Origin: Bradyrhizobium sp. AZCC 1719
GTDB taxonomy: Bacteria > Pseudomonadota > Alphaproteobacteria > Rhizobiales > Xanthobacteraceae
Direction: 5' to 3'
Assembly (NCBI RefSeq): GCF_036924525.1
Contig: NZ_JAZHRU010000001.1
Span: 434,001-498,000, forward strand
Length of the DNA stretch: 64,000 nt
Shown here in pieces: positions 1 through 64,000 of the stretch. Numbering within the stretch: position 1 is the first letter of the stretch; each line of letters begins with the position of its first letter. The notes beneath the pieces are model-generated. The model made no database searches, had not been told where the DNA came from, and saw only the letters and a program-made list of their open reading frames with translations. The translations under genes and the position numbers were made by a program.

Positions 1-701
1 TTGCCGCCCTTGGTGAGGCGGAAAATCTTCGGCAGCGGCCAGGCCGGCTTGTAGGTCTCGAGCCGCTCCACCGCGCGCGGTGAGAGGATCAGCATGCCGT
101 GCGCGGCCTCGCCGCCCAGCGCCTTCTGCCAGGAGAACGTCACTACATCGAGTTTTGCGAAATCGAGTGCTTGCGCAAACGCAGCCGACGTCGCGTCGCA
201 AATCGTGAGGCCTTGGCGGTCCGCGCTGATCCAGTCGGCGTTCGGCACGCGCACGCCTGACGTCGTGCCGTTCCAGGTGAAGACGATGTCGGAAGCCTGA
301 TCGACCTTACTCAAATCGGGAAGATCGCCATAGCCGGCGTGCAGCTTGGTGACGTCCTTGAGCTTCAATTCCTTGACGATGTCGCTGACCCAGCCCTCGC
401 CGAAGGATTCCCAGGCGATCGTGGTGACGGGGCGCGCACCGAGCAGCGACCACAACGCCATTTCGACCGCGCCGGTATCGGACGCCGGCACGATGCCGAT
501 CTTGTAGTCGGCCGGCACTTCCAGCACTTCGCGCGTCAATTCGATCGCGAGCTTGAGCCGCGCTTTACCGATCTTCGCGCGGTGCGAGCGGCCGAGGGCT
601 GCGTCCTTGAGATTTTGGGGATTCCAGCCGGGGCGCTTGGCACAGGGGCCGGAGGAAAAATGCGGCACGTTCGGCCGCGAAGCGGGCTTCGCTACGGTCA
701 T
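1..701 (-). CDS. serC: Phosphoserine aminotransferase, C-terminus cut by window edge
   Basis: This is a PLP enzyme of the phosphorylated serine pathway that converts 3-phosphohydroxypyruvate to phosphoserine in the cytoplasm. About 233 residues are visible, starting [20 protein letters not shown]. The opening, the GRSHR segment near residue 38, and the [13 protein letters not shown] stretch with the probable PLP lysine match the Methanosarcina/rhizobial SerC type, usually about 390 residues. The rest lies before base 1. The start ATG at 701 is the first Met before the conserved region. The partner serA is normally nearby but is not in the window. The family call is firm. Confidence 0.92.
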
Positions 702-780
702 GATCTATCCTTCCAGATAGTAAGCCTCCCGTTGGGGGGAGGTGTCCCGCCGCGGTCATTAGGGGAATCGGGCCCGATCG

Positions 781-975
781 TCAAGAAGCTTCGGGTGCTT
801 CACGCTCGATTGATGGCTGTTCGTCCTCTGAAGACTGCGGCCCTTGCTGCAGAAGTTCGGCTGCATCGGTGACCAGCTTGGCGGCCTCCCGCCGGCTCGA
901 TACCTTCAAAATACTGGTCTCCCCGGCCTGCACGACATATTCGCTTCCGATCCGGACAATCGAATATTTCTTCAT
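781..975 (-). CDS. Small conserved hypothetical protein (64 aa)
   Basis: This is a short cytoplasmic protein beginning MKKYSIVRIGSEYVVQAGE and ending in an acidic Ser/Glu/Pro-rich tail. The ATG at 975 is preceded by a GGGGA-like ribosome site. A longer reading from 1020 would add 15 residues with no better signal. Residues 1-30 look like a small beta-rich fold that reads as 'expression of a stored value, Ile/Val-rich'. No domain is recognised and no function is assigned. It lies just upstream of serC on the same strand, with a GC hairpin in the gap. Confidence 0.6.
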   Translation of the reverse strand: MKKYSIVRIGSEYVVQAGETSILKVSSRREAAKLVTDAAELLQQGPQSSEDEQPSIEREAPEAS

Positions 976-1151
976 TGGAAATCCCCAAAGCCGCCCAAGC
1001 CCCATGGGAGACGCCGGCATAGCGGAGACGCTCCTGTCCGTAAAATCACGGACGCACGCGTAGTTTATCGCTTGTTAACTGGATCGAACACCGACAACTA
1101 CCTCAGGCATTGGTCGCAAATGCGCTTCAACCGCAGGCGAAGTCAGAGAAG

Positions 1152-1622
1152 TCAGAATCGCAACGTCATGCCGACATGGCTGCGCGCAAAACCCAAGCGC
1201 TCGTAAAACCGCTGCGCATCGACGCGGGTGTGATGCGTCAGCAATTCGACCAGTTTGCATTCCCTCGCGCGCGCTTCCACAACCGCCCACTGCACCATCT
1301 GCTCGCCGATGCCGCGGCTGCGGCAGTGGCTGGCGACGCGGACATCCTCGATCAGGCCGCGCGAAGCGCCCTGCGAGCTCAGCCCCGGCAGAATGCATAG
1401 CTGCAGGCAACCGACCACAGCGGCCTCGCCGTCCTCGGCGACGACGAGAAAGATGTTCGGATCGTGCTGCAGCCGTTCAAAGGCCGTGAAATAGGATTGG
1501 GGCAGTGGATCTTCGATCCGCTCGCGCGCGCCGCCGAGCGGATCGTCCGCCAGCATGGCGATGATGGCGCCGACGTCCTCGCGGCGCGCGGGGCGGATAG
1601 TGATCCTCGCAATCTCAGCCAT
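1152..1622 (-). CDS. GNAT-family N-acetyltransferase
   Basis: This 156-residue acyl-CoA-dependent acetyltransferase covers the whole GNAT fold. The acetyl-CoA pyrophosphate loop is visible as RSRGIG at residues 101-106, inside the 'EDVRVASHCRSRGIG' motif. The C-terminal 'RFYERLGF' helix is typical of the family. The substrate cannot be read from the sequence. It lies 17 bases after a same-strand GST gene and may be cotranscribed with it. Confidence 0.88.
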   Translation of the reverse strand: MAEIARITIRPARREDVGAIIAMLADDPLGGARERIEDPLPQSYFTAFERLQHDPNIFLVVAEDGEAAVVGCLQLCILPGLSSQGASRGLIEDVRVASHCRSRGIGEQMVQWAVVEARARECKLVELLTHHTRVDAQRFYERLGFARSHVGMTLRF

Positions 1623-1639
1623 GATGCATTCCGGTGAAG

Positions 1640-2230
1640 TCAGCGCGCCGGCGCAAGGGCGAGAAATTTCTCGGTCTCGCCGATCCAGCGGCGCACCGCG
1701 GCGTAGCCGTCGAGATGGAAGCCGCCTTCGTGCGCCACGCGGGTATAGGCCAATAGCGATATGTCGGCGAGCGTGACGGCGTCGCCGACCAGGAACGGCG
1801 TCAGCGCAAGCTGATGCTCCATCCGCGCCAGCGCCGCATAGCCGCGCTTGACCTTTTCAGGGTCGAGATCGGAGGCCGGCTTCTTCAGGTAGAACATCTG
1901 GAAGCGGCAGACGGCGATGTAGGGCTCGTGGCTGTATTGTTCCCAGAACAGCCACTCGTCCATCTTCGCTTCCGCGAACGCAGCTTGCGGAATGAGACGA
2001 GAACCGCGGGCGAGATAGCGGATGATGGCGTTGGATTGCGCCAGCGCGCGGCCGTCGTCGAGTTCGATCGTCGGCACCTGGCCGGCGCCGTTGAGCTTGA
2101 GGAAGTCCGCGGTCCGCGTCTCGCCCTTGAGCGTATCGACCGCTATCCAGGTGTAGGGCAGCGCGAGAAGATCGCACACCCACTTCACCTTCAGGCAGTT
2201 GCCGGAATTGGTATCGCCGTAGACCTTCAT
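1640..2230 (-). CDS. Glutathione S-transferase family protein
   Basis: This 196-residue GST begins MKVYGDTNSGNCLKVKWVCD. The N-terminal thioredoxin-like domain has the 'QVPTIELDDGRALAQSNAIIRYLA' glutathione-binding segment, with cis-Pro and Glu/Ser contacts. The C-terminal all-helical domain has the usual 'LADISLLAYT' motif. The start at 2230 has a GAGGGCGGC ribosome site; the in-frame start at 2281 would add a non-conserved tail. The substrate is unknown. It is one of four GSTs in the window, all from different subgroups. Confidence 0.88.
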   Translation of the reverse strand: MKVYGDTNSGNCLKVKWVCDLLALPYTWIAVDTLKGETRTADFLKLNGAGQVPTIELDDGRALAQSNAIIRYLARGSRLIPQAAFAEAKMDEWLFWEQYSHEPYIAVCRFQMFYLKKPASDLDPEKVKRGYAALARMEHQLALTPFLVGDAVTLADISLLAYTRVAHEGGFHLDGYAAVRRWIGETEKFLALAPAR

Positions 2231-2311
2231 GCGCCGCCCTCGTTGGGGCGGCAGTGCAACAGGCGGCAGCAATTCTGTCAACGGTGCCGGACCGGCGCCG
2301 CCGTGACGGGA

Positions 2312-3133
2312 TCAGAATTTGTAGCCGAGGCCGGCGCGGACCGTGTTGATGCTGGTGTCAATCGAAGAGGCAAAGCGCACGTATTCCCATTCCGCGCGCA
2401 GGAACAGGCCCGATATCAGCATCACTTCGGTGCCGATGCCGAACGAGTAGCCGTAGATCAAGTGGCTATACTGGCCGTCGGTAGCGCTGACATCGAACGG
2501 TACGTTCTGGAATCCCGGCGCGGCGGCCGGATTGACCTGATTTCCGAAAACACGGGCGGTACGAATGATATCGGCCTGCCCCAGCGCGATGCCGGCAAAC
2601 ATATAAGGCAGGAACGAACCATACGCGTAAGCGCCGCGGACGCGAAGCGTTCCCATGTCGGAAATATTCATCCGCGCAGTCCCTTCATAGGTGGCGCCAA
2701 CCGTATATCCGGAAGGAAGCGTGAAGAACCGCGACATGCTGCCGGTCTGCGAGCCGCCGAACTTGCCGTGCGTGTAATTCAGTTCAACGCCTACGACGAC
2801 GTCGGTCCACTGGAAGTTGTAGCCGACGAATCCGCCGAACCCCTCTCCGTGGGCCGAAACTTTTCCCATGATCGGCCACTCCGATATTCGCTGGACGTTC
2901 TCCATCTCCGTGCCGTCCAAGAGGCGCGCCGCGATGGTCCTCGTTGAATTCGCAAAATTCATGTTGGAAGTGCCATAGGCGGCATGTCCACCGATGTAGC
3001 CGCCTTGCCAATTCACCGTGCTGCTAGGCCCCTCGATGAAACTGCCGCGTAGGGACGGAAAGTCCGGCATATCGGCCGCCCGCGCACCGCTTACTGCTCC
3101 ACACATTGCCGCCACCAGCAAAAAACGACGCAT
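2312..3133 (-). CDS. Outer-membrane beta-barrel protein
   Basis: This 273-residue protein has a clear signal peptide (MRRFLLVAAMCGAVSGARA, cut before ADMPDFPS). Alternating aromatic and glycine-rich strands follow ('GGYIGGHAAYGTSN', 'FGGFVGYNFQWTDVVVGVELNYTHG'), and it ends in Phe (VRAGLGYKF), as expected for BAM-inserted barrels. It resembles the Omp25/Omp31-like eight-strand family. The ATG at 3133 directly precedes the signal peptide; an upstream in-frame start would spoil it. A second barrel gene lies upstream on the same strand, separated by a terminator. Confidence 0.82.
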   Translation of the reverse strand: MRRFLLVAAMCGAVSGARAADMPDFPSLRGSFIEGPSSTVNWQGGYIGGHAAYGTSNMNFANSTRTIAARLLDGTEMENVQRISEWPIMGKVSAHGEGFGGFVGYNFQWTDVVVGVELNYTHGKFGGSQTGSMSRFFTLPSGYTVGATYEGTARMNISDMGTLRVRGAYAYGSFLPYMFAGIALGQADIIRTARVFGNQVNPAAAPGFQNVPFDVSATDGQYSHLIYGYSFGIGTEVMLISGLFLRAEWEYVRFASSIDTSINTVRAGLGYKF

Positions 3134-3288
3134 CGCAACGCTCCATCGGAAAACTCTGAACTTGGCGCTGATCATCGCCTGTTAACCTTAACCAATGGTT
3201 GTTGCGCCTTCCGATTGGCGCAATCTTGCCGAAAAGCAGGCAAACATTTTTCGCAGTTGCAGCTCTGCATCGCGATCCGTCAAAAGCA

Positions 3289-3319
3289 AAACGGCGCGGG
3301 AAGAGCTCCCGCGCCGTTT
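3289..3319 (-). terminator. Intrinsic terminator after the 3347-4177 barrel gene
   Basis: An 11-bp perfect stem (AACGGCGCGGG / CCCGCGCCGTT) around a 7-base loop is followed on the minus strand by TTTTGCTTTT. It sits about 28 bases past the stop of the minus-strand gene. Confidence 0.8.
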
Positions 3320-3346
3320 GCAAATGTTAACGAACGAAGGTCGCGA

Positions 3347-4177
3347 TTAACCTTTGCGGATCAGCGGCGGCGGCGCGTAGACCTCCGGGCTGGTGAGATC
3401 CCAGCGCACGCCGAGCTTCACGTCATGCGAGGTGATGTCCTTGATCTTGATCGACGATGCACCTGAGATGCTGTTGTCGAACGCACGGTAGTTGCCGGGG
3501 GCTGCATCGCCGAGATTCATGTAGCTGTAGGCGAGTTCGACGGTAAACGCTGGACTGACCTTATAGGCAAGACCGGCATGGGCCGCCCAGGCCAAATTCC
3601 ACTTCCCATTGTCGGCGAAGTAAGTAACGCTGTTGGACAGGACGCCTGCGGTGTAGCGAACGCCGTCGTCGCGGAAGCCGCTGAGCTTGTTGTACGACCC
3701 ACCGACACCGGCGCCGATGAATGGCGTGATGCACCACCAGGTTCCGAGGTCGACATAGGCATTCGCCATGACAACCCACTCGGATTTGCTGCCGGTGTAG
3801 TTGTTGACTCCGATGTCGTCGGGCCCAAGGACGACTGTGTCCGAGCCGTGGAGGTTGGCGCGACCGCGGTACTGGCCGATCACGTCCGCACGGAACCAGT
3901 TGTTGAAGCGATAGCCGACACCGAGGTCGAACAGCATCGAGCTGTCGAAGCCGAGACCCACGGTCGTCGTTGGGAAGGTCTGCGCAGTCAAGCTGTCGAT
4001 TCTCTTCGCGCTCTGATTGGTCATGCCGATATCGCCGCGCAGATACCAGCCGCCGAAATCCTCGACCACCGGGGCCGGAGCATAAGGAGGCGGCGCAATC
4101 GCCATGTCGGCGGCAAACGCCGCCTGGGACAATAAAGTGGCCGCACCGGCGGCAATGAAAGACTTAACGCTACGCAT
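3347..4177 (-). CDS. Outer-membrane protein of the Omp25/RopB type
   Basis: This 276-residue protein has a signal peptide ending AAFA at about residue 22. A Pro-rich spacer (APPPYAPAPVV) follows, then the family hallmark 'FGGWYLRGDIGM'. The body consists of amphipathic strands ('WFRADVIGQYRGRANL', 'WCITPFIGAGVGGSYN'). The C-terminus ends ..PPPLIRKG rather than in Phe, a variation seen in some rhizobial members. It is likely a structural porin-like surface protein. An intrinsic terminator follows, so it probably forms its own transcript. Confidence 0.85.
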   Translation of the reverse strand: MRSVKSFIAAGAATLLSQAAFAADMAIAPPPYAPAPVVEDFGGWYLRGDIGMTNQSAKRIDSLTAQTFPTTTVGLGFDSSMLFDLGVGYRFNNWFRADVIGQYRGRANLHGSDTVVLGPDDIGVNNYTGSKSEWVVMANAYVDLGTWWCITPFIGAGVGGSYNKLSGFRDDGVRYTAGVLSNSVTYFADNGKWNLAWAAHAGLAYKVSPAFTVELAYSYMNLGDAAPGNYRAFDNSISGASSIKIKDITSHDVKLGVRWDLTSPEVYAPPPLIRKG

Positions 4178-4463
4178 GGGCTCGTCCTTTTGTCCGGTGA
4201 GGCTGACTGCAAAGGGGCCTCACTTCAAAAACTCACGGACGGACGATGGCATTAAATGCTTAAGCGGCGCTTAACCCTAATTTTTAAGGTTGACAATCTC
4301 TGACTTTCTTCGCGGCGATGTTTGCGACGCGAGTTTCGATGCATTTGCAACACGACAAGCGACAGCGTCATACATCCTAACGATGTATTGAGAATCGGCG
4401 TGTTGCCGCGCCGTTAAGACTTTGTTGATGCGGCGAGCTACGCCCTCGCCTCGCGATAATTCG

Positions 4464-5723
4464 TCAGCGCGCGTGCTGCGGCATCTTCGGCAGGAACACC
4501 GCGAGCAGACCGAGCGCCGGCAGGAATGCGCAGAGGTGATAGACGAAGGCGATGCCTGTGTGATCGGCAAGCTTGCCGAGCACCGCCGCGCCCAGTCCAC
4601 CGATGCCGAAGGCGACGCCGAAGAACACGCCGGAGATCATCCCGAAGCGATGCGGCATCAGCTCCTGCGCGAACACGATGATCGACGACGTCGCCGATGA
4701 GATAATCAGGCCGATCAACACCGTCAGCACCGCGCTGCCGACGAGGCCGGCATAGGGCAGCGCCAGCGTGAACGGCAGCGCGCCGAGGATCGAGAACCAG
4801 ATGACGTATTTGCGCCCGAAGCGATCGCCGAGCGGCCCGCCGAAAAATGCGCCCACCGCATTGGCGGCAAGAAACAGGAAGAGATAGAGCTGGGCTGCCT
4901 GCGTCGATACCTGAAACTTTTCGATCAGATAGAAGATGTAGTAGCTCGACAGGCTCGATACGTAGAGCTGCTTCGAAAACAACAGCGCAACCAGCACCGC
5001 GAGCGCGATTCTGACGCGCCGGGAATCCGGCAAGTCCGGATGACGTTCCACCACAGCCGATTTCTTCGTCGTGATCTGCGGCTTGTACCAAACGCCGATC
5101 CGCCACAGGATCACGATCGCCAGAAACGCGATCGACGAGAACCAGGCGATCGAGGGCTGGCCGAACGGTACCACGATCAGCGCGGCCAGCACCGGTCCCA
5201 TCGACGTGCCGAAACTGCCGCCGAGCTGAAACACCGATTGCGCGAAGCCGTAGCGCCCGCCGGAAGCCAGGCGCGCGATCCGCGCCGACTCCGGATGAAA
5301 CACCGCCGAGCCAAGCCCGACCAGCGCTGCCGCGATCAGGATGATCGGATAAAGATGCGCGACGCTGAGCAGCAGCAAGCCGAAAAACGTAAAGCCCATG
5401 CCGATCGCGAGCGAGAACGGCTGCGCCTTCTTGTCGGTGAAGTGCCCGACGACGGGCTGCAGCAGCGACGCGGTGAACTGGAACGCCAGCGTGATCATGC
5501 CGATCTGCGCATAGTCGAGCGCGTAGGCGTCCTTCAAGATCGGATAGACCGAGGCGATCAACGACTGCATGGTGTCGTTGAGGAAATGCGAGAAGCTGAT
5601 GCCGGCGAGCACAATGTAAGCCGGCCCTGCCACGGCCGCTTTCGCAGCGAGCCCCGGCGCCGCGTCCGACACGACCACCGGCGCGGTCGCGGTTTCCTCC
5701 GTTACGATGACGGGCTTGTTCAA
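4464..5723 (-). CDS. MFS exporter of the fosmidomycin-resistance (Fsr) type
   Basis: This is an inner-membrane exporter with 12 predicted membrane spans. 'SHFLNDTMQSLIASVYPILKDAY' near the N-terminus, the 'GHFTDKKAQPFSL' loop 2-3 motif and 'FHPESARIARLASGGRYGFAQS' are characteristic of the Fsr subfamily. Its role is probably drug or metabolite efflux. I prefer the TTG at 5723, which has GGGAA 8 bases upstream; another TTG at 5756 is in frame. It is followed by an extremely GC-rich stretch and is not obviously coupled to its neighbours. Confidence 0.85.
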   Translation of the reverse strand: MNKPVIVTEETATAPVVVSDAAPGLAAKAAVAGPAYIVLAGISFSHFLNDTMQSLIASVYPILKDAYALDYAQIGMITLAFQFTASLLQPVVGHFTDKKAQPFSLAIGMGFTFFGLLLLSVAHLYPIILIAAALVGLGSAVFHPESARIARLASGGRYGFAQSVFQLGGSFGTSMGPVLAALIVVPFGQPSIAWFSSIAFLAIVILWRIGVWYKPQITTKKSAVVERHPDLPDSRRVRIALAVLVALLFSKQLYVSSLSSYYIFYLIEKFQVSTQAAQLYLFLFLAANAVGAFFGGPLGDRFGRKYVIWFSILGALPFTLALPYAGLVGSAVLTVLIGLIISSATSSIIVFAQELMPHRFGMISGVFFGVAFGIGGLGAAVLGKLADHTGIAFVYHLCAFLPALGLLAVFLPKMPQHAR

Positions 5724-5868
5724 CGGCGCATTCCCGAAATGGATTCGTGGACGCAATGCCGCCTTTTACGCCGCACGCCCGGTTGCGACCAGCAGCAATA
5801 GCCGATAGCTGCGATGCGCTCCTGCGCACCGCCGATCAGCAATCGCGCGTCCTCTGGATAAAGCGTGC

Positions 5869-7215
5869 TTATGCCGCCGCGGCGTGGCCGAGCGCGTTGA
5901 CGATCTGGTCGACGACTTCCTCGACCAGGAGGCGGTCGTCGCCCTCGCCCATCACGCGGATCACAGGCTCGGTGCCGGACGAACGGACCAGCAGCCGGCC
6001 GTGGCCGTTGAGGCGATTCTCGCCGTCCAAGATCGCCGATTTCACCTCGGCGTGGTCAAGCGGCTTGCCGGAGCGATAGCGCACGTTCTTCAAGATCTGC
6101 GGCAGCGGGTCGAAGCGATGGCAGACCTCCGACACCGGGCGGCGAAGCTTTTGAACCACGGCCAGCACCTGCAGCGCGGCGACGAATCCGTCGCCGGTCG
6201 TGGCGTAGTCGGAGAGAATGATATGACCTGAGGGTTCGCCGCCGAGATTGTAGCCCTGCGCGAGCATCTGCTCGAGCACGTAGCGGTCGCCGACCGGGGT
6301 ACGCACCATGCCGAGCCCCTGCCCTTCAAGGAAGCGCTCGAGGCCGAGGTTGGACATTACGGTGGTGACGATGCCGGGCTTGGCGAGCCGGCCCTCTTCA
6401 TTCCAGCTCTGCGCGATCACCGCGAGCAACTGGTCGCCGTCGACGACGTGGCCGCGCTCGTCGACCAGGATGACGCGATCGGCGTCGCCGTCGAGCGCAA
6501 TGCCGATATCGGCGCGCATCTCGCGCACCTTCTTGGCAAGCGCCTCCGGTGAGGTCGAGCCGCATTCCTTGTTGATGTTGAAACCGTCAGGCTCGACGCC
6601 GATCGCGATGACGTCTGCGCCCAATTCCCACAGCGCTTCCGGCACCACCTTGTAGGCCGCGCCGTGCGCGCAATCGATCACGACGCGCAGGCCGTCGAGC
6701 GAGAGCTCGCGCGGCAACGTGCGCTTGGCGAATTCGATATAGCGGTCGTGGACGCCGTCGATGCGGCGGGCGCGCCCGAGGCTGGCACTCTGCGCCAAGC
6801 GACGGTCGATCGGCTCGTCGAGCAGTTGCTCGATCTGCTTCTCGACATCGTCGGACAGTTTGAAGCCCTGCGGACCGAACAGCTTGATGCCGTTGTCCTC
6901 GAACAGATTGTGCGACGCTGAAATCATCACGCCGAGATCGGCGCGCATCGACTTGGTCAGCATCGCGACCGCCGGCGTCGGCATCGGGCCGAGCAGCAGC
7001 ACGTCCATGCCGACCGAGGTAAATCCGGCCACCATGGCGTATTCGATCATGTAGCCGGAGAGACGCGTATCCTTGCCGATGACGACGCGGTGGCGGTGAT
7101 CGCCACGCTGAAACACCAGACCGGCCGCCTGCCCCACCTTGAGCGCGAGCTCCGGCGTGATCAGACCATTGGCGCGGCCCCGAATTCCGTCGGTACCGAA
7201 ATATTTGCGGCTCAT
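5869..7215 (-). CDS. glmM: Phosphoglucosamine mutase
   Basis: This 448-residue cytoplasmic enzyme interconverts glucosamine-6-phosphate and glucosamine-1-phosphate for UDP-GlcNAc, hence peptidoglycan and LPS. Seen in order are the N-terminal '[11 protein letters not shown]', the phosphoserine loop 'GVMISASHN', the metal loop 'DGDADR', the substrate loop 'GGEPSGHII' and the phosphate-binding '[12 protein letters not shown]'. The length is normal. The ATG at 7215 has a GGGGG-type ribosome site; a start five codons earlier is less likely. All key residues are present. Confidence 0.97.
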
Positions 7216-7422
7216 GTGACCCCCAGCCATTCCAGGTCTTCAGGCCATCACGGCCACGAATCCCGAACGCCTCCATCGTAGCGTGCTGGGGGTTATAATC
7301 CTTCGCCCGCTAAAATGGCTTCAAAAAATATGATGAATCATTACGGCCATTGGCGGCCAAAAGGCAATATAACTATTTGTTATGTCTGGATATTCACGCC
7401 AAGCAGCCATCGGCCTGCCGGC

Positions 7423-7686
<264 letters not shown>

Positions 7687-7707
7687 TCAAGAAGGGCCGG
7701 GACGTCC

Positions 7708-8844
7708 ATGAAGCACATCACCTGCATTGAGGATCTGCGCCAGTTGCACAAGCGCAGGGTTCCCAAGGCGTTTTTCGACTACGCCGACCGTGGCTCCTAC
7801 ACCGAGGACACGCTGCGGGCCAATTCCGAGGATCTGCGGCAGATCAAGTTCCGCCAGCGCATTCTGGTCGACGTCTCCAAGCGCGATCTCTCCACGACGA
7901 TCCTCGGCGAGCCCGCCGCGATGCCCTTGATTCTCGCCCCGGTCGGCCTGCTCGGCATGCAGCATGGCGACGGCGAGATCCATGCCTGCCGCGCCGCGCA
8001 GGCCGCCGGCATTCCCTTCACCCAAAGCACGATGTCGATCTGCTCGATCGAGGATATCGCAGCCAGCGTCGACAAGCCGTTCTGGTTCCAGCTCTACGTG
8101 ATGAAGGACCGCGGCTTCATCAAATCGCTGATCGAGCGCGCGATCGCGGCGAAATGCTCGGCGCTGGTGCTGACCGTCGATTTGCAGGTGATCGGCCAGC
8201 GCCATCAGGACATCAAGAACGGCATGACGGTGCCGCCGGAATGGTCGCTGTCGAAGCTGATCGATTTTGCGAGCAAGCCTTCATGGGTCGCGGGTGTGCT
8301 GCGCGGCAAGCGCCGTACCTTCGGCAACATCGTCGGCCACGTCAAAGGCACCGAGGATCTCACCAAACTCTCGGAATGGACGGCCTCGCAGTTCGATACC
8401 TCGCTAAGCTGGAAGGACCTCGACTGGATCCGCTCGATCTGGCCGGGCAAGCTGATCCTCAAAGGCATTCTCGACGTCGAGGACGCCGAGGAAGCCGCCA
8501 AGACCGGCGCGCAGGCGATCGTGGTCTCCAACCATGGCGGCCGCCAGCTCGACGGCGCGCCGTCCTCGATCGAGGTGCTGCCCGAAATCGTCGATACCGT
8601 CGGCTCGAAGATGGAGATCATGTTCGACGGCGGCATCCGCTCCGGCCAGGACGTAGTGCGCGCGCTCGCGCTCGGCGCCAAATCCTGCATGATCGGCCGC
8701 GCCTATGCCTATGGCTTAGGGGCTGGCGGCGAAGCCGGCGTCGCCAAGGCGCTCGACATCCTGGCCAAGGAAATGCTCACCACGATGGGGCTGTGCGGCG
8801 TCAATACGATTGCCGAGATCGACGATCGCGTGCTGGCGGTTTAG
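7708..8844 (+). CDS. FMN-dependent alpha-hydroxy-acid oxidase/dehydrogenase (LldD family)
   Basis: This 378-residue TIM-barrel flavoenzyme oxidises an L-2-hydroxyacid such as lactate to the 2-ketoacid. Seen are 'AFFDYADRGSYTE' with the substrate-binding Tyr, 'LAPVGLLGMQHGDGE', 'FQLYVMKDR', and 'IVVSNHGGRQLDGAPSS' with the catalytic His and substrate Arg. The 'MFDGGIRSGQDVVRALALGAKSCMIGRA' phosphate loop is also present. The length is normal for L-lactate dehydrogenase. A palindromic repeat follows immediately. The exact substrate (lactate, glycolate or mandelate) cannot be read. Confidence 0.9.
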   Translation: MKHITCIEDLRQLHKRRVPKAFFDYADRGSYTEDTLRANSEDLRQIKFRQRILVDVSKRDLSTTILGEPAAMPLILAPVGLLGMQHGDGEIHACRAAQAAGIPFTQSTMSICSIEDIAASVDKPFWFQLYVMKDRGFIKSLIERAIAAKCSALVLTVDLQVIGQRHQDIKNGMTVPPEWSLSKLIDFASKPSWVAGVLRGKRRTFGNIVGHVKGTEDLTKLSEWTASQFDTSLSWKDLDWIRSIWPGKLILKGILDVEDAEEAAKTGAQAIVVSNHGGRQLDGAPSSIEVLPEIVDTVGSKMEIMFDGGIRSGQDVVRALALGAKSCMIGRAYAYGLGAGGEAGVAKALDILAKEMLTTMGLCGVNTIAEIDDRVLAV

Positions 8845-8855
8845 AGAGAGCTCTT

Positions 8856-8997
8856 TCTTCCCTTCTCCCCTTGTGGGAGAAGGTGGCGCGCAGCGCCGGA
8901 TGAGGGGTCTGTCTCCGCGGAGAGAACCCCTCACCCGTCTCAATCGCGCTTGCCGCGCGATTGATCCACCCTCTCCCACAAGGGGAGAGGGTAAGAG
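8856..8997. repeat. Palindromic interspersed repeat of the rhizobial RPE type
   Basis: The two ends are inverted copies: CTTCTCCCCTTGTGGGAGAA at the left and the complementary TCTCCCACAAGGGGAGAGGG at the right. Internal mirror pieces include GGATGAGGGGT and ACCCCTCACCC. The arms could fold into a long hairpin between the oxidase stop and the next convergent gene. A fragment with the same character is visible near 40643-40690. Confidence 0.8.
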
Positions 8998-9017
8998 GCG
9001 ACGCCGCCAGAACTAAC

Positions 9018-9644
9018 TCACATCGGTGGCGTGATGCCGTCGCGGCCGACATTGACGCGGTTGGCTTCCAACATGCCGTCGTCCTTCTTCACCGCGCCGA
9101 AGATGATGATCTTCGCGCCCGGCTTCAGTTCGGACTTGTCGCCGGCGACGAAGGTGACAACAGGCGTATCCGGCGGCACCACGACTTTCTTTTCGCCGTC
9201 CTTGTATTTGACCAAAATATTCTGCCCGTCGGTGCCCTTCACCGTCTGGGCGACGGTGGCGTTGGTCATGGTCGAGTTCGGGCGCTGATCCCACGGCCGA
9301 AAACCTTCGGCCGCACCGCGCTGGTTCTCCGGGAAGATATGCACCGCGACCGCCTTCTGGGTGCCGTCCGGCTCCGGCATGCCGGTGACGCCGATGTAGG
9401 AGCCTTCCTTGATCTCGGACAGCGCGGTCTTCGCCACGCCGAACACGGCGACATTGTCGGTGAGACGGACCTTCATGTCGGCGCCCTCGCGCGACTTGAT
9501 CGACAGCATGGACCCGTCGACGGCCTCAATGGTGCCGCGAATGCGCACCGTCGGCGACTGCTGTGCCCAGACCACCGATCCGAGCAGGATGACGCAGATC
9601 AGCGAGGCCGCGAGCACGCGCGGCCATGAAGAACATTTCGGCAT
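9018..9644 (-). CDS. Secreted DUF5666-like protein
   Basis: This 208-residue protein has a signal peptide (LAASLICVILLGSVVWAQQ). A small OB-like beta segment follows, 'IRGTIEAVDGSMLSIKSREGADMKVRL', then a mixed region and a second similar beta segment 'VKGTDGQNILVKYKDGEKKVVVPPDTPVV'. The ATG at 9644 has a GGAGGA site. It is probably periplasmic. Similar proteins are sometimes named metal-transport permeases, but there is only one hydrophobic segment here, the signal peptide, so that name does not fit. Confidence 0.65.
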   Translation of the reverse strand: MPKCSSWPRVLAASLICVILLGSVVWAQQSPTVRIRGTIEAVDGSMLSIKSREGADMKVRLTDNVAVFGVAKTALSEIKEGSYIGVTGMPEPDGTQKAVAVHIFPENQRGAAEGFRPWDQRPNSTMTNATVAQTVKGTDGQNILVKYKDGEKKVVVPPDTPVVTFVAGDKSELKPGAKIIIFGAVKKDDGMLEANRVNVGRDGITPPM

Positions 9645-9770
9645 GGTAGTCCTCCCAAAGTTGGATCGGCGCCCAATCCAACGCCAACACCGGGAGGAAA
9701 GGCCTATTCCACGGCTGGCGCCCCGCCTACCGATCATCAAGGCGTGATCGGGTTCAGGCGCGCCGGCCGA

Positions 9771-10604
9771 TCATGTATTCGTGAGATCGGCTTCGACGAG
9801 CGCACGAAGCTCCGGCGTCACCTCGGGGCGCCGTCCGAACCACAGTTCGAATCCCCGCACCGCCTGATGCAAGAGCATGCCGAGCCCATCGGCGGTCTTC
9901 AGCCCGCGCGCGCGTGCAGCGGTCAGCAGCGGCGTGTCGAGCGGCACGTAAACGAGATCGGCGACGACGGCGCGTGACGGCAGCCGGCCGACATCGAGTT
10001 CCAGCGGCGGCTGGCCCTTCATGCCGAGCGAGGTCGTATTCACCAGAAGCCCGGCGCGCGGCAGGAGATCGCCGAGCGCATCCCACGCCACGGGCAACAC
10101 GCTCGCGCCGAATTGATCCGCCAATGCGCGCGCGCGCGCCATGGTGCGATTGACGAGATGAATGCGCTTGACGCCGCGTTCGCGCAGCCCAAACACGACG
10201 GCGCGCGACGAACCGCCGGCGCCCAGCACCAGCGCATCCTCTGCCTGGTCCCAGCCGCTGGCGCAGGCGTCGAGATTGTCGATAAAGCCTTCGACGTCGG
10301 TATTGGTCGAGCACAATTCGCCGTCTGCGAACCACAGCGTGTTGGCGGCGCCAACTGCGCGGGCGCGCTCGTCCGGCTTCGACAGCGCAAGCGCTCGCTC
10401 CTTGTGCGGGATCGTGACGTTGGCGCCGACAAAGCCGCGCAGCGACAGGCGGAAGACGAAATCCTGAAACTCGTCGGGCGGCACCGCCTCAATGACGTAG
10501 CCGCCCTCGATACCCAGCGTCCGCAGCCAGTAATGATGGATCAACGGCGAGCGCGAATGCGCGGCCGGCCATCCGATCAGGCACGCGGCGGGGGGTTTAG
10601 GCAC
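9771..10604 (-). CDS. aroE: Shikimate dehydrogenase (NADP+)
   Basis: This cytoplasmic enzyme of the shikimate pathway reduces 3-dehydroshikimate to shikimate. Motifs include 'SRSPLIHHYWL' (shikimate-binding Ser-x-Ser), 'GANVTIPHK' with the catalytic Lys, 'NTDVEGF' with the catalytic Asp, the 'GAGGSSRAV' dinucleotide loop, 'NRTMARA' and 'DGLGMLLHQAVRGFELW'. I choose the GTG at 10604 (277 residues), which has a strong GGAGGA site; a TTG six codons upstream is possible. Confidence 0.95.
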   Translation of the reverse strand: MPKPPAACLIGWPAAHSRSPLIHHYWLRTLGIEGGYVIEAVPPDEFQDFVFRLSLRGFVGANVTIPHKERALALSKPDERARAVGAANTLWFADGELCSTNTDVEGFIDNLDACASGWDQAEDALVLGAGGSSRAVVFGLRERGVKRIHLVNRTMARARALADQFGASVLPVAWDALGDLLPRAGLLVNTTSLGMKGQPPLELDVGRLPSRAVVADLVYVPLDTPLLTAARARGLKTADGLGMLLHQAVRGFELWFGRRPEVTPELRALVEADLTNT

Positions 10605-10695
10605 GGCAATAGCCTCCTCCAAAGACGTCGATGGCCGGGATAGACCCGGCCACGATTATCAATTTATCTTCTGCTGAAATGAGTCAAGCCGCGCG

Positions 10696-10727
10696 CTGGC
10701 CGCCGCAGACGGAGCTGCGGCGGCCAG
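10696..10727 (-). terminator. Strong hairpin after the EF-G-like gene
   Basis: A 13-bp perfect GC-rich stem (CTGGCCGCCGCAG / CTGCGGCGGCCAG) with a 6-base loop lies just past the minus-strand stop at 10738. There is no clean U-run, so it may instead be an RNA-stabilising hairpin. Confidence 0.5.
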
Positions 10728-10737
10728 GCCGGGACAC

Positions 10738-12786
10738 TTACGCCGCGACGCGATGCGCGGCGATGATCTGGTCAGCGGCGCGGCCGGTGACCTCGGCCAT
10801 GCGGTCGAACTGGCGGATGAACCCGCCGGCGCCGGCGGTGGCCGAGCGCAACTCCACGATCAGATCGCCGATCTCCGCCTCCGGCATGGTGGCGCGGACG
10901 CAGTCCCATCCCGGCCAGCCCTCGCGGGTGTCGAAGCCGAGAATCTGGCCGCGTCGCGCCGACAGGATGGCGTTGATCTTCGCCGTCGCTTCCGTCGGGC
11001 AGACGATCTCCACCATGTGGATCGGCTCCAGCAGCACCGGCTGGCACTGCGGCAGCGCCTCGGTCATGCCGATTCGCGCCGCGGTGCGGAACGCGAGATC
11101 GGACGAATCGACGCTGTGATAGGAACCGTCGATGAGCGTAACCTCAACATCGATGACGGGAAAACCGAGCGGACCCTTGGCGAGGCCGTCGACCACGCCC
11201 TCTTCCACCGCGCCGATGTAATTTTTCGGCACCGCGCCGCCGACCACCTTTTCGTGGAACTCGAAGCCCGAGCCCCGCGGCATCGGCTTGATTTCCAGCA
11301 CCACGTCGCCGAACTGGCCATGGCCGCCGGATTGCTTCTTATGACGGCCGCGCTGGGTCATCGGTTTGCGGATGGTCTCCTGATAGCCGATCGCCGGCGG
11401 CTGCGATTTGACGTTGACGCCGAAGCGGTCGCGCAGCCGCTCGAGCGCCACGCGCAGATGCATCTCGCCCTGCCCCCACAGCACGATATCGTGAGTGCGC
11501 TGGTTCTGGATCATCGTTAGCGACGGATCCTCCTCGTTCAGCCGCAGCAGCGCTTGGCCGAGTTTGACATCGTCCTTGCGATCGACCGCCGACAGCGACA
11601 TCGCCAGCACCGGCGGTGTCGGCGCGATCTGCACCAGTGCCGCCGGCGCGGTCTTGCCGCTGGACAGCGTGTCGCCGGTCTTGATCGCGTCGAGCTTGCC
11701 GAGCGCGATCGTCTCGCCGGCTTCCGCCGCGGCACGCTTGGTATCGTGCGCGCCGTTGACCGCGAGAATGCCGGACACCCGTCCGGCTTCGCCGGAGGAG
11801 GATTGCAGCGTCGCGCCGTCGTCGAGGTGGCCGGCGAGCAGCCGCGTCAGTGACAGCTTGCCGCCGTGCTGCAGATGCAGGGTCTTGAACACATAGGCCA
11901 GCGCCTCCTTTTGCGACGATGCGCCGAGGCGTTTCGCCGTTTCAGCAACGCCGGGCGATTCATGCCGCAGCGCCTTCATCAGCCGCAGCACGCCGTTTTC
12001 GCGGCTCGCGGCGCCCAGCAGAACCGGGCAGATCAACCCTTCGCGCAATTCGCGGGCGAGATCGTCGAACACCGCATCGCGCGGCGGCTGGATGTCTTCC
12101 AGCAACTGCTCCATCAACGCGTCGTCGTGATCGGCGAGCTTCTCAAGCATCGAGAAGCGCGCTTCCTTCTCGCGGTCGAGATCGCCGCCTTCCAGCGCGA
12201 TCACTTCGGAAGGCTTGTGCTCGCGGTAGACGAAGGCGCGCTCCAGTGCGAGGTCGACAAAGCCTTCGATCAAGTCGCCGTTCCAGATCGGAATCTGCCG
12301 CAGCACCAGCGGCACGCGCGAGGCCGGCTGCAGGGTCGCCAGCGTTTCGCGGATGCGCTTGTTGGCGCGGTCGATCTTGTTCAAAAACAGAAAACGCGGA
12401 ATGCCGAGATCTTCCAGCTCGCGCAGGATGATCTGCAGTTGCGGCAGCTTCTTCTCGTCCGCCTCGCAGACCACGACCGCGGCATCGACCGCGGGCAACG
12501 CGGCGCGCATGTCATGCGCGAACTCGACCGAGCCGGGACAATCGATAAAGGTGTAACTGTCGCCCATGAAGGTGGTGGTGGCGGCGCTCAAGGCCACGCC
12601 CATCTTGTGATGGCGCGCTTCGGGGCTGGCATCGCCGACGGAAGTTCCGGCATCGACGCTGCCGGCACTTTTAATGGCGCCCGTTCGCGCCAGTATGGCT
12701 TCTAGAAGTGTGGTTTTACCGCTCTGGAAAGGGCCCACCAGCGCAATGCACCGTGGACCTTGGGGACTTCTGACGTCTTGTCCCAT
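10738..12786 (-). CDS. Elongation factor G-like protein
   Basis: This 682-residue translational GTPase has a G1 loop 'VGPFQSGKTTLL', a G3 'DCPGSVEFAHDM' and a G4 'FLNKIDRANKR'. The EF-G domains II-V follow, with 'RGRHKKQSGGHGQFGDVVLEIKP' of domain IV. It matches the divergent second EF-G of rhizobia rather than the essential FusA, which normally sits beside rpsG/tuf. Differences such as G1 'GPFQSGKT' are usual for this paralogue. The ATG at 12786 has a GGGAGGCGGCA site. The role, in ribosome recycling or a stress-related step, is unproven. Confidence 0.88.
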   Translation of the reverse strand: MGQDVRSPQGPRCIALVGPFQSGKTTLLEAILARTGAIKSAGSVDAGTSVGDASPEARHHKMGVALSAATTTFMGDSYTFIDCPGSVEFAHDMRAALPAVDAAVVVCEADEKKLPQLQIILRELEDLGIPRFLFLNKIDRANKRIRETLATLQPASRVPLVLRQIPIWNGDLIEGFVDLALERAFVYREHKPSEVIALEGGDLDREKEARFSMLEKLADHDDALMEQLLEDIQPPRDAVFDDLARELREGLICPVLLGAASRENGVLRLMKALRHESPGVAETAKRLGASSQKEALAYVFKTLHLQHGGKLSLTRLLAGHLDDGATLQSSSGEAGRVSGILAVNGAHDTKRAAAEAGETIALGKLDAIKTGDTLSSGKTAPAALVQIAPTPPVLAMSLSAVDRKDDVKLGQALLRLNEEDPSLTMIQNQRTHDIVLWGQGEMHLRVALERLRDRFGVNVKSQPPAIGYQETIRKPMTQRGRHKKQSGGHGQFGDVVLEIKPMPRGSGFEFHEKVVGGAVPKNYIGAVEEGVVDGLAKGPLGFPVIDVEVTLIDGSYHSVDSSDLAFRTAARIGMTEALPQCQPVLLEPIHMVEIVCPTEATAKINAILSARRGQILGFDTREGWPGWDCVRATMPEAEIGDLIVELRSATAGAGGFIRQFDRMAEVTGRAADQIIAAHRVAA

Positions 12787-13100
12787 TGCCGCCTCCCTGT
12801 TTTGGAGCTCGGCCCGTGATTGGGTCGGCGACCTCTGATGCTCCGCCTGTCGCAACGATTTGGCAAGCGGGAAAACATCGCTGCGGTGCGAGGTGATACG
12901 CGCAGGCGCAAACAGCGCGATCTGGCCTCCAACCGGGCGGTGCGGGAAGTTCCGCCCAGTCGGGAGGCGCTACTGCGTCCACCCGCATCCGGCCCCGACG
13001 TTCGCCACGATGGCCAGCGCCTATCCGAGGGACGGGACGGCTGCGCCACCGTCACCGTGGGCGATCTTTAGAACGAAAGTAATGTTGACCCAGTCACTCT
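12787..13100. other. Divergent intergenic region, no gene seen
   Basis: This GC-rich non-coding stretch lies between the divergent EF-G-like gene and the TonB-receptor operon. No ORF here has plausible codon use or a ribosome site. I looked for the conserved boxes of a cobalamin riboswitch and did not find them on either strand. Confidence 0.5.
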
Positions 13101-13114
13101 TTGCGCCAGCGCAA
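13101..13114 (+). promoter_or_regulatory. FixK2/FNR/NnrR-type box
   Basis: The sequence TTGCGCCAGCGCAA fits the FixK2 consensus TTG(A/C)-N6-(T/G)CAA and the general TTG-N8-CAA of FNR-family regulators. It sits inside a longer perfect palindrome with arms CTCTTTGCGC and GCGCAAAGAG at 13097-13118. It lies about 230 bases before the TonB receptor start and points to activation by low oxygen or NO. NnrS genes are classic NnrR targets, and the operon ends in one. Confidence 0.7.
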
Positions 13115-13196
13115 AGAGCACCTGATCGCACGCATCCAGGTTGCGGGCGATCAAGACAGCCCGATTGCCATCCAGATCAACCTCAAAACTCATGAG

Positions 13197-13232
13197 CTGC
13201 CCAGGGCGTCGCTTCGGTGACGGCCTGGGCAG
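13197..13232 (+). promoter_or_regulatory. Strong leader hairpin upstream of the receptor gene
   Basis: The stem is CTGCCCAGG / CCTGGGCAG, extended by CGTC / GACG across a G-G mismatch, around a GCTTCGGT loop. It is in the presumed 5' leader between the FixK-type box and the start. A second foldable segment, GTGCC / GGCAC with TCGTG / CACGA, spans about 13309-13339 and would bury the GAGG ribosome site. There is no U-run, so translational control is more plausible than termination. Confidence 0.4.
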
Positions 13233-13342
13233 ACGTGACGATATTCGCGTGGGCAGGGGAATTGTTCGTGACCAGGAGAAGTGTGTTGATTTCGACGGCA
13301 CCGTCGTGCCTTTTGCCTTCGTGCGGGACACGAGGCACAAAA

Positions 13343-15652
13343 TTGCTGTCGCGAACCGCGTCGGCATTGTTGCTGTCGGCTGCGGCGAGCCAGCCCTGTC
13401 TTGCGCAATCGGCCAGTCCGGGCGCGGCGGTAGCGCTGGACCCGGTCACGGTGGAGGCTCCGCGACGCTCCACGCCGGCGGTCGCGCGTGGACGAACGAT
13501 GGGGCCGCGCCGTGCGGATCCATTGCCAAGCCGCGAAAGTGCAGCGGTTACGGCTGCTGCGGACGCCGCCGCGCCGGCGTCGGTGCGCGCGCGCTTTGAC
13601 GCTCTCGCCGGCGGCGTGGCCCTCGTTGACCGCCAGGATTTCCCCGTCACGGCGAATCCCACCGTGTCGAAGGCATTGAGCGGCGTCCCGGGCGTCGTGG
13701 TCCAGGACTTCTTCGGCGGCAATGACCAGCCGCGGATTCAAATTCGCGGCTCGGGCCTTCAGCAAAATCCGGTGGAGCGCGGAATTCTGGTGCTGCAGAA
13801 CGGCCTGCCGATCAACCGCGCCGACGGCTCCTACATTGTGGGCTTTGCGAACCCGCAACTCGCCGAATCCATCGAGGTCTATCGCGGTTACATGGCCAAT
13901 CGGCTCGGCGCGACCGTGCTCGGCGGCGCGCTCAATTTCGTCTCGCCGACCGGCTCGACCCAGCCGGGCGCTCAGATCACGGTGAGCGGCGGAAGCTTCG
14001 GCCAGATCGGGAGCGCCGGTCAGGCCGGCTTCAAAAAGGACAATTTCGATGGCCTCATTCAATTCGATGCGAGCCGTCGCGATGGCTTTCGCGACTACAA
14101 TAGCTCCGAGCGCGTCGCCATCAGCGGCAATGTGGGCGTCAAGCACTCGGAGAATGTGAGCACGCGGTTTTTCGCCGGCTATACCGATCTTGGCTTCGAC
14201 GTGGCGGGACCGCTGACCAAGAGCGCGATGTATGCCGATCCGCGTCAGGTCCATGGTGGACCGCGCGTCGTCGGCGGCGTGGCCATCAACCCGGGCCCCA
14301 ATGTGCTGCGCGACAAGCCCCGGCGCGAAGCAAGCCAGTTCCTCGTCGGGTCGAGAACCACGGCGACTTTCGACGCCCACCTGGTCGACGTCGCGATTGG
14401 ATACACCCATACCGACGACATGTTCCGGTTTCCGATCTCATCAGGCATCCGGACGACGGAGGGCGGCGACCTCACCGGGGTGGTGCGATACGCCTATAAT
14501 CCCGGCGCTGCCGTTCTGCCACTGCTGGAGACCACGGCCCAGTTCACCACGGGCTCTGCAAGCCGCGAGAATTACATCAATCAGGCCGGATCGACCGGTG
14601 CGAAATTCGGACAAAGCGAGCTCGATGCCACCACGCTCGCGCTCTACTCCGGACTCAATATTCCGATCTGGCCGGCCTTCACGCTTTCACCGGCCATCTC
14701 CTATGCCCATGCAACGCGCGACAACGACGATACCTACAGGCTCGCGACACGTCCGACCATCGCCTACAATCCAGCCAATCCCACGATGCTGCTGCCGAAC
14801 GGCGCGGTGCCAACGCAAAGCACGAGCTACTCGCGCGCCTATGAGGGGTGGAGTCCAAGTCTCGCGCTGTCATATCGGCCCGACAGCATCAGCACCGTCT
14901 TTGCCGCGGTGAGCCGCAGTTTCGAGCCGCCGACCCACGACGATCTTCTCGCCACCGTGAATGGCACGCCGAACTCGAGTCCCGGCCGGCCGACACCCGG
15001 CAATCCGTTCCTTGCAGCCGCGGCGTTCACGACGCCCGATCTCAAGGCCCAGACCGCAACAACGGTCGAGGCCGGCTGGCGAGGCCGAACGGACAGATTT
15101 TCCTGGGACGCGGTGACCTACTACTCCTGGGTCGACAACGAGTTGCTCAGTCTGCGCGATGCGACCGGAGCGTCGCTCGGTGCAATCAATGCCGACAAGA
15201 CCACGCATTTCGGAGTCGAACTGGGCTTCGGCGCCAGGCTGACGGAGCGGCTTTCGGGTCGCGTTGCCTATACCTATCAGGATTTCCGCTTCGACAATGA
15301 TCCGCTGCGCGGCAACAATCGCCTTGCCGGCGCGCCTCGTCACCTCGTCAACGCAATGCTGCAGTTTCAGGCGACGGAAAGCTGGCGACTTCAAGGGGCC
15401 GTACGCTGGAATCCCGAAAGGACGCCCGTCGACAACATGAACACGCTGTACGCCGACCCGTACGTCGTCGTCGACCTGCGCACCGAATACAAGATCAACA
15501 AGACCTTCTCGGTGTTCGGCGAGATCACCAATCTGTTCAACGAGACCTACGCATCGTCGACGCTGATCGTCGACCAGGCGCGTCCGGATCAAGCGGCCTT
15601 TCTGCCCGGCGACGGGCGCGGATTCTACGCCGGCATGAAAGCAAGATTCTAG
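13343..15652 (+). CDS. TonB-dependent outer-membrane receptor
   Basis: This is an energised outer-membrane importer. A signal peptide-like segment (LLSRTASALLLSAAASQPCLA) is followed by a possible TonB box (DPVTVEAP). Next comes the plug domain, with 'NPTVSKALSGVPGVVVQDFF', 'IQIRGSGLQQNPVERGILVLQNG' and 'LGGALNFVSPTG'. A 22-strand-type barrel follows, ending '..GFYAGMKARF'. I prefer the TTG at 13343 (769 residues) with GAGG seven bases upstream, because it begins exactly at the signal peptide; GTG codons at 13217 and 13268 are alternatives. It is the first gene of a five-gene operon. It resembles FecA/CirA-like receptors, but the ligand is unknown. Confidence 0.88.
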   Translation: MLSRTASALLLSAAASQPCLAQSASPGAAVALDPVTVEAPRRSTPAVARGRTMGPRRADPLPSRESAAVTAAADAAAPASVRARFDALAGGVALVDRQDFPVTANPTVSKALSGVPGVVVQDFFGGNDQPRIQIRGSGLQQNPVERGILVLQNGLPINRADGSYIVGFANPQLAESIEVYRGYMANRLGATVLGGALNFVSPTGSTQPGAQITVSGGSFGQIGSAGQAGFKKDNFDGLIQFDASRRDGFRDYNSSERVAISGNVGVKHSENVSTRFFAGYTDLGFDVAGPLTKSAMYADPRQVHGGPRVVGGVAINPGPNVLRDKPRREASQFLVGSRTTATFDAHLVDVAIGYTHTDDMFRFPISSGIRTTEGGDLTGVVRYAYNPGAAVLPLLETTAQFTTGSASRENYINQAGSTGAKFGQSELDATTLALYSGLNIPIWPAFTLSPAISYAHATRDNDDTYRLATRPTIAYNPANPTMLLPNGAVPTQSTSYSRAYEGWSPSLALSYRPDSISTVFAAVSRSFEPPTHDDLLATVNGTPNSSPGRPTPGNPFLAAAAFTTPDLKAQTATTVEAGWRGRTDRFSWDAVTYYSWVDNELLSLRDATGASLGAINADKTTHFGVELGFGARLTERLSGRVAYTYQDFRFDNDPLRGNNRLAGAPRHLVNAMLQFQATESWRLQGAVRWNPERTPVDNMNTLYADPYVVVDLRTEYKINKTFSVFGEITNLFNETYASSTLIVDQARPDQAAFLPGDGRGFYAGMKARF

Positions 15653-15696
15653 CGCGGGCGACGGTGCATGCCGCTCGCATCACTGAGGAGACCATC

Positions 15697-16665
15697 ATGC
15701 TGAACCGTCGAACATTCATCGCCGGCCTGCCGCTGGCGGCGCTTGCGGCGCCCAGTATCGCGCGCGCAGCGGAGCCGGTAATCTTCTGGGGACCGCCGGC
15801 GACCCCCTCTGTCATTCTCGCGCAGGCCATCGACAGCGGCCTGCTGAAGCCGATCGTGCCGGAAGCCACGTTCAAGGTCTGGAAGACGCCGGACGAGATG
15901 CGCGCGGGCATCAGTTCCGGATCGATGGCGGCGACCGTCGTTCCGACCTATGTCGCCGCCAATCTCCACAATCGAGGCATCGGCCTGCGGCTCGTCAATG
16001 TGTTGACCGACGGTCTGCTGTTCGTCGTGGCTCCTGCCGGAACCGTCAACGGCATCGCCGGCCTCAAGGGCAAACGGATAGCCGTGCCGTTCCGCAACGA
16101 TATGCCGGATTACATTTTCCGTCGCCTGCTTGCCGCCGCCGACATGAAGGCATCCGATCTGACCATCGAGTATTCGGGCACGCCACTGGAGGCGGTCCAG
16201 ATGCTCATGATGGGACGCGTTGATGCCGCGCTGCTCAGCGAACCCGCCAGCAGCGCGGTGATCGCCAAGGCTTCGACGTTCTGGAAAAATCTGGAGCGCG
16301 CCGTCGATTGCCAGAAGGCATGGCCGAGCGTTGCCGGAACGACGACGATCGCCCAGGCTGGCCTCGCGATCACCGACCGATTTGCCGCCGAGATCGGTGC
16401 ATCCGGTGTCACGGCGCTGCATGCCGCGCTGGAACAGGCGCTGCAGGCGGTGATCAAGAATCCGGCGGCGGCTGCATCAGCATCGGCCGCCGCGCTCGAT
16501 CTTCCGGCTGCCATGGTCGAAAAATCAATCCCCTTCAGCAGGCTGGTCGTGCGTACCGCCTCCGCCGCGCGCGCAGACCTCACAAGCCTGTTCGACCTTC
16601 TTGCAAAGGACGATCCGCGCATCATCGGCGGCAAACAGCCGGATGACCGGTTCTACGCGTTGTGA
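15697..16665 (+). CDS. ABC transporter substrate-binding protein (NitT/TauT-like, Tat signal)
   Basis: This 322-residue periplasmic binding protein has a twin-arginine signal (LNRRTFIAGLPLAALAAPSIARA). The mature part reads as a type II solute-binding fold of the NMT1/SsuA group: 'PSVILAQAIDSGLLKPI', 'GLKGKRIAVPFRNDMPDYIFRRLL', 'SGTPLEAVQMLMMGRVDAALLSEP'. Tat export of a binding protein hints at folding, or cofactor or metal loading, before export. It has a GAGGAG site and begins 44 bases after the receptor. It ends in a GTGA overlap with the permease. Confidence 0.85.
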   Translation: MLNRRTFIAGLPLAALAAPSIARAAEPVIFWGPPATPSVILAQAIDSGLLKPIVPEATFKVWKTPDEMRAGISSGSMAATVVPTYVAANLHNRGIGLRLVNVLTDGLLFVVAPAGTVNGIAGLKGKRIAVPFRNDMPDYIFRRLLAAADMKASDLTIEYSGTPLEAVQMLMMGRVDAALLSEPASSAVIAKASTFWKNLERAVDCQKAWPSVAGTTTIAQAGLAITDRFAAEIGASGVTALHAALEQALQAVIKNPAAAASASAAALDLPAAMVEKSIPFSRLVVRTASAARADLTSLFDLLAKDDPRIIGGKQPDDRFYAL

Positions 16666-17480
16666 AGCTGGTGCCGCGTGGCCTTGCACTGGCGGGATGG
16701 GCAGGCCGATACGTCTGGTCGGGCTGGGCCGGCGTGGCCGGTCTGTTCTGTCTGGCCGCGGCATGGCAGGCCGGCCATGAATTCTACGGCTCCTTTGTCC
16801 TGCCCGCGCCGCTGGAAACCCTGCAGGCGATATCCGCCATCGTTCGCGAGCCTTCCTTTGCCAAGGTTGCCAGCGAGACGGCTGAGCGTTCGCTCGCGGG
16901 CTTCGTCCTGGCGGTCGGCATCGGGACCACGGCCGGTGCAATAGCGGGCTATTCCTTCGCGGCGATGCGACTGATGCGCCCGATCGTCACCGTGATCCTC
17001 GGCGTGCCGCCGATCGCGTGGATCGTGCTGGCGCTGATCTGGTTCGGATCATCAGGTGCTTCCGCCGTCATGACCGTTGTCGTCGCCGCGCTTCCGATCT
17101 CGTTTGCCGGCGGGCTCGAAGGCGTCGCGACGCGCGACCGCGCGCTTGACGCCATGGCCCGCTCGTTCGGTGCCGGAATCTGGATGCGCTTTCGCACCGT
17201 TACCGCGCCTCATCTGATCTCCTATCTGTTCCCGGCCTGGACCACGACGGCGGGGACGGCGTGGAAAGTGACGGTTATGGCCGAGCTTCTCTCCAATTCC
17301 GGAGGAATCGGCGGCGAACTGGCAACGGCCCGTGCGCTGTTCGACATCCCAAGAGTGATGGCCCTGATTGTCGCCGTCGTCGCCTTCGCGCTGATTACGG
17401 AATATGTGTTCCTGCATCCCCTGCGCGATCGGCTTGAGCGCTGGCGCGAGGCCGGCCTGCCATGGGGCGTCAAGCGATGA
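16662..17480 (+). CDS. ABC transporter permease (BPD/SsuC-like)
   Basis: This 272-residue inner-membrane permease has about six spans and the EAA coupling loop 'DAMARSFGAGIWMRFRTVTAPH' near residues 160-185. It belongs to the NitT/TauT/SsuC group. The GTG start overlaps the binding-protein stop (GTGA), which implies translational coupling. It pairs with the ATPase downstream. Confidence 0.88.
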   Translation: MKLVPRGLALAGWAGRYVWSGWAGVAGLFCLAAAWQAGHEFYGSFVLPAPLETLQAISAIVREPSFAKVASETAERSLAGFVLAVGIGTTAGAIAGYSFAAMRLMRPIVTVILGVPPIAWIVLALIWFGSSGASAVMTVVVAALPISFAGGLEGVATRDRALDAMARSFGAGIWMRFRTVTAPHLISYLFPAWTTTAGTAWKVTVMAELLSNSGGIGGELATARALFDIPRVMALIVAVVAFALITEYVFLHPLRDRLERWREAGLPWGVKR

Positions 17481-18220
17481 AGCTCGCGCTCGACAGCGTC
17501 GGACACGCCTTTCTCGGTCGTCCCGTGTTCGAGAAGCTCGACCTCTCGCTCGCAGTAGGCGAGGTCGTTGCCCTGATCGGGCCATCGGGTTGCGGCAAGA
17601 CCACGGTGCTGCAGATCGCGGCTGGCCTGATCGATCCGTTGCGCGGCCGGGTGCGTCGCGCCTATCGGCGCCATGCCGTGGTGTTCCAGGAGCCGCGGCT
17701 CCTGCCGTGGATGACCGCGCGCGACAACATTGCCTACGGCCTGTGCGCGATTGGAGCCGCAGCGACAGCGCGCGTTCAAGCCGTGGAGCGTCGGGCGCGC
17801 GAGGTCGGCCTGCATCCGGAAGATCTCGACAAATTTCCGGTGGAGCTCTCCGGCGGCATGCGGCAGCGCGTCGCGGTCGCCCGTGCGCTGGCGGTCGACC
17901 CCGATGTCGTGTTCTTCGATGAACCGTTCACGGCTGTCGATGTCGGACTCAAGCGAGCGCTGCAGGACCTCGTGATCGAAGCTGCGGCGCGCGAAAACTT
18001 CTCCGCGCTGTTCGTAACGCATGATCTTGCGGAAGCGGTCCGCGTCGCTCATCGGCTTGTCGTACTTTCCGGCAGCGTCGAGGGGCTGGCGGCAAGCCGT
18101 GTCATCGAAGGCAAGCCGGGCGAGCGCAACGACCGCATTGTCTTCGAGATGGTCGAGACGTGGTCGCGCGATCCGGCGTTTCACGCGTTGTTCGACGGCG
18201 AGCGGGAGCGCATCCGGTGA
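17477..18220 (+). CDS. ABC transporter ATP-binding protein
   Basis: This 247-residue nucleotide-binding subunit has Walker A 'GPSGCGKTT', Q-loop 'VVFQEPRLLPWMTARDNI', signature 'LSGGMRQRVAVARAL', Walker B 'VVFFDEP' and H-loop 'THD'. The ATG overlaps the permease stop (ATGA). It is of the SsuB/TauB type, and its C-terminal extension is short. Confidence 0.9.
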   Translation: MKLALDSVGHAFLGRPVFEKLDLSLAVGEVVALIGPSGCGKTTVLQIAAGLIDPLRGRVRRAYRRHAVVFQEPRLLPWMTARDNIAYGLCAIGAAATARVQAVERRAREVGLHPEDLDKFPVELSGGMRQRVAVARALAVDPDVVFFDEPFTAVDVGLKRALQDLVIEAAARENFSALFVTHDLAEAVRVAHRLVVLSGSVEGLAASRVIEGKPGERNDRIVFEMVETWSRDPAFHALFDGERERIR

Positions 18221-19431
18221 CGTCCCGCTGTTTATCCGAACCCGGACCAACCGCTTCCAATCCGTGGCTTGTAGAAGGTCTGCGTCTCTTTTTCCCCGTC
18301 GCGGCATGCCACGCGATGCTGTCGCCGCTGGTATGGGTGGCGTTGTTCGTCTTCGCGCTGCCGTTTGCCCATGATGTTCCCGTGAGCCAGTGGCACGCCC
18401 ATGAAATGATCTTCGGCACCTACGGCGCGGCACTTGCGGGTTTCCTCACCGCTGCGGTGCCGGAATGGACCGACACGCGCCCGCGCCGGGGCCGCGCGCT
18501 TCTTGCGCTACTATGGCTGTGGCTGCCGGGACGGGTGATCGGATTTGTCGGACTCGACGCACTCGTCGCCGTGGCGGCGGTCAGCGATCTCGCCTTCCTG
18601 GGATTGCTGTTCTGGTACGTCGTCAAGGCCCTGATCGACCGTGGCAGCACGCGGCATGCGTCCTTTGCCGTGTGGACAGGCCTGTTCTGGGTCATCGAAC
18701 TCGGGGTGCGCGTCGCGTGGATGGCCGGCATGACTGATGTCGCCGCGCGATTGCTTCATGCCGCTTTGATGGTGTTCGTGGTGTTCTTCTCGCTTGCCAT
18801 CGCCCGCATCAATGTCGCGATCATCAACCTTGCGCTCGACCCGAGTGGCGAAACCACGCCGTACCGTCCACATCCCGGCCGGCAGAACCTGACGGCCGGA
18901 CTGGTCGCACTCTACGCCGTGGCGGCGCTCGCCGCTCCGGGTTCGACCGTGCCGGCGTATCTCGCGCTGGCCGCCGCAGCCGCCTTCTTCGACCGCCTGG
19001 CCGAATGGTTCGTCGGCGCCGCCGTTTTTCGGACGCATGTGCTTGCGCTTGCCGGCGCCAATCTCTTCGCAGGTGTCGGGTTTCTGTTGATCGGCCTGGC
19101 GGGCCTGGGATCTCCACTCGTTGCGACAACGGGGTTTCACGTGTTGTCGGTCGCCAGCCTCGGCCTCGCCGTGTTGAGCGTATTCATCATCGCGGGGCTC
19201 CGCCACACCGGTCGGCCGCTTGATCTGCCCTGGCAGGCGCATGCGGCGGTCATCGCGATGATAGCTGCCGGTCTCGTCCGGGTGCTGCCGGAAATCGGGA
19301 TCGGCACGTTTCTCCTGGGCAAACACTATGTCTTGAGCGGCGGCCTCTGGTCGTTCGCCTTCGCGATCTGGCTCGTTGGCTTCGTGCCGCTGCTGAAACA
19401 CCCGCTTCATGAAACGGCGCGTCAGGCTTGA
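18217..19431 (+). CDS. NnrS family haem/copper membrane protein
   Basis: This 404-residue polytopic protein has about 12 spans. The diagnostic NnrS opening is visible: 'RLFFPVAACHAMLSP' followed by 'SQWHAHEMIFGTYGAALAGFLTAAVPEWT'. Conserved His residues here could bind haem or copper. NnrS proteins are induced by NO and relieve nitrosative stress in denitrifiers and pathogens. The GTG at 18217 overlaps the ATPase stop (GTGA), so it belongs to the import operon. Placing NnrS behind a TonB/ABC importer suggests the transported ligand relates to metal or haem supply under NO or low oxygen; this is inference. Confidence 0.88.
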   Translation: MTSRCLSEPGPTASNPWLVEGLRLFFPVAACHAMLSPLVWVALFVFALPFAHDVPVSQWHAHEMIFGTYGAALAGFLTAAVPEWTDTRPRRGRALLALLWLWLPGRVIGFVGLDALVAVAAVSDLAFLGLLFWYVVKALIDRGSTRHASFAVWTGLFWVIELGVRVAWMAGMTDVAARLLHAALMVFVVFFSLAIARINVAIINLALDPSGETTPYRPHPGRQNLTAGLVALYAVAALAAPGSTVPAYLALAAAAAFFDRLAEWFVGAAVFRTHVLALAGANLFAGVGFLLIGLAGLGSPLVATTGFHVLSVASLGLAVLSVFIIAGLRHTGRPLDLPWQAHAAVIAMIAAGLVRVLPEIGIGTFLLGKHYVLSGGLWSFAFAIWLVGFVPLLKHPLHETARQA

Positions 19432-19458
19432 CGGCATTGTTGTCGATCACGGCCTTCA

Positions 19459-19938
19459 CTACCGCCCCGGCCGCAGCTCCAGACTTTCCAATCCGGCGGC
19501 GATGCTGACCCCTACCTGGCCTTGGAGGCTGAGCGGCTGCAGCGCGATCGAGTTCGCGGAGCCGCCGACCAGCACGTTGCCGCCGACACCGACGCCGAGC
19601 GTCGCGCTGCCTTGTGCGCCAACATAATCGCCGGAAAGGCCGCCCGGCCCGAGCCGCGCAACAGGTGCGAACACGCCCCAGGCCAGCGCCGATTCCTGGG
19701 TGATGCCGAGATCGAGTCCGACTTTGCGGATGGTGGCGACATAGCGATCTTCCGGCATCCCTTCTGCGCGCAGCACGCAACCGAGGTGAGTGACGGAACC
19801 GACGACGAAACCGACGCTGGCGCCGCCACGGCACTCCAGCACGCCGACCTGCACACGCTGCTGCTGTGCACCGGCGCCGCCGATGGATGAAGCCAGCGTA
19901 GCGAGAACGACAGCGGCGAGGATAAGGGAACGACGCAT
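19459..19938 (-). CDS. DUF992 secreted protein (copy 1)
   Basis: This 159-residue protein has a signal peptide (MRRSLILAAVVLATLASSIGGAGA). A conserved region follows, 'QVGVLECRGGASVGFVVGSVTHLGCVLR', with two Cys that may form a disulphide. The tail is Gly-rich: 'GVGVGGNVLVGGSANSIALQP'. The family is common in Rhizobiales and has no known role. The gene is convergent with the NnrS gene and paralogous to the next gene upstream. Confidence 0.82.
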   Translation of the reverse strand: MRRSLILAAVVLATLASSIGGAGAQQQRVQVGVLECRGGASVGFVVGSVTHLGCVLRAEGMPEDRYVATIRKVGLDLGITQESALAWGVFAPVARLGPGGLSGDYVGAQGSATLGVGVGGNVLVGGSANSIALQPLSLQGQVGVSIAAGLESLELRPGR

Positions 19939-20080
19939 GAAGTAAGCTCCGGAAGAAAGCGATACGAGCAAAGAATGCAAATCGGCGCGCCGTGCCCGCG
20001 GCGCTTGCCGTTCTATGCCACAGCATCACAGGTAGTACCAGAATGGCGGAAGCTGAAGCGGGCGCTCGCCATTCAGTCGT

Positions 20081-20220
20081 CATTCCGGGGCGATGCGCAG
20101 CATCGAACTAGGGTATGCAATTGCATACCCGAGAATCTCGATCGAGTGAAATGAGCTCCAGATTCTCAGGTGCGCAATTGCGCACCATAGTTCGCGCTTC
20201 GCGCGCCCCGGAATGACAGC
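20081..20220. repeat. MITE-like palindromic repeat, copy 1
   Basis: The ends are inverted: TCATTCCGGGGCG at the left and CGCCCCGGAATGA at the right. The interior contains nested palindromes, GGGTATGCAATTGCATACCC and GGTGCGCAATTGCGCACC. A clear relative lies at 63298-63420. There is no ORF, so any mobilisation would need a transposase in trans. Confidence 0.8.
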
Positions 20221-20223
20221 CAC

Positions 20224-20252
20224 AAAAAAGGCCCGCTTGCGCGGGCCTTTTC
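20224..20252 (-). terminator. Intrinsic terminator after DUF992 copy 2
   Basis: The stem GGCCCGC / GCGGGCC surrounds a TTGC loop, with six A's on one side (U-run on the minus strand) and TTTT on the other. It sits 13 bases past the minus-strand stop at 20265. Confidence 0.85.
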
Positions 20253-20264
20253 CGTAAGGCGTCA

Positions 20265-20777
20265 TCAGCCGCGGTGACGATGGCGGCGAACGTGCCGGCG
20301 CGGGCCGAACTGCACCGGTTGCAGCTCGAGGCCGGCGATGCCGGCGGCGACGTTCAATCCGGTCTGGCCTTGCAGGCTGATCGGCTGCAGCGCATAGGCG
20401 TTGGCGGGACCGCCCACCAGGAAGTTGCCGCCGCCGCCGACGCCGATCGATGCATTGGCGCCGACGCCACCATAGCTGCCGGCGAGTTCGCCGCGCCCGA
20501 GCCGGCTGTTCGGCGCACTGACCGCCCAGGACAACTGGGTCTGCTCGGTGACGCCGAGATCGAGACCGATGCGCTGCACCTTGGCGATGTAGGGTTCAGG
20601 CCGGCGGCCTTCGCTGCGGAACACGCATTCGAGGCTGGTCACCGAGCCGACCACGAAGCCGACATTCTGGCCGCCCTGGCATTGCAGGATGCCGGCGCGA
20701 ACCGGCGGTGCCGCGTCAGCGCTCGCAACCGGCGCGAGCAGCGCAAGCGTGGCGAATGTCAATGTCAGGAAGCGCAT
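20265..20777 (-). CDS. DUF992 secreted protein (copy 2)
   Basis: This 170-residue paralogue of the 19459-19938 gene shares the layout: signal peptide (MRFLTLTFATLALLAPVASADA), the Cys-containing 'AGILQCQGGQNVGFVVGSVTSLECVFR', and the Gly-rich segment 'GVGGGGNFLVGGPANAYALQP'. A basic His/Arg tail (FGPRRHVRRHRHRG) is unique to this copy and could bind metal or nucleic acid. An upstream in-frame ATG at 20807 would break the signal peptide. The function is unknown. Confidence 0.82.
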   Translation of the reverse strand: MRFLTLTFATLALLAPVASADAAPPVRAGILQCQGGQNVGFVVGSVTSLECVFRSEGRRPEPYIAKVQRIGLDLGVTEQTQLSWAVSAPNSRLGRGELAGSYGGVGANASIGVGGGGNFLVGGPANAYALQPISLQGQTGLNVAAGIAGLELQPVQFGPRRHVRRHRHRG

Positions 20778-20872
20778 GTGTCCCAGTCTCCGCATGTTGA
20801 TGAACAAATTTAGCGGAGCGGACAGGATGGAAGCGCCGTGTCGAAAGCATGGCGCTTCCTCAAGAAGCCGTC

Positions 20873-20902
20873 AAAACATCGCGCTGTGCTTCACGCGCGA
20901 TG
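20873..20902 (-). terminator. Intrinsic terminator after the aminotransferase gene
   Basis: The stem is CATCGCGC / GCGCGATG with a 10-base loop, followed on the minus strand by TTTTG. It lies 9 bases past the stop at 20911. Confidence 0.65.
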
Positions 20903-20910
20903 TGATTTGA

Positions 20911-22906
<1,996 letters not shown>

Positions 22907-23560
22907 ATGTACAAGCTCTATTCGATGCAGCGCTCCGGCAACAGCTACAAGGTCCGCCTTGCGCTGGCGCTGCTCAACGCGCCCTATGAAGCTATCGAGG
23001 TCGACATTCTCCGTGGCGAAAGCCGCACGCCGGAGTTTCTGGAGAAGAACCCCTCAGGACAGGTGCCGCTGTTGGAAGTCGCCGAAGGACGCTACCTCGC
23101 CGAATCCAACGCCATTCTCTGGTATGTCTGCGGCGGCACGTCGCTGGCGCCGGAGTCGCGGGTCGAGCGCGCCGAAGCGCTGCAATGGATGTTCTTCGAA
23201 CAGCACGCGCTGGAGCCCAATATCGGCGCCGCATATTTCTGGCTGTCGCTGGTCAAGGGCGGCCGCGACCTGCAGACGCATGCGCTGGAGGACTGGATGG
23301 AGCGCGGCTATGCGGCGCTTCAGGTGATGGAAAACCATCTCAAGACCCGCGCCTATTTCGCGGCCGGACAACTCACGGTCGCCGATATCGCACTGTACGG
23401 CTACACCCATGTCGCTGACCGCTGCGACTACGACCTCGCGACCTTCCCTGCCATCCGCGCCTGGCTGCGGCGGGTCGAACAGACTCCCGGTTTCGTGACG
23501 ATGGACTGGCAGCCGGAAACCGAGGTCGACGACCAGGCCGGCATCGCTGCAGGCGCATAG
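22907..23560 (+). CDS. Glutathione S-transferase family protein
   Basis: This 217-residue GST begins MYKLYSMQRSGNSYKVRLAL. The N-domain has 'GQVPLLEVAEGRYLAESNAILWYV' and the C-domain has 'LTVADIALYGYTHVADR'. The ATG at 22907 starts the thioredoxin fold directly; the upstream open frame is non-conserved. It is related to, but distinct from, the GST at 1640-2230. Confidence 0.88.
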   Translation: MYKLYSMQRSGNSYKVRLALALLNAPYEAIEVDILRGESRTPEFLEKNPSGQVPLLEVAEGRYLAESNAILWYVCGGTSLAPESRVERAEALQWMFFEQHALEPNIGAAYFWLSLVKGGRDLQTHALEDWMERGYAALQVMENHLKTRAYFAAGQLTVADIALYGYTHVADRCDYDLATFPAIRAWLRRVEQTPGFVTMDWQPETEVDDQAGIAAGA

Positions 23561-23746
23561 CCAGCCTCGCCCCTCTCACTTTCGCGCGAGCACTCCGCCA
23601 AAAGTTAATAATAGCGGGCATAACGTTAACCTTTGCCGCGATTCCGCCATTTTCAGCCTCTGATTGCCGCAATATTGCCGGTGATCGTTGCAAGATTTTC
23701 CTGATGAGGAGCGGGTGATTCGTCCCGCGTTACAAGGATTTAGACT

Positions 23747-23920
23747 ATGATGCGGTCACCCGGCGCGGTCGGCTTCGAGAGCAGCCGCGCGCCCGTCGCT
23801 TCTTCCCGATTGCTTGGTGCCATCGCCACCTCGCTTGCGATCGGCACACTTTCGCTTTGCCTCGTGGTCACCCTGACGGTGCTATCGATCAAGGCCACCG
23901 TCGCGATGCCCATTCCGTGA
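23747..23920 (+). CDS. Short single-span membrane protein (57 aa)
   Basis: This short ORF begins MMRSPGAVGFESSRAP. One hydrophobic span (LLGAIATSLAIGTLSLCLVVTLTVLSI) runs from about residue 22 to 48, and the C-terminus is short (KATVAMPIP). AAGGA lies eight bases upstream. Codon use fits the genome. It may belong to a class of small inner-membrane proteins, but I do not recognise it. Confidence 0.5.
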   Translation: MMRSPGAVGFESSRAPVASSRLLGAIATSLAIGTLSLCLVVTLTVLSIKATVAMPIP

Positions 23921-23992
23921 CAGGTCCAGCCTTTTTGTTTGCATCATTGGACTAGCGAACGCGCGATGATCAGCATCGCGATGTAGACCAGA

Positions 23993-25153
23993 ATGAAGAC
24001 ACCCGTCGGCCTTGTGACCGTCGCCTTGACGGTAGCGATCCTGCTCGCCGTCTCCTTCCTGATCGCCACCGGCACGCGCGGCGAAGAGCCGGCGTTCGAC
24101 TCGTCGGCGGGCGAACTCGAGGTTCGCACCATTGCGAGGGGCCTCGTCAATCCGTGGGCGCTGGCATTCCTACCCAATGGAACGATGCTGGTGACCGAGC
24201 GTCCCGGCCGCATGCGCCTCGTCAGCGCGGAGGGCCAAGTCTCGCCGCCGCTCAAGGGCGTGCCTGACGTGTGGGCCTCAGGCCAGGGCGGCCTGCACGA
24301 TGTCGTCACCGACAATTCCTTTGCGCAGAACCGGACCATCTATTTCTGTTACGCCGAACGGACCACGGGTGGCGGCCGCACCACGGCCGCGCGCGCAAAG
24401 CTGAGCGACGACAATGGCCGTCTCGACGAGGTCAAGATCATCTTCCGCCAGCAGGGGCCGCTATCGTCAGGCAATCACTATGGCTGCCGCATCGCGCAGG
24501 CCGATGATGGCAATCTGTTCGTGGCGCTCGGCGATCACTTCACCCATCGCGACCAGGCGCAGAATCTCGGCAATCATATCGGCAAGGTCGTCCGGATCGC
24601 GCCGGATGGTTCGGTACCGGCAGGCAATCCGTTCGCCGGCCGCGCCGATGCCAAGCCGGAGATCTGGAGCTACGGGCACCGCAACGTGCAGGCGCTCGCG
24701 ATCAATCCGGCGAGCGGCGAGCCCTGGGAAATCGAGCACGGACCGCGCGGCGGCGACGAGGTCAATGTCGTCGGCAAGGGCAAGAATTACGGCTGGCCGG
24801 TGATCGGCTACGGCATCGATTATTCCGGCGCGAAAATCCACCAGAGCACGGCCAAGGACGGCATGGAGCAGCCGCTCAAATATTGGGTGCCGTCGATCGC
24901 GCCGTCAGGCATGGCCTTCTACACCGGAAAGCTGTTTCCGAAATGGAACGGCAGCCTGTTCACCGGCGCGCTGCGCAGCGCAATGCTGGTGCGGCTGACG
25001 CTGAACGGCAACACGGTGACGTCGGAGGAACGCCTGCTGCAGAACCTGCACGAGCGTATCCGTGATGTCCGCCAGGGACCCGACGGCGCGCTGTGGCTGC
25101 TCACAGATAGTTCGAACGGACGGGTATTGCGGGTGGCGCCGGCGGTGAAATGA
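23993..25153 (+). CDS. PQQ-dependent sugar dehydrogenase family protein (YliI-like)
   Basis: This 386-residue periplasmic six-bladed beta-propeller has an N-terminal signal or anchor (VGLVTVALTVAILLAVSFLIA). Propeller motifs include 'LVNPWALAFLPNGTMLVTERPGRMRLV', 'GQGGLHDVVTDNSF', 'LGDHFTHRDQAQNLGNHIGKVVRI' and 'GHRNVQALAINPASGEPWEIEHGPRGGDEVN'. The last is typical of soluble aldose dehydrogenases that use PQQ and calcium. It oxidises sugars, and the exact substrate is unknown. Confidence 0.9.
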   Translation: MKTPVGLVTVALTVAILLAVSFLIATGTRGEEPAFDSSAGELEVRTIARGLVNPWALAFLPNGTMLVTERPGRMRLVSAEGQVSPPLKGVPDVWASGQGGLHDVVTDNSFAQNRTIYFCYAERTTGGGRTTAARAKLSDDNGRLDEVKIIFRQQGPLSSGNHYGCRIAQADDGNLFVALGDHFTHRDQAQNLGNHIGKVVRIAPDGSVPAGNPFAGRADAKPEIWSYGHRNVQALAINPASGEPWEIEHGPRGGDEVNVVGKGKNYGWPVIGYGIDYSGAKIHQSTAKDGMEQPLKYWVPSIAPSGMAFYTGKLFPKWNGSLFTGALRSAMLVRLTLNGNTVTSEERLLQNLHERIRDVRQGPDGALWLLTDSSNGRVLRVAPAVK

Positions 25154-25174
25154 CGACGATCTGAACAAAAGCGC

Positions 25175-25525
25175 TCACCATTTGTGGAAGATCAGAAACG
25201 CACCCGCGGCGATGAGGAGAAAGCCGAGTGCGTGATTCCACGCTAGCGGCTCCTTGAGATAGAGCACCGAGAAGCAGGCGAATACCACCAGCGTGATCAC
25301 TTCTTGCATGGTCTTGAGTTGCGCCGCCGAATACACCGCGCTGCCCCAGCGGTTGGCCGGCACCGCCAGCCAGTACTCGATGAAGGCGATCCCCCAGCTC
25401 GCCAGCACCACCATTGGCAATGGGCTTTCCTTGAATTTCAGATGGCCGTACCAGGCAAAGGTCATGAAGATGTTGGAGGCAAACAGCATCAGGATCGGCA
25501 GCAGCGTCGGCGAAACAGTGGGCAT
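25175..25525 (-). CDS. DUF486 family small membrane protein (DMT superfamily)
   Basis: This 116-residue protein has four spans and the conserved 'FMTFAWYGHLKFK', 'WGIAFIEYWLAVPANRWGS' and 'QLKTMQEVITLVVFACFSVLYLKEP'. It is probably a half-size drug/metabolite transporter that dimerises. The ATG at 25525 has a GAGGA site. It is convergent with the sugar dehydrogenase. Confidence 0.88.
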   Translation of the reverse strand: MPTVSPTLLPILMLFASNIFMTFAWYGHLKFKESPLPMVVLASWGIAFIEYWLAVPANRWGSAVYSAAQLKTMQEVITLVVFACFSVLYLKEPLAWNHALGFLLIAAGAFLIFHKW

Positions 25526-25727
25526 CGATGTCCTCTTGCAAAATGTCGAGCAGCTCAATGGTCGGGTGCAGTACCCCGTTCCTCAACTCGATATCATTTG
25601 ATTTCAAAAATGCGAAAGTCTTACGCATGCCCGCAACGCTCTCTTAGGACTGGCGGCAGAAAGGCGTGCACAATCGCAACAATCAGGCATGCTTGCGTCT
25701 TATTCCCGGCAAGTGGCGAGAACGGGT

Positions 25728-26540
25728 ATGCAGTTAGACTGGCGCGCAATCTCCGGTCCGGCTCTCACGACAGCGACGGCGATGATCGCCTTCGTCGTCG
25801 ACCGGCACTTCGTTGCAGTCCCCAATCCCGCGCCGCTATTCGTCTGCATCGTCGCCTTTGCCGCTTCCATCAGCGGCATCGTCTCCGGCATGGCCAGCGC
25901 CATCATTGCGGTGACGTCATCGGCGCTGTTCTTCCTCAACCACCGCGCTACGCCCGGTTACGACATGTCCGACCTGGCGCGCATGCTGCTGCTGGCGGCG
26001 ACCGCCGGCGGCACCGCGCTGATCACCGGCTTGTTGCGGAAAAGATGGGTCGATGCGTTCGCGTGGGAGAAGAAGCATCACGCTACCGCGGAGCGCCTGT
26101 CGGCCGCGCTCGACCAGGTCGATATCGGCATCGTGCTGCTCGATTCCGCCACCCGCGCCGAATTCATCAACCGCGCCTTCCGCGACTATTTCAAGCTGTC
26201 CGACGAGCAGGCCGACAGCAAGCCGCCCTTCATCGCGCTGATGTATCACGGCCGCGACACCGGCGCCTGGCAACTGCCGGAGGACGAGTTGAGCACCTTC
26301 ATCGCCAAGCGCACCGAGATGATACGGACAGGCGATTCCACGCCGATCAACGTCGGTCTCGCGGACGGACAGGTTCTGCGCTTCACCTGCACGGCGCTTC
26401 CCGACGGCGGACGCATGCTGAGCTACACGCCGGTCACCGACCTCGTTCGCCACACCGACGATCCCGGCAGCGCGGAGTATTATCGCGCGCTGCGCGGCAG
26501 CCATCGCAGCCTCGCTGGGCACCTCGGCGCCGCGGAGTAG
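25728..26540 (+). CDS. Membrane-anchored PAS sensor lacking a kinase (DUF4118-PAS)
   Basis: The protein has four N-terminal spans similar to the DUF4118/KdpD-like sensor module (residues ~8-105). A PAS domain follows ('AALDQVDIGIVLLDSATRAEFINRAFRDYF', 'LRFTCTALPDGGRMLSYTPVTDL'). It then stops, with no histidine-kinase, GGDEF or HTH domain. It may be a truncated kinase or a sensor acting by protein contacts. An in-frame ATG at 25689 adds 13 residues; the start is uncertain. Confidence 0.72.
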   Translation: MQLDWRAISGPALTTATAMIAFVVDRHFVAVPNPAPLFVCIVAFAASISGIVSGMASAIIAVTSSALFFLNHRATPGYDMSDLARMLLLAATAGGTALITGLLRKRWVDAFAWEKKHHATAERLSAALDQVDIGIVLLDSATRAEFINRAFRDYFKLSDEQADSKPPFIALMYHGRDTGAWQLPEDELSTFIAKRTEMIRTGDSTPINVGLADGQVLRFTCTALPDGGRMLSYTPVTDLVRHTDDPGSAEYYRALRGSHRSLAGHLGAAE

Positions 26541-26645
26541 CGAAGCGATAAGTTGATCGTCTGCAGCCACATCTGTAATAATCAACAGACATCCCTCCTT
26601 GCCGCGTCCCTGGCGCGCCATCTCTTAACCAAAACGGAATCGCGC

Positions 26646-27107
26646 ATGCCTGGCGACCTCACCATCCGCTTCGTCACCCGCCAGGACTACGCGCAATGGC
26701 TTCCGCTATGGGACGGCTACAACGCCTTCTATGGCCGTTCGGACGCGACCGCGCTGGCGCCCGAGATCACGGCGATGACATGGGCGCGCTTCTTTGATGC
26801 TTATGAGCCGGTGCATGCGCTGGTGGCCGAGAGCGGCGGCGAGCTGCTCGGGCTGACGCATTATCTGTTTCACCGCTCTACGACCATGATCGAACCGAAC
26901 TGCTATCTGCAGGACCTCTTCACCAGTGCCGCAGCGCGCCGCAAGGGCGTCGGCCGCGCCTTGATCAACGGCGTCTACGAACAGGCAAAGCTCGCCGGAT
27001 GCTCCCGCGTCTATTGGCAAACGCACGAGACCAACCACACCGCGATGCAGCTCTACGACAAGGTGGCGGACCGCTCCGGCTTTGTCGTGTACCGCAAGAT
27101 GCTCTGA
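26646..27107 (+). CDS. GNAT-family N-acetyltransferase
   Basis: This 153-residue GNAT has 'RFVTRQDYAQWLPLWDGYNAFYG' at the N-terminus, the acetyl-CoA loop 'RRKGVGRALI' (~100-109) and 'ETNHTAMQLYDKVADRSGFVVYRK' at the end. This layout is typical of the PhnO/Gcn5-like amine acetyltransferases. The upstream frame reaches back to 26553 but has no conserved sequence. Confidence 0.85.
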   Translation: MPGDLTIRFVTRQDYAQWLPLWDGYNAFYGRSDATALAPEITAMTWARFFDAYEPVHALVAESGGELLGLTHYLFHRSTTMIEPNCYLQDLFTSAAARRKGVGRALINGVYEQAKLAGCSRVYWQTHETNHTAMQLYDKVADRSGFVVYRKML

Positions 27108-27373
27108 GGCACGGCTTTCGGCCGACCTGTGGATAAGTTCTGCTGTCACGCGCGCGTAACAAAGCGCGGCTAGCCTGCCCCTGCGTCTGATCAGGCCCCC
27201 CGTCTCAGATCACGCGCCCCAGCGGTCCCCGTCAGTCGCCGCGTCTGACCGGGGCCGCATCTTTTTGTGCCGCATAGCTGCCAAGCGCGGGCGCTGGTCA
27301 CCCCGCTGCTTGCGGGGCGAAGCTGTGCGCGCCACAATGCGCCCTCTCCCCGCTCTTCCCACAGGATCGATCC

Positions 27374-28315
27374 ATGCAAATTCGCAACCTCGGCGGCTCC
27401 GGCCTGCGTGTTTCCGCCGTCGGCCTCGGCTGCAACAATTTCGGCCAGCGCACCGATCTGGAGACCTCGCGCAAGGTCATCCACAAGGCGATCGACCTCG
27501 GCATCACCCTGTTCGACACCGCCGACATCTATGCAGGCATGGGCGGCTCCGAGACCGTGCTCGGCACCGTGCTCGGCGACCGCCGCAAGGATATCGTGCT
27601 GGCGACGAAATACGCGAAACCGATGGCGACCGACGGCACCAAGCAGGGCGCCTCGCGCCGCTACATCATGTCCGCGGTCGAGGCCAGCCTGAAGCGGCTG
27701 AAGACCGACTACATCGATCTCTACCAGCAGCATGAATACGATCCCCTGACGCCGATGGAAGAGACGCTGCGCGCGCTCGACGATCTCGTGCGCCAAGGCA
27801 AGGTCCGCTACATCGGCAATTCGAACTTTCCGGCCTGGCGCATTGCGGAGGCCGAAATGATGGCGCGGCAGATGAACGTCAACCGCTTCGTCTCCTGTCA
27901 GGATGAATACAGCCTCGTGGTGCGCGGCATCGAGAAGGATTTGCTGCCGGCGGCGCAGGAATACAAGCTCGGCCTGCTGCCGTTCTTCCCGCTGGCGAGC
28001 GGCCTCCTCACCGGCAAATACAAGCGCGGCACTGATGCCCCCGCCGACACCCGCTTCGCCAAGGCCCCGGCGCTGAAGGACCGCTACGTCACGGCGCGCA
28101 ACGAGGACATCGTCGAAAAGCTCCAGTCGTTCGCACTGGAGCGCGGCCACACCATGCTCGAACTCGCCTTCTCCTGGTTAGCCCAGCGCCCGCAAGTCGC
28201 AAGCGTCATTGCCGGCGCCACCCGCGTCGAACAGATCGAGCAGAACGTGAAGGCGATCGGCTGGACGCTGAGCGCCGAGGAGATGGCGGAGATCGATGGG
28301 ATTACGAAGGGATGA
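27374..28315 (+). CDS. Aldo/keto reductase
   Basis: This 313-residue NADPH-dependent oxidoreductase has a TIM barrel with the Asp-Tyr-Lys-His tetrad seen in 'LFDTADIYAGMGGSE', 'VLATKYAKPM' and 'DLYQQHEYD'. The nucleotide-binding end is 'VIAGATRVEQIEQNVKAI'. The last 14 bases overlap the convergent asparagine synthetase gene. It is of the general stress/YajO-like group; the substrate is unknown. Confidence 0.9.
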   Translation: MQIRNLGGSGLRVSAVGLGCNNFGQRTDLETSRKVIHKAIDLGITLFDTADIYAGMGGSETVLGTVLGDRRKDIVLATKYAKPMATDGTKQGASRRYIMSAVEASLKRLKTDYIDLYQQHEYDPLTPMEETLRALDDLVRQGKVRYIGNSNFPAWRIAEAEMMARQMNVNRFVSCQDEYSLVVRGIEKDLLPAAQEYKLGLLPFFPLASGLLTGKYKRGTDAPADTRFAKAPALKDRYVTARNEDIVEKLQSFALERGHTMLELAFSWLAQRPQVASVIAGATRVEQIEQNVKAIGWTLSAEEMAEIDGITKG

Positions 28316-30233
28316 GGGCTTGCGTCCTCTCCCCCCGCAACTGAACGCCTTCCAGGCTGGACCTGTAGAGCGCAAATGTCAGCAGCGGCCACAGCGCGTA
28401 GGCGTGATTGGTCTTGCGGTCCGCATGGTCCCGCCAGAGCTCGCGGATCGCGTCGGGTTCAAGATACGGCTCGAAAATGTAGCGCGACCGCTCGAACGCA
28501 TTTTCGCACAACGGACGCAACGGACCGCGCAGCAATCCGGCCAGTGGATTATTGAAACCCCGCTTCGGCGCATCAGTGATCTCCGCCGCCGCGCCCTTGC
28601 CGCGCAGTGCTTTCCGCAACAACGGCTTGGTCGGCCCGCGCAGCGGCACCAGCAGGTCGAGGGCGCAGCGCCCGGAAAATTCCATGATACGCCGGTCGAG
28701 AAACGGCACACGGATCTCGACGCCGTTCGCCATGCTCATCGCGTCCGTCTTCATCAGCAAACCGGTCGGAAGGTGATAGGTCTGGTCCGCGATCAGGCAG
28801 CGATCCAGAAGCGTTGGCCCGTCCGCCTGCTCGATCGCGGCTCTATAGCCGGCCATCGGGCTTTGCTCCGCGAGGTGGCGGAGCGCAGGGCCGTACAGGC
28901 GGGGAATGAGGAATTCCGGAACATAGCGCCGCCATTCGGCATGGGCATAGAGACCGCCGGAGGCGATCCCGAGCAGGAAGCGCGACAGCAGCGCAGTTGC
29001 CGGCAACCGCGTTTCGTTCGCTCCCGACGAGGCGTAGGTCCACCTTCCGGCCGTTCTCGCGACGCCCCCCGGAATCATACCGCCGAAGCGCTCGGCCAGC
29101 CGCGATGCCCGGTAGGTCGAGTAGCCGCCGAAGAACTCGTCGGCGCCGTCGCCGGAAAGCGCCACTGTGGAATTGCGGCGCAGCTCGGCGGTCAACAGCA
29201 ACAGCGGACCGGCGCTTTCGTCCGCGACTTGGCCATCGAAATGGTGCACAACACGGGCAAGCGTAGCGTCGGGCACCGGATCGTCGCTCACCTGCACGAT
29301 CCGGTGCGGCAGCGCGGTCTGCCGCGCCACCATCGAGGCGATTTCCGTTTCGTCGTGGGATTGCTCGGCAAACGCGGCGGTGACGAGCGGAAATTTGCCG
29401 CGTCTGGCGACGGAATAGGCCACCATCGAACTGTCTATGCCGCCGCTCTGCAGGATTCCGACCGGCACGTCGCTGATCAACTGGTCGCTGACGACCTGAT
29501 CGAACAGGGGCAAGAACGCATCGACGGCGTCGTCGAGATTCTTAAAGTCTCTGGTCCGCCGCGGTCGCCAGAAACGCCGCAACGCCTCGCTGCCGTTCTC
29601 ATAGACCACGATCGAGCCCGGCTCGACCTGGCGAACGTGCCGCATCGTCGTCGTCGTCGGCCCGACATAACCCATCGCGAAGAAGCGATGCAGCCCCTCT
29701 GGTTCCATCTCGCGCGGGTGCTCCGGATCGGCCAGCAGTCCCTTGATCTCGCTGGCGAAGCGAACAACGCCGCCCACCTTCGAGAAAAACAGCGGCTTGG
29801 TTCCGATCGAGTCGCGCGCCAGGATCAGGCGCTTCGCGCCGGCATCCCACAGCCCGATCGCGAATATTCCCTCGAGGCGCGAGAACAGCCCCTCGCCCCA
29901 AGCGAGATAGCCAGCCGGCAGGATCTCGGTATCGCAATGCGAGCGGAAGGTGACGCCGAAATCCCGTTCGAGTTCGGAACGCAGTTCGGCCTCGTTGTAG
30001 ATCTCGCCGTTGTAGGTGACGGTTATTCGGCCGCTCGGGTCGCTCATCGGCTGCCGGCCAGCCGAGGAGAGATCACGGATGGCCAGACGCCGATGTCCGA
30101 AGCCGATCGCGCCGTTATGCCATGTTTCGCCGGCGTCGGGGCCGCGATGCGACAGCACGGCGGTCATCCGGGCCAACACGGCCGGATCGACGCTGCGACC
30201 ATCGAAATTCAGGATACCGGCGATACCGCACAT
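28302..30233 (-). CDS. asnB: Asparagine synthetase (glutamine-hydrolysing)
   Basis: This 643-residue two-domain enzyme has an N-terminal glutaminase with nucleophile Cys2 (MCGIAGILNF), 'SHRGPD', 'YNGEIYN' and 'SHCDTEI'. The C-terminal synthetase has the PP-loop 'LQSGGIDSSMVAYS', 'LSGDGADEFFGGYS' and 'NGVEIRVPFLDRRIMEF'. The length is normal. It heads a group of glycan-type genes, where such enzymes often amidate sugar or uronic acid carboxylates rather than supply asparagine, so a cell-surface role is possible. Confidence 0.93.
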   Translation of the reverse strand: MCGIAGILNFDGRSVDPAVLARMTAVLSHRGPDAGETWHNGAIGFGHRRLAIRDLSSAGRQPMSDPSGRITVTYNGEIYNEAELRSELERDFGVTFRSHCDTEILPAGYLAWGEGLFSRLEGIFAIGLWDAGAKRLILARDSIGTKPLFFSKVGGVVRFASEIKGLLADPEHPREMEPEGLHRFFAMGYVGPTTTTMRHVRQVEPGSIVVYENGSEALRRFWRPRRTRDFKNLDDAVDAFLPLFDQVVSDQLISDVPVGILQSGGIDSSMVAYSVARRGKFPLVTAAFAEQSHDETEIASMVARQTALPHRIVQVSDDPVPDATLARVVHHFDGQVADESAGPLLLLTAELRRNSTVALSGDGADEFFGGYSTYRASRLAERFGGMIPGGVARTAGRWTYASSGANETRLPATALLSRFLLGIASGGLYAHAEWRRYVPEFLIPRLYGPALRHLAEQSPMAGYRAAIEQADGPTLLDRCLIADQTYHLPTGLLMKTDAMSMANGVEIRVPFLDRRIMEFSGRCALDLLVPLRGPTKPLLRKALRGKGAAAEITDAPKRGFNNPLAGLLRGPLRPLCENAFERSRYIFEPYLEPDAIRELWRDHADRKTNHAYALWPLLTFALYRSSLEGVQLRGERTQALIPS

Positions 30234-30329
30234 GGACTGGATCGGATCAGGACTGCGGGAGGAGCGAGAAACGGGAGCAATAACGCATGGGCACCGAGGA
30301 TAGCGCGCCTGCGCGGCACGAACAATGAA

Positions 30330-31997
30330 CTAGCGCGGACAATCGATCGCCTTTCCCGGATATGAGGCAAACCTGAGCAGCCGGATGCGGCCGGTATCGA
30401 TCACCTCCGCGGCTTCGCGCGACGCGAACACGCCTGGCTCGCTCCCTTTCGGCAACGCGAGCACGACATTGAAATCGCCGCATACACGCGCCACGACCTT
30501 GTCGACATCGGCAAAATTGTCCGCATGGTGTACCAGCTTGAAGGCAGTGCCTACATGCACGGAGATCGGGTCAGCCTGAAGAACCGGCGATACGACGACG
30601 TCCTTGTAGGCCGTGTTGCGGCCAATATCGCTCCACATCAGGTAGGCGTCGCGATCGACCCGTCCTCTCAAAGCATAGCTTTGGTAGTCTGTCACATCCA
30701 CGGCGTAGTAGAGCGCGGGTCCGGCTAAAAGCAGGCCGATCACCGCGAGGCCAGACCGCCGGGACGGGTCACTGGACTCGCCAATCGACTGTCGAACCAA
30801 TATGAAAGCCGCGATCGGCAGCAGGGCGAACGGAACCATGGAATAGGCGAACAACGCCTTCGAGATCGCCCATCGGTGAATGAACGTATGCTGATAGATC
30901 ACCAGCATATGCAGATAGAACGGAACGGTGATCAGCAGCAGAATTGACATCGTCGCAAAGATCGACCGGCGTTCGAAGGGGTCACGGGCCCGCCGAAACG
31001 CCGTGATGAGCAATCCCAGCGTCACCAGCGTGGAAACCGCGATCAGCGGGAACGCAAACTGCGAATAATAGTCCTGGTGCATCTCTTCGAAGAAGGCCTT
31101 GGCAAATCCGGTGATGGGACTATCAGCGGTCATGTTCATCCGCTGCAGGATTTTGTAGAATAGGTGCTTGATCGAGGCAGAGGCACTCATCGCGCCCGGC
31201 GCCAGAAACCGCCAGGCAAGGAAAATCGAAAAGGCCGAAAACGGCAGCAACAGCAGGCCGAAAAACCGGCGCAGATTCATCCGCTCGAGGACGCCGGCAT
31301 ATCCGGCGACGAAGCGACTGACCAGCCAGAAGATGAACAACGTGTAGGACAGCCAGTCGACGAAAAATGCCAGATAAATTGTGGTCAGTTGCAGGGCAGT
31401 GATGACCCATTGGTCGCGTCGCGACCTCGCGCCGTAATACAGCACCTCGAGCAGCAGGAATATAGCGGTGAATATCAGGACCGCGGTCACAACGTCGTAG
31501 ATCTGCGAAAATGCGTAGATCAAGCCGCGCGAGAGCAAAATCGGAAACGCAACTCCGAGCGCAAGCAGCCCGCTGGCCACGCTGCCGAGCCGGTTCATCA
31601 GCGCGAGATTGTAGACGGCGAGCGCGGCCGACAGGGCGATCAGCCCGTGCATGATGACGTTGATCCAGTTGATCAGCGGGATGCTCGGCTGGATGCTCAG
31701 AAATTTTGCGGCAAGGTAGACGATGACAAAGGCGCCCGGCGGCCAGGAATCGTAGATGCCGCGCAGCTCCATCGTCGGCGTTTCGATGGAGAGCGGCGCG
31801 CGCGGGGTGGCGAACAACAAATGCCGCGCGCCCTCGTCCCACCAGATCCGCGCCCACATACTCGCCGCCGCCGTGGTGACGTCGGCGTCAAATACAGGGA
31901 TTTGGTCCATATAGGGAAGCCGTTGCCGGAAGGTATAAAGCCACACCACCAGGACGCCAAATGCGACCAGCCCACCTACCAAACGTCGAGAACGCAT
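30330..31997 (-). CDS. Multi-pass membrane protein, GT-C glycosyltransferase-like
   Basis: This 555-residue protein has about 11 hydrophobic spans. A large loop after span 1 contains 'YMDQIPVFDADVTTAAASMWARIWWDEGARHLLF' (in pieces), an acidic-Trp pattern like the first loop of GT-C polyprenyl-phosphate-sugar transferases. The C-terminal ~110 residues are a soluble domain. I do not recognise the family exactly. The GT2 of the polyprenyl-phosphate type in the same cluster would supply a lipid-linked donor sugar. The gene is on the minus strand with asnB. Confidence 0.6.
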   Translation of the reverse strand: MRSRRLVGGLVAFGVLVVWLYTFRQRLPYMDQIPVFDADVTTAAASMWARIWWDEGARHLLFATPRAPLSIETPTMELRGIYDSWPPGAFVIVYLAAKFLSIQPSIPLINWINVIMHGLIALSAALAVYNLALMNRLGSVASGLLALGVAFPILLSRGLIYAFSQIYDVVTAVLIFTAIFLLLEVLYYGARSRRDQWVITALQLTTIYLAFFVDWLSYTLFIFWLVSRFVAGYAGVLERMNLRRFFGLLLLPFSAFSIFLAWRFLAPGAMSASASIKHLFYKILQRMNMTADSPITGFAKAFFEEMHQDYYSQFAFPLIAVSTLVTLGLLITAFRRARDPFERRSIFATMSILLLITVPFYLHMLVIYQHTFIHRWAISKALFAYSMVPFALLPIAAFILVRQSIGESSDPSRRSGLAVIGLLLAGPALYYAVDVTDYQSYALRGRVDRDAYLMWSDIGRNTAYKDVVVSPVLQADPISVHVGTAFKLVHHADNFADVDKVVARVCGDFNVVLALPKGSEPGVFASREAAEVIDTGRIRLLRFASYPGKAIDCPR

Positions 31998-32125
31998 GGA
32001 ATCTTCCTAAGCGCCAATCCGCTCCGCGGTTGATATCGCGATTGCGCGGAGTTGTGCAATGAATGCTGATACTGCTCAACCTGCGAGGCTTGGAAACCCC
32101 TTATTCAACTTTAGGGGCATGCACG

Positions 32126-32959
32126 CTAGGCCACTTTCGCCGGTCGCGTTCCGACCACCGTCCAGCTGTATCCGTAGCGAAAGTGCGTTTGAATGTCGGC
32201 AAAGCCGTTCAATTCGAGCAGGGCGCGCGCCTCGGCTTCGCAATAGTACTTCGCATACGCCGGTCTCAATTGATCGTATATTACCAGATAGCGCTTCGAA
32301 CGCGAAAACCGGCCCAGCACGTTCTTGACGTAGTCACGGAGAGGCAATCCAGGCATCAGACGGCAGGCCAAAATATAGAGGTCAAGCGCCAGCAACAGCA
32401 CATGCGCGAGTGCCGCTACTAAAAAATGTGGAAGTCGCGTGGTCAGGACGCGCAATGCACGAATGCCGGTTACGATGACGCCGCTGCCCTCCTTCCCATA
32501 AAGCCAGACAATCATCTTCCCGCCCGGGCGCAGCGCATCCAGCGAAGCGGCGATCACGGGATCGGGATCCGGGATATGGTGAATTACGCCGATCGAGACG
32601 ACAAGATCATACGCACCTTCCGCGGGAATTTCGTGTCCCGCCTTATTGAGAAGCACCACCCGGTCTGCATCGTCCGAGAGATTGCGCTTCAGCACCTCGA
32701 AAGCCGCCGACGGTTCTATCGCGGTGACCTCTTTCGCTCCGGCCTGCAGGAGCATTTTCACAATACGACCCGTACCGCTGCCGATCTCCGCAACGCGCTT
32801 CCCTTCCAGGTCCTCGAGCCTGAACAAGGGCTCGAGGGTTCCCTTCAGAATGCCCACGTCTCCGTAGTATCCTTCATTGTCCGTGTAACGCAGCCATTGA
32901 TCCCCGAAATCAGATATTGTCTCATTTGAGAGGCGGGACTGGGACGCTGTAGTGCTCAT
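32126..32959 (-). CDS. SAM-dependent methyltransferase (class I)
   Basis: This 277-residue methyltransferase has motif I 'VAEIGSGTGRIVKMLLQAG', motif II 'VTAIEPSAAFEVL', post-I 'YDLVVSIGVIHHIPDPDPV' and 'RPGGKMIVWLYG'. A hydrophobic C-terminal stretch (LPHFLVAALAHVLLLALDLYILA, in pieces) suggests membrane contact and a lipid-linked glycan or quinone-like acceptor. GAGGAAG precedes the ATG. It is head-to-head with the methyltransferase at 33173. Confidence 0.85.
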   Translation of the reverse strand: MSTTASQSRLSNETISDFGDQWLRYTDNEGYYGDVGILKGTLEPLFRLEDLEGKRVAEIGSGTGRIVKMLLQAGAKEVTAIEPSAAFEVLKRNLSDDADRVVLLNKAGHEIPAEGAYDLVVSIGVIHHIPDPDPVIAASLDALRPGGKMIVWLYGKEGSGVIVTGIRALRVLTTRLPHFLVAALAHVLLLALDLYILACRLMPGLPLRDYVKNVLGRFSRSKRYLVIYDQLRPAYAKYYCEAEARALLELNGFADIQTHFRYGYSWTVVGTRPAKVA

Positions 32960-33172
32960 CGTGCTTCCTCAACGACATCGCGGAATCCGCCACCGGGGTC
33001 CGAACGTTCAGCACAGCCGATTGGCGAAGTTCCTCGTGGACGGCCTGGCTGGGATGGAGGATCGCGGCTGTTGATATTGCGACGGTACGAAGCTATGCAA
33101 TAAATCTGCCTTTTGCGCAACTCTCGCGGGAGCGGCGGAAGGCATTGTAACTAAAGTCATTTTGCGAATCGG

Positions 33173-33958
33173 ATGATGGATAGCTCCCGTCAGAAACAAC
33201 ATTACGCCGACATCCACGATGCCTACGAGGCGCATTACTACGATGCGTCATCGATGAGGTATCGGTCGCGTTTTATCTATGACTGGCTGTTCGATCGCAT
33301 CGATCTGAGCAACGCCAGCATCGCCGATCTTGCCTGCGGCAGCGGGCACAATTCACTGGCCGTCATGGAACGCTTCAGCGGCGTGCGTACCGTCGGGTTC
33401 GACATCTCCGAGCCGGCCTGCGCATCGTACCAGCGCACGACGGGAAACGCCGCGCAGGTGCTCGACCTGACGCGGCCCGCCGAGATCAAGGAGCAGTTTG
33501 ACGGCGCGATCGTCGTCGGCGGGCTTCATCATTGCGTCATGGATCTCGGGCAGACGTTGCGTAACATCGCAGCGATGGTGAAGCCGGGCGGCCACCTGCT
33601 GATGATGGAACCAAGCGCCGATTTCGCACTCAACGTGGTACGGGACAAATGGTACGCCTCGGATAAATATTTCGATGCGCCGACCGAGCAGGCGCTGTCG
33701 CACGATGCCATCCTGAAGCAGGCTTCGCCCTACTTCGAAGGCGAAGCAGTCCGCTATTTCGGCGGGCTGGCCTATTTTCTTATCCTCAACAGCCTCATCA
33801 TGCGCGTGCCTCTCGGCGCCAAGCCGGTGCTGTGGCCGATCGTCAAACCGATCGAAGTCGCGCTCGGCGGCATTCCATGGTCCGGCATGTATCCCTGTTT
33901 CCTCGCCAAATGGAAGCGCACCGCCGTGCCAGTTTCCGGCGCCGCCACCGTTCGATAG
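33173..33958 (+). CDS. SAM-dependent methyltransferase (class I)
   Basis: This 261-residue enzyme has 'SIADLACGSGHNSLAVMERFSG' (motif I), 'TVGFDISEPAC' (motif II), 'FDGAIVVGGLHHCVMDL' and 'KPGGHLLMMEPS'. The first two codons are both ATG. It is followed 9 bases later by another methyltransferase and then a GT2. The gene order suggests stepwise methylation of a sugar, or of a lipid carrier intermediate. Confidence 0.85.
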   Translation: MMDSSRQKQHYADIHDAYEAHYYDASSMRYRSRFIYDWLFDRIDLSNASIADLACGSGHNSLAVMERFSGVRTVGFDISEPACASYQRTTGNAAQVLDLTRPAEIKEQFDGAIVVGGLHHCVMDLGQTLRNIAAMVKPGGHLLMMEPSADFALNVVRDKWYASDKYFDAPTEQALSHDAILKQASPYFEGEAVRYFGGLAYFLILNSLIMRVPLGAKPVLWPIVKPIEVALGGIPWSGMYPCFLAKWKRTAVPVSGAATVR

Positions 33959-33967
33959 GGCTTTCCG

Positions 33968-34693
33968 TTGAGCAAAGACATATCCGCAACCCAGCAAATG
34001 GCGCCGACCTTCTCCAGCGCCATTGCCGATGCACACAACTACATGGACTGGATCATCGGCACCATGCACCCGTATTTCGGCCATGACGTGCTCGAAATCG
34101 GGATCGGCCACGGCAGCTATTACGAATATCTCGGCAAGCTCGGCCGCTATCGCGGCGTTGACATCGATCCGGACAACGTCGCCAATTCGCGCGCGCGATA
34201 TCCTGACGGCAGCTTCGAGCTTGCAGATATCACCTCGGACGAGTTCAGATTGAGCCTTCCGCCGGGCAGCGTCGACACCGTGGTGTGCTGCAACGTCATC
34301 GAACACATCGAAGACGACAATCGCGCGGTCTCCAACATGGCCAACGCGCTTGGCCCTGGCGGTCATCTATTGATCCTCGTGCCGGCGCTGCAGCAGCTTT
34401 ACGGCGACCTCGACCGGCTCGCCGGCCATCACCGCCGATACAACAAGCCGCTGATGCTGAAGGCCTGCGCCGGGGCGCCGATCGAGATTCTCGAACTGCG
34501 CTATTTCAACCCGATCGGCGGGCTGGCGTGGTGGATCAACAGCTTTGCGAAACACGAATCACTGGATGATTCCGCGGTCAACGCGCAGATCCGGATTTTC
34601 GACAAATATGTGCTGCCGATTTCGAGGCTGGTCGATCCATTGACCCGCGGCTTCTTCGGCCAATCCCTGATCTGCATAGCGCGCCGGACATGA
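33968..34693 (+). CDS. SAM-dependent methyltransferase (class I)
   Basis: This 241-residue enzyme has 'VLEIGIGHGSYYEYL' (motif I), 'YRGVDIDPDNVANSR', 'VDTVVCCNVIEHIEDDNRAVSNM' and 'GPGGHLLILVPA'. The closing 'RYNKPLMLKAC...ILELRYFNPIGGLAWWI' is typical of sugar-associated methyltransferases beside GT2 genes. The start is TTG at 33968 with AGGG upstream. It overlaps the GT2 by ATGA. Confidence 0.85.
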   Translation: MSKDISATQQMAPTFSSAIADAHNYMDWIIGTMHPYFGHDVLEIGIGHGSYYEYLGKLGRYRGVDIDPDNVANSRARYPDGSFELADITSDEFRLSLPPGSVDTVVCCNVIEHIEDDNRAVSNMANALGPGGHLLILVPALQQLYGDLDRLAGHHRRYNKPLMLKACAGAPIEILELRYFNPIGGLAWWINSFAKHESLDDSAVNAQIRIFDKYVLPISRLVDPLTRGFFGQSLICIARRT

Positions 34694-35553
34694 TCTCGAT
34701 CGTTATCCCCGCATTGAACGAGGAGCGCGGCATCGGCGCGACCGTCGCGAACATCACCAGCGTGCTGGCTGCCGCCGAGCTGGTGCCGTTCGAGATCCTC
34801 GTGGTCGATGATGGATCATCGGACGGCACCGGGAAGGCCGCGGCGGAAGCCGGCGCCCGGATCATCCGCCATCCCCACAATGTCGGTTATGGCCGGTCCC
34901 TCAAGAAGGGGATCGAAGAAGCATCGTACGACATGATCGCCATTTGCGATGCCGACGGCACCTACCCGGCAGCGGCCATTCCCGACCTTGTCCGGCTTTA
35001 CAACGAGGGCTTCGATATGGCCGTCGGCGAGCGCCACGGCCCCCACTATCGGCAATCCGCACTCAAGATGCCGCTGCGTGCGATATTGCGCTTCCTCGTC
35101 GAGTGGACCGCCGGCCGCCGCATTCCGGACATCAATTCGGGCCTGCGCGTGTTCAGCCGCACCGCGGCGATGAAGTACTTCCCGCATCTGTGCGATACGT
35201 TCAGTTTCACGACGTCCATGACGCTCGCCTATATGATGACGCGACGCTTCGTCACCTATCACAAGGTCGACTATTTCGAGCGAACTGGCAGCAGCAAGGT
35301 GCGCCTTTTCAAGGATTCCCTGAAAACGCTGCAGTACATCATCGAAGCGATCGTCTACTACAATCCCTTGAAGCTCTTTCTGCTGTTCAGTCTGATCTGC
35401 ACCGTCATCGCCGCGATCACGATGCTGATCTCCCTGTACTTCTCGATCGTGACGGGAATCATGCTCGCAGTCGGCACCGCGATGGCCGCGATCATCATGT
35501 TCGGCATCGGTCTGCTGGCGGTGCTGCTCAAGCAGATCATGGACAAGGCCTGA
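34690..35553 (+). CDS. GT2 polyprenyl-phosphate glycosyltransferase (DPM1-like)
   Basis: This 287-residue enzyme transfers a sugar from a nucleotide donor to a polyprenyl phosphate. Seen are 'ISIVIPALNEERGIGATV', 'LVVDDGSSDGT', 'DMIAICDADGTYP' (metal-binding DxD) and 'SGLRVFSRTAAMKYFPHL'. Two C-terminal membrane spans follow (residues ~225-285). The ATG overlaps the preceding stop. The product could feed the GT-C-like protein at 30330-31997. Confidence 0.9.
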   Translation: MISIVIPALNEERGIGATVANITSVLAAAELVPFEILVVDDGSSDGTGKAAAEAGARIIRHPHNVGYGRSLKKGIEEASYDMIAICDADGTYPAAAIPDLVRLYNEGFDMAVGERHGPHYRQSALKMPLRAILRFLVEWTAGRRIPDINSGLRVFSRTAAMKYFPHLCDTFSFTTSMTLAYMMTRRFVTYHKVDYFERTGSSKVRLFKDSLKTLQYIIEAIVYYNPLKLFLLFSLICTVIAAITMLISLYFSIVTGIMLAVGTAMAAIIMFGIGLLAVLLKQIMDKA

Positions 35554-35579
35554 ACGCGGCGAATTACCGGTGCGTGCGC

Positions 35580-36815
35580 TCAGCTCACCAGCCCCTGCAT
35601 CGGCTTCACCGTGGCGCTCTCCGGGAACACGCTCTCCGCCAACACCTTCTCAGCCAGCCCGAACTGATCCTTCAGCACGCCTTTCATGACCGCGCGCAGA
35701 TCGGTGGTCGGCGCGAGGTCGCGGCCCTGATAGAGGCTCGCCGGCTTCAGCCCCGGCCAGTCCGCGATCACCCGCCCGCCGTTCACGGCGCCGCCGGCGA
35801 GCAGCGCGACGGTGGCGGTGCCGTGGTCCGTGCCTTGCGTGCCGTTGATGCGCGCGGTGCGGCCGAACTCCGTGGCGACCATGATCACCGTGTCGCGCCA
35901 GCGCGGCCCCAGCCCGGTTTCGAATTCGGCGAATGCGCCGTCGAGCCCACCGAGCAGTAGCGCCAGCCGGCCGACCGGGCCGCCTTCATTGGCATGCGTG
36001 TCCCAGCCGTCGAAGGCGAGCGCGCCGATCCGCGGGCCGTTGTCGGCCGCCATCAGCCGGGCCACGCCGCGCGCCGCCAGCCGCATCGCGGCTGCGCCGC
36101 CAGCGCCGGGTTTCGGTTTCATGTCGTCGCCCTGCGCGGCCTTGTCGAGCGCGAGGCCCTGCTTCAGCGCCGAGCCCAGCGCAGCGTCCCGGTGCTGATA
36201 GAGGTCGAGCAGCCGCATCGCGGTATCCTCGCTGGCCTGCGGCAGCGCGAGCGGCGCCCAGCCAACGGTCGGTGCCGCGCCGCGCAGCACCAGCGGCGTG
36301 ATCGGGCCGACAGCGAGCCCGCTCGTCGCCCGCTCGCCTTTCGGCAGGCCTTCCAGCGCGCGGTTGAGCCAGCCGGACTGCACCCGGCCGGGGCCGGCAA
36401 AGCCGCTTTCGAACACGTCCTGCCCGTCGAAATGCGAGCGGTCGCGATAGGGCGTCGCCACCGCGTGAATCACCGCGGCTTTCTTCTCGCGATACATCCG
36501 CGCGAATTCAGGCATCGCCGGATGCAGTGAGAAGAAACTGTCGAGCGGCAGCGCCGCGTTCGGCCCGCCCGACGACAACGCGATCGCGCCGTGCAGGCCG
36601 GCGTAGTCGGGGTCGCCCGTTGGAGCGACGGTGGCGAGCCCGTCGAGCGCGCCGCGCAGAATCACGAGCACCAGCCGCGGATCGCGGCCGTCGGCCGCGC
36701 GCGCGAACTTCGGCAGGTAGGCCCACGCCGCAAAGGAGGCGCCGCCGAGCAGCACGGCACGCCGCGTCGTCGGCAATGACCGCACGTCTTCACAGCAACC
36801 CATTGTCGTTTCCAT
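35580..36815 (-). CDS. DUF1501 family Tat-exported protein
   Basis: This protein of about 411 residues has a twin-arginine signal (SLPTTRRAVLLGGASFAAWA). The alkaline-phosphatase-superfamily-like DUF1501 body follows, with 'LVLVILRGALDGLATVAP', 'RSHFDGQDVFESG', 'FDGWDTHANEGG', 'VATEFGRTARINGTQGTDHGTATVALL'. Paired DUF1501/DUF1800 genes are widespread. The role is unknown, possibly in surface or extracellular structures. ATGs at 36824 (overlapping the DUF1800 stop), 36815 and 36803 are possible; GAGGAG spacing favours 36815. Confidence 0.85.
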   Translation of the reverse strand: METTMGCCEDVRSLPTTRRAVLLGGASFAAWAYLPKFARAADGRDPRLVLVILRGALDGLATVAPTGDPDYAGLHGAIALSSGGPNAALPLDSFFSLHPAMPEFARMYREKKAAVIHAVATPYRDRSHFDGQDVFESGFAGPGRVQSGWLNRALEGLPKGERATSGLAVGPITPLVLRGAAPTVGWAPLALPQASEDTAMRLLDLYQHRDAALGSALKQGLALDKAAQGDDMKPKPGAGGAAAMRLAARGVARLMAADNGPRIGALAFDGWDTHANEGGPVGRLALLLGGLDGAFAEFETGLGPRWRDTVIMVATEFGRTARINGTQGTDHGTATVALLAGGAVNGGRVIADWPGLKPASLYQGRDLAPTTDLRAVMKGVLKDQFGLAEKVLAESVFPESATVKPMQGLVS

Positions 36816-36820
36816 GGACG

Positions 36821-38389
36821 TCATCTCCTCTGGAATTCCGGCGACATCAACAACAGCGCCAGCGCCTGCTGCCGCGATTCCGCGCGCTCGATGGTCCGCC
36901 GCGTCTCCACCGACGCGGTGTCGGCGGCCGCGAGCTCGAGCAGGTCGCGCGTATCGACGCCCTCGGCGAGCCTTGATGCAATCTGCGTGGAGATATCGAG
37001 GCGCAATTTCATGCCCTCCGGCGCCAGCCATGCAGCGTTGCTATCGGGAAAACCGTTCGGCCCGGCCGGCGACCATAATGGCTGACCGAGCGCCCTCAGG
37101 CCGGCGAGATAGAGGTTGGGATTGTTCGGAATCTGCGCCAGCAGCCGGCCGGCCGCGACGAGAAATTCGTAAGGCGAGCGGATCTTGGTGAGCGGCGCGC
37201 TCCAGGCCTCGTCGGAATCGACCAGCGCCAGCGCCAGCGCCTTTAGATCGCCGTCGGTTTTCGTGAAGACATCGGCGAGCCGCGCCACCAATGCCGGTGG
37301 CGGATCGTCCGATACGAAATGGCGCGCAAATTTTCCTGCGATGAATTTCGCAGTCGAAGGATGCCGCGCGATATCCGCCAGCACCGCCTCGCCCTGCGCC
37401 ACGCCTTCGGCATCGTAGACCTTGCCCATCACCCGCTGCGCGCCCGGCTGGTGCGCATTGGCATTGAACACGAAGGTGCCGGGCGCGCCGAGCTGGCCCA
37501 ACCTTCCCGCATAGGTCCAGCCCGTGATGATGTTCGCTAGCGACGTCACGTCATCCTGCGAATAGCCGCCGCCGACGCCGAGCGTATGCAGTTCCAGGAT
37601 TTCGCGTGCGAGATTTTCGTTCAGTCCGCGGTTGCGGTTTTTCCCGGCGCGCGAATCCGGGCCCAGCGATTGCTGGTTATCGAGGAAGAACAGCATCGCC
37701 GGATGCTGCTCGACCGCCTTCAGCATATCGGCGAAGCGTCCGAGCACGTGCGGCCGGATCGCCTCGCGCTCGAACGAGCCGGCCCACATCCGCGCCGGCC
37801 CGCCCTTGTTGGCGGAAATGCAGAAATGATTCGACCAGAACACGACAAGCCGCTCGGCAAATCCGCCATCGGCGACGACGGCCCGCTGCAGCCGCGCCAG
37901 CGCCTCGGCGCGAAAGGTTTTCTGGATGATGTTGAGCGGTTGTGGCGCAGGTTTTGGCGCATTGGGCTGCATCGCTTCCGCCGGTGCCATCGCGCCGGGA
38001 TTCTCCGCAGGCTTGGCCTGTGGCTCCCGGGGTGGCTCCTTGGGCGCCATCTCCATGGCGATGCCGTTGAGTGAGAGGTTTCGCCGCTGGCCCTTGACTT
38101 CGGGCCGCGGTGAAGCGCCTTCGCCTGCAGCCGGCGGCGCGGCCGATTTGGCGGCGGCCTGGCGAGCCTGCTGGATTTCGAACTGATAGTCGAACACCGC
38201 CTTGCCGAGCGCGGGCGTCGACTGCAGCCCCGGCGCTTCGAGCAGCGCGCGATTGGGACGGCCGAGTTCCGCCTTGACGAAACCGCGCGGATCGGACGCG
38301 GCGTCGAGAACATCGCCGGATGCCCCGCCGCGCGCGCCGAAGCCGAAGCGATTGAGCGCAACGAGAGCTGCTTGCGAATCGCGGGCCAT
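36821..38389 (-). CDS. DUF1800 family protein
   Basis: This 522-residue partner of DUF1501 begins 'RDSQAALVALNRFGFG'. A Pro/Ala-rich linker (residues ~75-150) interrupts the fold. It continues with 'ERLVVFWSNHFCISANKGG', 'FLDNQQSLGP', 'LNENLAREILELHTLGVGGGYSQDDV' and 'KFARHFVSDDPP', typical family motifs. It has no signal peptide, unlike its partner. The stop overlaps an ATG of DUF1501, so the two are cotranslated. Confidence 0.87.
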   Translation of the reverse strand: MARDSQAALVALNRFGFGARGGASGDVLDAASDPRGFVKAELGRPNRALLEAPGLQSTPALGKAVFDYQFEIQQARQAAAKSAAPPAAGEGASPRPEVKGQRRNLSLNGIAMEMAPKEPPREPQAKPAENPGAMAPAEAMQPNAPKPAPQPLNIIQKTFRAEALARLQRAVVADGGFAERLVVFWSNHFCISANKGGPARMWAGSFEREAIRPHVLGRFADMLKAVEQHPAMLFFLDNQQSLGPDSRAGKNRNRGLNENLAREILELHTLGVGGGYSQDDVTSLANIITGWTYAGRLGQLGAPGTFVFNANAHQPGAQRVMGKVYDAEGVAQGEAVLADIARHPSTAKFIAGKFARHFVSDDPPPALVARLADVFTKTDGDLKALALALVDSDEAWSAPLTKIRSPYEFLVAAGRLLAQIPNNPNLYLAGLRALGQPLWSPAGPNGFPDSNAAWLAPEGMKLRLDISTQIASRLAEGVDTRDLLELAAADTASVETRRTIERAESRQQALALLLMSPEFQRR

Positions 38390-38487
38390 CGGATTTCCCT
38401 TAGAATTTCCCAGGCGTATAGTGGCGAAGTATAACGCGCCTCAGTGTGAACCCGGGATTAATTCCGCGTCAGGATTCAGCCTCGTTG

Positions 38488-38691
38488 ATGACAGATCGTT
38501 TGGAAAATGCGGCCTCGCGCCGCCTCGCCTGCGCCGGCTGCGGCAACGAATTCGGCTGCAACCTGTCCGGCCCCTGCTGGTGCAGCGACGAGACGTTCCG
38601 CCTGCCGATGCCGGTGGACGGCAGCGATTGTCTCTGCCCGGACTGCCTGCGCAAACTCGCTAGCCAGCGCGCCGGCACGGGTGCCGCGTGA
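38488..38691 (+). CDS. Cysteine-rich CWC family protein
   Basis: This 67-residue protein has a dense Cys pattern, 'CAGCGNEFGCN...GPCWCSDE...CLCPDCLRK', containing the CWC signature. It likely binds zinc or an Fe-S centre. It overlaps the HAD gene start by GTGA, so the two are translationally linked. No function is known. Confidence 0.8.
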   Translation: MTDRLENAASRRLACAGCGNEFGCNLSGPCWCSDETFRLPMPVDGSDCLCPDCLRKLASQRAGTGAA

Positions 38692-39374
38692 TCGAGAAAT
38701 GGAACGTCAGCGCCGTCCTGCTCGACATGGACGGCACGCTGCTCGACACCGAACGGGTCTATTTCGACAGCCTGGTCGCAGCGCTCACCGCGCATGGCTA
38801 CACCGACGACGCCGTAAAGCTGTGCCAGGCGATGGTCGGCCTGCCCGGTCCGGAGTGCGAGGCCCTGCTGCAAGCGCGCTACGGAGACGGCTTTCCGCTT
38901 GCGGAGGTCAGCCGTGCCTTCGTCAGCAACCGCAATGAAATTCTCGGCGCAGGCTTGCCGCTGAAGAGCGGCGCGATCGAACTTTTGGATGCGCTGCGTG
39001 CGGCCGAATGTCCGATGGCGATCGTCACCTCCTCGTCGCTGCGCACGGCGAATGCGCATCTTGAGCTCGCGGGTATCCGCCACCGTTTCGAAACGCTGCT
39101 GACCCGCGACGACGTCGCCCGCGGCAAGCCGAGTCCCGATCTCTATCTGCTCGCGGCATCGCGGTTCGGCCTGAAGCCGGAGGCTTGCGTCGCCGTGGAG
39201 GATTCCAACCACGGCGTGGCCGCCGCGCATGCCGCAGGCGCCATTACCATCATGGTGCCTGACATGGTGACGCCGACGGACGAGTCGCGTGCGCGATGCG
39301 CAGCGGTGGTGCCGGATCTGAATGCGGTGCTGGCAATGCTGCGCGAGCGTGGCGCGTTAACGCGAAGCCGCTAG
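38688..39374 (+). CDS. HAD-family phosphatase (beta-phosphoglucomutase-like)
   Basis: This 228-residue hydrolase has motif 1 'LLDMDGTLLDTE' (nucleophile Asp), a cap domain, motif 2 'IVTSSS', motif 3 Lys in 'GKPSPDLYLLAASR' and motif 4 'CVAVEDSNHGVAAAHAAG'. It probably dephosphorylates a small phosphosugar or related metabolite. The GTG start overlaps the CWC gene stop. Confidence 0.9.
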   Translation: MIEKWNVSAVLLDMDGTLLDTERVYFDSLVAALTAHGYTDDAVKLCQAMVGLPGPECEALLQARYGDGFPLAEVSRAFVSNRNEILGAGLPLKSGAIELLDALRAAECPMAIVTSSSLRTANAHLELAGIRHRFETLLTRDDVARGKPSPDLYLLAASRFGLKPEACVAVEDSNHGVAAAHAAGAITIMVPDMVTPTDESRARCAAVVPDLNAVLAMLRERGALTRSR

Positions 39375-39375
39375 C

Positions 39376-39445
39376 AGCCGTCATCGCGAGCAACGCGACT
39401 TGTCCGCCGAAGCCTTGGCGAAGGCGGAAGCCGCTAGCCATAGCG
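39376..39445. repeat. Interspersed repeat fragment
   Basis: A GC-skewed non-coding piece, 'CGTCATCGCGAGCAACGCGA..GCCGAAGCCTTGGCGAAGGCGGAAGC', has the look of the dispersed intergenic repeats of Bradyrhizobium. It includes the palindrome GCCTTGGCGAAGGC. Confidence 0.45.
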
Positions 39446-39536
39446 CTACAAGCGGAGGCATCGATTGCGCCGCCGTTCCGCGCGGAACGATTTCGCCAAG
39501 GCCAGCGTTGTCTTTATTCCGTTGATAACGGAGACC

Positions 39537-39719
39537 ATGATGACAAAGACCGCGCCTCCGATTCCCCCGGATAATCGGAGCCCCAAGGGCCCCGGCAGCG
39601 CGCCCCGCGTGCCCCTCGACACCACCAAAGGCCATCGCGACGACGAGAAGAACAACATCCGCGAACAGGGCGCACACGGCAATCTGACGCAGAACACCAG
39701 CCACCGGCGATCGGGGTGA
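39537..39719 (+). CDS. Small conserved hydrophilic protein (60 aa)
   Basis: It begins MMTKTAPPIPPDNRSPKGPG and continues 'RVPLDTTKGHRDDEKNNIREQG'. This 'PPIPP.NRSPKGPG / DTTKGHRDDEKNN' pattern recurs in small proteins across Rhizobiales and is probably disordered. GGAG sits before the start. The role is unknown, perhaps in desiccation or stress. Confidence 0.72.
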   Translation: MMTKTAPPIPPDNRSPKGPGSAPRVPLDTTKGHRDDEKNNIREQGAHGNLTQNTSHRRSG

Positions 39720-39774
39720 GGGTGTTCAACCGCATTCTTCAGATTCGAATTTCAAACAACCGGTTCTCCGTTGT

Positions 39775-40480
39775 CGTCACCCGCCAACGGGTCGCGCAAA
39801 TGCGCGCCCGATGACAGGCTCCGGCGGGTGATCCAGTTCCAGAGACGCCTGTGCTTGAGCGGAAAGGCTGCGGCGTACTGGATGCCCCGCCTTCGCGGGG
39901 CATGACAATCGAGAAGACACGCCCCTACACTCTCGCGGCGCGAAGCGCCCGAAGTCATGCGATCGGCGATGCCCTCGAAATCGAAGAAGGCGCAGGGAAA
40001 GCCGGGTGCCCAAACACCCGCAGTCGTGCGCAAGAATGCACACGGCGGACTGCAGGTGCGCCGGAACACCCGGCCTTCCCTGCGCAATGGTTTTACGGCT
40101 TATACCGTGCTCTCCCCGGAGCCGAATTCCTCTGGCCTCCGTCGCTGGCGGATTGACGATTGATCGAAGCCCGGTTGTGCCAGATCAATCTCCGCCAGCT
40201 TGACACCAGCAACGGGTGCCAGGACCACACGGCTTTGCCGTCCGCGGCTTCCCCGACCAGAATGTTTCGATCGGCCCGTATGCTGCCAAACCGAAGTCCT
40301 GGTCGAAGCGTTTAAGTGCCGGTCGTCTGCGCGCTGTTCGATCGCTCACGGGAGACCCGCCCTGCGATCAACTTGCGCACCCGACGCTGCCGCGTCCATC
40401 GCCTCCCGCGCCCAACGTCCGTGACGATCGCGATACGCCCCTCTAGCGGGTGCGGGATGGCGGGAGTTGTAGGAGTGATT
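39775..40480. repeat. Decayed composite interspersed repeat
   Basis: This block contains the module 'CGCCAACGGGTC..GATGACAGGCTCCG', also at 62627-62682. It then has 'GGATGCCCCGCCTTCGCGGGGCATGACA', split over a hairpin, and a longer segment whose frames read 'GLPCAMVLRLIPCSPR' and 'TSVTIAIRPSSG'. These translations are familiar as spurious hypothetical proteins in Bradyrhizobium annotations, so the block is repeat-derived, not coding. Confidence 0.65.
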
Positions 40481-41002
40481 TGGGGTAATCGCGAAGCGGT
40501 TTATTTTCGCAGCGAGGACTGGACCAAGCCATGCCTGATTTGCCAGGTCAGCTGCGCAATCGGTAGTAGTGGCCTCCTGTAAGCGTCGCTTCGGTTCGTC
40601 GACTTTGCGAGCGTGAAGCGCATCGAAAGTCACCTCGCCCCGCTCTTGCGGCGAGAGGTCGGCGCAAAGCGCCGGGTGAGAACAGCTACGAGCCGCTGTT
40701 CTTCGACGCGAACCAGTCGTTCGCCGAGCGGCGAGCGCAGCCGATGGTGTCGCTGCAACTAGTAACAAATGTGATGATGCTGTCGGTGCTGGCGGTGGCG
40801 GTCGGGCGGTAGCTTTCTCCGCTCGTCATTCCGAGGCGCCGCGAAAACGGCGAGCGAGGAATCAATAGCCACGATAGGGAGTGTGGCTTCCGGTCAGCCG
40901 TTGGCGCGAGAAGCCCCTCGTCGACAAGAAATGCTCTGTAGCGTATAAGCTACTAACACCTGCATCTCAGCAGGTGATATCCCGCTGACGTTGAGCGCTG
41001 AA
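40481..41002. other. Non-coding gap with repeat and gene fragments
   Basis: No intact gene is seen. A piece near 40643-40690 resembles an arm of the 8856 repeat. A short frame around 40678-40812 ends 'NSYEPLFFDANQSFAERRA..' with a terminal hydrophobic tail and may be the end of a lost gene. 'CGTCATTCCGAGGCGCC..AGGAATC' near 40827-40862 is another repeat remnant. Confidence 0.45.
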
Positions 41003-41182
41003 ATGGCCAAGGCAAAACCGTTCGATGCAGCCGAATATCTCGACAGCCCCGAGATGATCGCGGCGTACCTCAACGAGGCATTCGAATGCGAAGATGCTTC
41101 TGCAATCGCCGTTGCCATCGGCACGGTTGCCCGCCAGGCCCCACCGCTTCAGGAAGTTTGCGATCGCGGTGACGTGTGCTAG
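41003..41182 (+). pseudogene. Truncated addiction-module antitoxin (HigA-like)
   Basis: The opening 'AKPFDAAEYLDSPEMIAAYLNEAFE..DASAIAVAIGTVAR' is the typical N-terminus of the Xre/HigA-type 'addiction module antidote protein'. The expected helix-turn-helix part that follows is replaced by unrelated residues and a stop at codon 60. No HigB/RelE-like toxin is seen next to it. It is a decayed toxin-antitoxin remnant at the left edge of the accessory region. Confidence 0.65.
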
Positions 41183-41424
41183 CTAGGTGCCGCGGTGAAA
41201 AAGGCCGTGATCCCGACTATGGAGGGGTGTCATGCGCAAGCATCGCGATCTCGAAAACCTCTCCAGCTTTTCGCATCACGCGTAAGCGGCGGAAGTCCTT
41301 CCCTTCAGAAACCCATGTCAAGCGCAGACGGCGTATCGTCCATGGCGAGGTCGAGCGGATTGAAAAATCCGGCCGCAATGACCTATGTAGGTGCAGTTTT
41401 CTGTCCAAGGTACGTGATCAATGA
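41176..41424 (+). CDS. Short ORF with a SEC-C-like end
   Basis: The frame reads basic Arg/Lys-rich sequence and then '[17 protein letters not shown]', which resembles the SEC-C zinc motif (GRNDxCxCGS) but lacks the final Cys/His pair. The stop overlaps the next gene's start as ATGA. The start is unclear; GTG codons at 41176 and about 41227 are possible. It may be a relic of a SEC-C protein, or a real short coupling peptide. Confidence 0.35.
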
Positions 41425-42845
41425 CGCTCATTGTGGCTGGTGTCACTTCAGGAACAGGCTGGATCATATCGGACACCCTCATAACGGGCGGCACTATCCA
41501 ACTTCGGGATCGAGAATATCAGGTCAAATGTCTTCCGGCGCAGGATAGGCAGTCCTTGGTTGCTTTTTCAGGCGACGCACACAACGGAGTTCAGCTGATT
41601 GAACAAGCGGCGGGCATGCCAAGTGGTCAGAATACCATCCGTATGTTGTGTCAGGCACAGACCGAAAATCCGAATGTAGATTTTCTTTATATGTACTTGG
41701 ACGCGAGTACTCCGCGTCTTTTTAAGATATCCGGAGGCAATGCTCACGAAGTGGCCGCCACGTACATAGGCGAGAAGGATGCCTTCGAACAATTTCAACG
41801 CATTCGCCACGCGACCGAAATCGACCCCGTTCCAAAGTCTGTGGAGCATTTCATGTTTGGCAGCAAAGCTCCTAGGGAAATCCCCGAGGGCGTCTCTGAA
41901 GCTACGGTCTCGATGCTCCGGTTGTTTTTGCAGCGCGCTGAACGCGATGTTGGAGGATGGGCAGTACCCTATGTTCTCGTCGGCGAAGGCGCTTATTTGT
42001 GCGGTTATGCGCACGCGGTTTCTGATCCGATCTTGGATAAGGTTGGTCCGGGTGCGGTTGTCCCTCACGGCACCGCGGAAGCCGGGGGGTACGGTTTGGC
42101 CGTGACTGAGGTTCAGGACCCCGAGGGTATGGTGATCTACCGCCGGCAATCTCCAGGCGGGTTGATTTTGATCCGAGAAGGGCAAGGTTACAGAACAGTT
42201 CGAATTGAGGGCGCACCGGCAGAGTTTCGCGCCAAAGCTTCTAAACTGCTTGAGAAACCGGTCGATATATTCTTTAGCGACGACACCCCTGTTGGACTGC
42301 CTGAAAGCATAACCATTCTCCGTGATGAGCATGGTCAGCCCGCTGCAGCAATTGCAAAACGGGGCAACAATCTGTCGTTCTCGGTCTTAAACGTCGCAAC
42401 AGCGTTCAAAAGTAAGGCGAAGCTTGATTTTGATGGTGGGCAAAAAGGGCTAGAACCGTTGACTGTACAGAACCTAAGTCTAACGCTCGCTGACGATAAG
42501 AGCCACGTGCATTTGCAGTTGCTGAACGATGGCAAAGTCGTTGGGGAATCGACATTAAATGCAGATGAAATGGATGCCGTGATCGCCGGCCTCGGACAAT
42601 TTCGCGCTGCCCTAAACCAACAGGTGCGCCCAGAGCCGGACCAAAGCGGGGGAGCGCAGGAATTCCTTGTGGTCGACCCGGCTTGGCGTACTATTCAATC
42701 TCCCCATGCAGAAATCGACGGCATTGTAATGCGCCTGAGGCACATCGGGCTCGGGTGGGTTTCTTTCCTTTTCCCGCGCCATGAAGGTCGTGCATTAGGT
42801 AGGTGGCTTACGGAAACCTGTGTCGAGCCCGCTAAGCCGGTTTAG
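41421..42845 (+). CDS. Putative Ntn-hydrolase (proteasome/HslV-like fold) with unknown C-terminal domain
   Basis: This 474-residue protein begins [20 protein letters not shown]. If Met is removed, Thr2 becomes the N-terminal nucleophile. Asp18 and Lys36 then fall where proteasome/HslV subunits have D17 and K33 (here K35 by that numbering). '[19 protein letters not shown]' matches the beta-turn-helix after the Lys. '[18 protein letters not shown]...[13 protein letters not shown]' matches the inner strands and the GSGG-like turn. Residues ~215-474 form a separate beta-rich region ending '[25 protein letters not shown]'. Base composition is lower in GC than its neighbours, which suggests transfer. 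Function is unknown, and the fold call is inference from spacing and pattern. Confidence 0.55.
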
Positions 42846-42997
42846 TTTGAATTAGACCGCCACTCCCAAATCGGAGCATGCCGCGAAGCCAAGCGAGGTC
42901 AGCCTTAGCGGAAGTCAGCTTCGTGGCCCGCTCGGAGCCGAGTTAGCCCGAAGCAGACATGAAGCGCTTAGGAGTACACGCGCGGATCACAGGCGAG

Positions 42998-43262
42998 TCA
43001 TCTCTTCTTCCACCCACCTCGATGTCCCGGCGCGCCGCCGCTCGATCGCGGCGCCGGTCCGAACTCTGGCCCGGACTGCCGCGAGTCCGTCGGCTGGAAG
43101 ATTTTGCAGCCGCTGCCGATCTCCGGCTTGCGCAGTTTGGCGCCGCTGGGGCGGTGGGGCAAGGATTCCGGGCCGTGCATTTCGTCGAGATGGGGTTTGT
43201 GGACTTTGGAGGTGGAAGGACCGCCGCTGCGGCTCACCCGCCCCCGACCGCCTGCGGCGGTC
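42998..43262 (-). pseudogene. Displaced 3' end of uvrB
   Basis: About 263 bases align without gaps to the intact uvrB tail at 45512-45777. I count about 21 mismatches. In frame, 17 are synonymous and about four change residues (Ser/Cys, Pro/Leu, Met/Val, Gly/Arg). The product would end '[13 protein letters not shown]' and TGA, where the intact gene uses TAG. The frame to the right is unrelated sequence, so this is only a tail. It is in direct orientation with uvrB. Confidence 0.85.
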
Positions 43263-43696
43263 GACAGCGCGGAAGCTCGATGCCGCCGATCAGCCGGCGA
43301 TCTTCCGAATATCTCGCAAGCCGGATATTTGGGTGCGCTCCCGAGCAGAGCGCCTACTCGCGCGATCGAAGCGGTCGAAAGGTTGGCGTGCTCCTGCTCG
43401 CCAACCGCGCCGAATTTTCGCACGAAATTGCGCGCTATCGTGCACTTCCAGCATTGTCGCGCATTGCAGGTGCCGGCAGGTGATCGCGAGGAAGGGCGCC
43501 GGCGGCGGAGGGACGGGTTGAGCGAACATTGAAGCCGATATTCACCGCGTCACCGCTTCTCGGGAGCTGACCGCGTTCCGGCGCGTTGGTTCCGCATCGG
43601 GCCGAGCCGGTCCGGCGCCCCGCCTGATGACGAAATGCCGCCAAATAGCAATGCTTCCGTCGGCCGATCTCGAAATGTATCAAGTTAAGGTCCGCT
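43263..43696. other. Intergenic stretch beside the uvrB tail copy
   Basis: No supported gene. The frames here lack ribosome sites and conserved sequence. The left edge at 43263 is the junction where similarity to uvrB stops abruptly. The last 20 bases carry AAGG, the likely ribosome site of the channel gene. Confidence 0.5.
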
Positions 43697-44914
43697 ATGA
43701 GTTCGTTCGAGGAATCTCCGGCAGTCCCGCACCGCGGCGCATATGACGGGCTGGATTTCGCTCCGGAATCCGTTAGCCGGTTAGAGCGTCGAGATCGGGC
43801 CTCGCAAGGCGAACCAGCGATTTCGTCACTTCGACCGGTCCTGCTATGCCTTCTGTCGCTGGCGGTGCTTGCACTCGGCTGCAACGCCGTTCGAGCTCAA
43901 AGCACAGTCCCTGACAGAGAATTGGTAGTGGCGACCAAGGAGGCCCCGCCCTTCGCGATGAAGCAGCCGGATGGGAGCTGGGGCGGTATCAGCATCGAGC
44001 TCTGGGAAAAGATCGCTGCCGGAGCACATCTGCGCTTTCGTTTGGTTGAGACCCAGAGCGTGCAGGACCTGGTGAACGGCGTCGCGAATGGCACTTTCGA
44101 CGCCGGTGTCGCAGCAGTAACTGTGACCGCCGGGCGTGCACGCAGTGCCGACTTTACTCAACCTTTCTACAACACCGGACTTGGGATTGCGGTGCCGATC
44201 CATGAAAACGTCTGGGTCTCGATCGGGCGGGCGCTGCTTTCGTTCGGCTTTTTTCAGGCTGTCGCCGTGCTGCTATGTTTTGCGATGGCAGTCGGATTCC
44301 TCATTTGGTTGCTGGAACGCCGGAAAACGGAACATTTCGGCGGAGGGGCCAAGGGACTCGGCTCCAGCTTCTGGTGGTCGACCATTGCCATGACACAGGC
44401 GGGAGCCGCCCAGAATGCGCCGACAACTCTCCCCGGGCGCATCGTCGCAATCGGGTGGATGATCGCTTCCATCATCGCCATAGCCGTCTTCACCGCAGGG
44501 ATCACCTCCACCCTCACGCGCCGAGGGCTTGAAGGCGCCGTTCACGGCTTCAACGACTTGCGATCCGTGCGCGTCGGCGCCGTCGCGAACTCTACGACAA
44601 CCGACTACCTCACTCGTCAGCAACTTTCCTTTCGAGCATTTCCAGACCCTCAAAGCGGCCTATCTGCATTGAGCCGCGGCGCGATCGATGCCTTCGTCCA
44701 TGACAAACCGCTTCTGACCTGGATCGTTCGGAAGGATTTCTCGGCCTCGGTTCGTGTTGTCGACACCAGCTTCAGCAGCGAGAGCTATGCAATCGTGCTG
44801 CCGAAGGGCAGTACCTTGCGGCCCATGCTCGATCTCGCCGTGCTCGATCAGATCGAAAGCGATTGGTGGCGACAAACGCTGTTCCAAACCCTTGGAAATG
44901 CACGATCTCCCTAG
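43697..44914 (+). CDS. Ionotropic glutamate receptor-like channel (GluR0 type)
   Basis: This 405-residue protein has a signal peptide ending about residue 67 (LAVLALGCNAVRA). Lobe S1 of a periplasmic binding domain follows ('ELVVATKEAPPFAMKQPDGSWGGISIELWEKI', ~74-170), then TM1 (~184-206), a pore loop 'SSFWWSTIAMTQAGAAQN' (~223-240) and TM2 (~247-272). Lobe S2 ends the protein ('VRVGAVANSTTTDYL..', ~290-395). The order S1-TM1-P-TM2-S2 is that of bacterial glutamate-gated channels. The pore lacks the K+-channel TVGYG. The ligand is probably an amino acid, binding from the periplasm. Confidence 0.83.
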   Translation: MSSFEESPAVPHRGAYDGLDFAPESVSRLERRDRASQGEPAISSLRPVLLCLLSLAVLALGCNAVRAQSTVPDRELVVATKEAPPFAMKQPDGSWGGISIELWEKIAAGAHLRFRLVETQSVQDLVNGVANGTFDAGVAAVTVTAGRARSADFTQPFYNTGLGIAVPIHENVWVSIGRALLSFGFFQAVAVLLCFAMAVGFLIWLLERRKTEHFGGGAKGLGSSFWWSTIAMTQAGAAQNAPTTLPGRIVAIGWMIASIIAIAVFTAGITSTLTRRGLEGAVHGFNDLRSVRVGAVANSTTTDYLTRQQLSFRAFPDPQSGLSALSRGAIDAFVHDKPLLTWIVRKDFSASVRVVDTSFSSESYAIVLPKGSTLRPMLDLAVLDQIESDWWRQTLFQTLGNARSP

Positions 44915-45009
44915 CTGACCGTTGCGACTCCCATCCGCTTTGCGGCGCGGTTCGGCCGAAGCCAAAGGTTTGATCGATCGGAGGTCGCCTGATTGAGATA
45001 CTCTCCGGG

Positions 45010-45111
45010 ATGCAATTTCCGCATTGGTTGATGGTAGCTGGCGCTGTCTTGGTGGTGCTCGGCTTTATCGGTTTGGTAGTCCGCAACCATCCTATGCCAT
45101 TCATCCGATGA
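45010..45111 (+). CDS. Very short membrane protein (33 aa)
   Basis: The short ORF MQFPHWLMVAGAVLVVLG continues to 'FIGLVVRNHPMPFIR'. One hydrophobic span fills residues 6-24, followed by a basic end. GGAGG lies about 25 bases upstream, and in-frame codons from there (ATT, CTC) lack a normal start, so the real start is uncertain. It resembles small single-span proteins of rhizobia. Confidence 0.4.
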   Translation: MQFPHWLMVAGAVLVVLGFIGLVVRNHPMPFIR

Positions 45112-45141
45112 GTGGATGATTTGATTGGGGTTGCGAAGTCG

Positions 45142-45330
45142 TTAGAAAAACGATTTGACCGTTAGTCCTGCCGCCCGGGCATCCTGTATGAATGTATGTG
45201 CTTCCTCATTGGACATGGTGAGGTCAACGCCGCCGAGGAATTCCTCTCCCTTGGCGGTATTCGCACGGAATGTCGTCTCGTGTCTGCCGACATGAACTGT
45301 ATAGTCAATGTCGCTTTGTGCTTCGGGCAT
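45142..45330 (-). CDS. Small hypothetical protein (62 aa)
   Basis: It begins MPEAQSDIDYTVHVGRHETTF and continues 'GEEFLGGVDLTMSNEEAHTFIQDARAAGLTV'. It is acidic and soluble with a beta-alpha look. The ATG at 45330 is preceded by GAGGAG. No known family is recognised. It is the last gene before uvrB on the minus strand, so cotranscription is possible. Confidence 0.6.
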   Translation of the reverse strand: MPEAQSDIDYTVHVGRHETTFRANTAKGEEFLGGVDLTMSNEEAHTFIQDARAAGLTVKSFF

Positions 45331-45511
45331 GACATTCTCCTCGATCCGAAGCCTGTCGCCGATGCAAAGAGCGAGCTGAATCCAGGCGAAGAACGTCCAT
45401 GACCAGCTCATCAGGCCAAAGAAGCGCTAGATTGTTCTCAAGCCGACTTTCGATGCGACAGTTCTCCCGTCTATTGCGAACGACGATTTCCGGGCGCCGA
45501 CCGTTGATCGA

Positions 45512-48472
45512 CTACCGCTTCTTCCACCCACCCCGGTGCCCCGGCGCGCCGCCGCTCGACCGCGGCGCTGGGCCGAACTCGGGCCCCGACTGCCGCGAAT
45601 CCGTGGGCTGGAAGATTTTGCTGCCACTGCCGATCTCCGGCTTGCGCGGTTTGGCGCCGCTGGGGCGGTGGGGCAAGGATTCCGGGCCGTGCATTTCGTC
45701 TAAGTGGGGTTTGTGGACTTTGGAGGTGGAAGGACCGCCGCTGCGGCTCATCCCGCCCCGACCGCCTGCGGCGGTCGACCCTCCCCCTACAGCGGAGGGT
45801 GAAGACGCGCCGCGCTTCTTCATCGCTGATGTCGGCAGGTTGGCGGCCTCGCCGTACTTCTTCGTCCCGGCATAGGCGCCGGCCTTGCCTTGCACGGCGC
45901 GCTGTTTTGCGGTGGGGTCGTCGACCACGGCCATTTCCGTCGCGCGCAGGCGCTTGACTTCGTCGCGGAGCCTGGCGGCTTCCTCGAAGTTCAGATCGGC
46001 GGCGGCCTCGCGCATGCGGGTTTCGAGGTCGTTCAGGACGGCCTCGAAATTGTGGCCGATCGAGATGACGTCGTCCGCCATGCCGCCGTCGCCGATCTCG
46101 ACCAGCACGTGATCGCGCTCGTAGACGGAGTTGAGGATGTCGCCGATCGATTTCTTCACGCTCTCCGGCGTGATGCCGTTGGCAGTGTTGTATTCGACCT
46201 GCTTTTCGCGACGGCGATTGGTTTCGGCGATGGCGCGCTCCATCGAGCCGGTCATCTGGTCGGCGTAGAGGATCACCTTGCCGTCGACGTTGCGCGCGGC
46301 GCGGCCGATGGTCTGGATCAGCGAGGTCTCGCTGCGCAAAAAGCCTTCCTTGTCGGCGTCGAGGATCGCGACCAGCGCGCATTCGGGAATGTCGAGGCCT
46401 TCGCGCAAGAGGTTGATGCCGACCAGCGCGTCGAACGCGCCGAGACGCAAATCCCGGATGATCTCGATGCGCTCGATGGTGTCGATATCAGAGTGCATGT
46501 AGCGCACACGAATGCCCTGCTCGTGCAGGTACTCGGTGAGGTCTTCCGCCATGCGCTTTGTGAGTACCGTGATCAGCGAGCGATAACCCGCGGCAGCGGT
46601 CGCGCGGACCTCGCCGACGAGATCGTCGACCTGCGTGCGCGCCGGACGAATGTCGACCGGCGGATCGATCAAGCCCGTGGGACGGATCACCTGCTCGACG
46701 AACACGCCGCCGCTTTCGTTCAGCTCCCAGCCGCCGGGCGTCGCCGACACCGCGACCGATTGCGGGCGCATCATGTCCCATTCCTCGAACCGCAGCGGGC
46801 GGTTGTCCATGCAGGAGGGCAGCCTAAAACCGTATTCGGCGAGCGTCGCCTTGCGGCGGAAATCGCCGCGGAACATGCCGCCGATCTGCGGCACGGTGAC
46901 GTGGCTTTCGTCGGCGAACACCAGCGCATTGTCGGGCACGTATTCGAACAGCGTCGGCGGCGGCTCGCCGGGGCGGCGCCCGGTGAGGTAGCGCGAATAG
47001 TTCTCGATGCCGGCGCAGCTTCCGGTCGCCTCCATCATTTCGAGGTCGAAGGTGGTGCGCTGCTCCAGCCGCTGCGCTTCCAAGAGGCGGCCCTGGTTGT
47101 TGAGCTCGTCGAGCCGCAGCTTCAGCTCGCTCTTGATCGACTTGATCGCCTGCACCAGCGTCGGCCGCGGCGTCACATAGTGCGAGTTGGCGTAGATCTT
47201 GATGAATTCGAGATCGTCCTGCTTGTGGCCGGTGAGCGGATCGAACTCCTCGATATTCTCGACGGTGTCGCCGAACAGGTTCACGCGCCAGGCGCGGTCC
47301 TCATAGTGCGCCGGGAAGATGTCGATGACGTCGCCTCGGACGCGAAACGTGCCGCGGGTGAAATCGGCCTGCGTGCGCTTGTACTGCAGCGCGACGAGGT
47401 CGGCGATCAACTGCCGCTGGTCGATGCGCTCGCCCTTCTTCAGCGCAAAGGTCATCGCGGTGTAGGTCTCGACCGAGCCGATACCGTAGATGCACGACAC
47501 GGACGCCACGATGATGACGTCGTCGCGCTCCAGCAGCGCGCGCGTCGCCGAATGGCGCATGCGGTCGATCTGCTCGTTGATGGACGAGTCCTTCTCGATG
47601 TAGGTGTCGGTGCGCGGGACGTAAGCCTCGGGCTGGTAGTAGTCGTAGTAGGAGACGAAATACTCGACCGCGTTGTCGGGAAAAAAGTTCTTGAACTCGC
47701 CATAGAGCTGCGCGGCCAGCGTCTTGTTCGGCGCGAGAATGAGGGCCGGGCGCTGCGTCGCCTCGATCACCTTGGCCATGGTGTAGGTCTTGCCCGAGCC
47801 GGTGACGCCGAGCAGCACCTGGGTGCGGTCGTTGCGGCTGATGCCTTCGACCAGTTCGGCGATCGCGGTCGGCTGGTCGCCTTTCGGCTGGTATTCGGAT
47901 TTGATCTCGAAGCGCACGCCGCCTTCGGATTTTTCGGGCCGCGGCGGCCGGTGCGGCGTCCAGACTTTGAGCTGGCCGTTATCGCCGCGAAATTCGGGAC
48001 GGCCGTCGCGGATCAGGCTTTCCAGCGCATCGGCGGTGGCTTTGACGCCGAGCGCTTCCATCTTGTTGCGCGGTGGACGGGCAAGGGATTCCTCGTCGTC
48101 TTCCGCGGTCGGCAGGCCGAGCTGGCGCGCGAGTTCCGGGTCGAGCGTCGGGATCGTGGCCGCGGTGCCGTAGTTGGCTTGGGGGGATTCGTTGAGGCCT
48201 TGCCTGGCATCGCGTTTCGCGACGTCATCGCTCGTCCCTTTGGTCGAGGCTCGCGCGCGATGCGCGGCGGCCTCGCCGCCGGCGCGGCGGTCCCAGGAAT
48301 TGTCCGGCGGCGGCTGCAGGCCGGTGCCCGAGCCCATGCCGGCGTCGCCGCGGTTGAGCGCGGGATTGAGCAGTTCCGCGAGCGCCGGTCCGATTGGTTG
48401 CACCTCGGGCCGGTGCGCCTTGGATTTCGGGGTTTTGCCTGATTTTCGGGGAGCGTCCGGTTTCTTCGCCAT
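45512..48472 (-). CDS. uvrB: UvrABC excision nuclease subunit B, extended form
   Basis: This 986-residue damage-recognition helicase of nucleotide excision repair is far longer than the ~670 of E. coli. An N-terminal extension of about 185 residues is hydrophilic and disordered-looking. The core has Walker A 'GVTGSGKT' (222-229), beta-hairpin '[16 protein letters not shown]', DEAD-like 'VFADESHV' and 'TIGRAARN'. The UVR domain '[29 protein letters not shown]' binds UvrC. A Gly/Arg/Ser-rich tail of ~110 residues ends 'GHRGGWKKR'. A diverged copy of this tail lies 2.5 kb away. Confidence 0.97.
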
Positions 48473-48587
48473 GCGGCGAATATGGGACGAGTCAGCCGGT
48501 GAGAAAAGGGCAAATGGCCGCGCGAAAGCGCGCGTGCTTCTGCCTGTCAGCAGATGTCAGCAAGACCGCAATCGGGAACCCCGCGCC

Positions 48588-48824
48588 TCAGACGCGAAGG
48601 TCACCATTGTCAGCTCTGGCCGGCGCTGCCTTGACGATCTCCAGATGAATCCCGCCGCAGCGCGTGCATCGCATGGTCCAGTACTCGGCACCGGCGCGGC
48701 CGGATGATACGCAGCACCGCGAGCGCCGCGCTGCAATCCGGACAGGTCGAAAGCAGCGGCGTGGCCTGCAGGGTCTGTTCGGAAGGGGGAACGGAGATTC
48801 GGCCGGCCAGCGCGCCGACAGCGC
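48588..48824 (-). pseudogene. Frameshifted CxxC zinc-ribbon-like small protein
   Basis: One frame reads 'QTLQATPLLSTCPDCSAALAVLRIIRPR' and the next reads on '..GAEYWTMRCTRCGGIHLEIVKAA', ending at TGA 48588. Together they make a CPDC/CTRC four-Cys protein of a kind common beside such genes, broken by one extra base near 48705. It lies directly downstream of the 48825 gene and no standard start is seen. It is a true frameshift or a sequence error. Confidence 0.55.
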
Positions 48825-49037
48825 TTACCGATTCGCGAACCGCGGCATGAAGCGATCGATATGGGCTTTCGCATCCGCGATCGCCGCTTCCGGATTCGAC
48901 CAGGCGAAGCCGACCTCGAGCGTCGGAAACGCCAGGCCATCGATCACCACCGGCTCCTGGTCGGCCCGTTGAATCCTGGCGTGCCATAGCCCTCTCCCTG
49001 CTTCGAACGACTGAATTTCAAAGCCGCCATAGATCAT
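48825..49037 (-). CDS. Small conserved hypothetical protein (70 aa)
   Basis: It begins MIYGGFEIQSFEAGRGLWHA and continues 'ARIQRADQEPVVIDGLAFPTLEVGFAWSNPEAAIADAKAHIDRF'. The ordered beta-beta-alpha pattern and clean codon use support a real gene. The family looks like short Rhizobiales proteins of unknown role. It is followed by the CxxC pseudogene, probably once in an operon. Confidence 0.68.
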   Translation of the reverse strand: MIYGGFEIQSFEAGRGLWHARIQRADQEPVVIDGLAFPTLEVGFAWSNPEAAIADAKAHIDRFMPRFANR

Positions 49038-49150
49038 GGCGCGTCCCCCGGAAATTGCGCATGGCGCGAGCAGAGCACGGCGCGGCGGAGGCAGATGTGA
49101 AGCGGTTCACATGTCGCGGAGGTTTTTTCGGAAGACGTCGCCTGGGCCGG

Positions 49151-49276
49151 CGTTCCCCGGATGCTGCGCAGCGCGCTGGCGGTGCGCTGCTGTTCCGGGG
49201 TCCATCGGTTCGGGCGAGAGTCGTGAGGTCCCGGCCCTGCGGAGCAGCGTTTCACGCCGCGTCGCGTCCGGGACAC
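49151..49276. repeat. Interspersed GC-rich repeat
   Basis: It contains 'CCCCGGATGCTGCGCAGCG', 'GGTGCGCTGCTGTTCCGGGG' and 'CGCGTCCGGGACACGAG', typical of dispersed intergenic elements in this genus. Related sequence is seen near 22509-22541. Confidence 0.5.
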
Positions 49277-49282
49277 GAGTGC

Positions 49283-50503
49283 TCAGCGTCGGGAAGCAAT
49301 ATGATCCGCGAGCACCACGGCATCGTCGCCGACGCCTGACAGGAACGAGGAGTTCATCTTCGACAGCCATTGCAGGCCGAGGAAGTACAGGCCGGATACG
49401 GCTGAGATGCCGTTGCGATGAACCGCTTCGCCGCGGGCGTCGAGGACCGGGATATCGATCCAGCCGAAATCGACGCCGTAGCCAGTCGCCCAGATGATCG
49501 AAGAGATGCCCTCCGCGGCGAGGTCGAGGCGCGTCAGCGGCGCGGTGACGCAAGGCGGGTCGGGAAGCGTCGCGCGGGCGCCGGGTTCTTCCGGCAGTTC
49601 CAGGCGGCGCCGTTTCACATATTCATCGATGGTGTCGAGGAAGGTGGTGAAGGCGATGTCGCCGTCGCCAAGGCTCTTGTCGAGGCTAGGTGCGATGTCG
49701 AGCACGCCGCCATCCGCGGCGTCGAGGCGTCCGAGCAAAATCATGCCGCGGGCGGCGAAGTCGCGGAAATCGATGCTGCGGCCGCCATAGGCGCCCGAAA
49801 TCACCGGGCCGAGGCGCGCGGGCCCGCGCTCCTCCGGGGTGATCTGGTCGAACTGCATTTCGGCGAGCCACCAGATCAGGTCGCGGCTGCGGTAGCGGCG
49901 CGGCAGGCGGCGATGCCGTCCGACCGAGAGATAGACGCGCCGCCCGGCCTGCAGCAATTCCTCGGCGATCTGCGCGCCGGACGCGCCGGCGCCGGCCACC
50001 AGCACCGCGCCCGGCGGAAGCTGTTCGGGATTTTTGTAATCGGCGGCACGCACCTGAAACACCGGATGATCGCGCAACAGGTCCGGGATCACGCTGCGCT
50101 GATAAGGTCCGGTGGCGACGACGACATTGTCAGCTTCGATCGTGCCATCCGTGGTCTCGGCGACAAAGCGCCCGCCGTCACGCTGCGACAGCCGCGTCAC
50201 CGCGACGCCGCAGCGGATCGGCGGCGCGACGAAATCCGCATAAGCCTCGATAAACTTGATGATGGTGGCCGTATCCGAAAACCCATCGGGATCACTGTGC
50301 GGAAACGGAAAGTCCGGCAGCCGCACCGACCAGTTCGGAAACTGGAATATCAATCCGTCCCAGCGTTCGCTGCGCCAGCGTTCGGCGATCCGGTGGCGCT
50401 CGAGCACCAGATGCGACAGTCCGCGCTGCTTGAGGCGGTGGCTCATCACGAGGCCGGCCTGGCCGCCGCCGATCACCAGCGTTTCGATCTTCTCATCCGG
50501 CAT
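49283..50503 (-). CDS. Flavin-containing monooxygenase (FMO/BVMO-like)
   Basis: This 406-residue FAD/NAD(P)H oxidoreductase has the N-terminal FAD loop 'LVIGGGQAGLVMSHRLKQRG', the second nucleotide loop 'VLVAGAGASGAQIAEELLQAGR' and 'IIWATGYGVDFGWIDIP'. It resembles putative flavoprotein monooxygenases (CzcO/YlbH-type) rather than true FMOs, as the FxGxxxHxxx fingerprint is not clear. The ATG at 50503 overlaps the LysR stop by 11 bases, so the two are one transcript. Confidence 0.85.
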   Translation of the reverse strand: MPDEKIETLVIGGGQAGLVMSHRLKQRGLSHLVLERHRIAERWRSERWDGLIFQFPNWSVRLPDFPFPHSDPDGFSDTATIIKFIEAYADFVAPPIRCGVAVTRLSQRDGGRFVAETTDGTIEADNVVVATGPYQRSVIPDLLRDHPVFQVRAADYKNPEQLPPGAVLVAGAGASGAQIAEELLQAGRRVYLSVGRHRRLPRRYRSRDLIWWLAEMQFDQITPEERGPARLGPVISGAYGGRSIDFRDFAARGMILLGRLDAADGGVLDIAPSLDKSLGDGDIAFTTFLDTIDEYVKRRRLELPEEPGARATLPDPPCVTAPLTRLDLAAEGISSIIWATGYGVDFGWIDIPVLDARGEAVHRNGISAVSGLYFLGLQWLSKMNSSFLSGVGDDAVVLADHIASRR

Positions 50504-51398
50504 GTCTGTGGCCCCTGCGGCGCGTGGCGGGCTCCGCTGCCGCGCGAACGATCCAGCGCCGGAACGCGGCGAAATCGCGCTGCCCGGTGCTGAAGCCGCG
50601 ATAGACCAGATACCAGCGCATGCCTTTCGGCACACTTAACGCAAACGGCGCGACCAGCCGGCCGGCGGCGAGGTCGTCGTCGATATAGGGGCGGATGCCC
50701 ATGGCGACGCCGAGGCCGTCGACGGCGGCCTGCAGGGCCTGGCCGTAAAATTCGAACTCCGGCCCGCGGGCGCTGATGCGGGCGGTGCCGGCGGCCTCGA
50801 GCCATGACGGCCAGTCGTCGGGCGAATGCGCCACCCGCAGCAGGGTCGGCCCCTTCAGATCGCCAGGACGTTTGAGCGCGTTCGCAAGGCGCGGCGCGCA
50901 AACCGGCAGCAGATCGGCGGCGAACAACGGCTCGGCGATCAGTCCGGGCCATTCGCCGTCGCCGAGCTTGATGCCGCAGCTCCAGTCCTCGCCGAACGGC
51001 ACCGCGGCGCCGCCGGTGGTGATGCGGACGTCGATATCGGGCTCCTCTTTCCGGAAGTCCGCCAGCCGCGGGATCAGCCATTTCATCGCAAAGGTCGGAC
51101 CGACGCCGATGGTCAGCACGCGCACGCTTGCAGGCGCGGTCACCTGCGCTGTCAGGCTCGCCAACGCGTCGAAGATCGGCGTCAGCCCGTTCTGATAGGC
51201 GCGGCCGGCGGCGGTGGTCACGAGGCGGTTGGCCTTCCGCTCGAACAGCGCCACCCCCAGCCGCTCTTCCAACAGATGCACCATCCGGCTGACGGCGGCG
51301 GCCGAAACGTTGAGCTCGGTCCCGGCGGCGGCGAAGCTGCCGGTGCGCGCTGCCGCTTCGAACGCCTTGATGCCGTTGAGAAAGAGCAGCCGCCGCAC
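50493..51398 (-). CDS. LysR family transcriptional regulator (GcvA-like)
   Basis: This 301-residue regulator has an N-terminal winged helix, 'FLNGIKAFEAAARTGSFAAAGTELNVSAAAVSRMVHLLEERLG', and a C-terminal effector domain of the GcvA subgroup. The start is GTG at 51398 with GAGGG upstream; the open frame extends farther without conservation. It is divergent from the TauE/SafE gene (91 bases), so it may regulate that gene as well as the downstream monooxygenase. Confidence 0.88.
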   Translation of the reverse strand: MRRLLFLNGIKAFEAAARTGSFAAAGTELNVSAAAVSRMVHLLEERLGVALFERKANRLVTTAAGRAYQNGLTPIFDALASLTAQVTAPASVRVLTIGVGPTFAMKWLIPRLADFRKEEPDIDVRITTGGAAVPFGEDWSCGIKLGDGEWPGLIAEPLFAADLLPVCAPRLANALKRPGDLKGPTLLRVAHSPDDWPSWLEAAGTARISARGPEFEFYGQALQAAVDGLGVAMGIRPYIDDDLAAGRLVAPFALSVPKGMRWYLVYRGFSTGQRDFAAFRRWIVRAAAEPATRRRGHRHAG

Positions 51399-51489
51399 AT
51401 GACCCTCAGGAAAACTGATGCCAGAGCAAGATAACTCAGTTTGCGCACGCCGTCCAAGCACGGCAGAAATATGATTGTGGAGATTGCCG

Positions 51490-52251
51490 ATGACGGCCCT
51501 GATGATTGCAGCCCTCGGTGCTTTGATGGTCGCGACGGCGTTTCTGTCCGGCCTGTTCGGCATGGCCGGCGGGATGATCCTGATCGGCGTGCTGCTGATG
51601 CTGATGCCGCTGCCCACCGCGATGGTGCTGCATGCGATCACGCAGATGGCCTCCAACGGCTGGCGCGCGTTTCTGTGGCGGGCGCATATCCGCTGGCGGC
51701 CGGTGTTCGTCTATCTGATCGGCTGCGCGCTGGCGCTCGGCCTCTGGTCGCTCACCCGCTACGTGCCGGACAAGCCGATTGCCTTGCTGTTGCTCGGGGC
51801 CACGCCGTTCATGGCGCGGCTGATGCCGAAGAACCTCAAGCCGAACCCGGACAGCATCTGGCAGGGCTCGTTCTACGGCTTCATCTGCATGGGGCTGATG
51901 CTGATGACCGGCGTCTCCGGCCCGCTGATGGACACGTTCTTTCTCGGCGGCAATTTCGGCCGCCGCGAGGTGGTCGCCACCAAGGCAACCTGCCAGGTCG
52001 CCAGCCATCTCACCAAACTGATCTATTTCGGCGGCATCATCGACCAGGCTGCGACGCTCGATCCCGTGCTGGCTGCAGTTGCGATCGCGGCCTCGATGCT
52101 CGGCACCACACTGGCGCGGCGGATTCTTGAGGCGATGAGCGACGCGCAGTTTCGTACCTGGGCCAACCGGCTGATTACGACGGTAGCCGGCTATTACATT
52201 CTCTACGGAAGCTGGCTGTTGCTGGTTCGCGGCTCGGTTGCTTCCTTCTGA
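51490..52251 (+). CDS. TauE/SafE family sulfite/anion exporter
   Basis: This 253-residue inner-membrane permease has about eight spans and the family start 'GALMVATAFLSGLFGMAGGMILIGVLL'. A second 'GFICMGLMLMTGVSGPLMDTFFL' half-repeat is visible. It is of the sulfite/sulfoacetate exporter type. The ATG at 51490 has a GGAG site. The next small gene follows 13 bases later. Confidence 0.88.
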   Translation: MTALMIAALGALMVATAFLSGLFGMAGGMILIGVLLMLMPLPTAMVLHAITQMASNGWRAFLWRAHIRWRPVFVYLIGCALALGLWSLTRYVPDKPIALLLLGATPFMARLMPKNLKPNPDSIWQGSFYGFICMGLMLMTGVSGPLMDTFFLGGNFGRREVVATKATCQVASHLTKLIYFGGIIDQAATLDPVLAAVAIAASMLGTTLARRILEAMSDAQFRTWANRLITTVAGYYILYGSWLLLVRGSVASF

Positions 52252-52264
52252 AGGGAGAGGGCTG

Positions 52265-52513
52265 ATGTCGGATGCTGCAGATCCACTGGTGCTCGACTTC
52301 GTCGAATGGGTCGCTCGCGGGCCGCGGAATTACGCAGAAGTGGTCGCGACCTGGCGGACCTCCTGCCCGCGCCTGACGATCTGGGAAGACGCTTCCGATC
52401 GCGGCTATGTCGTGCGCGAAACCATCGCCGGAACCGGACTGATGGTGATCGTCACCGCATCAGGCGAAAAGCTGCTGCGAGAGCACGGCCGCATCGGCGT
52501 GCCGCAACGCTAG
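52265..52513 (+). CDS. Small hypothetical protein (82 aa)
   Basis: It begins MSDAADPLVLDFVEWVARGP and continues 'RNYAEVVATWRTSCPRLTIWEDASDRGYV'. This reads like a winged-helix-like fold ('NYAEVVATWRTSCPRLTIWEDA'). GGGAGAGGGC precedes the ATG. It is cotranscribed with the TauE gene. The function is unknown, possibly DNA-binding. Confidence 0.65.
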   Translation: MSDAADPLVLDFVEWVARGPRNYAEVVATWRTSCPRLTIWEDASDRGYVVRETIAGTGLMVIVTASGEKLLREHGRIGVPQR

Positions 52514-52647
52514 TCTCGCGGCGCCAGCCGTCATCACATTTCCGCGCGACGCCCTTAGCCCGCATTGACTTGGGACATCGGTCCGATCAAATTCATGCAT
52601 CCGCATCTTTCTTGCGACGCACGGATTTCAACCAGCAGGATCGCCCC

Positions 52648-53355
52648 ATGATCGACCTTCACTACTGGACCACGCCGAACGGCCACAAGATCACGATGTT
52701 CCTCGAAGAGACCGGGCTGAAGTACAAAATATTTCCGGTCAACATCGGCAAAGGCGACCAGTTCAAGCCGGAGTTTCTGGCGATCGCGCCGAATAACCGC
52801 ATCCCCGCGATGGTCGATCATGAACCCAAGGGCGGAGGAAAACCGATCTCGATCTTCGAGTCCGGCGCGATGCTGCTGTATCTCGCCGAGAAGACCGGAA
52901 AGTTTCTGCCGTCCGATCTCTACGGCCGCTATGACGCGATCCAGTGGACGTTCTGGCAGATGGGCAATCTCGGGCCGATGGCCGGGCAGAACCATCACTT
53001 CTCCAACTACGCCGAGGACAAGATCAAATACGCGATCGACCGCTACGTGAACGAGACCAACCGGCTCTACGGCGTGCTCAACAAGCGTCTGGCCGATCGC
53101 GAGTTCATCGCCGGCGACTATTCGATCGCCGACATGGCGAGCTATCCCTGGATCGTGCCTTACAAGAACCAGAGCCAGAACATCGACGACTTCCCGCATC
53201 TGAAGCGCTGGCTGGAGACCATCCGCGCCCGCCCCGCGACGGAGCGCGCCTATGCCAAGGCGAAAGAGGTCAATCCGAACTTTGGGCAGCCCGTCAACCG
53301 CACCGAGGAGGAGCGCCGAATCCTGTTCGGCCAGACCGCGGCAGTGGTGCGGTAA
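52648..53355 (+). CDS. Glutathione S-transferase (YghU/YfcG-like)
   Basis: This 235-residue enzyme begins MIDLHYWTTPNGHKITMFLE. Thioredoxin-domain motifs include 'NNRIPAMVDHEPKGGGKPISIFESGAMLLYLAE', and the C-domain has 'YSIADMASYPWIVPYK'. This is the disulfide-bond-oxidoreductase YghU/YfcG type, which binds two glutathiones. An AGGA site precedes the ATG. Confidence 0.9.
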   Translation: MIDLHYWTTPNGHKITMFLEETGLKYKIFPVNIGKGDQFKPEFLAIAPNNRIPAMVDHEPKGGGKPISIFESGAMLLYLAEKTGKFLPSDLYGRYDAIQWTFWQMGNLGPMAGQNHHFSNYAEDKIKYAIDRYVNETNRLYGVLNKRLADREFIAGDYSIADMASYPWIVPYKNQSQNIDDFPHLKRWLETIRARPATERAYAKAKEVNPNFGQPVNRTEEERRILFGQTAAVVR

Positions 53356-53556
53356 CGCAGCATCGCCGGGGACTTGGCTTGCCTGGTCCGCCTTTCCGGC
53401 GTGATAGGCTGGGGATTCACGCGTATCCCCGGATACCCATCCCCAGCACGCATAGGCAATATCGCCGAATCATGGCGAGAATCGCCGCGTAAACGCCCAA
53501 CTTTTGCCGGGCCCGGGCGTTGTCAAACAGCAGGACTCGTTGTTTCGGAGACGATT

Positions 53557-53835
53557 GTGGACACCACACTGAAGCTGAAGCCACGCCCAACCAACGTGGC
53601 GTTGATCGCCTGGCAGTTCACCGGACAGCCGCTGCACGAATGGCCGAGTTGGGTACAATCCAGTTGCTCGCTGCAGCGAAGCGAGGACGGGCACCTCGAG
53701 CTCCGACATGAAAGGCAAAGCGGGACACAGATCGTGTATCTGCAGGAGTGGCTGGTGCGGGATCTCGATGGCGGCGTGTGTTTTTACACCGACGCCGAGC
53801 TGCGCAAAGAGTTCGACATCGCATCCGGTCAGTGA
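53557..53835 (+). CDS. Small conserved hypothetical protein (92 aa)
   Basis: It starts with GTG and reads 'TLKLKPRPTNVALIAWQFTG..PLHEWPSWVQSSC', then 'LVRDLDGGVCFYTDAELRKEFD'. The beta-rich pattern with Trp and acidic ends recalls short phage or hypothetical proteins of unknown role. CGGAG lies 8 bases before GTG. Upstream in-frame sequence lacks conservation. Confidence 0.6.
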   Translation: MDTTLKLKPRPTNVALIAWQFTGQPLHEWPSWVQSSCSLQRSEDGHLELRHERQSGTQIVYLQEWLVRDLDGGVCFYTDAELRKEFDIASGQ

Positions 53836-54020
53836 AGCTGCTCACACAAATCGAAAAATAAACCGCTGGCACCGCGCTCCGATTGGCCACAATCTGGAGA
53901 TGGGTTTTGCTGACTGAACCCTTTCGAGGGGTATCGAGCTAATTTGCCTGTATCTTTACTGACCTGACACGCGACACACCGGTACCCCTCTTCTCCCAAC
54001 ATTTGCGATTGGAGGAAGTG

Positions 54021-55565
54021 ATGGCAACTCAAGTGAATGTCCAGCCCGGCCATGGCAAGGCTGGCCGCCAACCGACCCGACAGTTTCTCGATTCGCTTTC
54101 CGGACATGACGATCCCGGAATGTTCGGGCGGATGTTTCCGAATCTCGAACCGCTCGCCGTCGACGACGCGCCGCTGCAGGAGCTTGCCGACGCGATGAAG
54201 GATCCCAACCCCGGTGACGCCGCCGGCAACAACACCAAGATCCCGGCGGGCTTCACCTATCTCGGCCAATTTGTCGATCACGACATCACGCTCGATCTCA
54301 CCTCATTCGGCGACAAGGAAGCCGACCCGACGGCGGTCGAAAACTTCCGTACGCCGGCGCTCGATCTCGACAGCGTCTACGGTCTCGGTCCCGACGGCAG
54401 CCGGCAACTTTACGCGCGCAATCCCGGCGATGCCGACGGCAAGTCGCCCGGTCCGAAACTGCTGCTCGGCAAGACCATCAGCGTTGACGATGTAACCATC
54501 ACGCCGCGCAACGACCTGCCGCGTAACCCGGAAGGCTTCGCGTTGATCGGCGACCATCGCAATGACGAGAATCTCGTGGTTGCCCAGACGCACCTGGCGA
54601 TGCTGAAGTTTCACAACAAGGTCTGCGACCGTCTTGCTGCGTCCGGGGTGCCGGCCGGCGAGATATTCACGCAGGCGCGCCAGACGGTGACCTGGCATTA
54701 CCAATGGATGGTGCTGCATGATTTCGTGGAGCGCATCACCGAGAAAGGAATCGTCGCCAAGATCCTCGATCAGGGCCGCCGCTTCTACCGCTTCAAGAAG
54801 ACGCCCTACATGCCGGTCGAGTTTTCCGCGGCGGCGTACCGCTTCGGCCATAGCATGGTGCGCGAGGTCTATAGCCACAACCGCAAGTTCACGCCGGGCG
54901 GCGGCATTCCCGCTACGCTCAATCTGCTGTTCAGGTTCACCGGCCTGTCGGGCGGCATCATCGGCGATCTCGCGCCCGATCCGGTGCAGCCGCCGCTGCC
55001 TATACCGGTGCTCTCGAGCAACTGGATCATCGACTGGCGCCGCTATCACGAGGTGCTGGCGGCCAATCCTCCCAATGTGCGGCTCAATCCCTCGCGGAAG
55101 ATCGATCCGTTCCTGATACCGCAGTTGCACGAGCTGCCGGGCGGTGGCGGTAGCCTGCCGTTCCGCAATCTCAAGCGCGGCGTGATGCTGGGGCTGCCGT
55201 CGGGACAGGATGTCGCCAAGGCGATGAAGATCAAGAATCCGCTCACCCCGGCTGAGATCGCGAGTGGCACGGACGGCGCCGCGGCAAAGAAGCACGGCCT
55301 GCACGAGCACACACCGCTCTGGTACTACATCCTCAAGGAGGCCGAGCAGCGCGGCGGCGGCGAAAAGCTCGGACCGGTGGGCGCCACGATCGTGGCCGAA
55401 GTGTTCGTCGGCCTCGTCCACGGCGACCGTCAATCGTATCTGTGGCTGAAGGGCAAGAACTGGAAGCCGACCCTGCCGTCCAAGACACAGGGCGAATTCA
55501 CCATGGCCGATCTGCTGCGGTTCGTCGGCGATATCAGCCCGATCGACGGGATTTCGACGGTCTAG
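54021..55565 (+). CDS. Animal-type haem peroxidase family protein
   Basis: This 514-residue peroxidase has the distal motif 'LGQFVDHDITLDLT' (His87, flanked by Asp for calcium), 'HLAMLKFHNKVCDRL' and the proximal 'AAYRFGHSMVREVYSHNRKF'. At the position of the usual catalytic Arg (R-x-H-N) it has Lys-Phe-His-Asn, a variant that I believe is shared by bacterial relatives. No signal peptide is visible. It may oxidise halides or phenols, or cross-link surfaces. GGAGGAAG precedes the ATG. Confidence 0.87.
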   Translation: MATQVNVQPGHGKAGRQPTRQFLDSLSGHDDPGMFGRMFPNLEPLAVDDAPLQELADAMKDPNPGDAAGNNTKIPAGFTYLGQFVDHDITLDLTSFGDKEADPTAVENFRTPALDLDSVYGLGPDGSRQLYARNPGDADGKSPGPKLLLGKTISVDDVTITPRNDLPRNPEGFALIGDHRNDENLVVAQTHLAMLKFHNKVCDRLAASGVPAGEIFTQARQTVTWHYQWMVLHDFVERITEKGIVAKILDQGRRFYRFKKTPYMPVEFSAAAYRFGHSMVREVYSHNRKFTPGGGIPATLNLLFRFTGLSGGIIGDLAPDPVQPPLPIPVLSSNWIIDWRRYHEVLAANPPNVRLNPSRKIDPFLIPQLHELPGGGGSLPFRNLKRGVMLGLPSGQDVAKAMKIKNPLTPAEIASGTDGAAAKKHGLHEHTPLWYYILKEAEQRGGGEKLGPVGATIVAEVFVGLVHGDRQSYLWLKGKNWKPTLPSKTQGEFTMADLLRFVGDISPIDGISTV

Positions 55566-55597
55566 GCATTCGGTGCCATCGTGCCCCTAGGATGAAT

Positions 55598-55635
55598 CCA
55601 GCGATTGCGCGGCGGTAAAGCTGCGCAATCGCTGG
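55598..55635. terminator. Hairpin between convergent genes
   Basis: A 13-bp perfect stem (CCAGCGATTGCGC / GCGCAATCGCTGG) with a 12-base loop lies between the peroxidase and the convergent DsrE-like gene. It could stop transcription from both sides, although there is no U-run. Confidence 0.45.
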
Positions 55636-55675
55636 CCGTCAGGCGAAAGCTGCCGGCTCCGCAGGGGCGGCGTCA

Positions 55676-56215
55676 TCACGGCTTTACATATGTCCAGCCC
55701 TGCTCCTGCAACTCCATGACACGCACGACTCCGGATTTCACGACCTTCGCTTCCGACATCAGCGGAATTTCCTTGCTTTCTACCCTGCTCATATTGTCGC
55801 GCGTATTGGCGCAGGCTTCGAACGAGATCGATGGATTGTTCTCCGAGATCGTCTTGATCCGCGCCTTGACCGGAGAGGTGTCGTCGCGCAGCATGTGCAG
55901 GCCCGGGCCGAACGTGACGATGTCGATCGCCACGTTCTCGCCGAGGTCCTTGTAATACTGCACAACGTTCGTTGCGTTGTTGAGTGCGAGATTCATCATC
56001 GCGGGCTCGTTCGAATTCACCTGCAAGATCAGGCGGTGTGGCTTCTTGTCGACAAGGGCAACGGCAGCAGTACGCTTCAACCCTTGCGCAGGTGCCGCCT
56101 GCTTCTTTACCAGCGCCGCTTGATTCTTTTCCTGCGCCGGCGCTGATGGCGCCGCCATGATGAGCAGCGCTATGACGCCGGCCATCACTCTGACTGCATT
56201 TCCAATCCTTGTCAT
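55676..56215 (-). CDS. DsrE-like periplasmic protein
   Basis: This 179-residue protein has a signal peptide (VMAGVIALLIMAAPSAPA) and a DsrE/F-like domain: 'HRLILQVNSNEPAMMNLALNNATNVVQYYKDLG', 'IDIVTFGPGLHMLR', 'SFEACANTRDNM' with one conserved Cys. It resembles the DsrE-type sulfur-carrier fold. It is the last gene of the four-gene minus-strand unit with TAXI and coiled-coil genes, 29 bases after the VasI-like gene. Confidence 0.8.
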   Translation of the reverse strand: MTRIGNAVRVMAGVIALLIMAAPSAPAQEKNQAALVKKQAAPAQGLKRTAAVALVDKKPHRLILQVNSNEPAMMNLALNNATNVVQYYKDLGENVAIDIVTFGPGLHMLRDDTSPVKARIKTISENNPSISFEACANTRDNMSRVESKEIPLMSEAKVVKSGVVRVMELQEQGWTYVKP

Positions 56216-56244
56216 GACGCTTCTCCCGTGATTGTTCGACGACC

Positions 56245-56868
56245 TCAGTTGCGTGGACCGGCTACCGTGTGTGGCCATTTGCACACCGCGGCGAGCCGCT
56301 CTCGCGCCGTTTTCAGCCCGCCAAGCAAGAAGTGTCCTTCCTGAGCGGTGCCGGTCCGGTTCACCACACGAACGGCAAGCTCGCCCTGCTCGGGCAGCGA
56401 CTGCAGCAAGCGCACGACGTCCCCGGTGAACGCTACACCGGTTCCGGACGACGGCTGGGCTCCCGCAAGCCGCACGGGCTGATCGTCATCGATGCGGTAA
56501 GAAATGGAATAATCCTTCGCGCTGCCGGAGAGGACCGGTGCTGCAATGACCGTTTCGGTGCGACCGGCGCGGCAGCGAATCGAGAGTTGCATCGGATAAT
56601 CATTTGAGCCGCCGTGGGACAGGGTGGTGGCGGTGATGATCGGCGTATAGTCAACGGGCGAGGTGGTCTCGCTGACAATCCAATTGTCGCCCCCAGGAGC
56701 CGGCCGAGCCGGCGCAATGTTGCGCAGCACATTGTCCAGACATTCCAGCCGCTCTTCGCGCTCCAACTGGGAGCAAGCGCGAAGATCCGCCATCGGGTCA
56801 GTCGGACCTTGCGCGAGCGCGATCCTGCTGACGACTTCAAACGCGACGGAGAGAGGAAGCGCTTTCAT
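56245..56868 (-). CDS. VasI-like secreted protein
   Basis: This 207-residue protein has an N-terminal hydrophobic segment (MKALPLSVAFEVVSRIALA). 'DLRACSQLEREERLECLDNVLRNI' follows, with two Cys in an I/L-rich zip, and then a beta domain 'WIVSETTSPVDYTPIITATTLSHG'. The pattern is like the VasI (type VI-associated) family, but no T6SS genes are nearby. The ATG at 56868 overlaps the TAXI stop, so translation is coupled. Confidence 0.5.
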   Translation of the reverse strand: MKALPLSVAFEVVSRIALAQGPTDPMADLRACSQLEREERLECLDNVLRNIAPARPAPGGDNWIVSETTSPVDYTPIITATTLSHGGSNDYPMQLSIRCRAGRTETVIAAPVLSGSAKDYSISYRIDDDQPVRLAGAQPSSGTGVAFTGDVVRLLQSLPEQGELAVRVVNRTGTAQEGHFLLGGLKTARERLAAVCKWPHTVAGPRN

Positions 56869-57893
56869 CGCGACACCTGTGCCGCGTGTGCCTGGCGATC
56901 CAGCCACTCCTGCGCCGCCGCAAAGCGGGCGAGGCTGGGGACCGTCGCGGCCAGATTGATCGACTTCCACTTCGGGTCGAAGCCCGGCCTCTGCAGCTTG
57001 TCGATACGGGAAAACAGAGCATCAACAAAGCGGGCGACGCGCTGATAGCGGTTTGTCCCTGCCGGCCAATTGAAAGCGACCAGAACGGTCGGTACCGCAA
57101 TCGTCTGAACACGCTCGCCTTGCTTGATCAGACCGGGGTATTCGGCCGCTTCCAGCACCGCGGGAAGATAGTAGTCCTCGAATTTGCTTTCGTATTTGAC
57201 AGGAAGGAATTTGAAACCGGGCTCCCAGCGCCCGCGCACGAAGGCGTCAACCGGCTTCGAGGTGATGAAAACGACGGCCGCCATCTCGCCTTTGCGCATC
57301 TGCTCCAGCGCGACCTGATGGGGGATGAAAGTGTTTTCTGAATTGATGCCGAGACGGCTGAAGATCAGCGGTCCCGAATAGGCGGCGGCCGTTCCCTGGG
57401 TATTGAAGTTCACTTTCTTGCCGGCGAGATCCTGCAGGCTCTGGATTTCGGGTCGAACAAAGATATGTAGCTCCGAGGGAAAGAGATTGAGCAGGTAGGT
57501 AATGCGGCGCTGGATCTCGGGTACCTGAACCTTGTACTCTTCGAGCGCGTCGGAATTGATGATCGCCGTGTCGACACCGCGCAAATAGAGCAGCGAGTTC
57601 AGGTTTTCGGTAGCGCCCCGGGTGACGATCGGTAGCACATGCAAATTCGGCCCGTCGTCGACAACGCGGGCGATTTCTGCCGCGAGGCGGAGGGGCGCAC
57701 CCTCTAGCAAGCCGCCGGCGAGGCCGACCGTCCAGGCATTCATCTTCTCTTTTTCAGAGATCTGCGTTGGGGAGCGTTGCGCCTTGCGGGCGCTCTGCGT
57801 TTGTGCATCCAGGGTGGCAGGCTGAAGCACCAGAATGATCGGCGCCAACACAGCGAACGTGAGCAAAATGCTCGATCTGGAAATCATGTTCAT
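56865..57893 (-). CDS. TAXI-family TRAP solute-binding subunit (orphan)
   Basis: This 342-residue periplasmic binding protein has a signal peptide ending near residue 30 and TAXI motifs: 'VGLAGGLLEGAPLRLAAEIARVV', 'VLPIVTRGATENLNSLLYLRGVDTAIINSDAL', 'LQDLAGKKVNFNTQGTAAAYSG'. No dctQ/M-type membrane subunits are nearby, so it is not an ordinary TRAP transporter. It lies between the coiled-coil gene and the VasI-like gene. Confidence 0.85.
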   Translation of the reverse strand: MNMISRSSILLTFAVLAPIILVLQPATLDAQTQSARKAQRSPTQISEKEKMNAWTVGLAGGLLEGAPLRLAAEIARVVDDGPNLHVLPIVTRGATENLNSLLYLRGVDTAIINSDALEEYKVQVPEIQRRITYLLNLFPSELHIFVRPEIQSLQDLAGKKVNFNTQGTAAAYSGPLIFSRLGINSENTFIPHQVALEQMRKGEMAAVVFITSKPVDAFVRGRWEPGFKFLPVKYESKFEDYYLPAVLEAAEYPGLIKQGERVQTIAVPTVLVAFNWPAGTNRYQRVARFVDALFSRIDKLQRPGFDPKWKSINLAATVPSLARFAAAQEWLDRQAHAAQVSR

Positions 57894-57977
57894 CTGTAAT
57901 ATCCTCTTGTATAAACTTCGGCTTCAGCCGGCCATGGCCCGCCTGGCTCCATGCCCAATTATCAGAACGTCATCCTC

Positions 57978-60152
57978 TCACTGATCCAGCCGCTCCAATC
58001 GATCCTTTGCATCCTGAATTCCGCCGGCACGAGCCTTCGCATAGAGCTCGCGCGCCTTGATCGCATCGCCGCGCGTACCGTATGTTCCCCATGTGGAAAG
58101 AATGGCGGGATCATACGTCTCTGCGAGCGTGAAGCTTGCCCGTGCACTACCCGTCTCGGCAGCACGCTCGAGCACGATCCGCGCCGCCCCAATATTTCCC
58201 TGACCGAGCAGCGTGCGGGCGCGCGCGATTAACCTCGTCGCCTCCGGACTCCCTTGCGCTTCCTCGGCCGGCGGCTGCGCCGTCGCGGCTACCTCGATCA
58301 CGTGCGCTGCGGTGGAAATGCTGCTGTTGGCCGTCGGTTCAGGGTCAGCACGCACAGCAATCGTGTGCCGCGAGGACTCGATTTCTCGTGCCATTACCTC
58401 GGTTCGGTCGCGCTCTTGCTGCAGAGATTGTCGCAGGTCGGTCAGGGAGCGTTCCGCCGCTTGCTTGAGCTGCTCCATTTCCTCGCTGGCGTTGCGCAGT
58501 TGCGCTGTTAGCATCTCGTTTTCGCGCTTCGCTGTGGCAAGTTCGCCCGTCAACGCGGCGCTGCGCGCGCGCTCCTCATCGAGCGTTTGACGATGCTTCG
58601 CCGCGCTCACGGTCAGCTGCTGCTGCGCAGCCGCGGCCTCCTGCGCGACGGCAGCCGACTTCTGCCGTTCCTGTTCGAGCGATTGTGCCCCCTGCTTGAG
58701 CTGCCTGATTTCCTCGCTCGCCTTGCGCAGTTGCGCCGCCTGCGCCTCTATCTCGCGCTGCGCCACCGCAAGTTCGCTCCACTGTGTGACCTGCCGTGCG
58801 CGTTCCTCGTCGAGCGCTTGACGATGTTTCGCCGCGCTCGCGGTCAGCTCCTGCCGCGCAGCCGCGGCCCCCTGCGCGAGGGCAGCGGTCTTCTGCCGTT
58901 CCTGTTCGAGCGAGCTGTCCGCCGCTGCCGCCTGCCTGAGTTGCCCGATTTCCTCATTCGCCTTGCGCAGTTGCGCCGCCTGCGCCTTTATCTCGCGCTG
59001 CGCCGCCGCAAGTTCGCTCCACTGTGCGGCCTGCCGTGCGCGTTCCTCGTCGAGCACTTGACGATGTTTCGCCGTGCTTATGATGAGTTCTTGTCGCGCA
59101 GCTGCGGCCTCCCGTCCGAGGGCAGCCGTTTTCTGCCGCTCCTGTCCGAGCGATTCTGCGGTGTCTGCGGCAGCTTGCTTGAGCTGCCGCACTTCCCCGT
59201 TCGCCTTGCTCAACTGCGCCGCTTGCGTCTCGTTCTCGCGCTGGGCTGTAGCGAGTTCGCTCTTCAGCTCGGCACTGCGCTTGCGTTCCTCGTCGAGCGC
59301 TTCCCGGTGCTGCGCCGCGCCTGTGGTCAGCTCTTGTCGCGCCGCTGCGACCTCCTGCGCCAGGGCTGCAGCCTTCTGCCGTTCCTGCGCGAGCGATTGT
59401 GCGCTGTCCGCGGTTGCCGCCTGCCTGGATTGCCGTACCTCCTCGTTCGCCTTGCTCAATTGCGCCGCTTGCGTCTCGTATTCGCGCCGCGCCGTGGCAA
59501 GTTCGCTCTTCAGCGCGGCACTGCGTGCGCGTTCCTCATCGAGAGCTTGACGGCTTTCCGCCGCGCTCATGGTCGGCACTTGTTGCTCAGTCGCGGCCTC
59601 CTGCGCCAGGGCAGCCGTTCTCTGCCGCTCTTGTTCGAGCAATTGTGCGCGGTTCGCAGCCGCAGTCTGCAGCTTGATATCTAGCCCCTCGATAGCCCGT
59701 CGGGCACCGGGTGCCTCTACGGTCTGCTCGGCCTGCATAGCCTTCGTGCCCGCGTCCGCTTGACCGGCCTCGGCTTGCTGCCGAGGCGCCAATGACTCGG
59801 GTTTCTGCAAGTCCTCACCGTGCAACGAGGTCTCTTGCCCGAAGCCGAAGTAAAGCCGAATGACCACCGCCGCGATGAGCGTGATCCAGCAAGCCGTGAT
59901 TAGCCGCCGCGCGCGCGGCGAAGACGGCCAGAACCGGGAGGAAGTGTGCGCTTCATCGTGCTCTTGTGGGAGATTTTTGTCGCCCGGCATTGGACGCCAA
60001 TGCGTCGGCGTGATCTTGCTTGGCTCACCATTTTCAGTGACCCACTGACCCACGTGAGCCGACCACTGAGCAATGTCATAGGTCCCAGTCGGATCATGCT
60101 CCAGGATTACGGCTTTCCCATCTCTTGGTGCGGTCTCGATGGTGTGGCGCAT
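57978..60152 (-). CDS. Repeat-rich coiled-coil membrane protein with Sel1-like end
   Basis: This 724-residue protein begins with a cytoplasmic module (MRHTIETAPRDGKAVILEHD, up to 'THWRPMPG'), followed by one span (~84-103). Five tandem repeats of about 80 residues fill 171-568, each like '..QERQKTAALAQEAAAARQEL..KHRQALDEERAR..SELA.AQRE..QAAQL.KANEEI.QLKQ', predicted to be long coiled coil. A C-terminal TPR/Sel1-like region (~650-724) follows. It probably spans the inner membrane and reaches into the periplasm. It is the first gene of the four-gene unit. Confidence 0.75.
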   Translation of the reverse strand: MRHTIETAPRDGKAVILEHDPTGTYDIAQWSAHVGQWVTENGEPSKITPTHWRPMPGDKNLPQEHDEAHTSSRFWPSSPRARRLITACWITLIAAVVIRLYFGFGQETSLHGEDLQKPESLAPRQQAEAGQADAGTKAMQAEQTVEAPGARRAIEGLDIKLQTAAANRAQLLEQERQRTAALAQEAATEQQVPTMSAAESRQALDEERARSAALKSELATARREYETQAAQLSKANEEVRQSRQAATADSAQSLAQERQKAAALAQEVAAARQELTTGAAQHREALDEERKRSAELKSELATAQRENETQAAQLSKANGEVRQLKQAAADTAESLGQERQKTAALGREAAAARQELIISTAKHRQVLDEERARQAAQWSELAAAQREIKAQAAQLRKANEEIGQLRQAAAADSSLEQERQKTAALAQGAAAARQELTASAAKHRQALDEERARQVTQWSELAVAQREIEAQAAQLRKASEEIRQLKQGAQSLEQERQKSAAVAQEAAAAQQQLTVSAAKHRQTLDEERARSAALTGELATAKRENEMLTAQLRNASEEMEQLKQAAERSLTDLRQSLQQERDRTEVMAREIESSRHTIAVRADPEPTANSSISTAAHVIEVAATAQPPAEEAQGSPEATRLIARARTLLGQGNIGAARIVLERAAETGSARASFTLAETYDPAILSTWGTYGTRGDAIKARELYAKARAGGIQDAKDRLERLDQ
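58449..59642 (-). repeat. Five tandem in-frame repeats of about 235 bases
   Basis: DNA encoding the coiled-coil repeats of the 57978-60152 gene. Copies are similar at the base level, for example 'CTGCCGTTCCTGTTCGAGCG' and 'CGTTCCTCGTCGAGC' recurring in each. The middle copies are the most alike. Length variation between copies indicates unequal exchange. Confidence 0.75.
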
Positions 60153-60550
60153 TGCAATGAACGCCTCTTCTGGCGGTATAATCTTCTGACGTACTATCTG
60201 AGGTATTATCGAGTCAGCGTCTCAATCCGGGTCAACTTCTGAATTTCGCTAATGAACCCAAGCGTATTCGAGCGTGGAAAGGAGATTCAATACTCCTTCC
60301 GAGATACTGCCGAAGAGCGCTCATACTGCTTTCGATATTGCCAAAGGGTCCTCAAGGCCGCCGAGGCTTGTGCTTCTCCCGTAGTTCTACGGCGTGGAAA
60401 GCTATCCGTCGCTCAAGCAGCACCGATTGGTAGCGGGCGATGATGGATTGCGTTCGCCTCCGTCTTCGAGCTACGCGGACACCTCGTTGCATGCACTCCT
60501 TGCAATGACAGCGCTTGTGTAGTTGCCGCTGCTCGCGCAAGATGTCGCCG
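60153..60550. other. Intergenic region with a repeat remnant
   Basis: No supported gene. A short frame at 60252-60443 reads protein-like but lacks a good start site. A fragment 'GATGGATTGCGTTCGCC..TTGCAATGACAG' near 60441-60514 looks like a dispersed repeat. The region near 60156-60245 is AT-richer and may carry the promoter of the coiled-coil operon. Confidence 0.4.
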
Positions 60551-61243
60551 ATGCCTCTCAAACTCTACGAACTCGTCGGCACCGATCCGTCCCGTCCGTT
60601 CAGCCCGTTCTGCTGGCGAACGCGGATGGCGCTGGCGCATAAGGGGCTGTCGGCGGAGACGATTCCCTGGTGCTTCACCGAGAAAAGCGCGATCGCGCCG
60701 CATGGCTCGGAGAAGGTGCCGGTGCTGCTCGACGGCGACAGCGCCGTCGTCGATTCCTGGACCATCGCCAACTATCTCGAAGACAAATATCCGGACCGTC
60801 CGTCGCTGTTCGGCGGCGAAGGCGGCCGCGCCATGGGACGGATGCTGAACTGGTGGGGCGATGGCGTGATCGGCGGCATGTTTCCGCTCATCATCGCCGA
60901 CATCCCGCTCAACCTGAAGCCGGAGGACGCCGCCTATTTCCGCACATCGCGCGAGGCGCGCTTTGGCAAGAAGCTGGAAGACATCATGGCCGGCCGCGAC
61001 AAGGCGGTCGAAGGTTTTCGCAAAAGCCTCGATCCGCTGCGGCAGACATTGCGGACGCAGCCGTACCTCGGCGGCACGGCAGCGAACTATGCGGACTATA
61101 TCGTGTTCGGCGCGTTCCAGTGGGCGCGCGTGGTCAGCCCGTTCAAGCTGCTGATGGAAGAGGATCCAGTCTATGCCTGGCGCGAGCGGCTGTTCGACGC
61201 GTTCGATGGGCTGGCGCGCAAGTCGCCGAGCTATCACGGCTAG
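60551..61243 (+). CDS. Glutathione S-transferase family protein
   Basis: This 230-residue protein begins MPLKLYELVGTDPSRPFSPF. 'CWRTRMALAHKGLSAETIPW' has a redox-type N-terminal segment with Cys, followed by 'KVPVLLDGDSAVVDSWTIANYLEDKYP'. The C-domain is shorter than usual and lacks the classical 'xADxxL' loop, which resembles the beta-etherase/GST-like group. The in-frame ATG at 60542 is an alternative. Confidence 0.85.
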   Translation: MPLKLYELVGTDPSRPFSPFCWRTRMALAHKGLSAETIPWCFTEKSAIAPHGSEKVPVLLDGDSAVVDSWTIANYLEDKYPDRPSLFGGEGGRAMGRMLNWWGDGVIGGMFPLIIADIPLNLKPEDAAYFRTSREARFGKKLEDIMAGRDKAVEGFRKSLDPLRQTLRTQPYLGGTAANYADYIVFGAFQWARVVSPFKLLMEEDPVYAWRERLFDAFDGLARKSPSYHG

Positions 61244-61283
61244 CGGACGGCGGCTCGATCCACGCGGAGCGAGCATGCCATTA

Positions 61284-62132
61284 TCACGGCTGCGGGCCGG
61301 ACAAGTTCATTTCGCGCTCGGCCCGAAAAACGTTGCTGTGCAGGTTTGCTATCCATTGCCGTCCACTCGACGTGACATTGAGATAGCGTATGGCCGTCTG
61401 GATCTGCGGCGCGACGTTGTTCCAATAGAACTGCGGATATTTGTAAACAACGTCTGCCGGCGTCTCGTAGCCGAGCGTTTTGTTCATGCCGACTTCTTCA
61501 AATTCGTAGAACAGGGCATTCGCTTTCTTCAGATAGTTGGGGTCGCCGAGCTGCCCGATGAGGTCGGCCGCGCGCAGCAACAGGCCCTCTTCTTCGATCA
61601 GCTCGTCGTTTGACGATGAATCAACATAGGGAAATCGGGTATATTCGATTGCCCTGGCGATCCGGCTCGCATCGACTTCTTCGGCAGTGTCGAGCCGCTC
61701 GAAGACGAACAGCTTCGAGCGGTCCACATGGTAGGCTGCCAGCGCAGCATCGGATGAACCTCGCGCCAGGCGAACAGTACGGCCGCTGAGATCTGCGACA
61801 TAGGAATCTCCGTCATCTCCCTGGACAATTCCACGAACGAATCCGATGTCGTGGCTGAGGCACGCCAGGATGAAATTGGCGTAATCGTCTGCCGTCGTTG
61901 GCCGTAGCATCGCCCGACCCATGAGGATATCGTGCCCGGCAAGGGTCACGAGCATTGTGTGCTCGATGTTGTGATACAGGGCATCGCTGTTGCCGATGCA
62001 TTCCAATGTGAGCCTGGCTGCATAGGGCAGAAATTCAGCCAGCCGGGCATGGGAGGAGCCAAACCGGCTCTTTGTATCCGAGGCCAGAAACGACCCCAAA
62101 GCTTGCGCCACCAGTTCCGGGATTGTGATCAT
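61284..62132 (-). CDS. HD-domain metal-dependent phosphohydrolase (PDE-like)
   Basis: This 282-residue enzyme has metal ligands arranged as 'YHNIEHTMLVTLAGHDIL' (His54, His58) and 'ACLSHDIGFVRG' (His94, Asp95). This HN-x-x-H and HD layout resembles class I cyclic-nucleotide phosphodiesterases more than the ordinary HD domain. 'HDxxH' is reduced to HDIGF. It probably cleaves a phosphate diester or nucleotide. It is convergent with the GST. Confidence 0.75.
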   Translation of the reverse strand: MITIPELVAQALGSFLASDTKSRFGSSHARLAEFLPYAARLTLECIGNSDALYHNIEHTMLVTLAGHDILMGRAMLRPTTADDYANFILACLSHDIGFVRGIVQGDDGDSYVADLSGRTVRLARGSSDAALAAYHVDRSKLFVFERLDTAEEVDASRIARAIEYTRFPYVDSSSNDELIEEEGLLLRAADLIGQLGDPNYLKKANALFYEFEEVGMNKTLGYETPADVVYKYPQFYWNNVAPQIQTAIRYLNVTSSGRQWIANLHSNVFRAEREMNLSGPQP

Positions 62133-62381
62133 CTGAGCACCGCGTCATTTGTGCGACGTTGGCGCCGGCATGATAGCACATTGCCGTTCTTTCCGGTGGC
62201 AAATGTCTGCTCTCGCCACCAGCAGACGTGACCCACCCGAGGCACATGACCAGGCAACGATTGCCGGAGCGTCCGCGCAATCGCCGAGGCTGTAAATTAG
62301 TTCTATCCAATAACGATGTTAGCCGTGACGTAAAATGAAGGCGTAAGCTGATCCCCTTGGTGGCTGTTGGGGAGACGCGTC

Positions 62382-62594
62382 ATGACCGACCTTGAAGCCA
62401 AATTGGAGCGGTTCGAGACTCTCGCTGCCGAATGCGATTTGATCGGCAAGTTGACGTCGGATGGGGCGAAGCGCGAGCTATACCTGCGCCTCGGCTTGCA
62501 TTACCGCGAACTGGCCGACGACATCCGGGCGGTGATCGCAACCAAGACGCCGCTTAGCCGACCGGACAGGAGCGGCAGCACTATCCTGGCCTAG
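62382..62594 (+). CDS. Small conserved hypothetical protein (70 aa)
   Basis: It begins MTDLEAKLERFETLAAECDL and continues with 'KRELYLRLGLHYRELADDIRAVI', two amphipathic helices that suggest a helical hairpin. GGGGAG precedes the ATG. It resembles short Rhizobiales proteins with a 'hxxHYRELADD' motif. The function is unknown. Confidence 0.65.
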   Translation: MTDLEAKLERFETLAAECDLIGKLTSDGAKRELYLRLGLHYRELADDIRAVIATKTPLSRPDRSGSTILA

Positions 62595-62626
62595 CGCTAA
62601 TCTTACCGTGTCATAAGCCCTCAATG

Positions 62627-62682
62627 GTGACGAGCGCCAACGGGTCCGCGCGCAGCGCGGCCGGATGACAGGCTCCGCGCGT
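62627..62682. repeat. Short interspersed repeat
   Basis: 'CGCCAACGGGTC..GCGCGGCCGGATGACAGGCTCCG' matches the first module of the composite repeat at 39775-39834. Confidence 0.55.
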
Positions 62683-62831
62683 GTTCGCTGCGTCGTCGCA
62701 CCGCGGCAGTGAACCTTTTGGAAACCACCGCGTCACATACTGTAGGTTGCTTTTTGCTGATTGATCCCCCGCCCTTCCCTTCACAATGGACTGGGCCGCA
62801 GAGCCGGATCGAACCCAGACGGGGTGGACGA

Positions 62832-63281
62832 ATGACCGAGGAATCTCATCGTCAGCGCGTACTGGATTTCCTCAACATCCTGTATTCCGGCGACGTCGAA
62901 GGCGCACTGGCGCGCTGCACCGACGACATCGAATCGCTTGCCAACGCCCCGATCGACATCCTGCCGCATATGGGCCATCGCCGCGGCAAGGCCGAAATGC
63001 GCGAGATGTGGAACGCCGTCCGCGCCCGCTATTCCGAACTGCGCTGCGAGGTGCCGATCCTGGTCGTCGAGGGCGACAAGGCGGCCGCGTTCATCCGCGT
63101 GTTCTTCCGCAAGAGCATTAACCAGCGCATGGTGCAGTTCGACATCGCCGGCTTCTACACGCTACGCGACGGCAAGATCAGCCAGATCAGGGAAATCATC
63201 GACACCTTCGATCTGGTCCAGCAACTGCTCGAACGCGACGTCGCCGCGATCCTGACCGGTAGAAGGCCGGAGCCGATTTAG
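62832..63281 (+). CDS. NTF2-like (SnoaL-type) protein
   Basis: This 149-residue protein has the cone-shaped alpha+beta fold: 'QRVLDFLNILYSGDVEGALARCTDDI', 'LPHMGHRRGKAEMREMWNAVRARY', 'YTLRDGKISQIREIIDTFDLV'. Such proteins are often small isomerases or dehydratases, or binding proteins. GGGGTGGA precedes the ATG. There is no partner gene to suggest a substrate. Confidence 0.82.
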   Translation: MTEESHRQRVLDFLNILYSGDVEGALARCTDDIESLANAPIDILPHMGHRRGKAEMREMWNAVRARYSELRCEVPILVVEGDKAAAFIRVFFRKSINQRMVQFDIAGFYTLRDGKISQIREIIDTFDLVQQLLERDVAAILTGRRPEPI

Positions 63282-63297
63282 CGTTTGCCCAACGGCG

Positions 63298-63420
63298 TCA
63301 TTCCGGATGGTCCGTTAGGACCAGACCTCAGATGCGCAATTGCGCATCGGGGAATCTCGAGATTCTCAGGTGCGCAATTACGCACCTGAGTTCGCACTTC
63401 GGGCGCCCCGGAATGACAGC
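63298..63420. repeat. MITE-like palindromic repeat, copy 2
   Basis: The same element as at 20081-20220: the left end is TCATTCCGGATGG and the right end GCGCCCCGGAATGA. The interior carries GGTGCGCAATTACGCACC. It is 17 bases shorter than the other copy. It directly follows the NTF2-like gene. Confidence 0.78.
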
Positions 63421-63501
63421 ACCACCTATTCCCTCCCCGCCATGAACCTGATCGCGCCGGCCGCGACACACTACGAGGCTGTTTGCGGACCAGAAGATCA
63501 T

Positions 63502-63768
63502 ATGAAGATCGCGTTGCTGGCTTTGCTTGGTTTGGCGTTGGGGGCGTTGGGAGGCGCAGCACTGGGCATCGGGCTGGGTCTCGCCTGGGTGGAAATCTTC
63601 AAAACCACGAGTTTTGAAGGTTATGGCAGCGTGCTGGTGTTCTTCACCTTCATGCCGATGGGGGCCGCTATCGGCGGTATCGGCTGTGCCCTGCTGTTCG
63701 GCATCATCGCCATTCGCGACGCCGAGATCGCCATCGAGCGCGAGCCGGTGCGCCGCCACGACCGATAA
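63502..63768 (+). CDS. Small two-span membrane protein (88 aa)
   Basis: Two hydrophobic spans are separated by a short loop: 'ALLALLGLALGALGGAALGIGLGLAW' and 'VFFTFMPMGAAIGGIGCALLFGIIAI', followed by a charged tail 'RDAEIAIEREPVRRHDR'. The Gly/Ala-rich spans suggest tight helix packing. The ribosome site is weak. The function is unknown. Confidence 0.65.
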   Translation: MKIALLALLGLALGALGGAALGIGLGLAWVEIFKTTSFEGYGSVLVFFTFMPMGAAIGGIGCALLFGIIAIRDAEIAIEREPVRRHDR

Positions 63769-63940
63769 CGCGGCCAGAACAGTCGCATTTGTGCATTGCA
63801 AAAACGACAATTGTGTTCTGGCGAAACTGCTCTATTTCTGGCTGCAACGGTGAAGTTCGGCATTTCGGCCCGGCGTCGATGAAGACACCTGATTGGGCGC
63901 GATTGCCGTTTTGAAATCCAGTTTTTAGGACCAAATCAAA

Positions 63941-64000
63941 ATGACAGAGCATAGTCTCTGGCGTTTTTCGCGCGCGTTGCATCGTGCGATCAATGAACGC
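63941..64000 (+). CDS. Start of an unidentified gene, cut by window edge
   Basis: ATG at 63941 opens a frame of 20 codons (MTEHSLWRFSRALHRAINER) that reaches the window end without a stop. AGGA lies upstream. The charge and aromatic pattern look real, but no family can be named from 20 residues. Confidence 0.35.
   Translation, partial: MTEHSLWRFSRALHRAINER

Follow-up and report, generated by a model that had tools for sequence, protein, structure and literature searches.

The proteasome fold is usually regarded as a regulated barrel. An open reading frame (ORF) of Bradyrhizobium sp. AZCC 1719, for which the original prediction proposed a stand-alone proteasome/HslV-like Ntn hydrolase, raises the question of whether such an enzyme may act on its own, and on what. 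We analysed it together with its surroundings in the window, that is, the whole stretch of 64,000 nucleotides (C1:434001-498000).

The gene and its coding signal

The ORF (41421..42845, + strand) has an ATG start and contains 474 codons and a stop. It encodes a proteasome-like Ntn hydrolase with a C-terminal domain, and is supported by the ORF list, homologs and codon-position bias. The translation contains, in this order, MTLIVAG, SDTLITGG, REYQVK, FSGDAHNG and GEKDAFEQF; SGDAHNG spans residues 50-56 and GEKDAFEQF begins at residue 117. Thus, Thr2, Asp18, Lys36 and both motifs noted originally are all in place. The proposed deviation in GC content is seen as well: the GC content of the ORF is 0.54 and its GC3 is 0.54, compared to a GC3 of ~0.8 in several large neighbouring ORFs. 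Similar GC3 values (0.53-0.55) were found again in the four homologous loci that were read (L003-L006).

Comparison with the B. manausense copy (L003) yields 0.256, 0.180 and 0.609 differences per site at codon positions 1, 2 and 3, respectively, the third-position differences being about three times the second-position ones. This codon-position bias indicates purifying selection on the gene; dS is saturated for L003, L005 and L006. The ORF signal goes beyond chance, since 120 proteins match it and Thr/Ser2, Asp18, Lys36 and Gly51 rank with its best-conserved positions.

Conservation of the putative catalytic residues

The alignment of the long family comprises 93 of 121 sequences, the excluded 28 being 266-410 aa long. 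Thr2 (41424..41426, +), the predicted N-terminal nucleophile once Met1 is removed, is T in 72 and S in 8 rows, with 13 gaps, hence T or S in 80/80 rows with a letter. Asp18 (41472..41474, +), the counterpart of proteasome Asp17, is D in 89/89 rows with a letter (4 gaps), and Lys36 (41526..41528, +), the counterpart of proteasome Lys33, is K in 90/90 (3 gaps). Loss of these residues among homologs, which would have spoken against the original prediction, is therefore not seen in any long-family row with a letter. Gly51 (41571..41573, +), likely the counterpart of the oxyanion-hole Gly47, ends strand 45-51 of the predicted model and is conserved in 90 of 91 rows with a letter (E in one row, gaps in two).

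Position 2 is the second residue of the predicted protein in 69 of the 80 rows that reach it (start codon residue M in 66, V in 3). The other 11 rows are extended upstream by 1-65 predicted residues; in each of them position 1 is occupied by M, V or L and could be the true start. In many rows of the fold search, Thr2 aligns with residue 1 of beta subunits; Lys36 falls on the Lys of HslV in an hhalign alignment that is not significant. Judging by these conserved positions, the protein is very likely an active Thr enzyme.

Fold of the N-terminal part

Residues 2-200 (41424..42020, +) form a proteasome beta-type core. The suggested fold check gave a confident predicted model, and all 50 rows listed by each of two fold searches are proteasome entries, with 10-18% identity in the listed alignments. 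On the strength of this model, residues 2-200 almost certainly fold like a 20S beta subunit, and together with the conserved Thr/Ser2, Asp18 and Lys36 this upholds the assignment to proteasome/HslV-like Ntn hydrolases. The Ntn clan includes amidases of small-molecule type, and nothing observed on substrates favours peptides, so that the protein could instead be an amidohydrolase of the Ntn fold with small molecules rather than proteins as substrates; the uniform proteasome hits among the rows listed make this rather improbable.

The model contains helices at residues 53-65, 70-82, 119-129 and 156-171 and no helix ahead of residue 53. These four helices are in the places of H1-H4, their naming resting on order. 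Such an arrangement would be compatible with a compartmental protease that assembles into rings as BPH does, the C-terminal domain then lying outside the ring. Against a ring stand the segment 130-155, which includes strand 142-148 and is inserted between the third and fourth helices, and the ~270 further C-terminal residues; in PMI proteins, insertions between these helices could keep double rings from forming, according to the published description (PMC8665760). We consider the ring unlikely and favour an enzyme acting on its own.

Sequence profiles alone gave no link of the long family to HslV or Anbu (hhalign E 0.07 and 0.25, respectively), and the HslV-Anbu control pair did little better (E 0.03-0.05). 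PDB profile searches returned nothing relevant, and PF00227 (Proteasome subunit) had no match at E<=10. The 474-aa protein (P0001) had no Pfam match above the cut-off and no NCBIfam or PADLOC match; PHROGs yielded three weak rows only, with E of at least 0.08. The domain architecture carries no name in any of these four libraries.

Superfamily and modular organization

The protein search found 120 relatives at E<=0.01 among 7999 candidates scored. They are unnamed or hypothetical, except P0119, which is annotated as a ClpP subunit. A divergent alignment of 21 rows, mostly ~20% identical to the first one, has just four invariant columns: Asp18, Lys36 and, within the GEKDAF and RDVGG regions, two Gly. 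All 20 rows that reach position 2 have T or S there. The wider superfamily profile search found 167 proteins. Residues were counted in the 120 of them that were listed, plus P0122 and P0001: position 2 is T in 90, S in 25 and I in 1, with 6 gaps (T/S in 115/116 letters); the Asp column is D in 113, E in 4 and T in 1, with 4 gaps (113/118); and the Lys column is K in 118 and C in 1, with 3 gaps (118/119). The sole C belongs to P0001 itself, whose Lys slipped by one column.

The protein is modular, consisting of a ~290-residue Ntn module and a ~130-residue C-terminal domain, each of which is also found alone. The Ntn module (residues 1 to ~290; 41421..42290, +) is matched by stand-alone proteins of ~290 aa (P0122, P0123 and their relatives); hhalign of the long-family N-terminal part against 100 members of this superfamily gives E 4.1e-43 over 266 columns. 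The C-terminal domain (residues 335-474; 42423..42842, +) also occurs as proteins of ~120-135 aa. As a candidate fold for it, the PUR/PC4/Whirly type, which binds single-stranded nucleic acid and has a beta-beta-beta-beta-alpha repeat, was considered.

Several other arrangements were observed. In P0119 (551 aa, from a single metagenome contig), the Ntn module is fused to a ClpP-like domain; by eye, another residue seems to stand where this domain normally has its catalytic Ser. P0183 (377 aa) has weak TPR matches after the Ntn module, possibly an exchanged C-terminus. As a stand-alone gene, the C-terminal domain lies beside an ispE-like gene (named by eye) in L055, L057 and L058.

Distribution and genomic locus

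The long-family profile matches 8 of 265 genomes of the genus. The copy is full-length in two of them (AZCC 1719 itself and G075), G001 has a 340-aa copy without the C-terminal domain, and the other five have either the N-terminal or the C-terminal part only. In the order sample (397 genomes) and the class sample (385 genomes), a full-length copy was found only in AZCC 1719. The wider profile detects a member in 17 of 257 genus genomes. The gene is rare, patchy and apparently mobile.

In B. acaciae (L004, 10001-11023), the 340-aa copy stops short of the C-terminal domain. It is preceded, at a distance of 72 bp, by a 301-aa gene of unknown type, with a recombinase-type gene beyond.

The patchy distribution and the short B. 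acaciae copy, which lacks the C-terminal domain, could point to a decaying pseudo-enzyme on mobile DNA. Conserved catalytic residues across relatives and the codon-position bias speak against decay, which is very improbable.

The gene resides in a slot that has a HAD-type gene on one side and the uvrB 3' end on the other (both identified by eye). Shortly after the gene comes a copy of the uvrB 3' end (43004..43265, no strand assigned), which is 93% identical over 262 bp to the uvrB 3' end itself (45518..45779, no strand assigned). The left conserved flank extends to ~41134 and the right uvrB 3'-end copy starts at 43004; these boundaries fit a single-gene insertion of ~1.9 kb. Four relatives were fetched (G093, G162, G080, G010), and no exact empty site was found. 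In three of them the arrangement is the same but the cargo differs: a DpnI-type gene in G093, a regulator (LysR) and a TctC gene in G162, and a PD-Lambda-5 gene plus a DpnI-like ORF (by eye only) in G080. In G010 the flanks are inverted. This supports the proposed accessory setting of the gene. Inspection by eye of the interval from 41 to 45 kb revealed no integrase.

Extra copies of the uvrB 3' end were observed in G162 (L060) at about 3866-3958, 6157-6436 and 9445-9712. Both in G162 and in the window, such copies mark the borders of consecutive cargo modules, which looks as though elements had accumulated at the end of uvrB. The same slot of the window contains a gene at 43697-44914 (+) with matches to PF00497 (SBP_bac_3) and PF00060 (ligand-gated ion channel), a bacterial glutamate-receptor-type channel.

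The question of AAA+ partners

The gene was proposed to stand alone, without the usual neighbours of such proteases. Within C1:434001-498000, no match to AAA or AAA_2 (PF00004, PF07724) was found; the nearest one is at C1:846968, ~370 kb away. The HslV and Anbu of this genome are located elsewhere, the Anbu-type gene being named by eye. The HslV-type match at C1:1708609 has an AAA/AAA_2 match at C1:1710433, ~1.3 kb away. An adjacent HslU-type AAA+ partner, a feature of HslV, is thus absent from the locus studied here, in agreement with the proposed lack of the usual neighbours, and the protein probably works without a dedicated AAA+ partner.

A possible role in defence

Some neighbourhoods are suggestive of an anti-phage or abortive-infection effector, in which the Ntn hydrolase would be inactive until infection is sensed and would then cleave or modify a host or phage protein. 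In L006, 12 bp separate the start of the gene from an integrase-like ORF ahead of it (PF00589, 25.4 bits vs the 27.1 cut-off), and the gene faces an AbiU/AIPR gene on its other side. A remote Ntn relative in L087 lies ~30 bp after a gene with a HEPN_RiboL-PSP match (26.6 bits vs the 28.4 cut-off). RES-Xre genes adjoin a relative in L089, a HicB-like antitoxin gene is near the copy in L005, and the slot described above is occupied by the DpnI-type enzyme in G093 and the PD-Lambda-5 gene in G080. The slot of G162, on the other hand, contains the LysR and TctC genes instead, and no PADLOC model matches the 474-aa protein.

The proposed tally of defence genes near homologs was also made. The 88 neighbours of 15 relatives, 13 of which belong to the wider superfamily, gave matches to 14 PADLOC models, none of them in more than one member, and several of these were judged likely housekeeping look-alikes. 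In the control loci, 87 genes matched 76 models (first 25 listed), the counts being those of models rather than distinct proteins. The tally around relatives is not above the control loci, and the suggested defence origin was not established. A defence role is possible, and the specific effector mechanism seems unlikely.

In both L086 and L087, a 336-aa gene is followed after ~30 bp by a remote Ntn relative; the HEPN scan covers the L087 copy.

Proposed function

We propose, with a probability of roughly 60%, that the protein belongs to the proteasome-like family and works on its own as a Thr-dependent enzyme, either a peptidase or a connectase-like ligase, whose C-terminal domain serves as a recognition module. 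Residues 2-200 would adopt the 20S beta-subunit fold of the confident predicted model. Methionine aminopeptidase would cut off Met1, as the Met-Thr start suggests, and expose Thr2. Conservation and register suggest that Thr2, together with Lys36 and Asp18, could form an acyl-enzyme with a substrate that is a peptide or an amide, and that Gly51 would be part of the oxyanion hole. Hydrolysis might follow, or connectase-like transfer to another amine. The C-terminal domain, also found alone and absent or exchanged in relatives, may recruit the substrate or a partner; taken separately, its role as a recognition module is plausible, at slightly below even odds. No dedicated unfoldase would be involved, and the gene, judging by its context, may spread as single-gene accessory cargo.

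We further speculate, as an improbable extension, that Thr enzymes derived from the proteasome might form a mobile family, each member acting alone on one specific protein by cleavage or ligation and swapping C-terminal recognition modules (this domain, ClpP-like, TPR or none), as accessory immune or competition effectors in soil Proteobacteria.

The analysis adds a superfamily of small, apparently unpartnered proteasome relatives whose catalytic signature is intact and whose C-termini differ. Should they prove active, they would provide a direct test of the proteasome fold working outside rings, as connectase does, and a possible source of new ligases or site-specific proteases.

Comparison with known proteasome-like proteins

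The protein resembles the 20S beta subunit and HslV (PF00227) in the core fold, the Thr1-Asp17-Lys33 order and the Gly47 counterpart. In HslV, the Thr is exposed by Met removal, as predicted here. It differs from them in its 10-18% identity (listed fold alignments), the lack of a PF00227 match, ~270 extra C-terminal residues and the absence of a nearby AAA/AAA_2 gene. Anbu is similar in the Thr N-terminus and the fold, and the Ntn-only family of P0122 aligns with Anbu by hhalign at E 0.0012, Thr on Thr; in contrast, the long family reaches E 0.25 only, and the genome has a separate Anbu-type gene (by eye).

The original prediction also claimed a new Ntn family. The family indeed has no name in Pfam, NCBIfam, PADLOC or PHROGs; its novelty is qualified by the 22 new proteasome-like homologs of Fuchs et al. 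2021 (PMC8665760), here compared by description only. According to that paper, the homologs share a site of Thr1/Ser1, Asp17, Lys33 and Gly47 and have no gene context hinting at function. RPC and DPH, by the same account, are likewise divergent, present in Proteobacteria and without telling gene context, and RPC also has its own C-terminal domain matching no known structure. Connectase, an archaeal monomeric protein ligase, is described there as a proteasome-like monomer, some variants of which have an extra C-terminal domain (PMC8665760).

On the predicted model, identity with RPC and with connectase was rejected. RPC (sequence cluster of WP_140207863), compared by its description (PMC8665760), lacks helix H2, whereas the model has helix 70-82. 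Connectase, as described there, lacks H1 and H2 and carries two inserted helices between S3 and S4; in the model, H1 and H2 are present and no helix precedes residue 53. The protein may or may not fall into the clusters of DPH (WP_074989469.1) or DAH (WP_085249540.1).

By the predicted model and conservation, the protein has the features described for the proteasome-like family (PMC8665760): the shared beta-sheet core, the catalytic Thr1/Ser1-Asp17-Lys33 and, as in most members, the oxyanion Gly47 and the flanking helices H1-H4.
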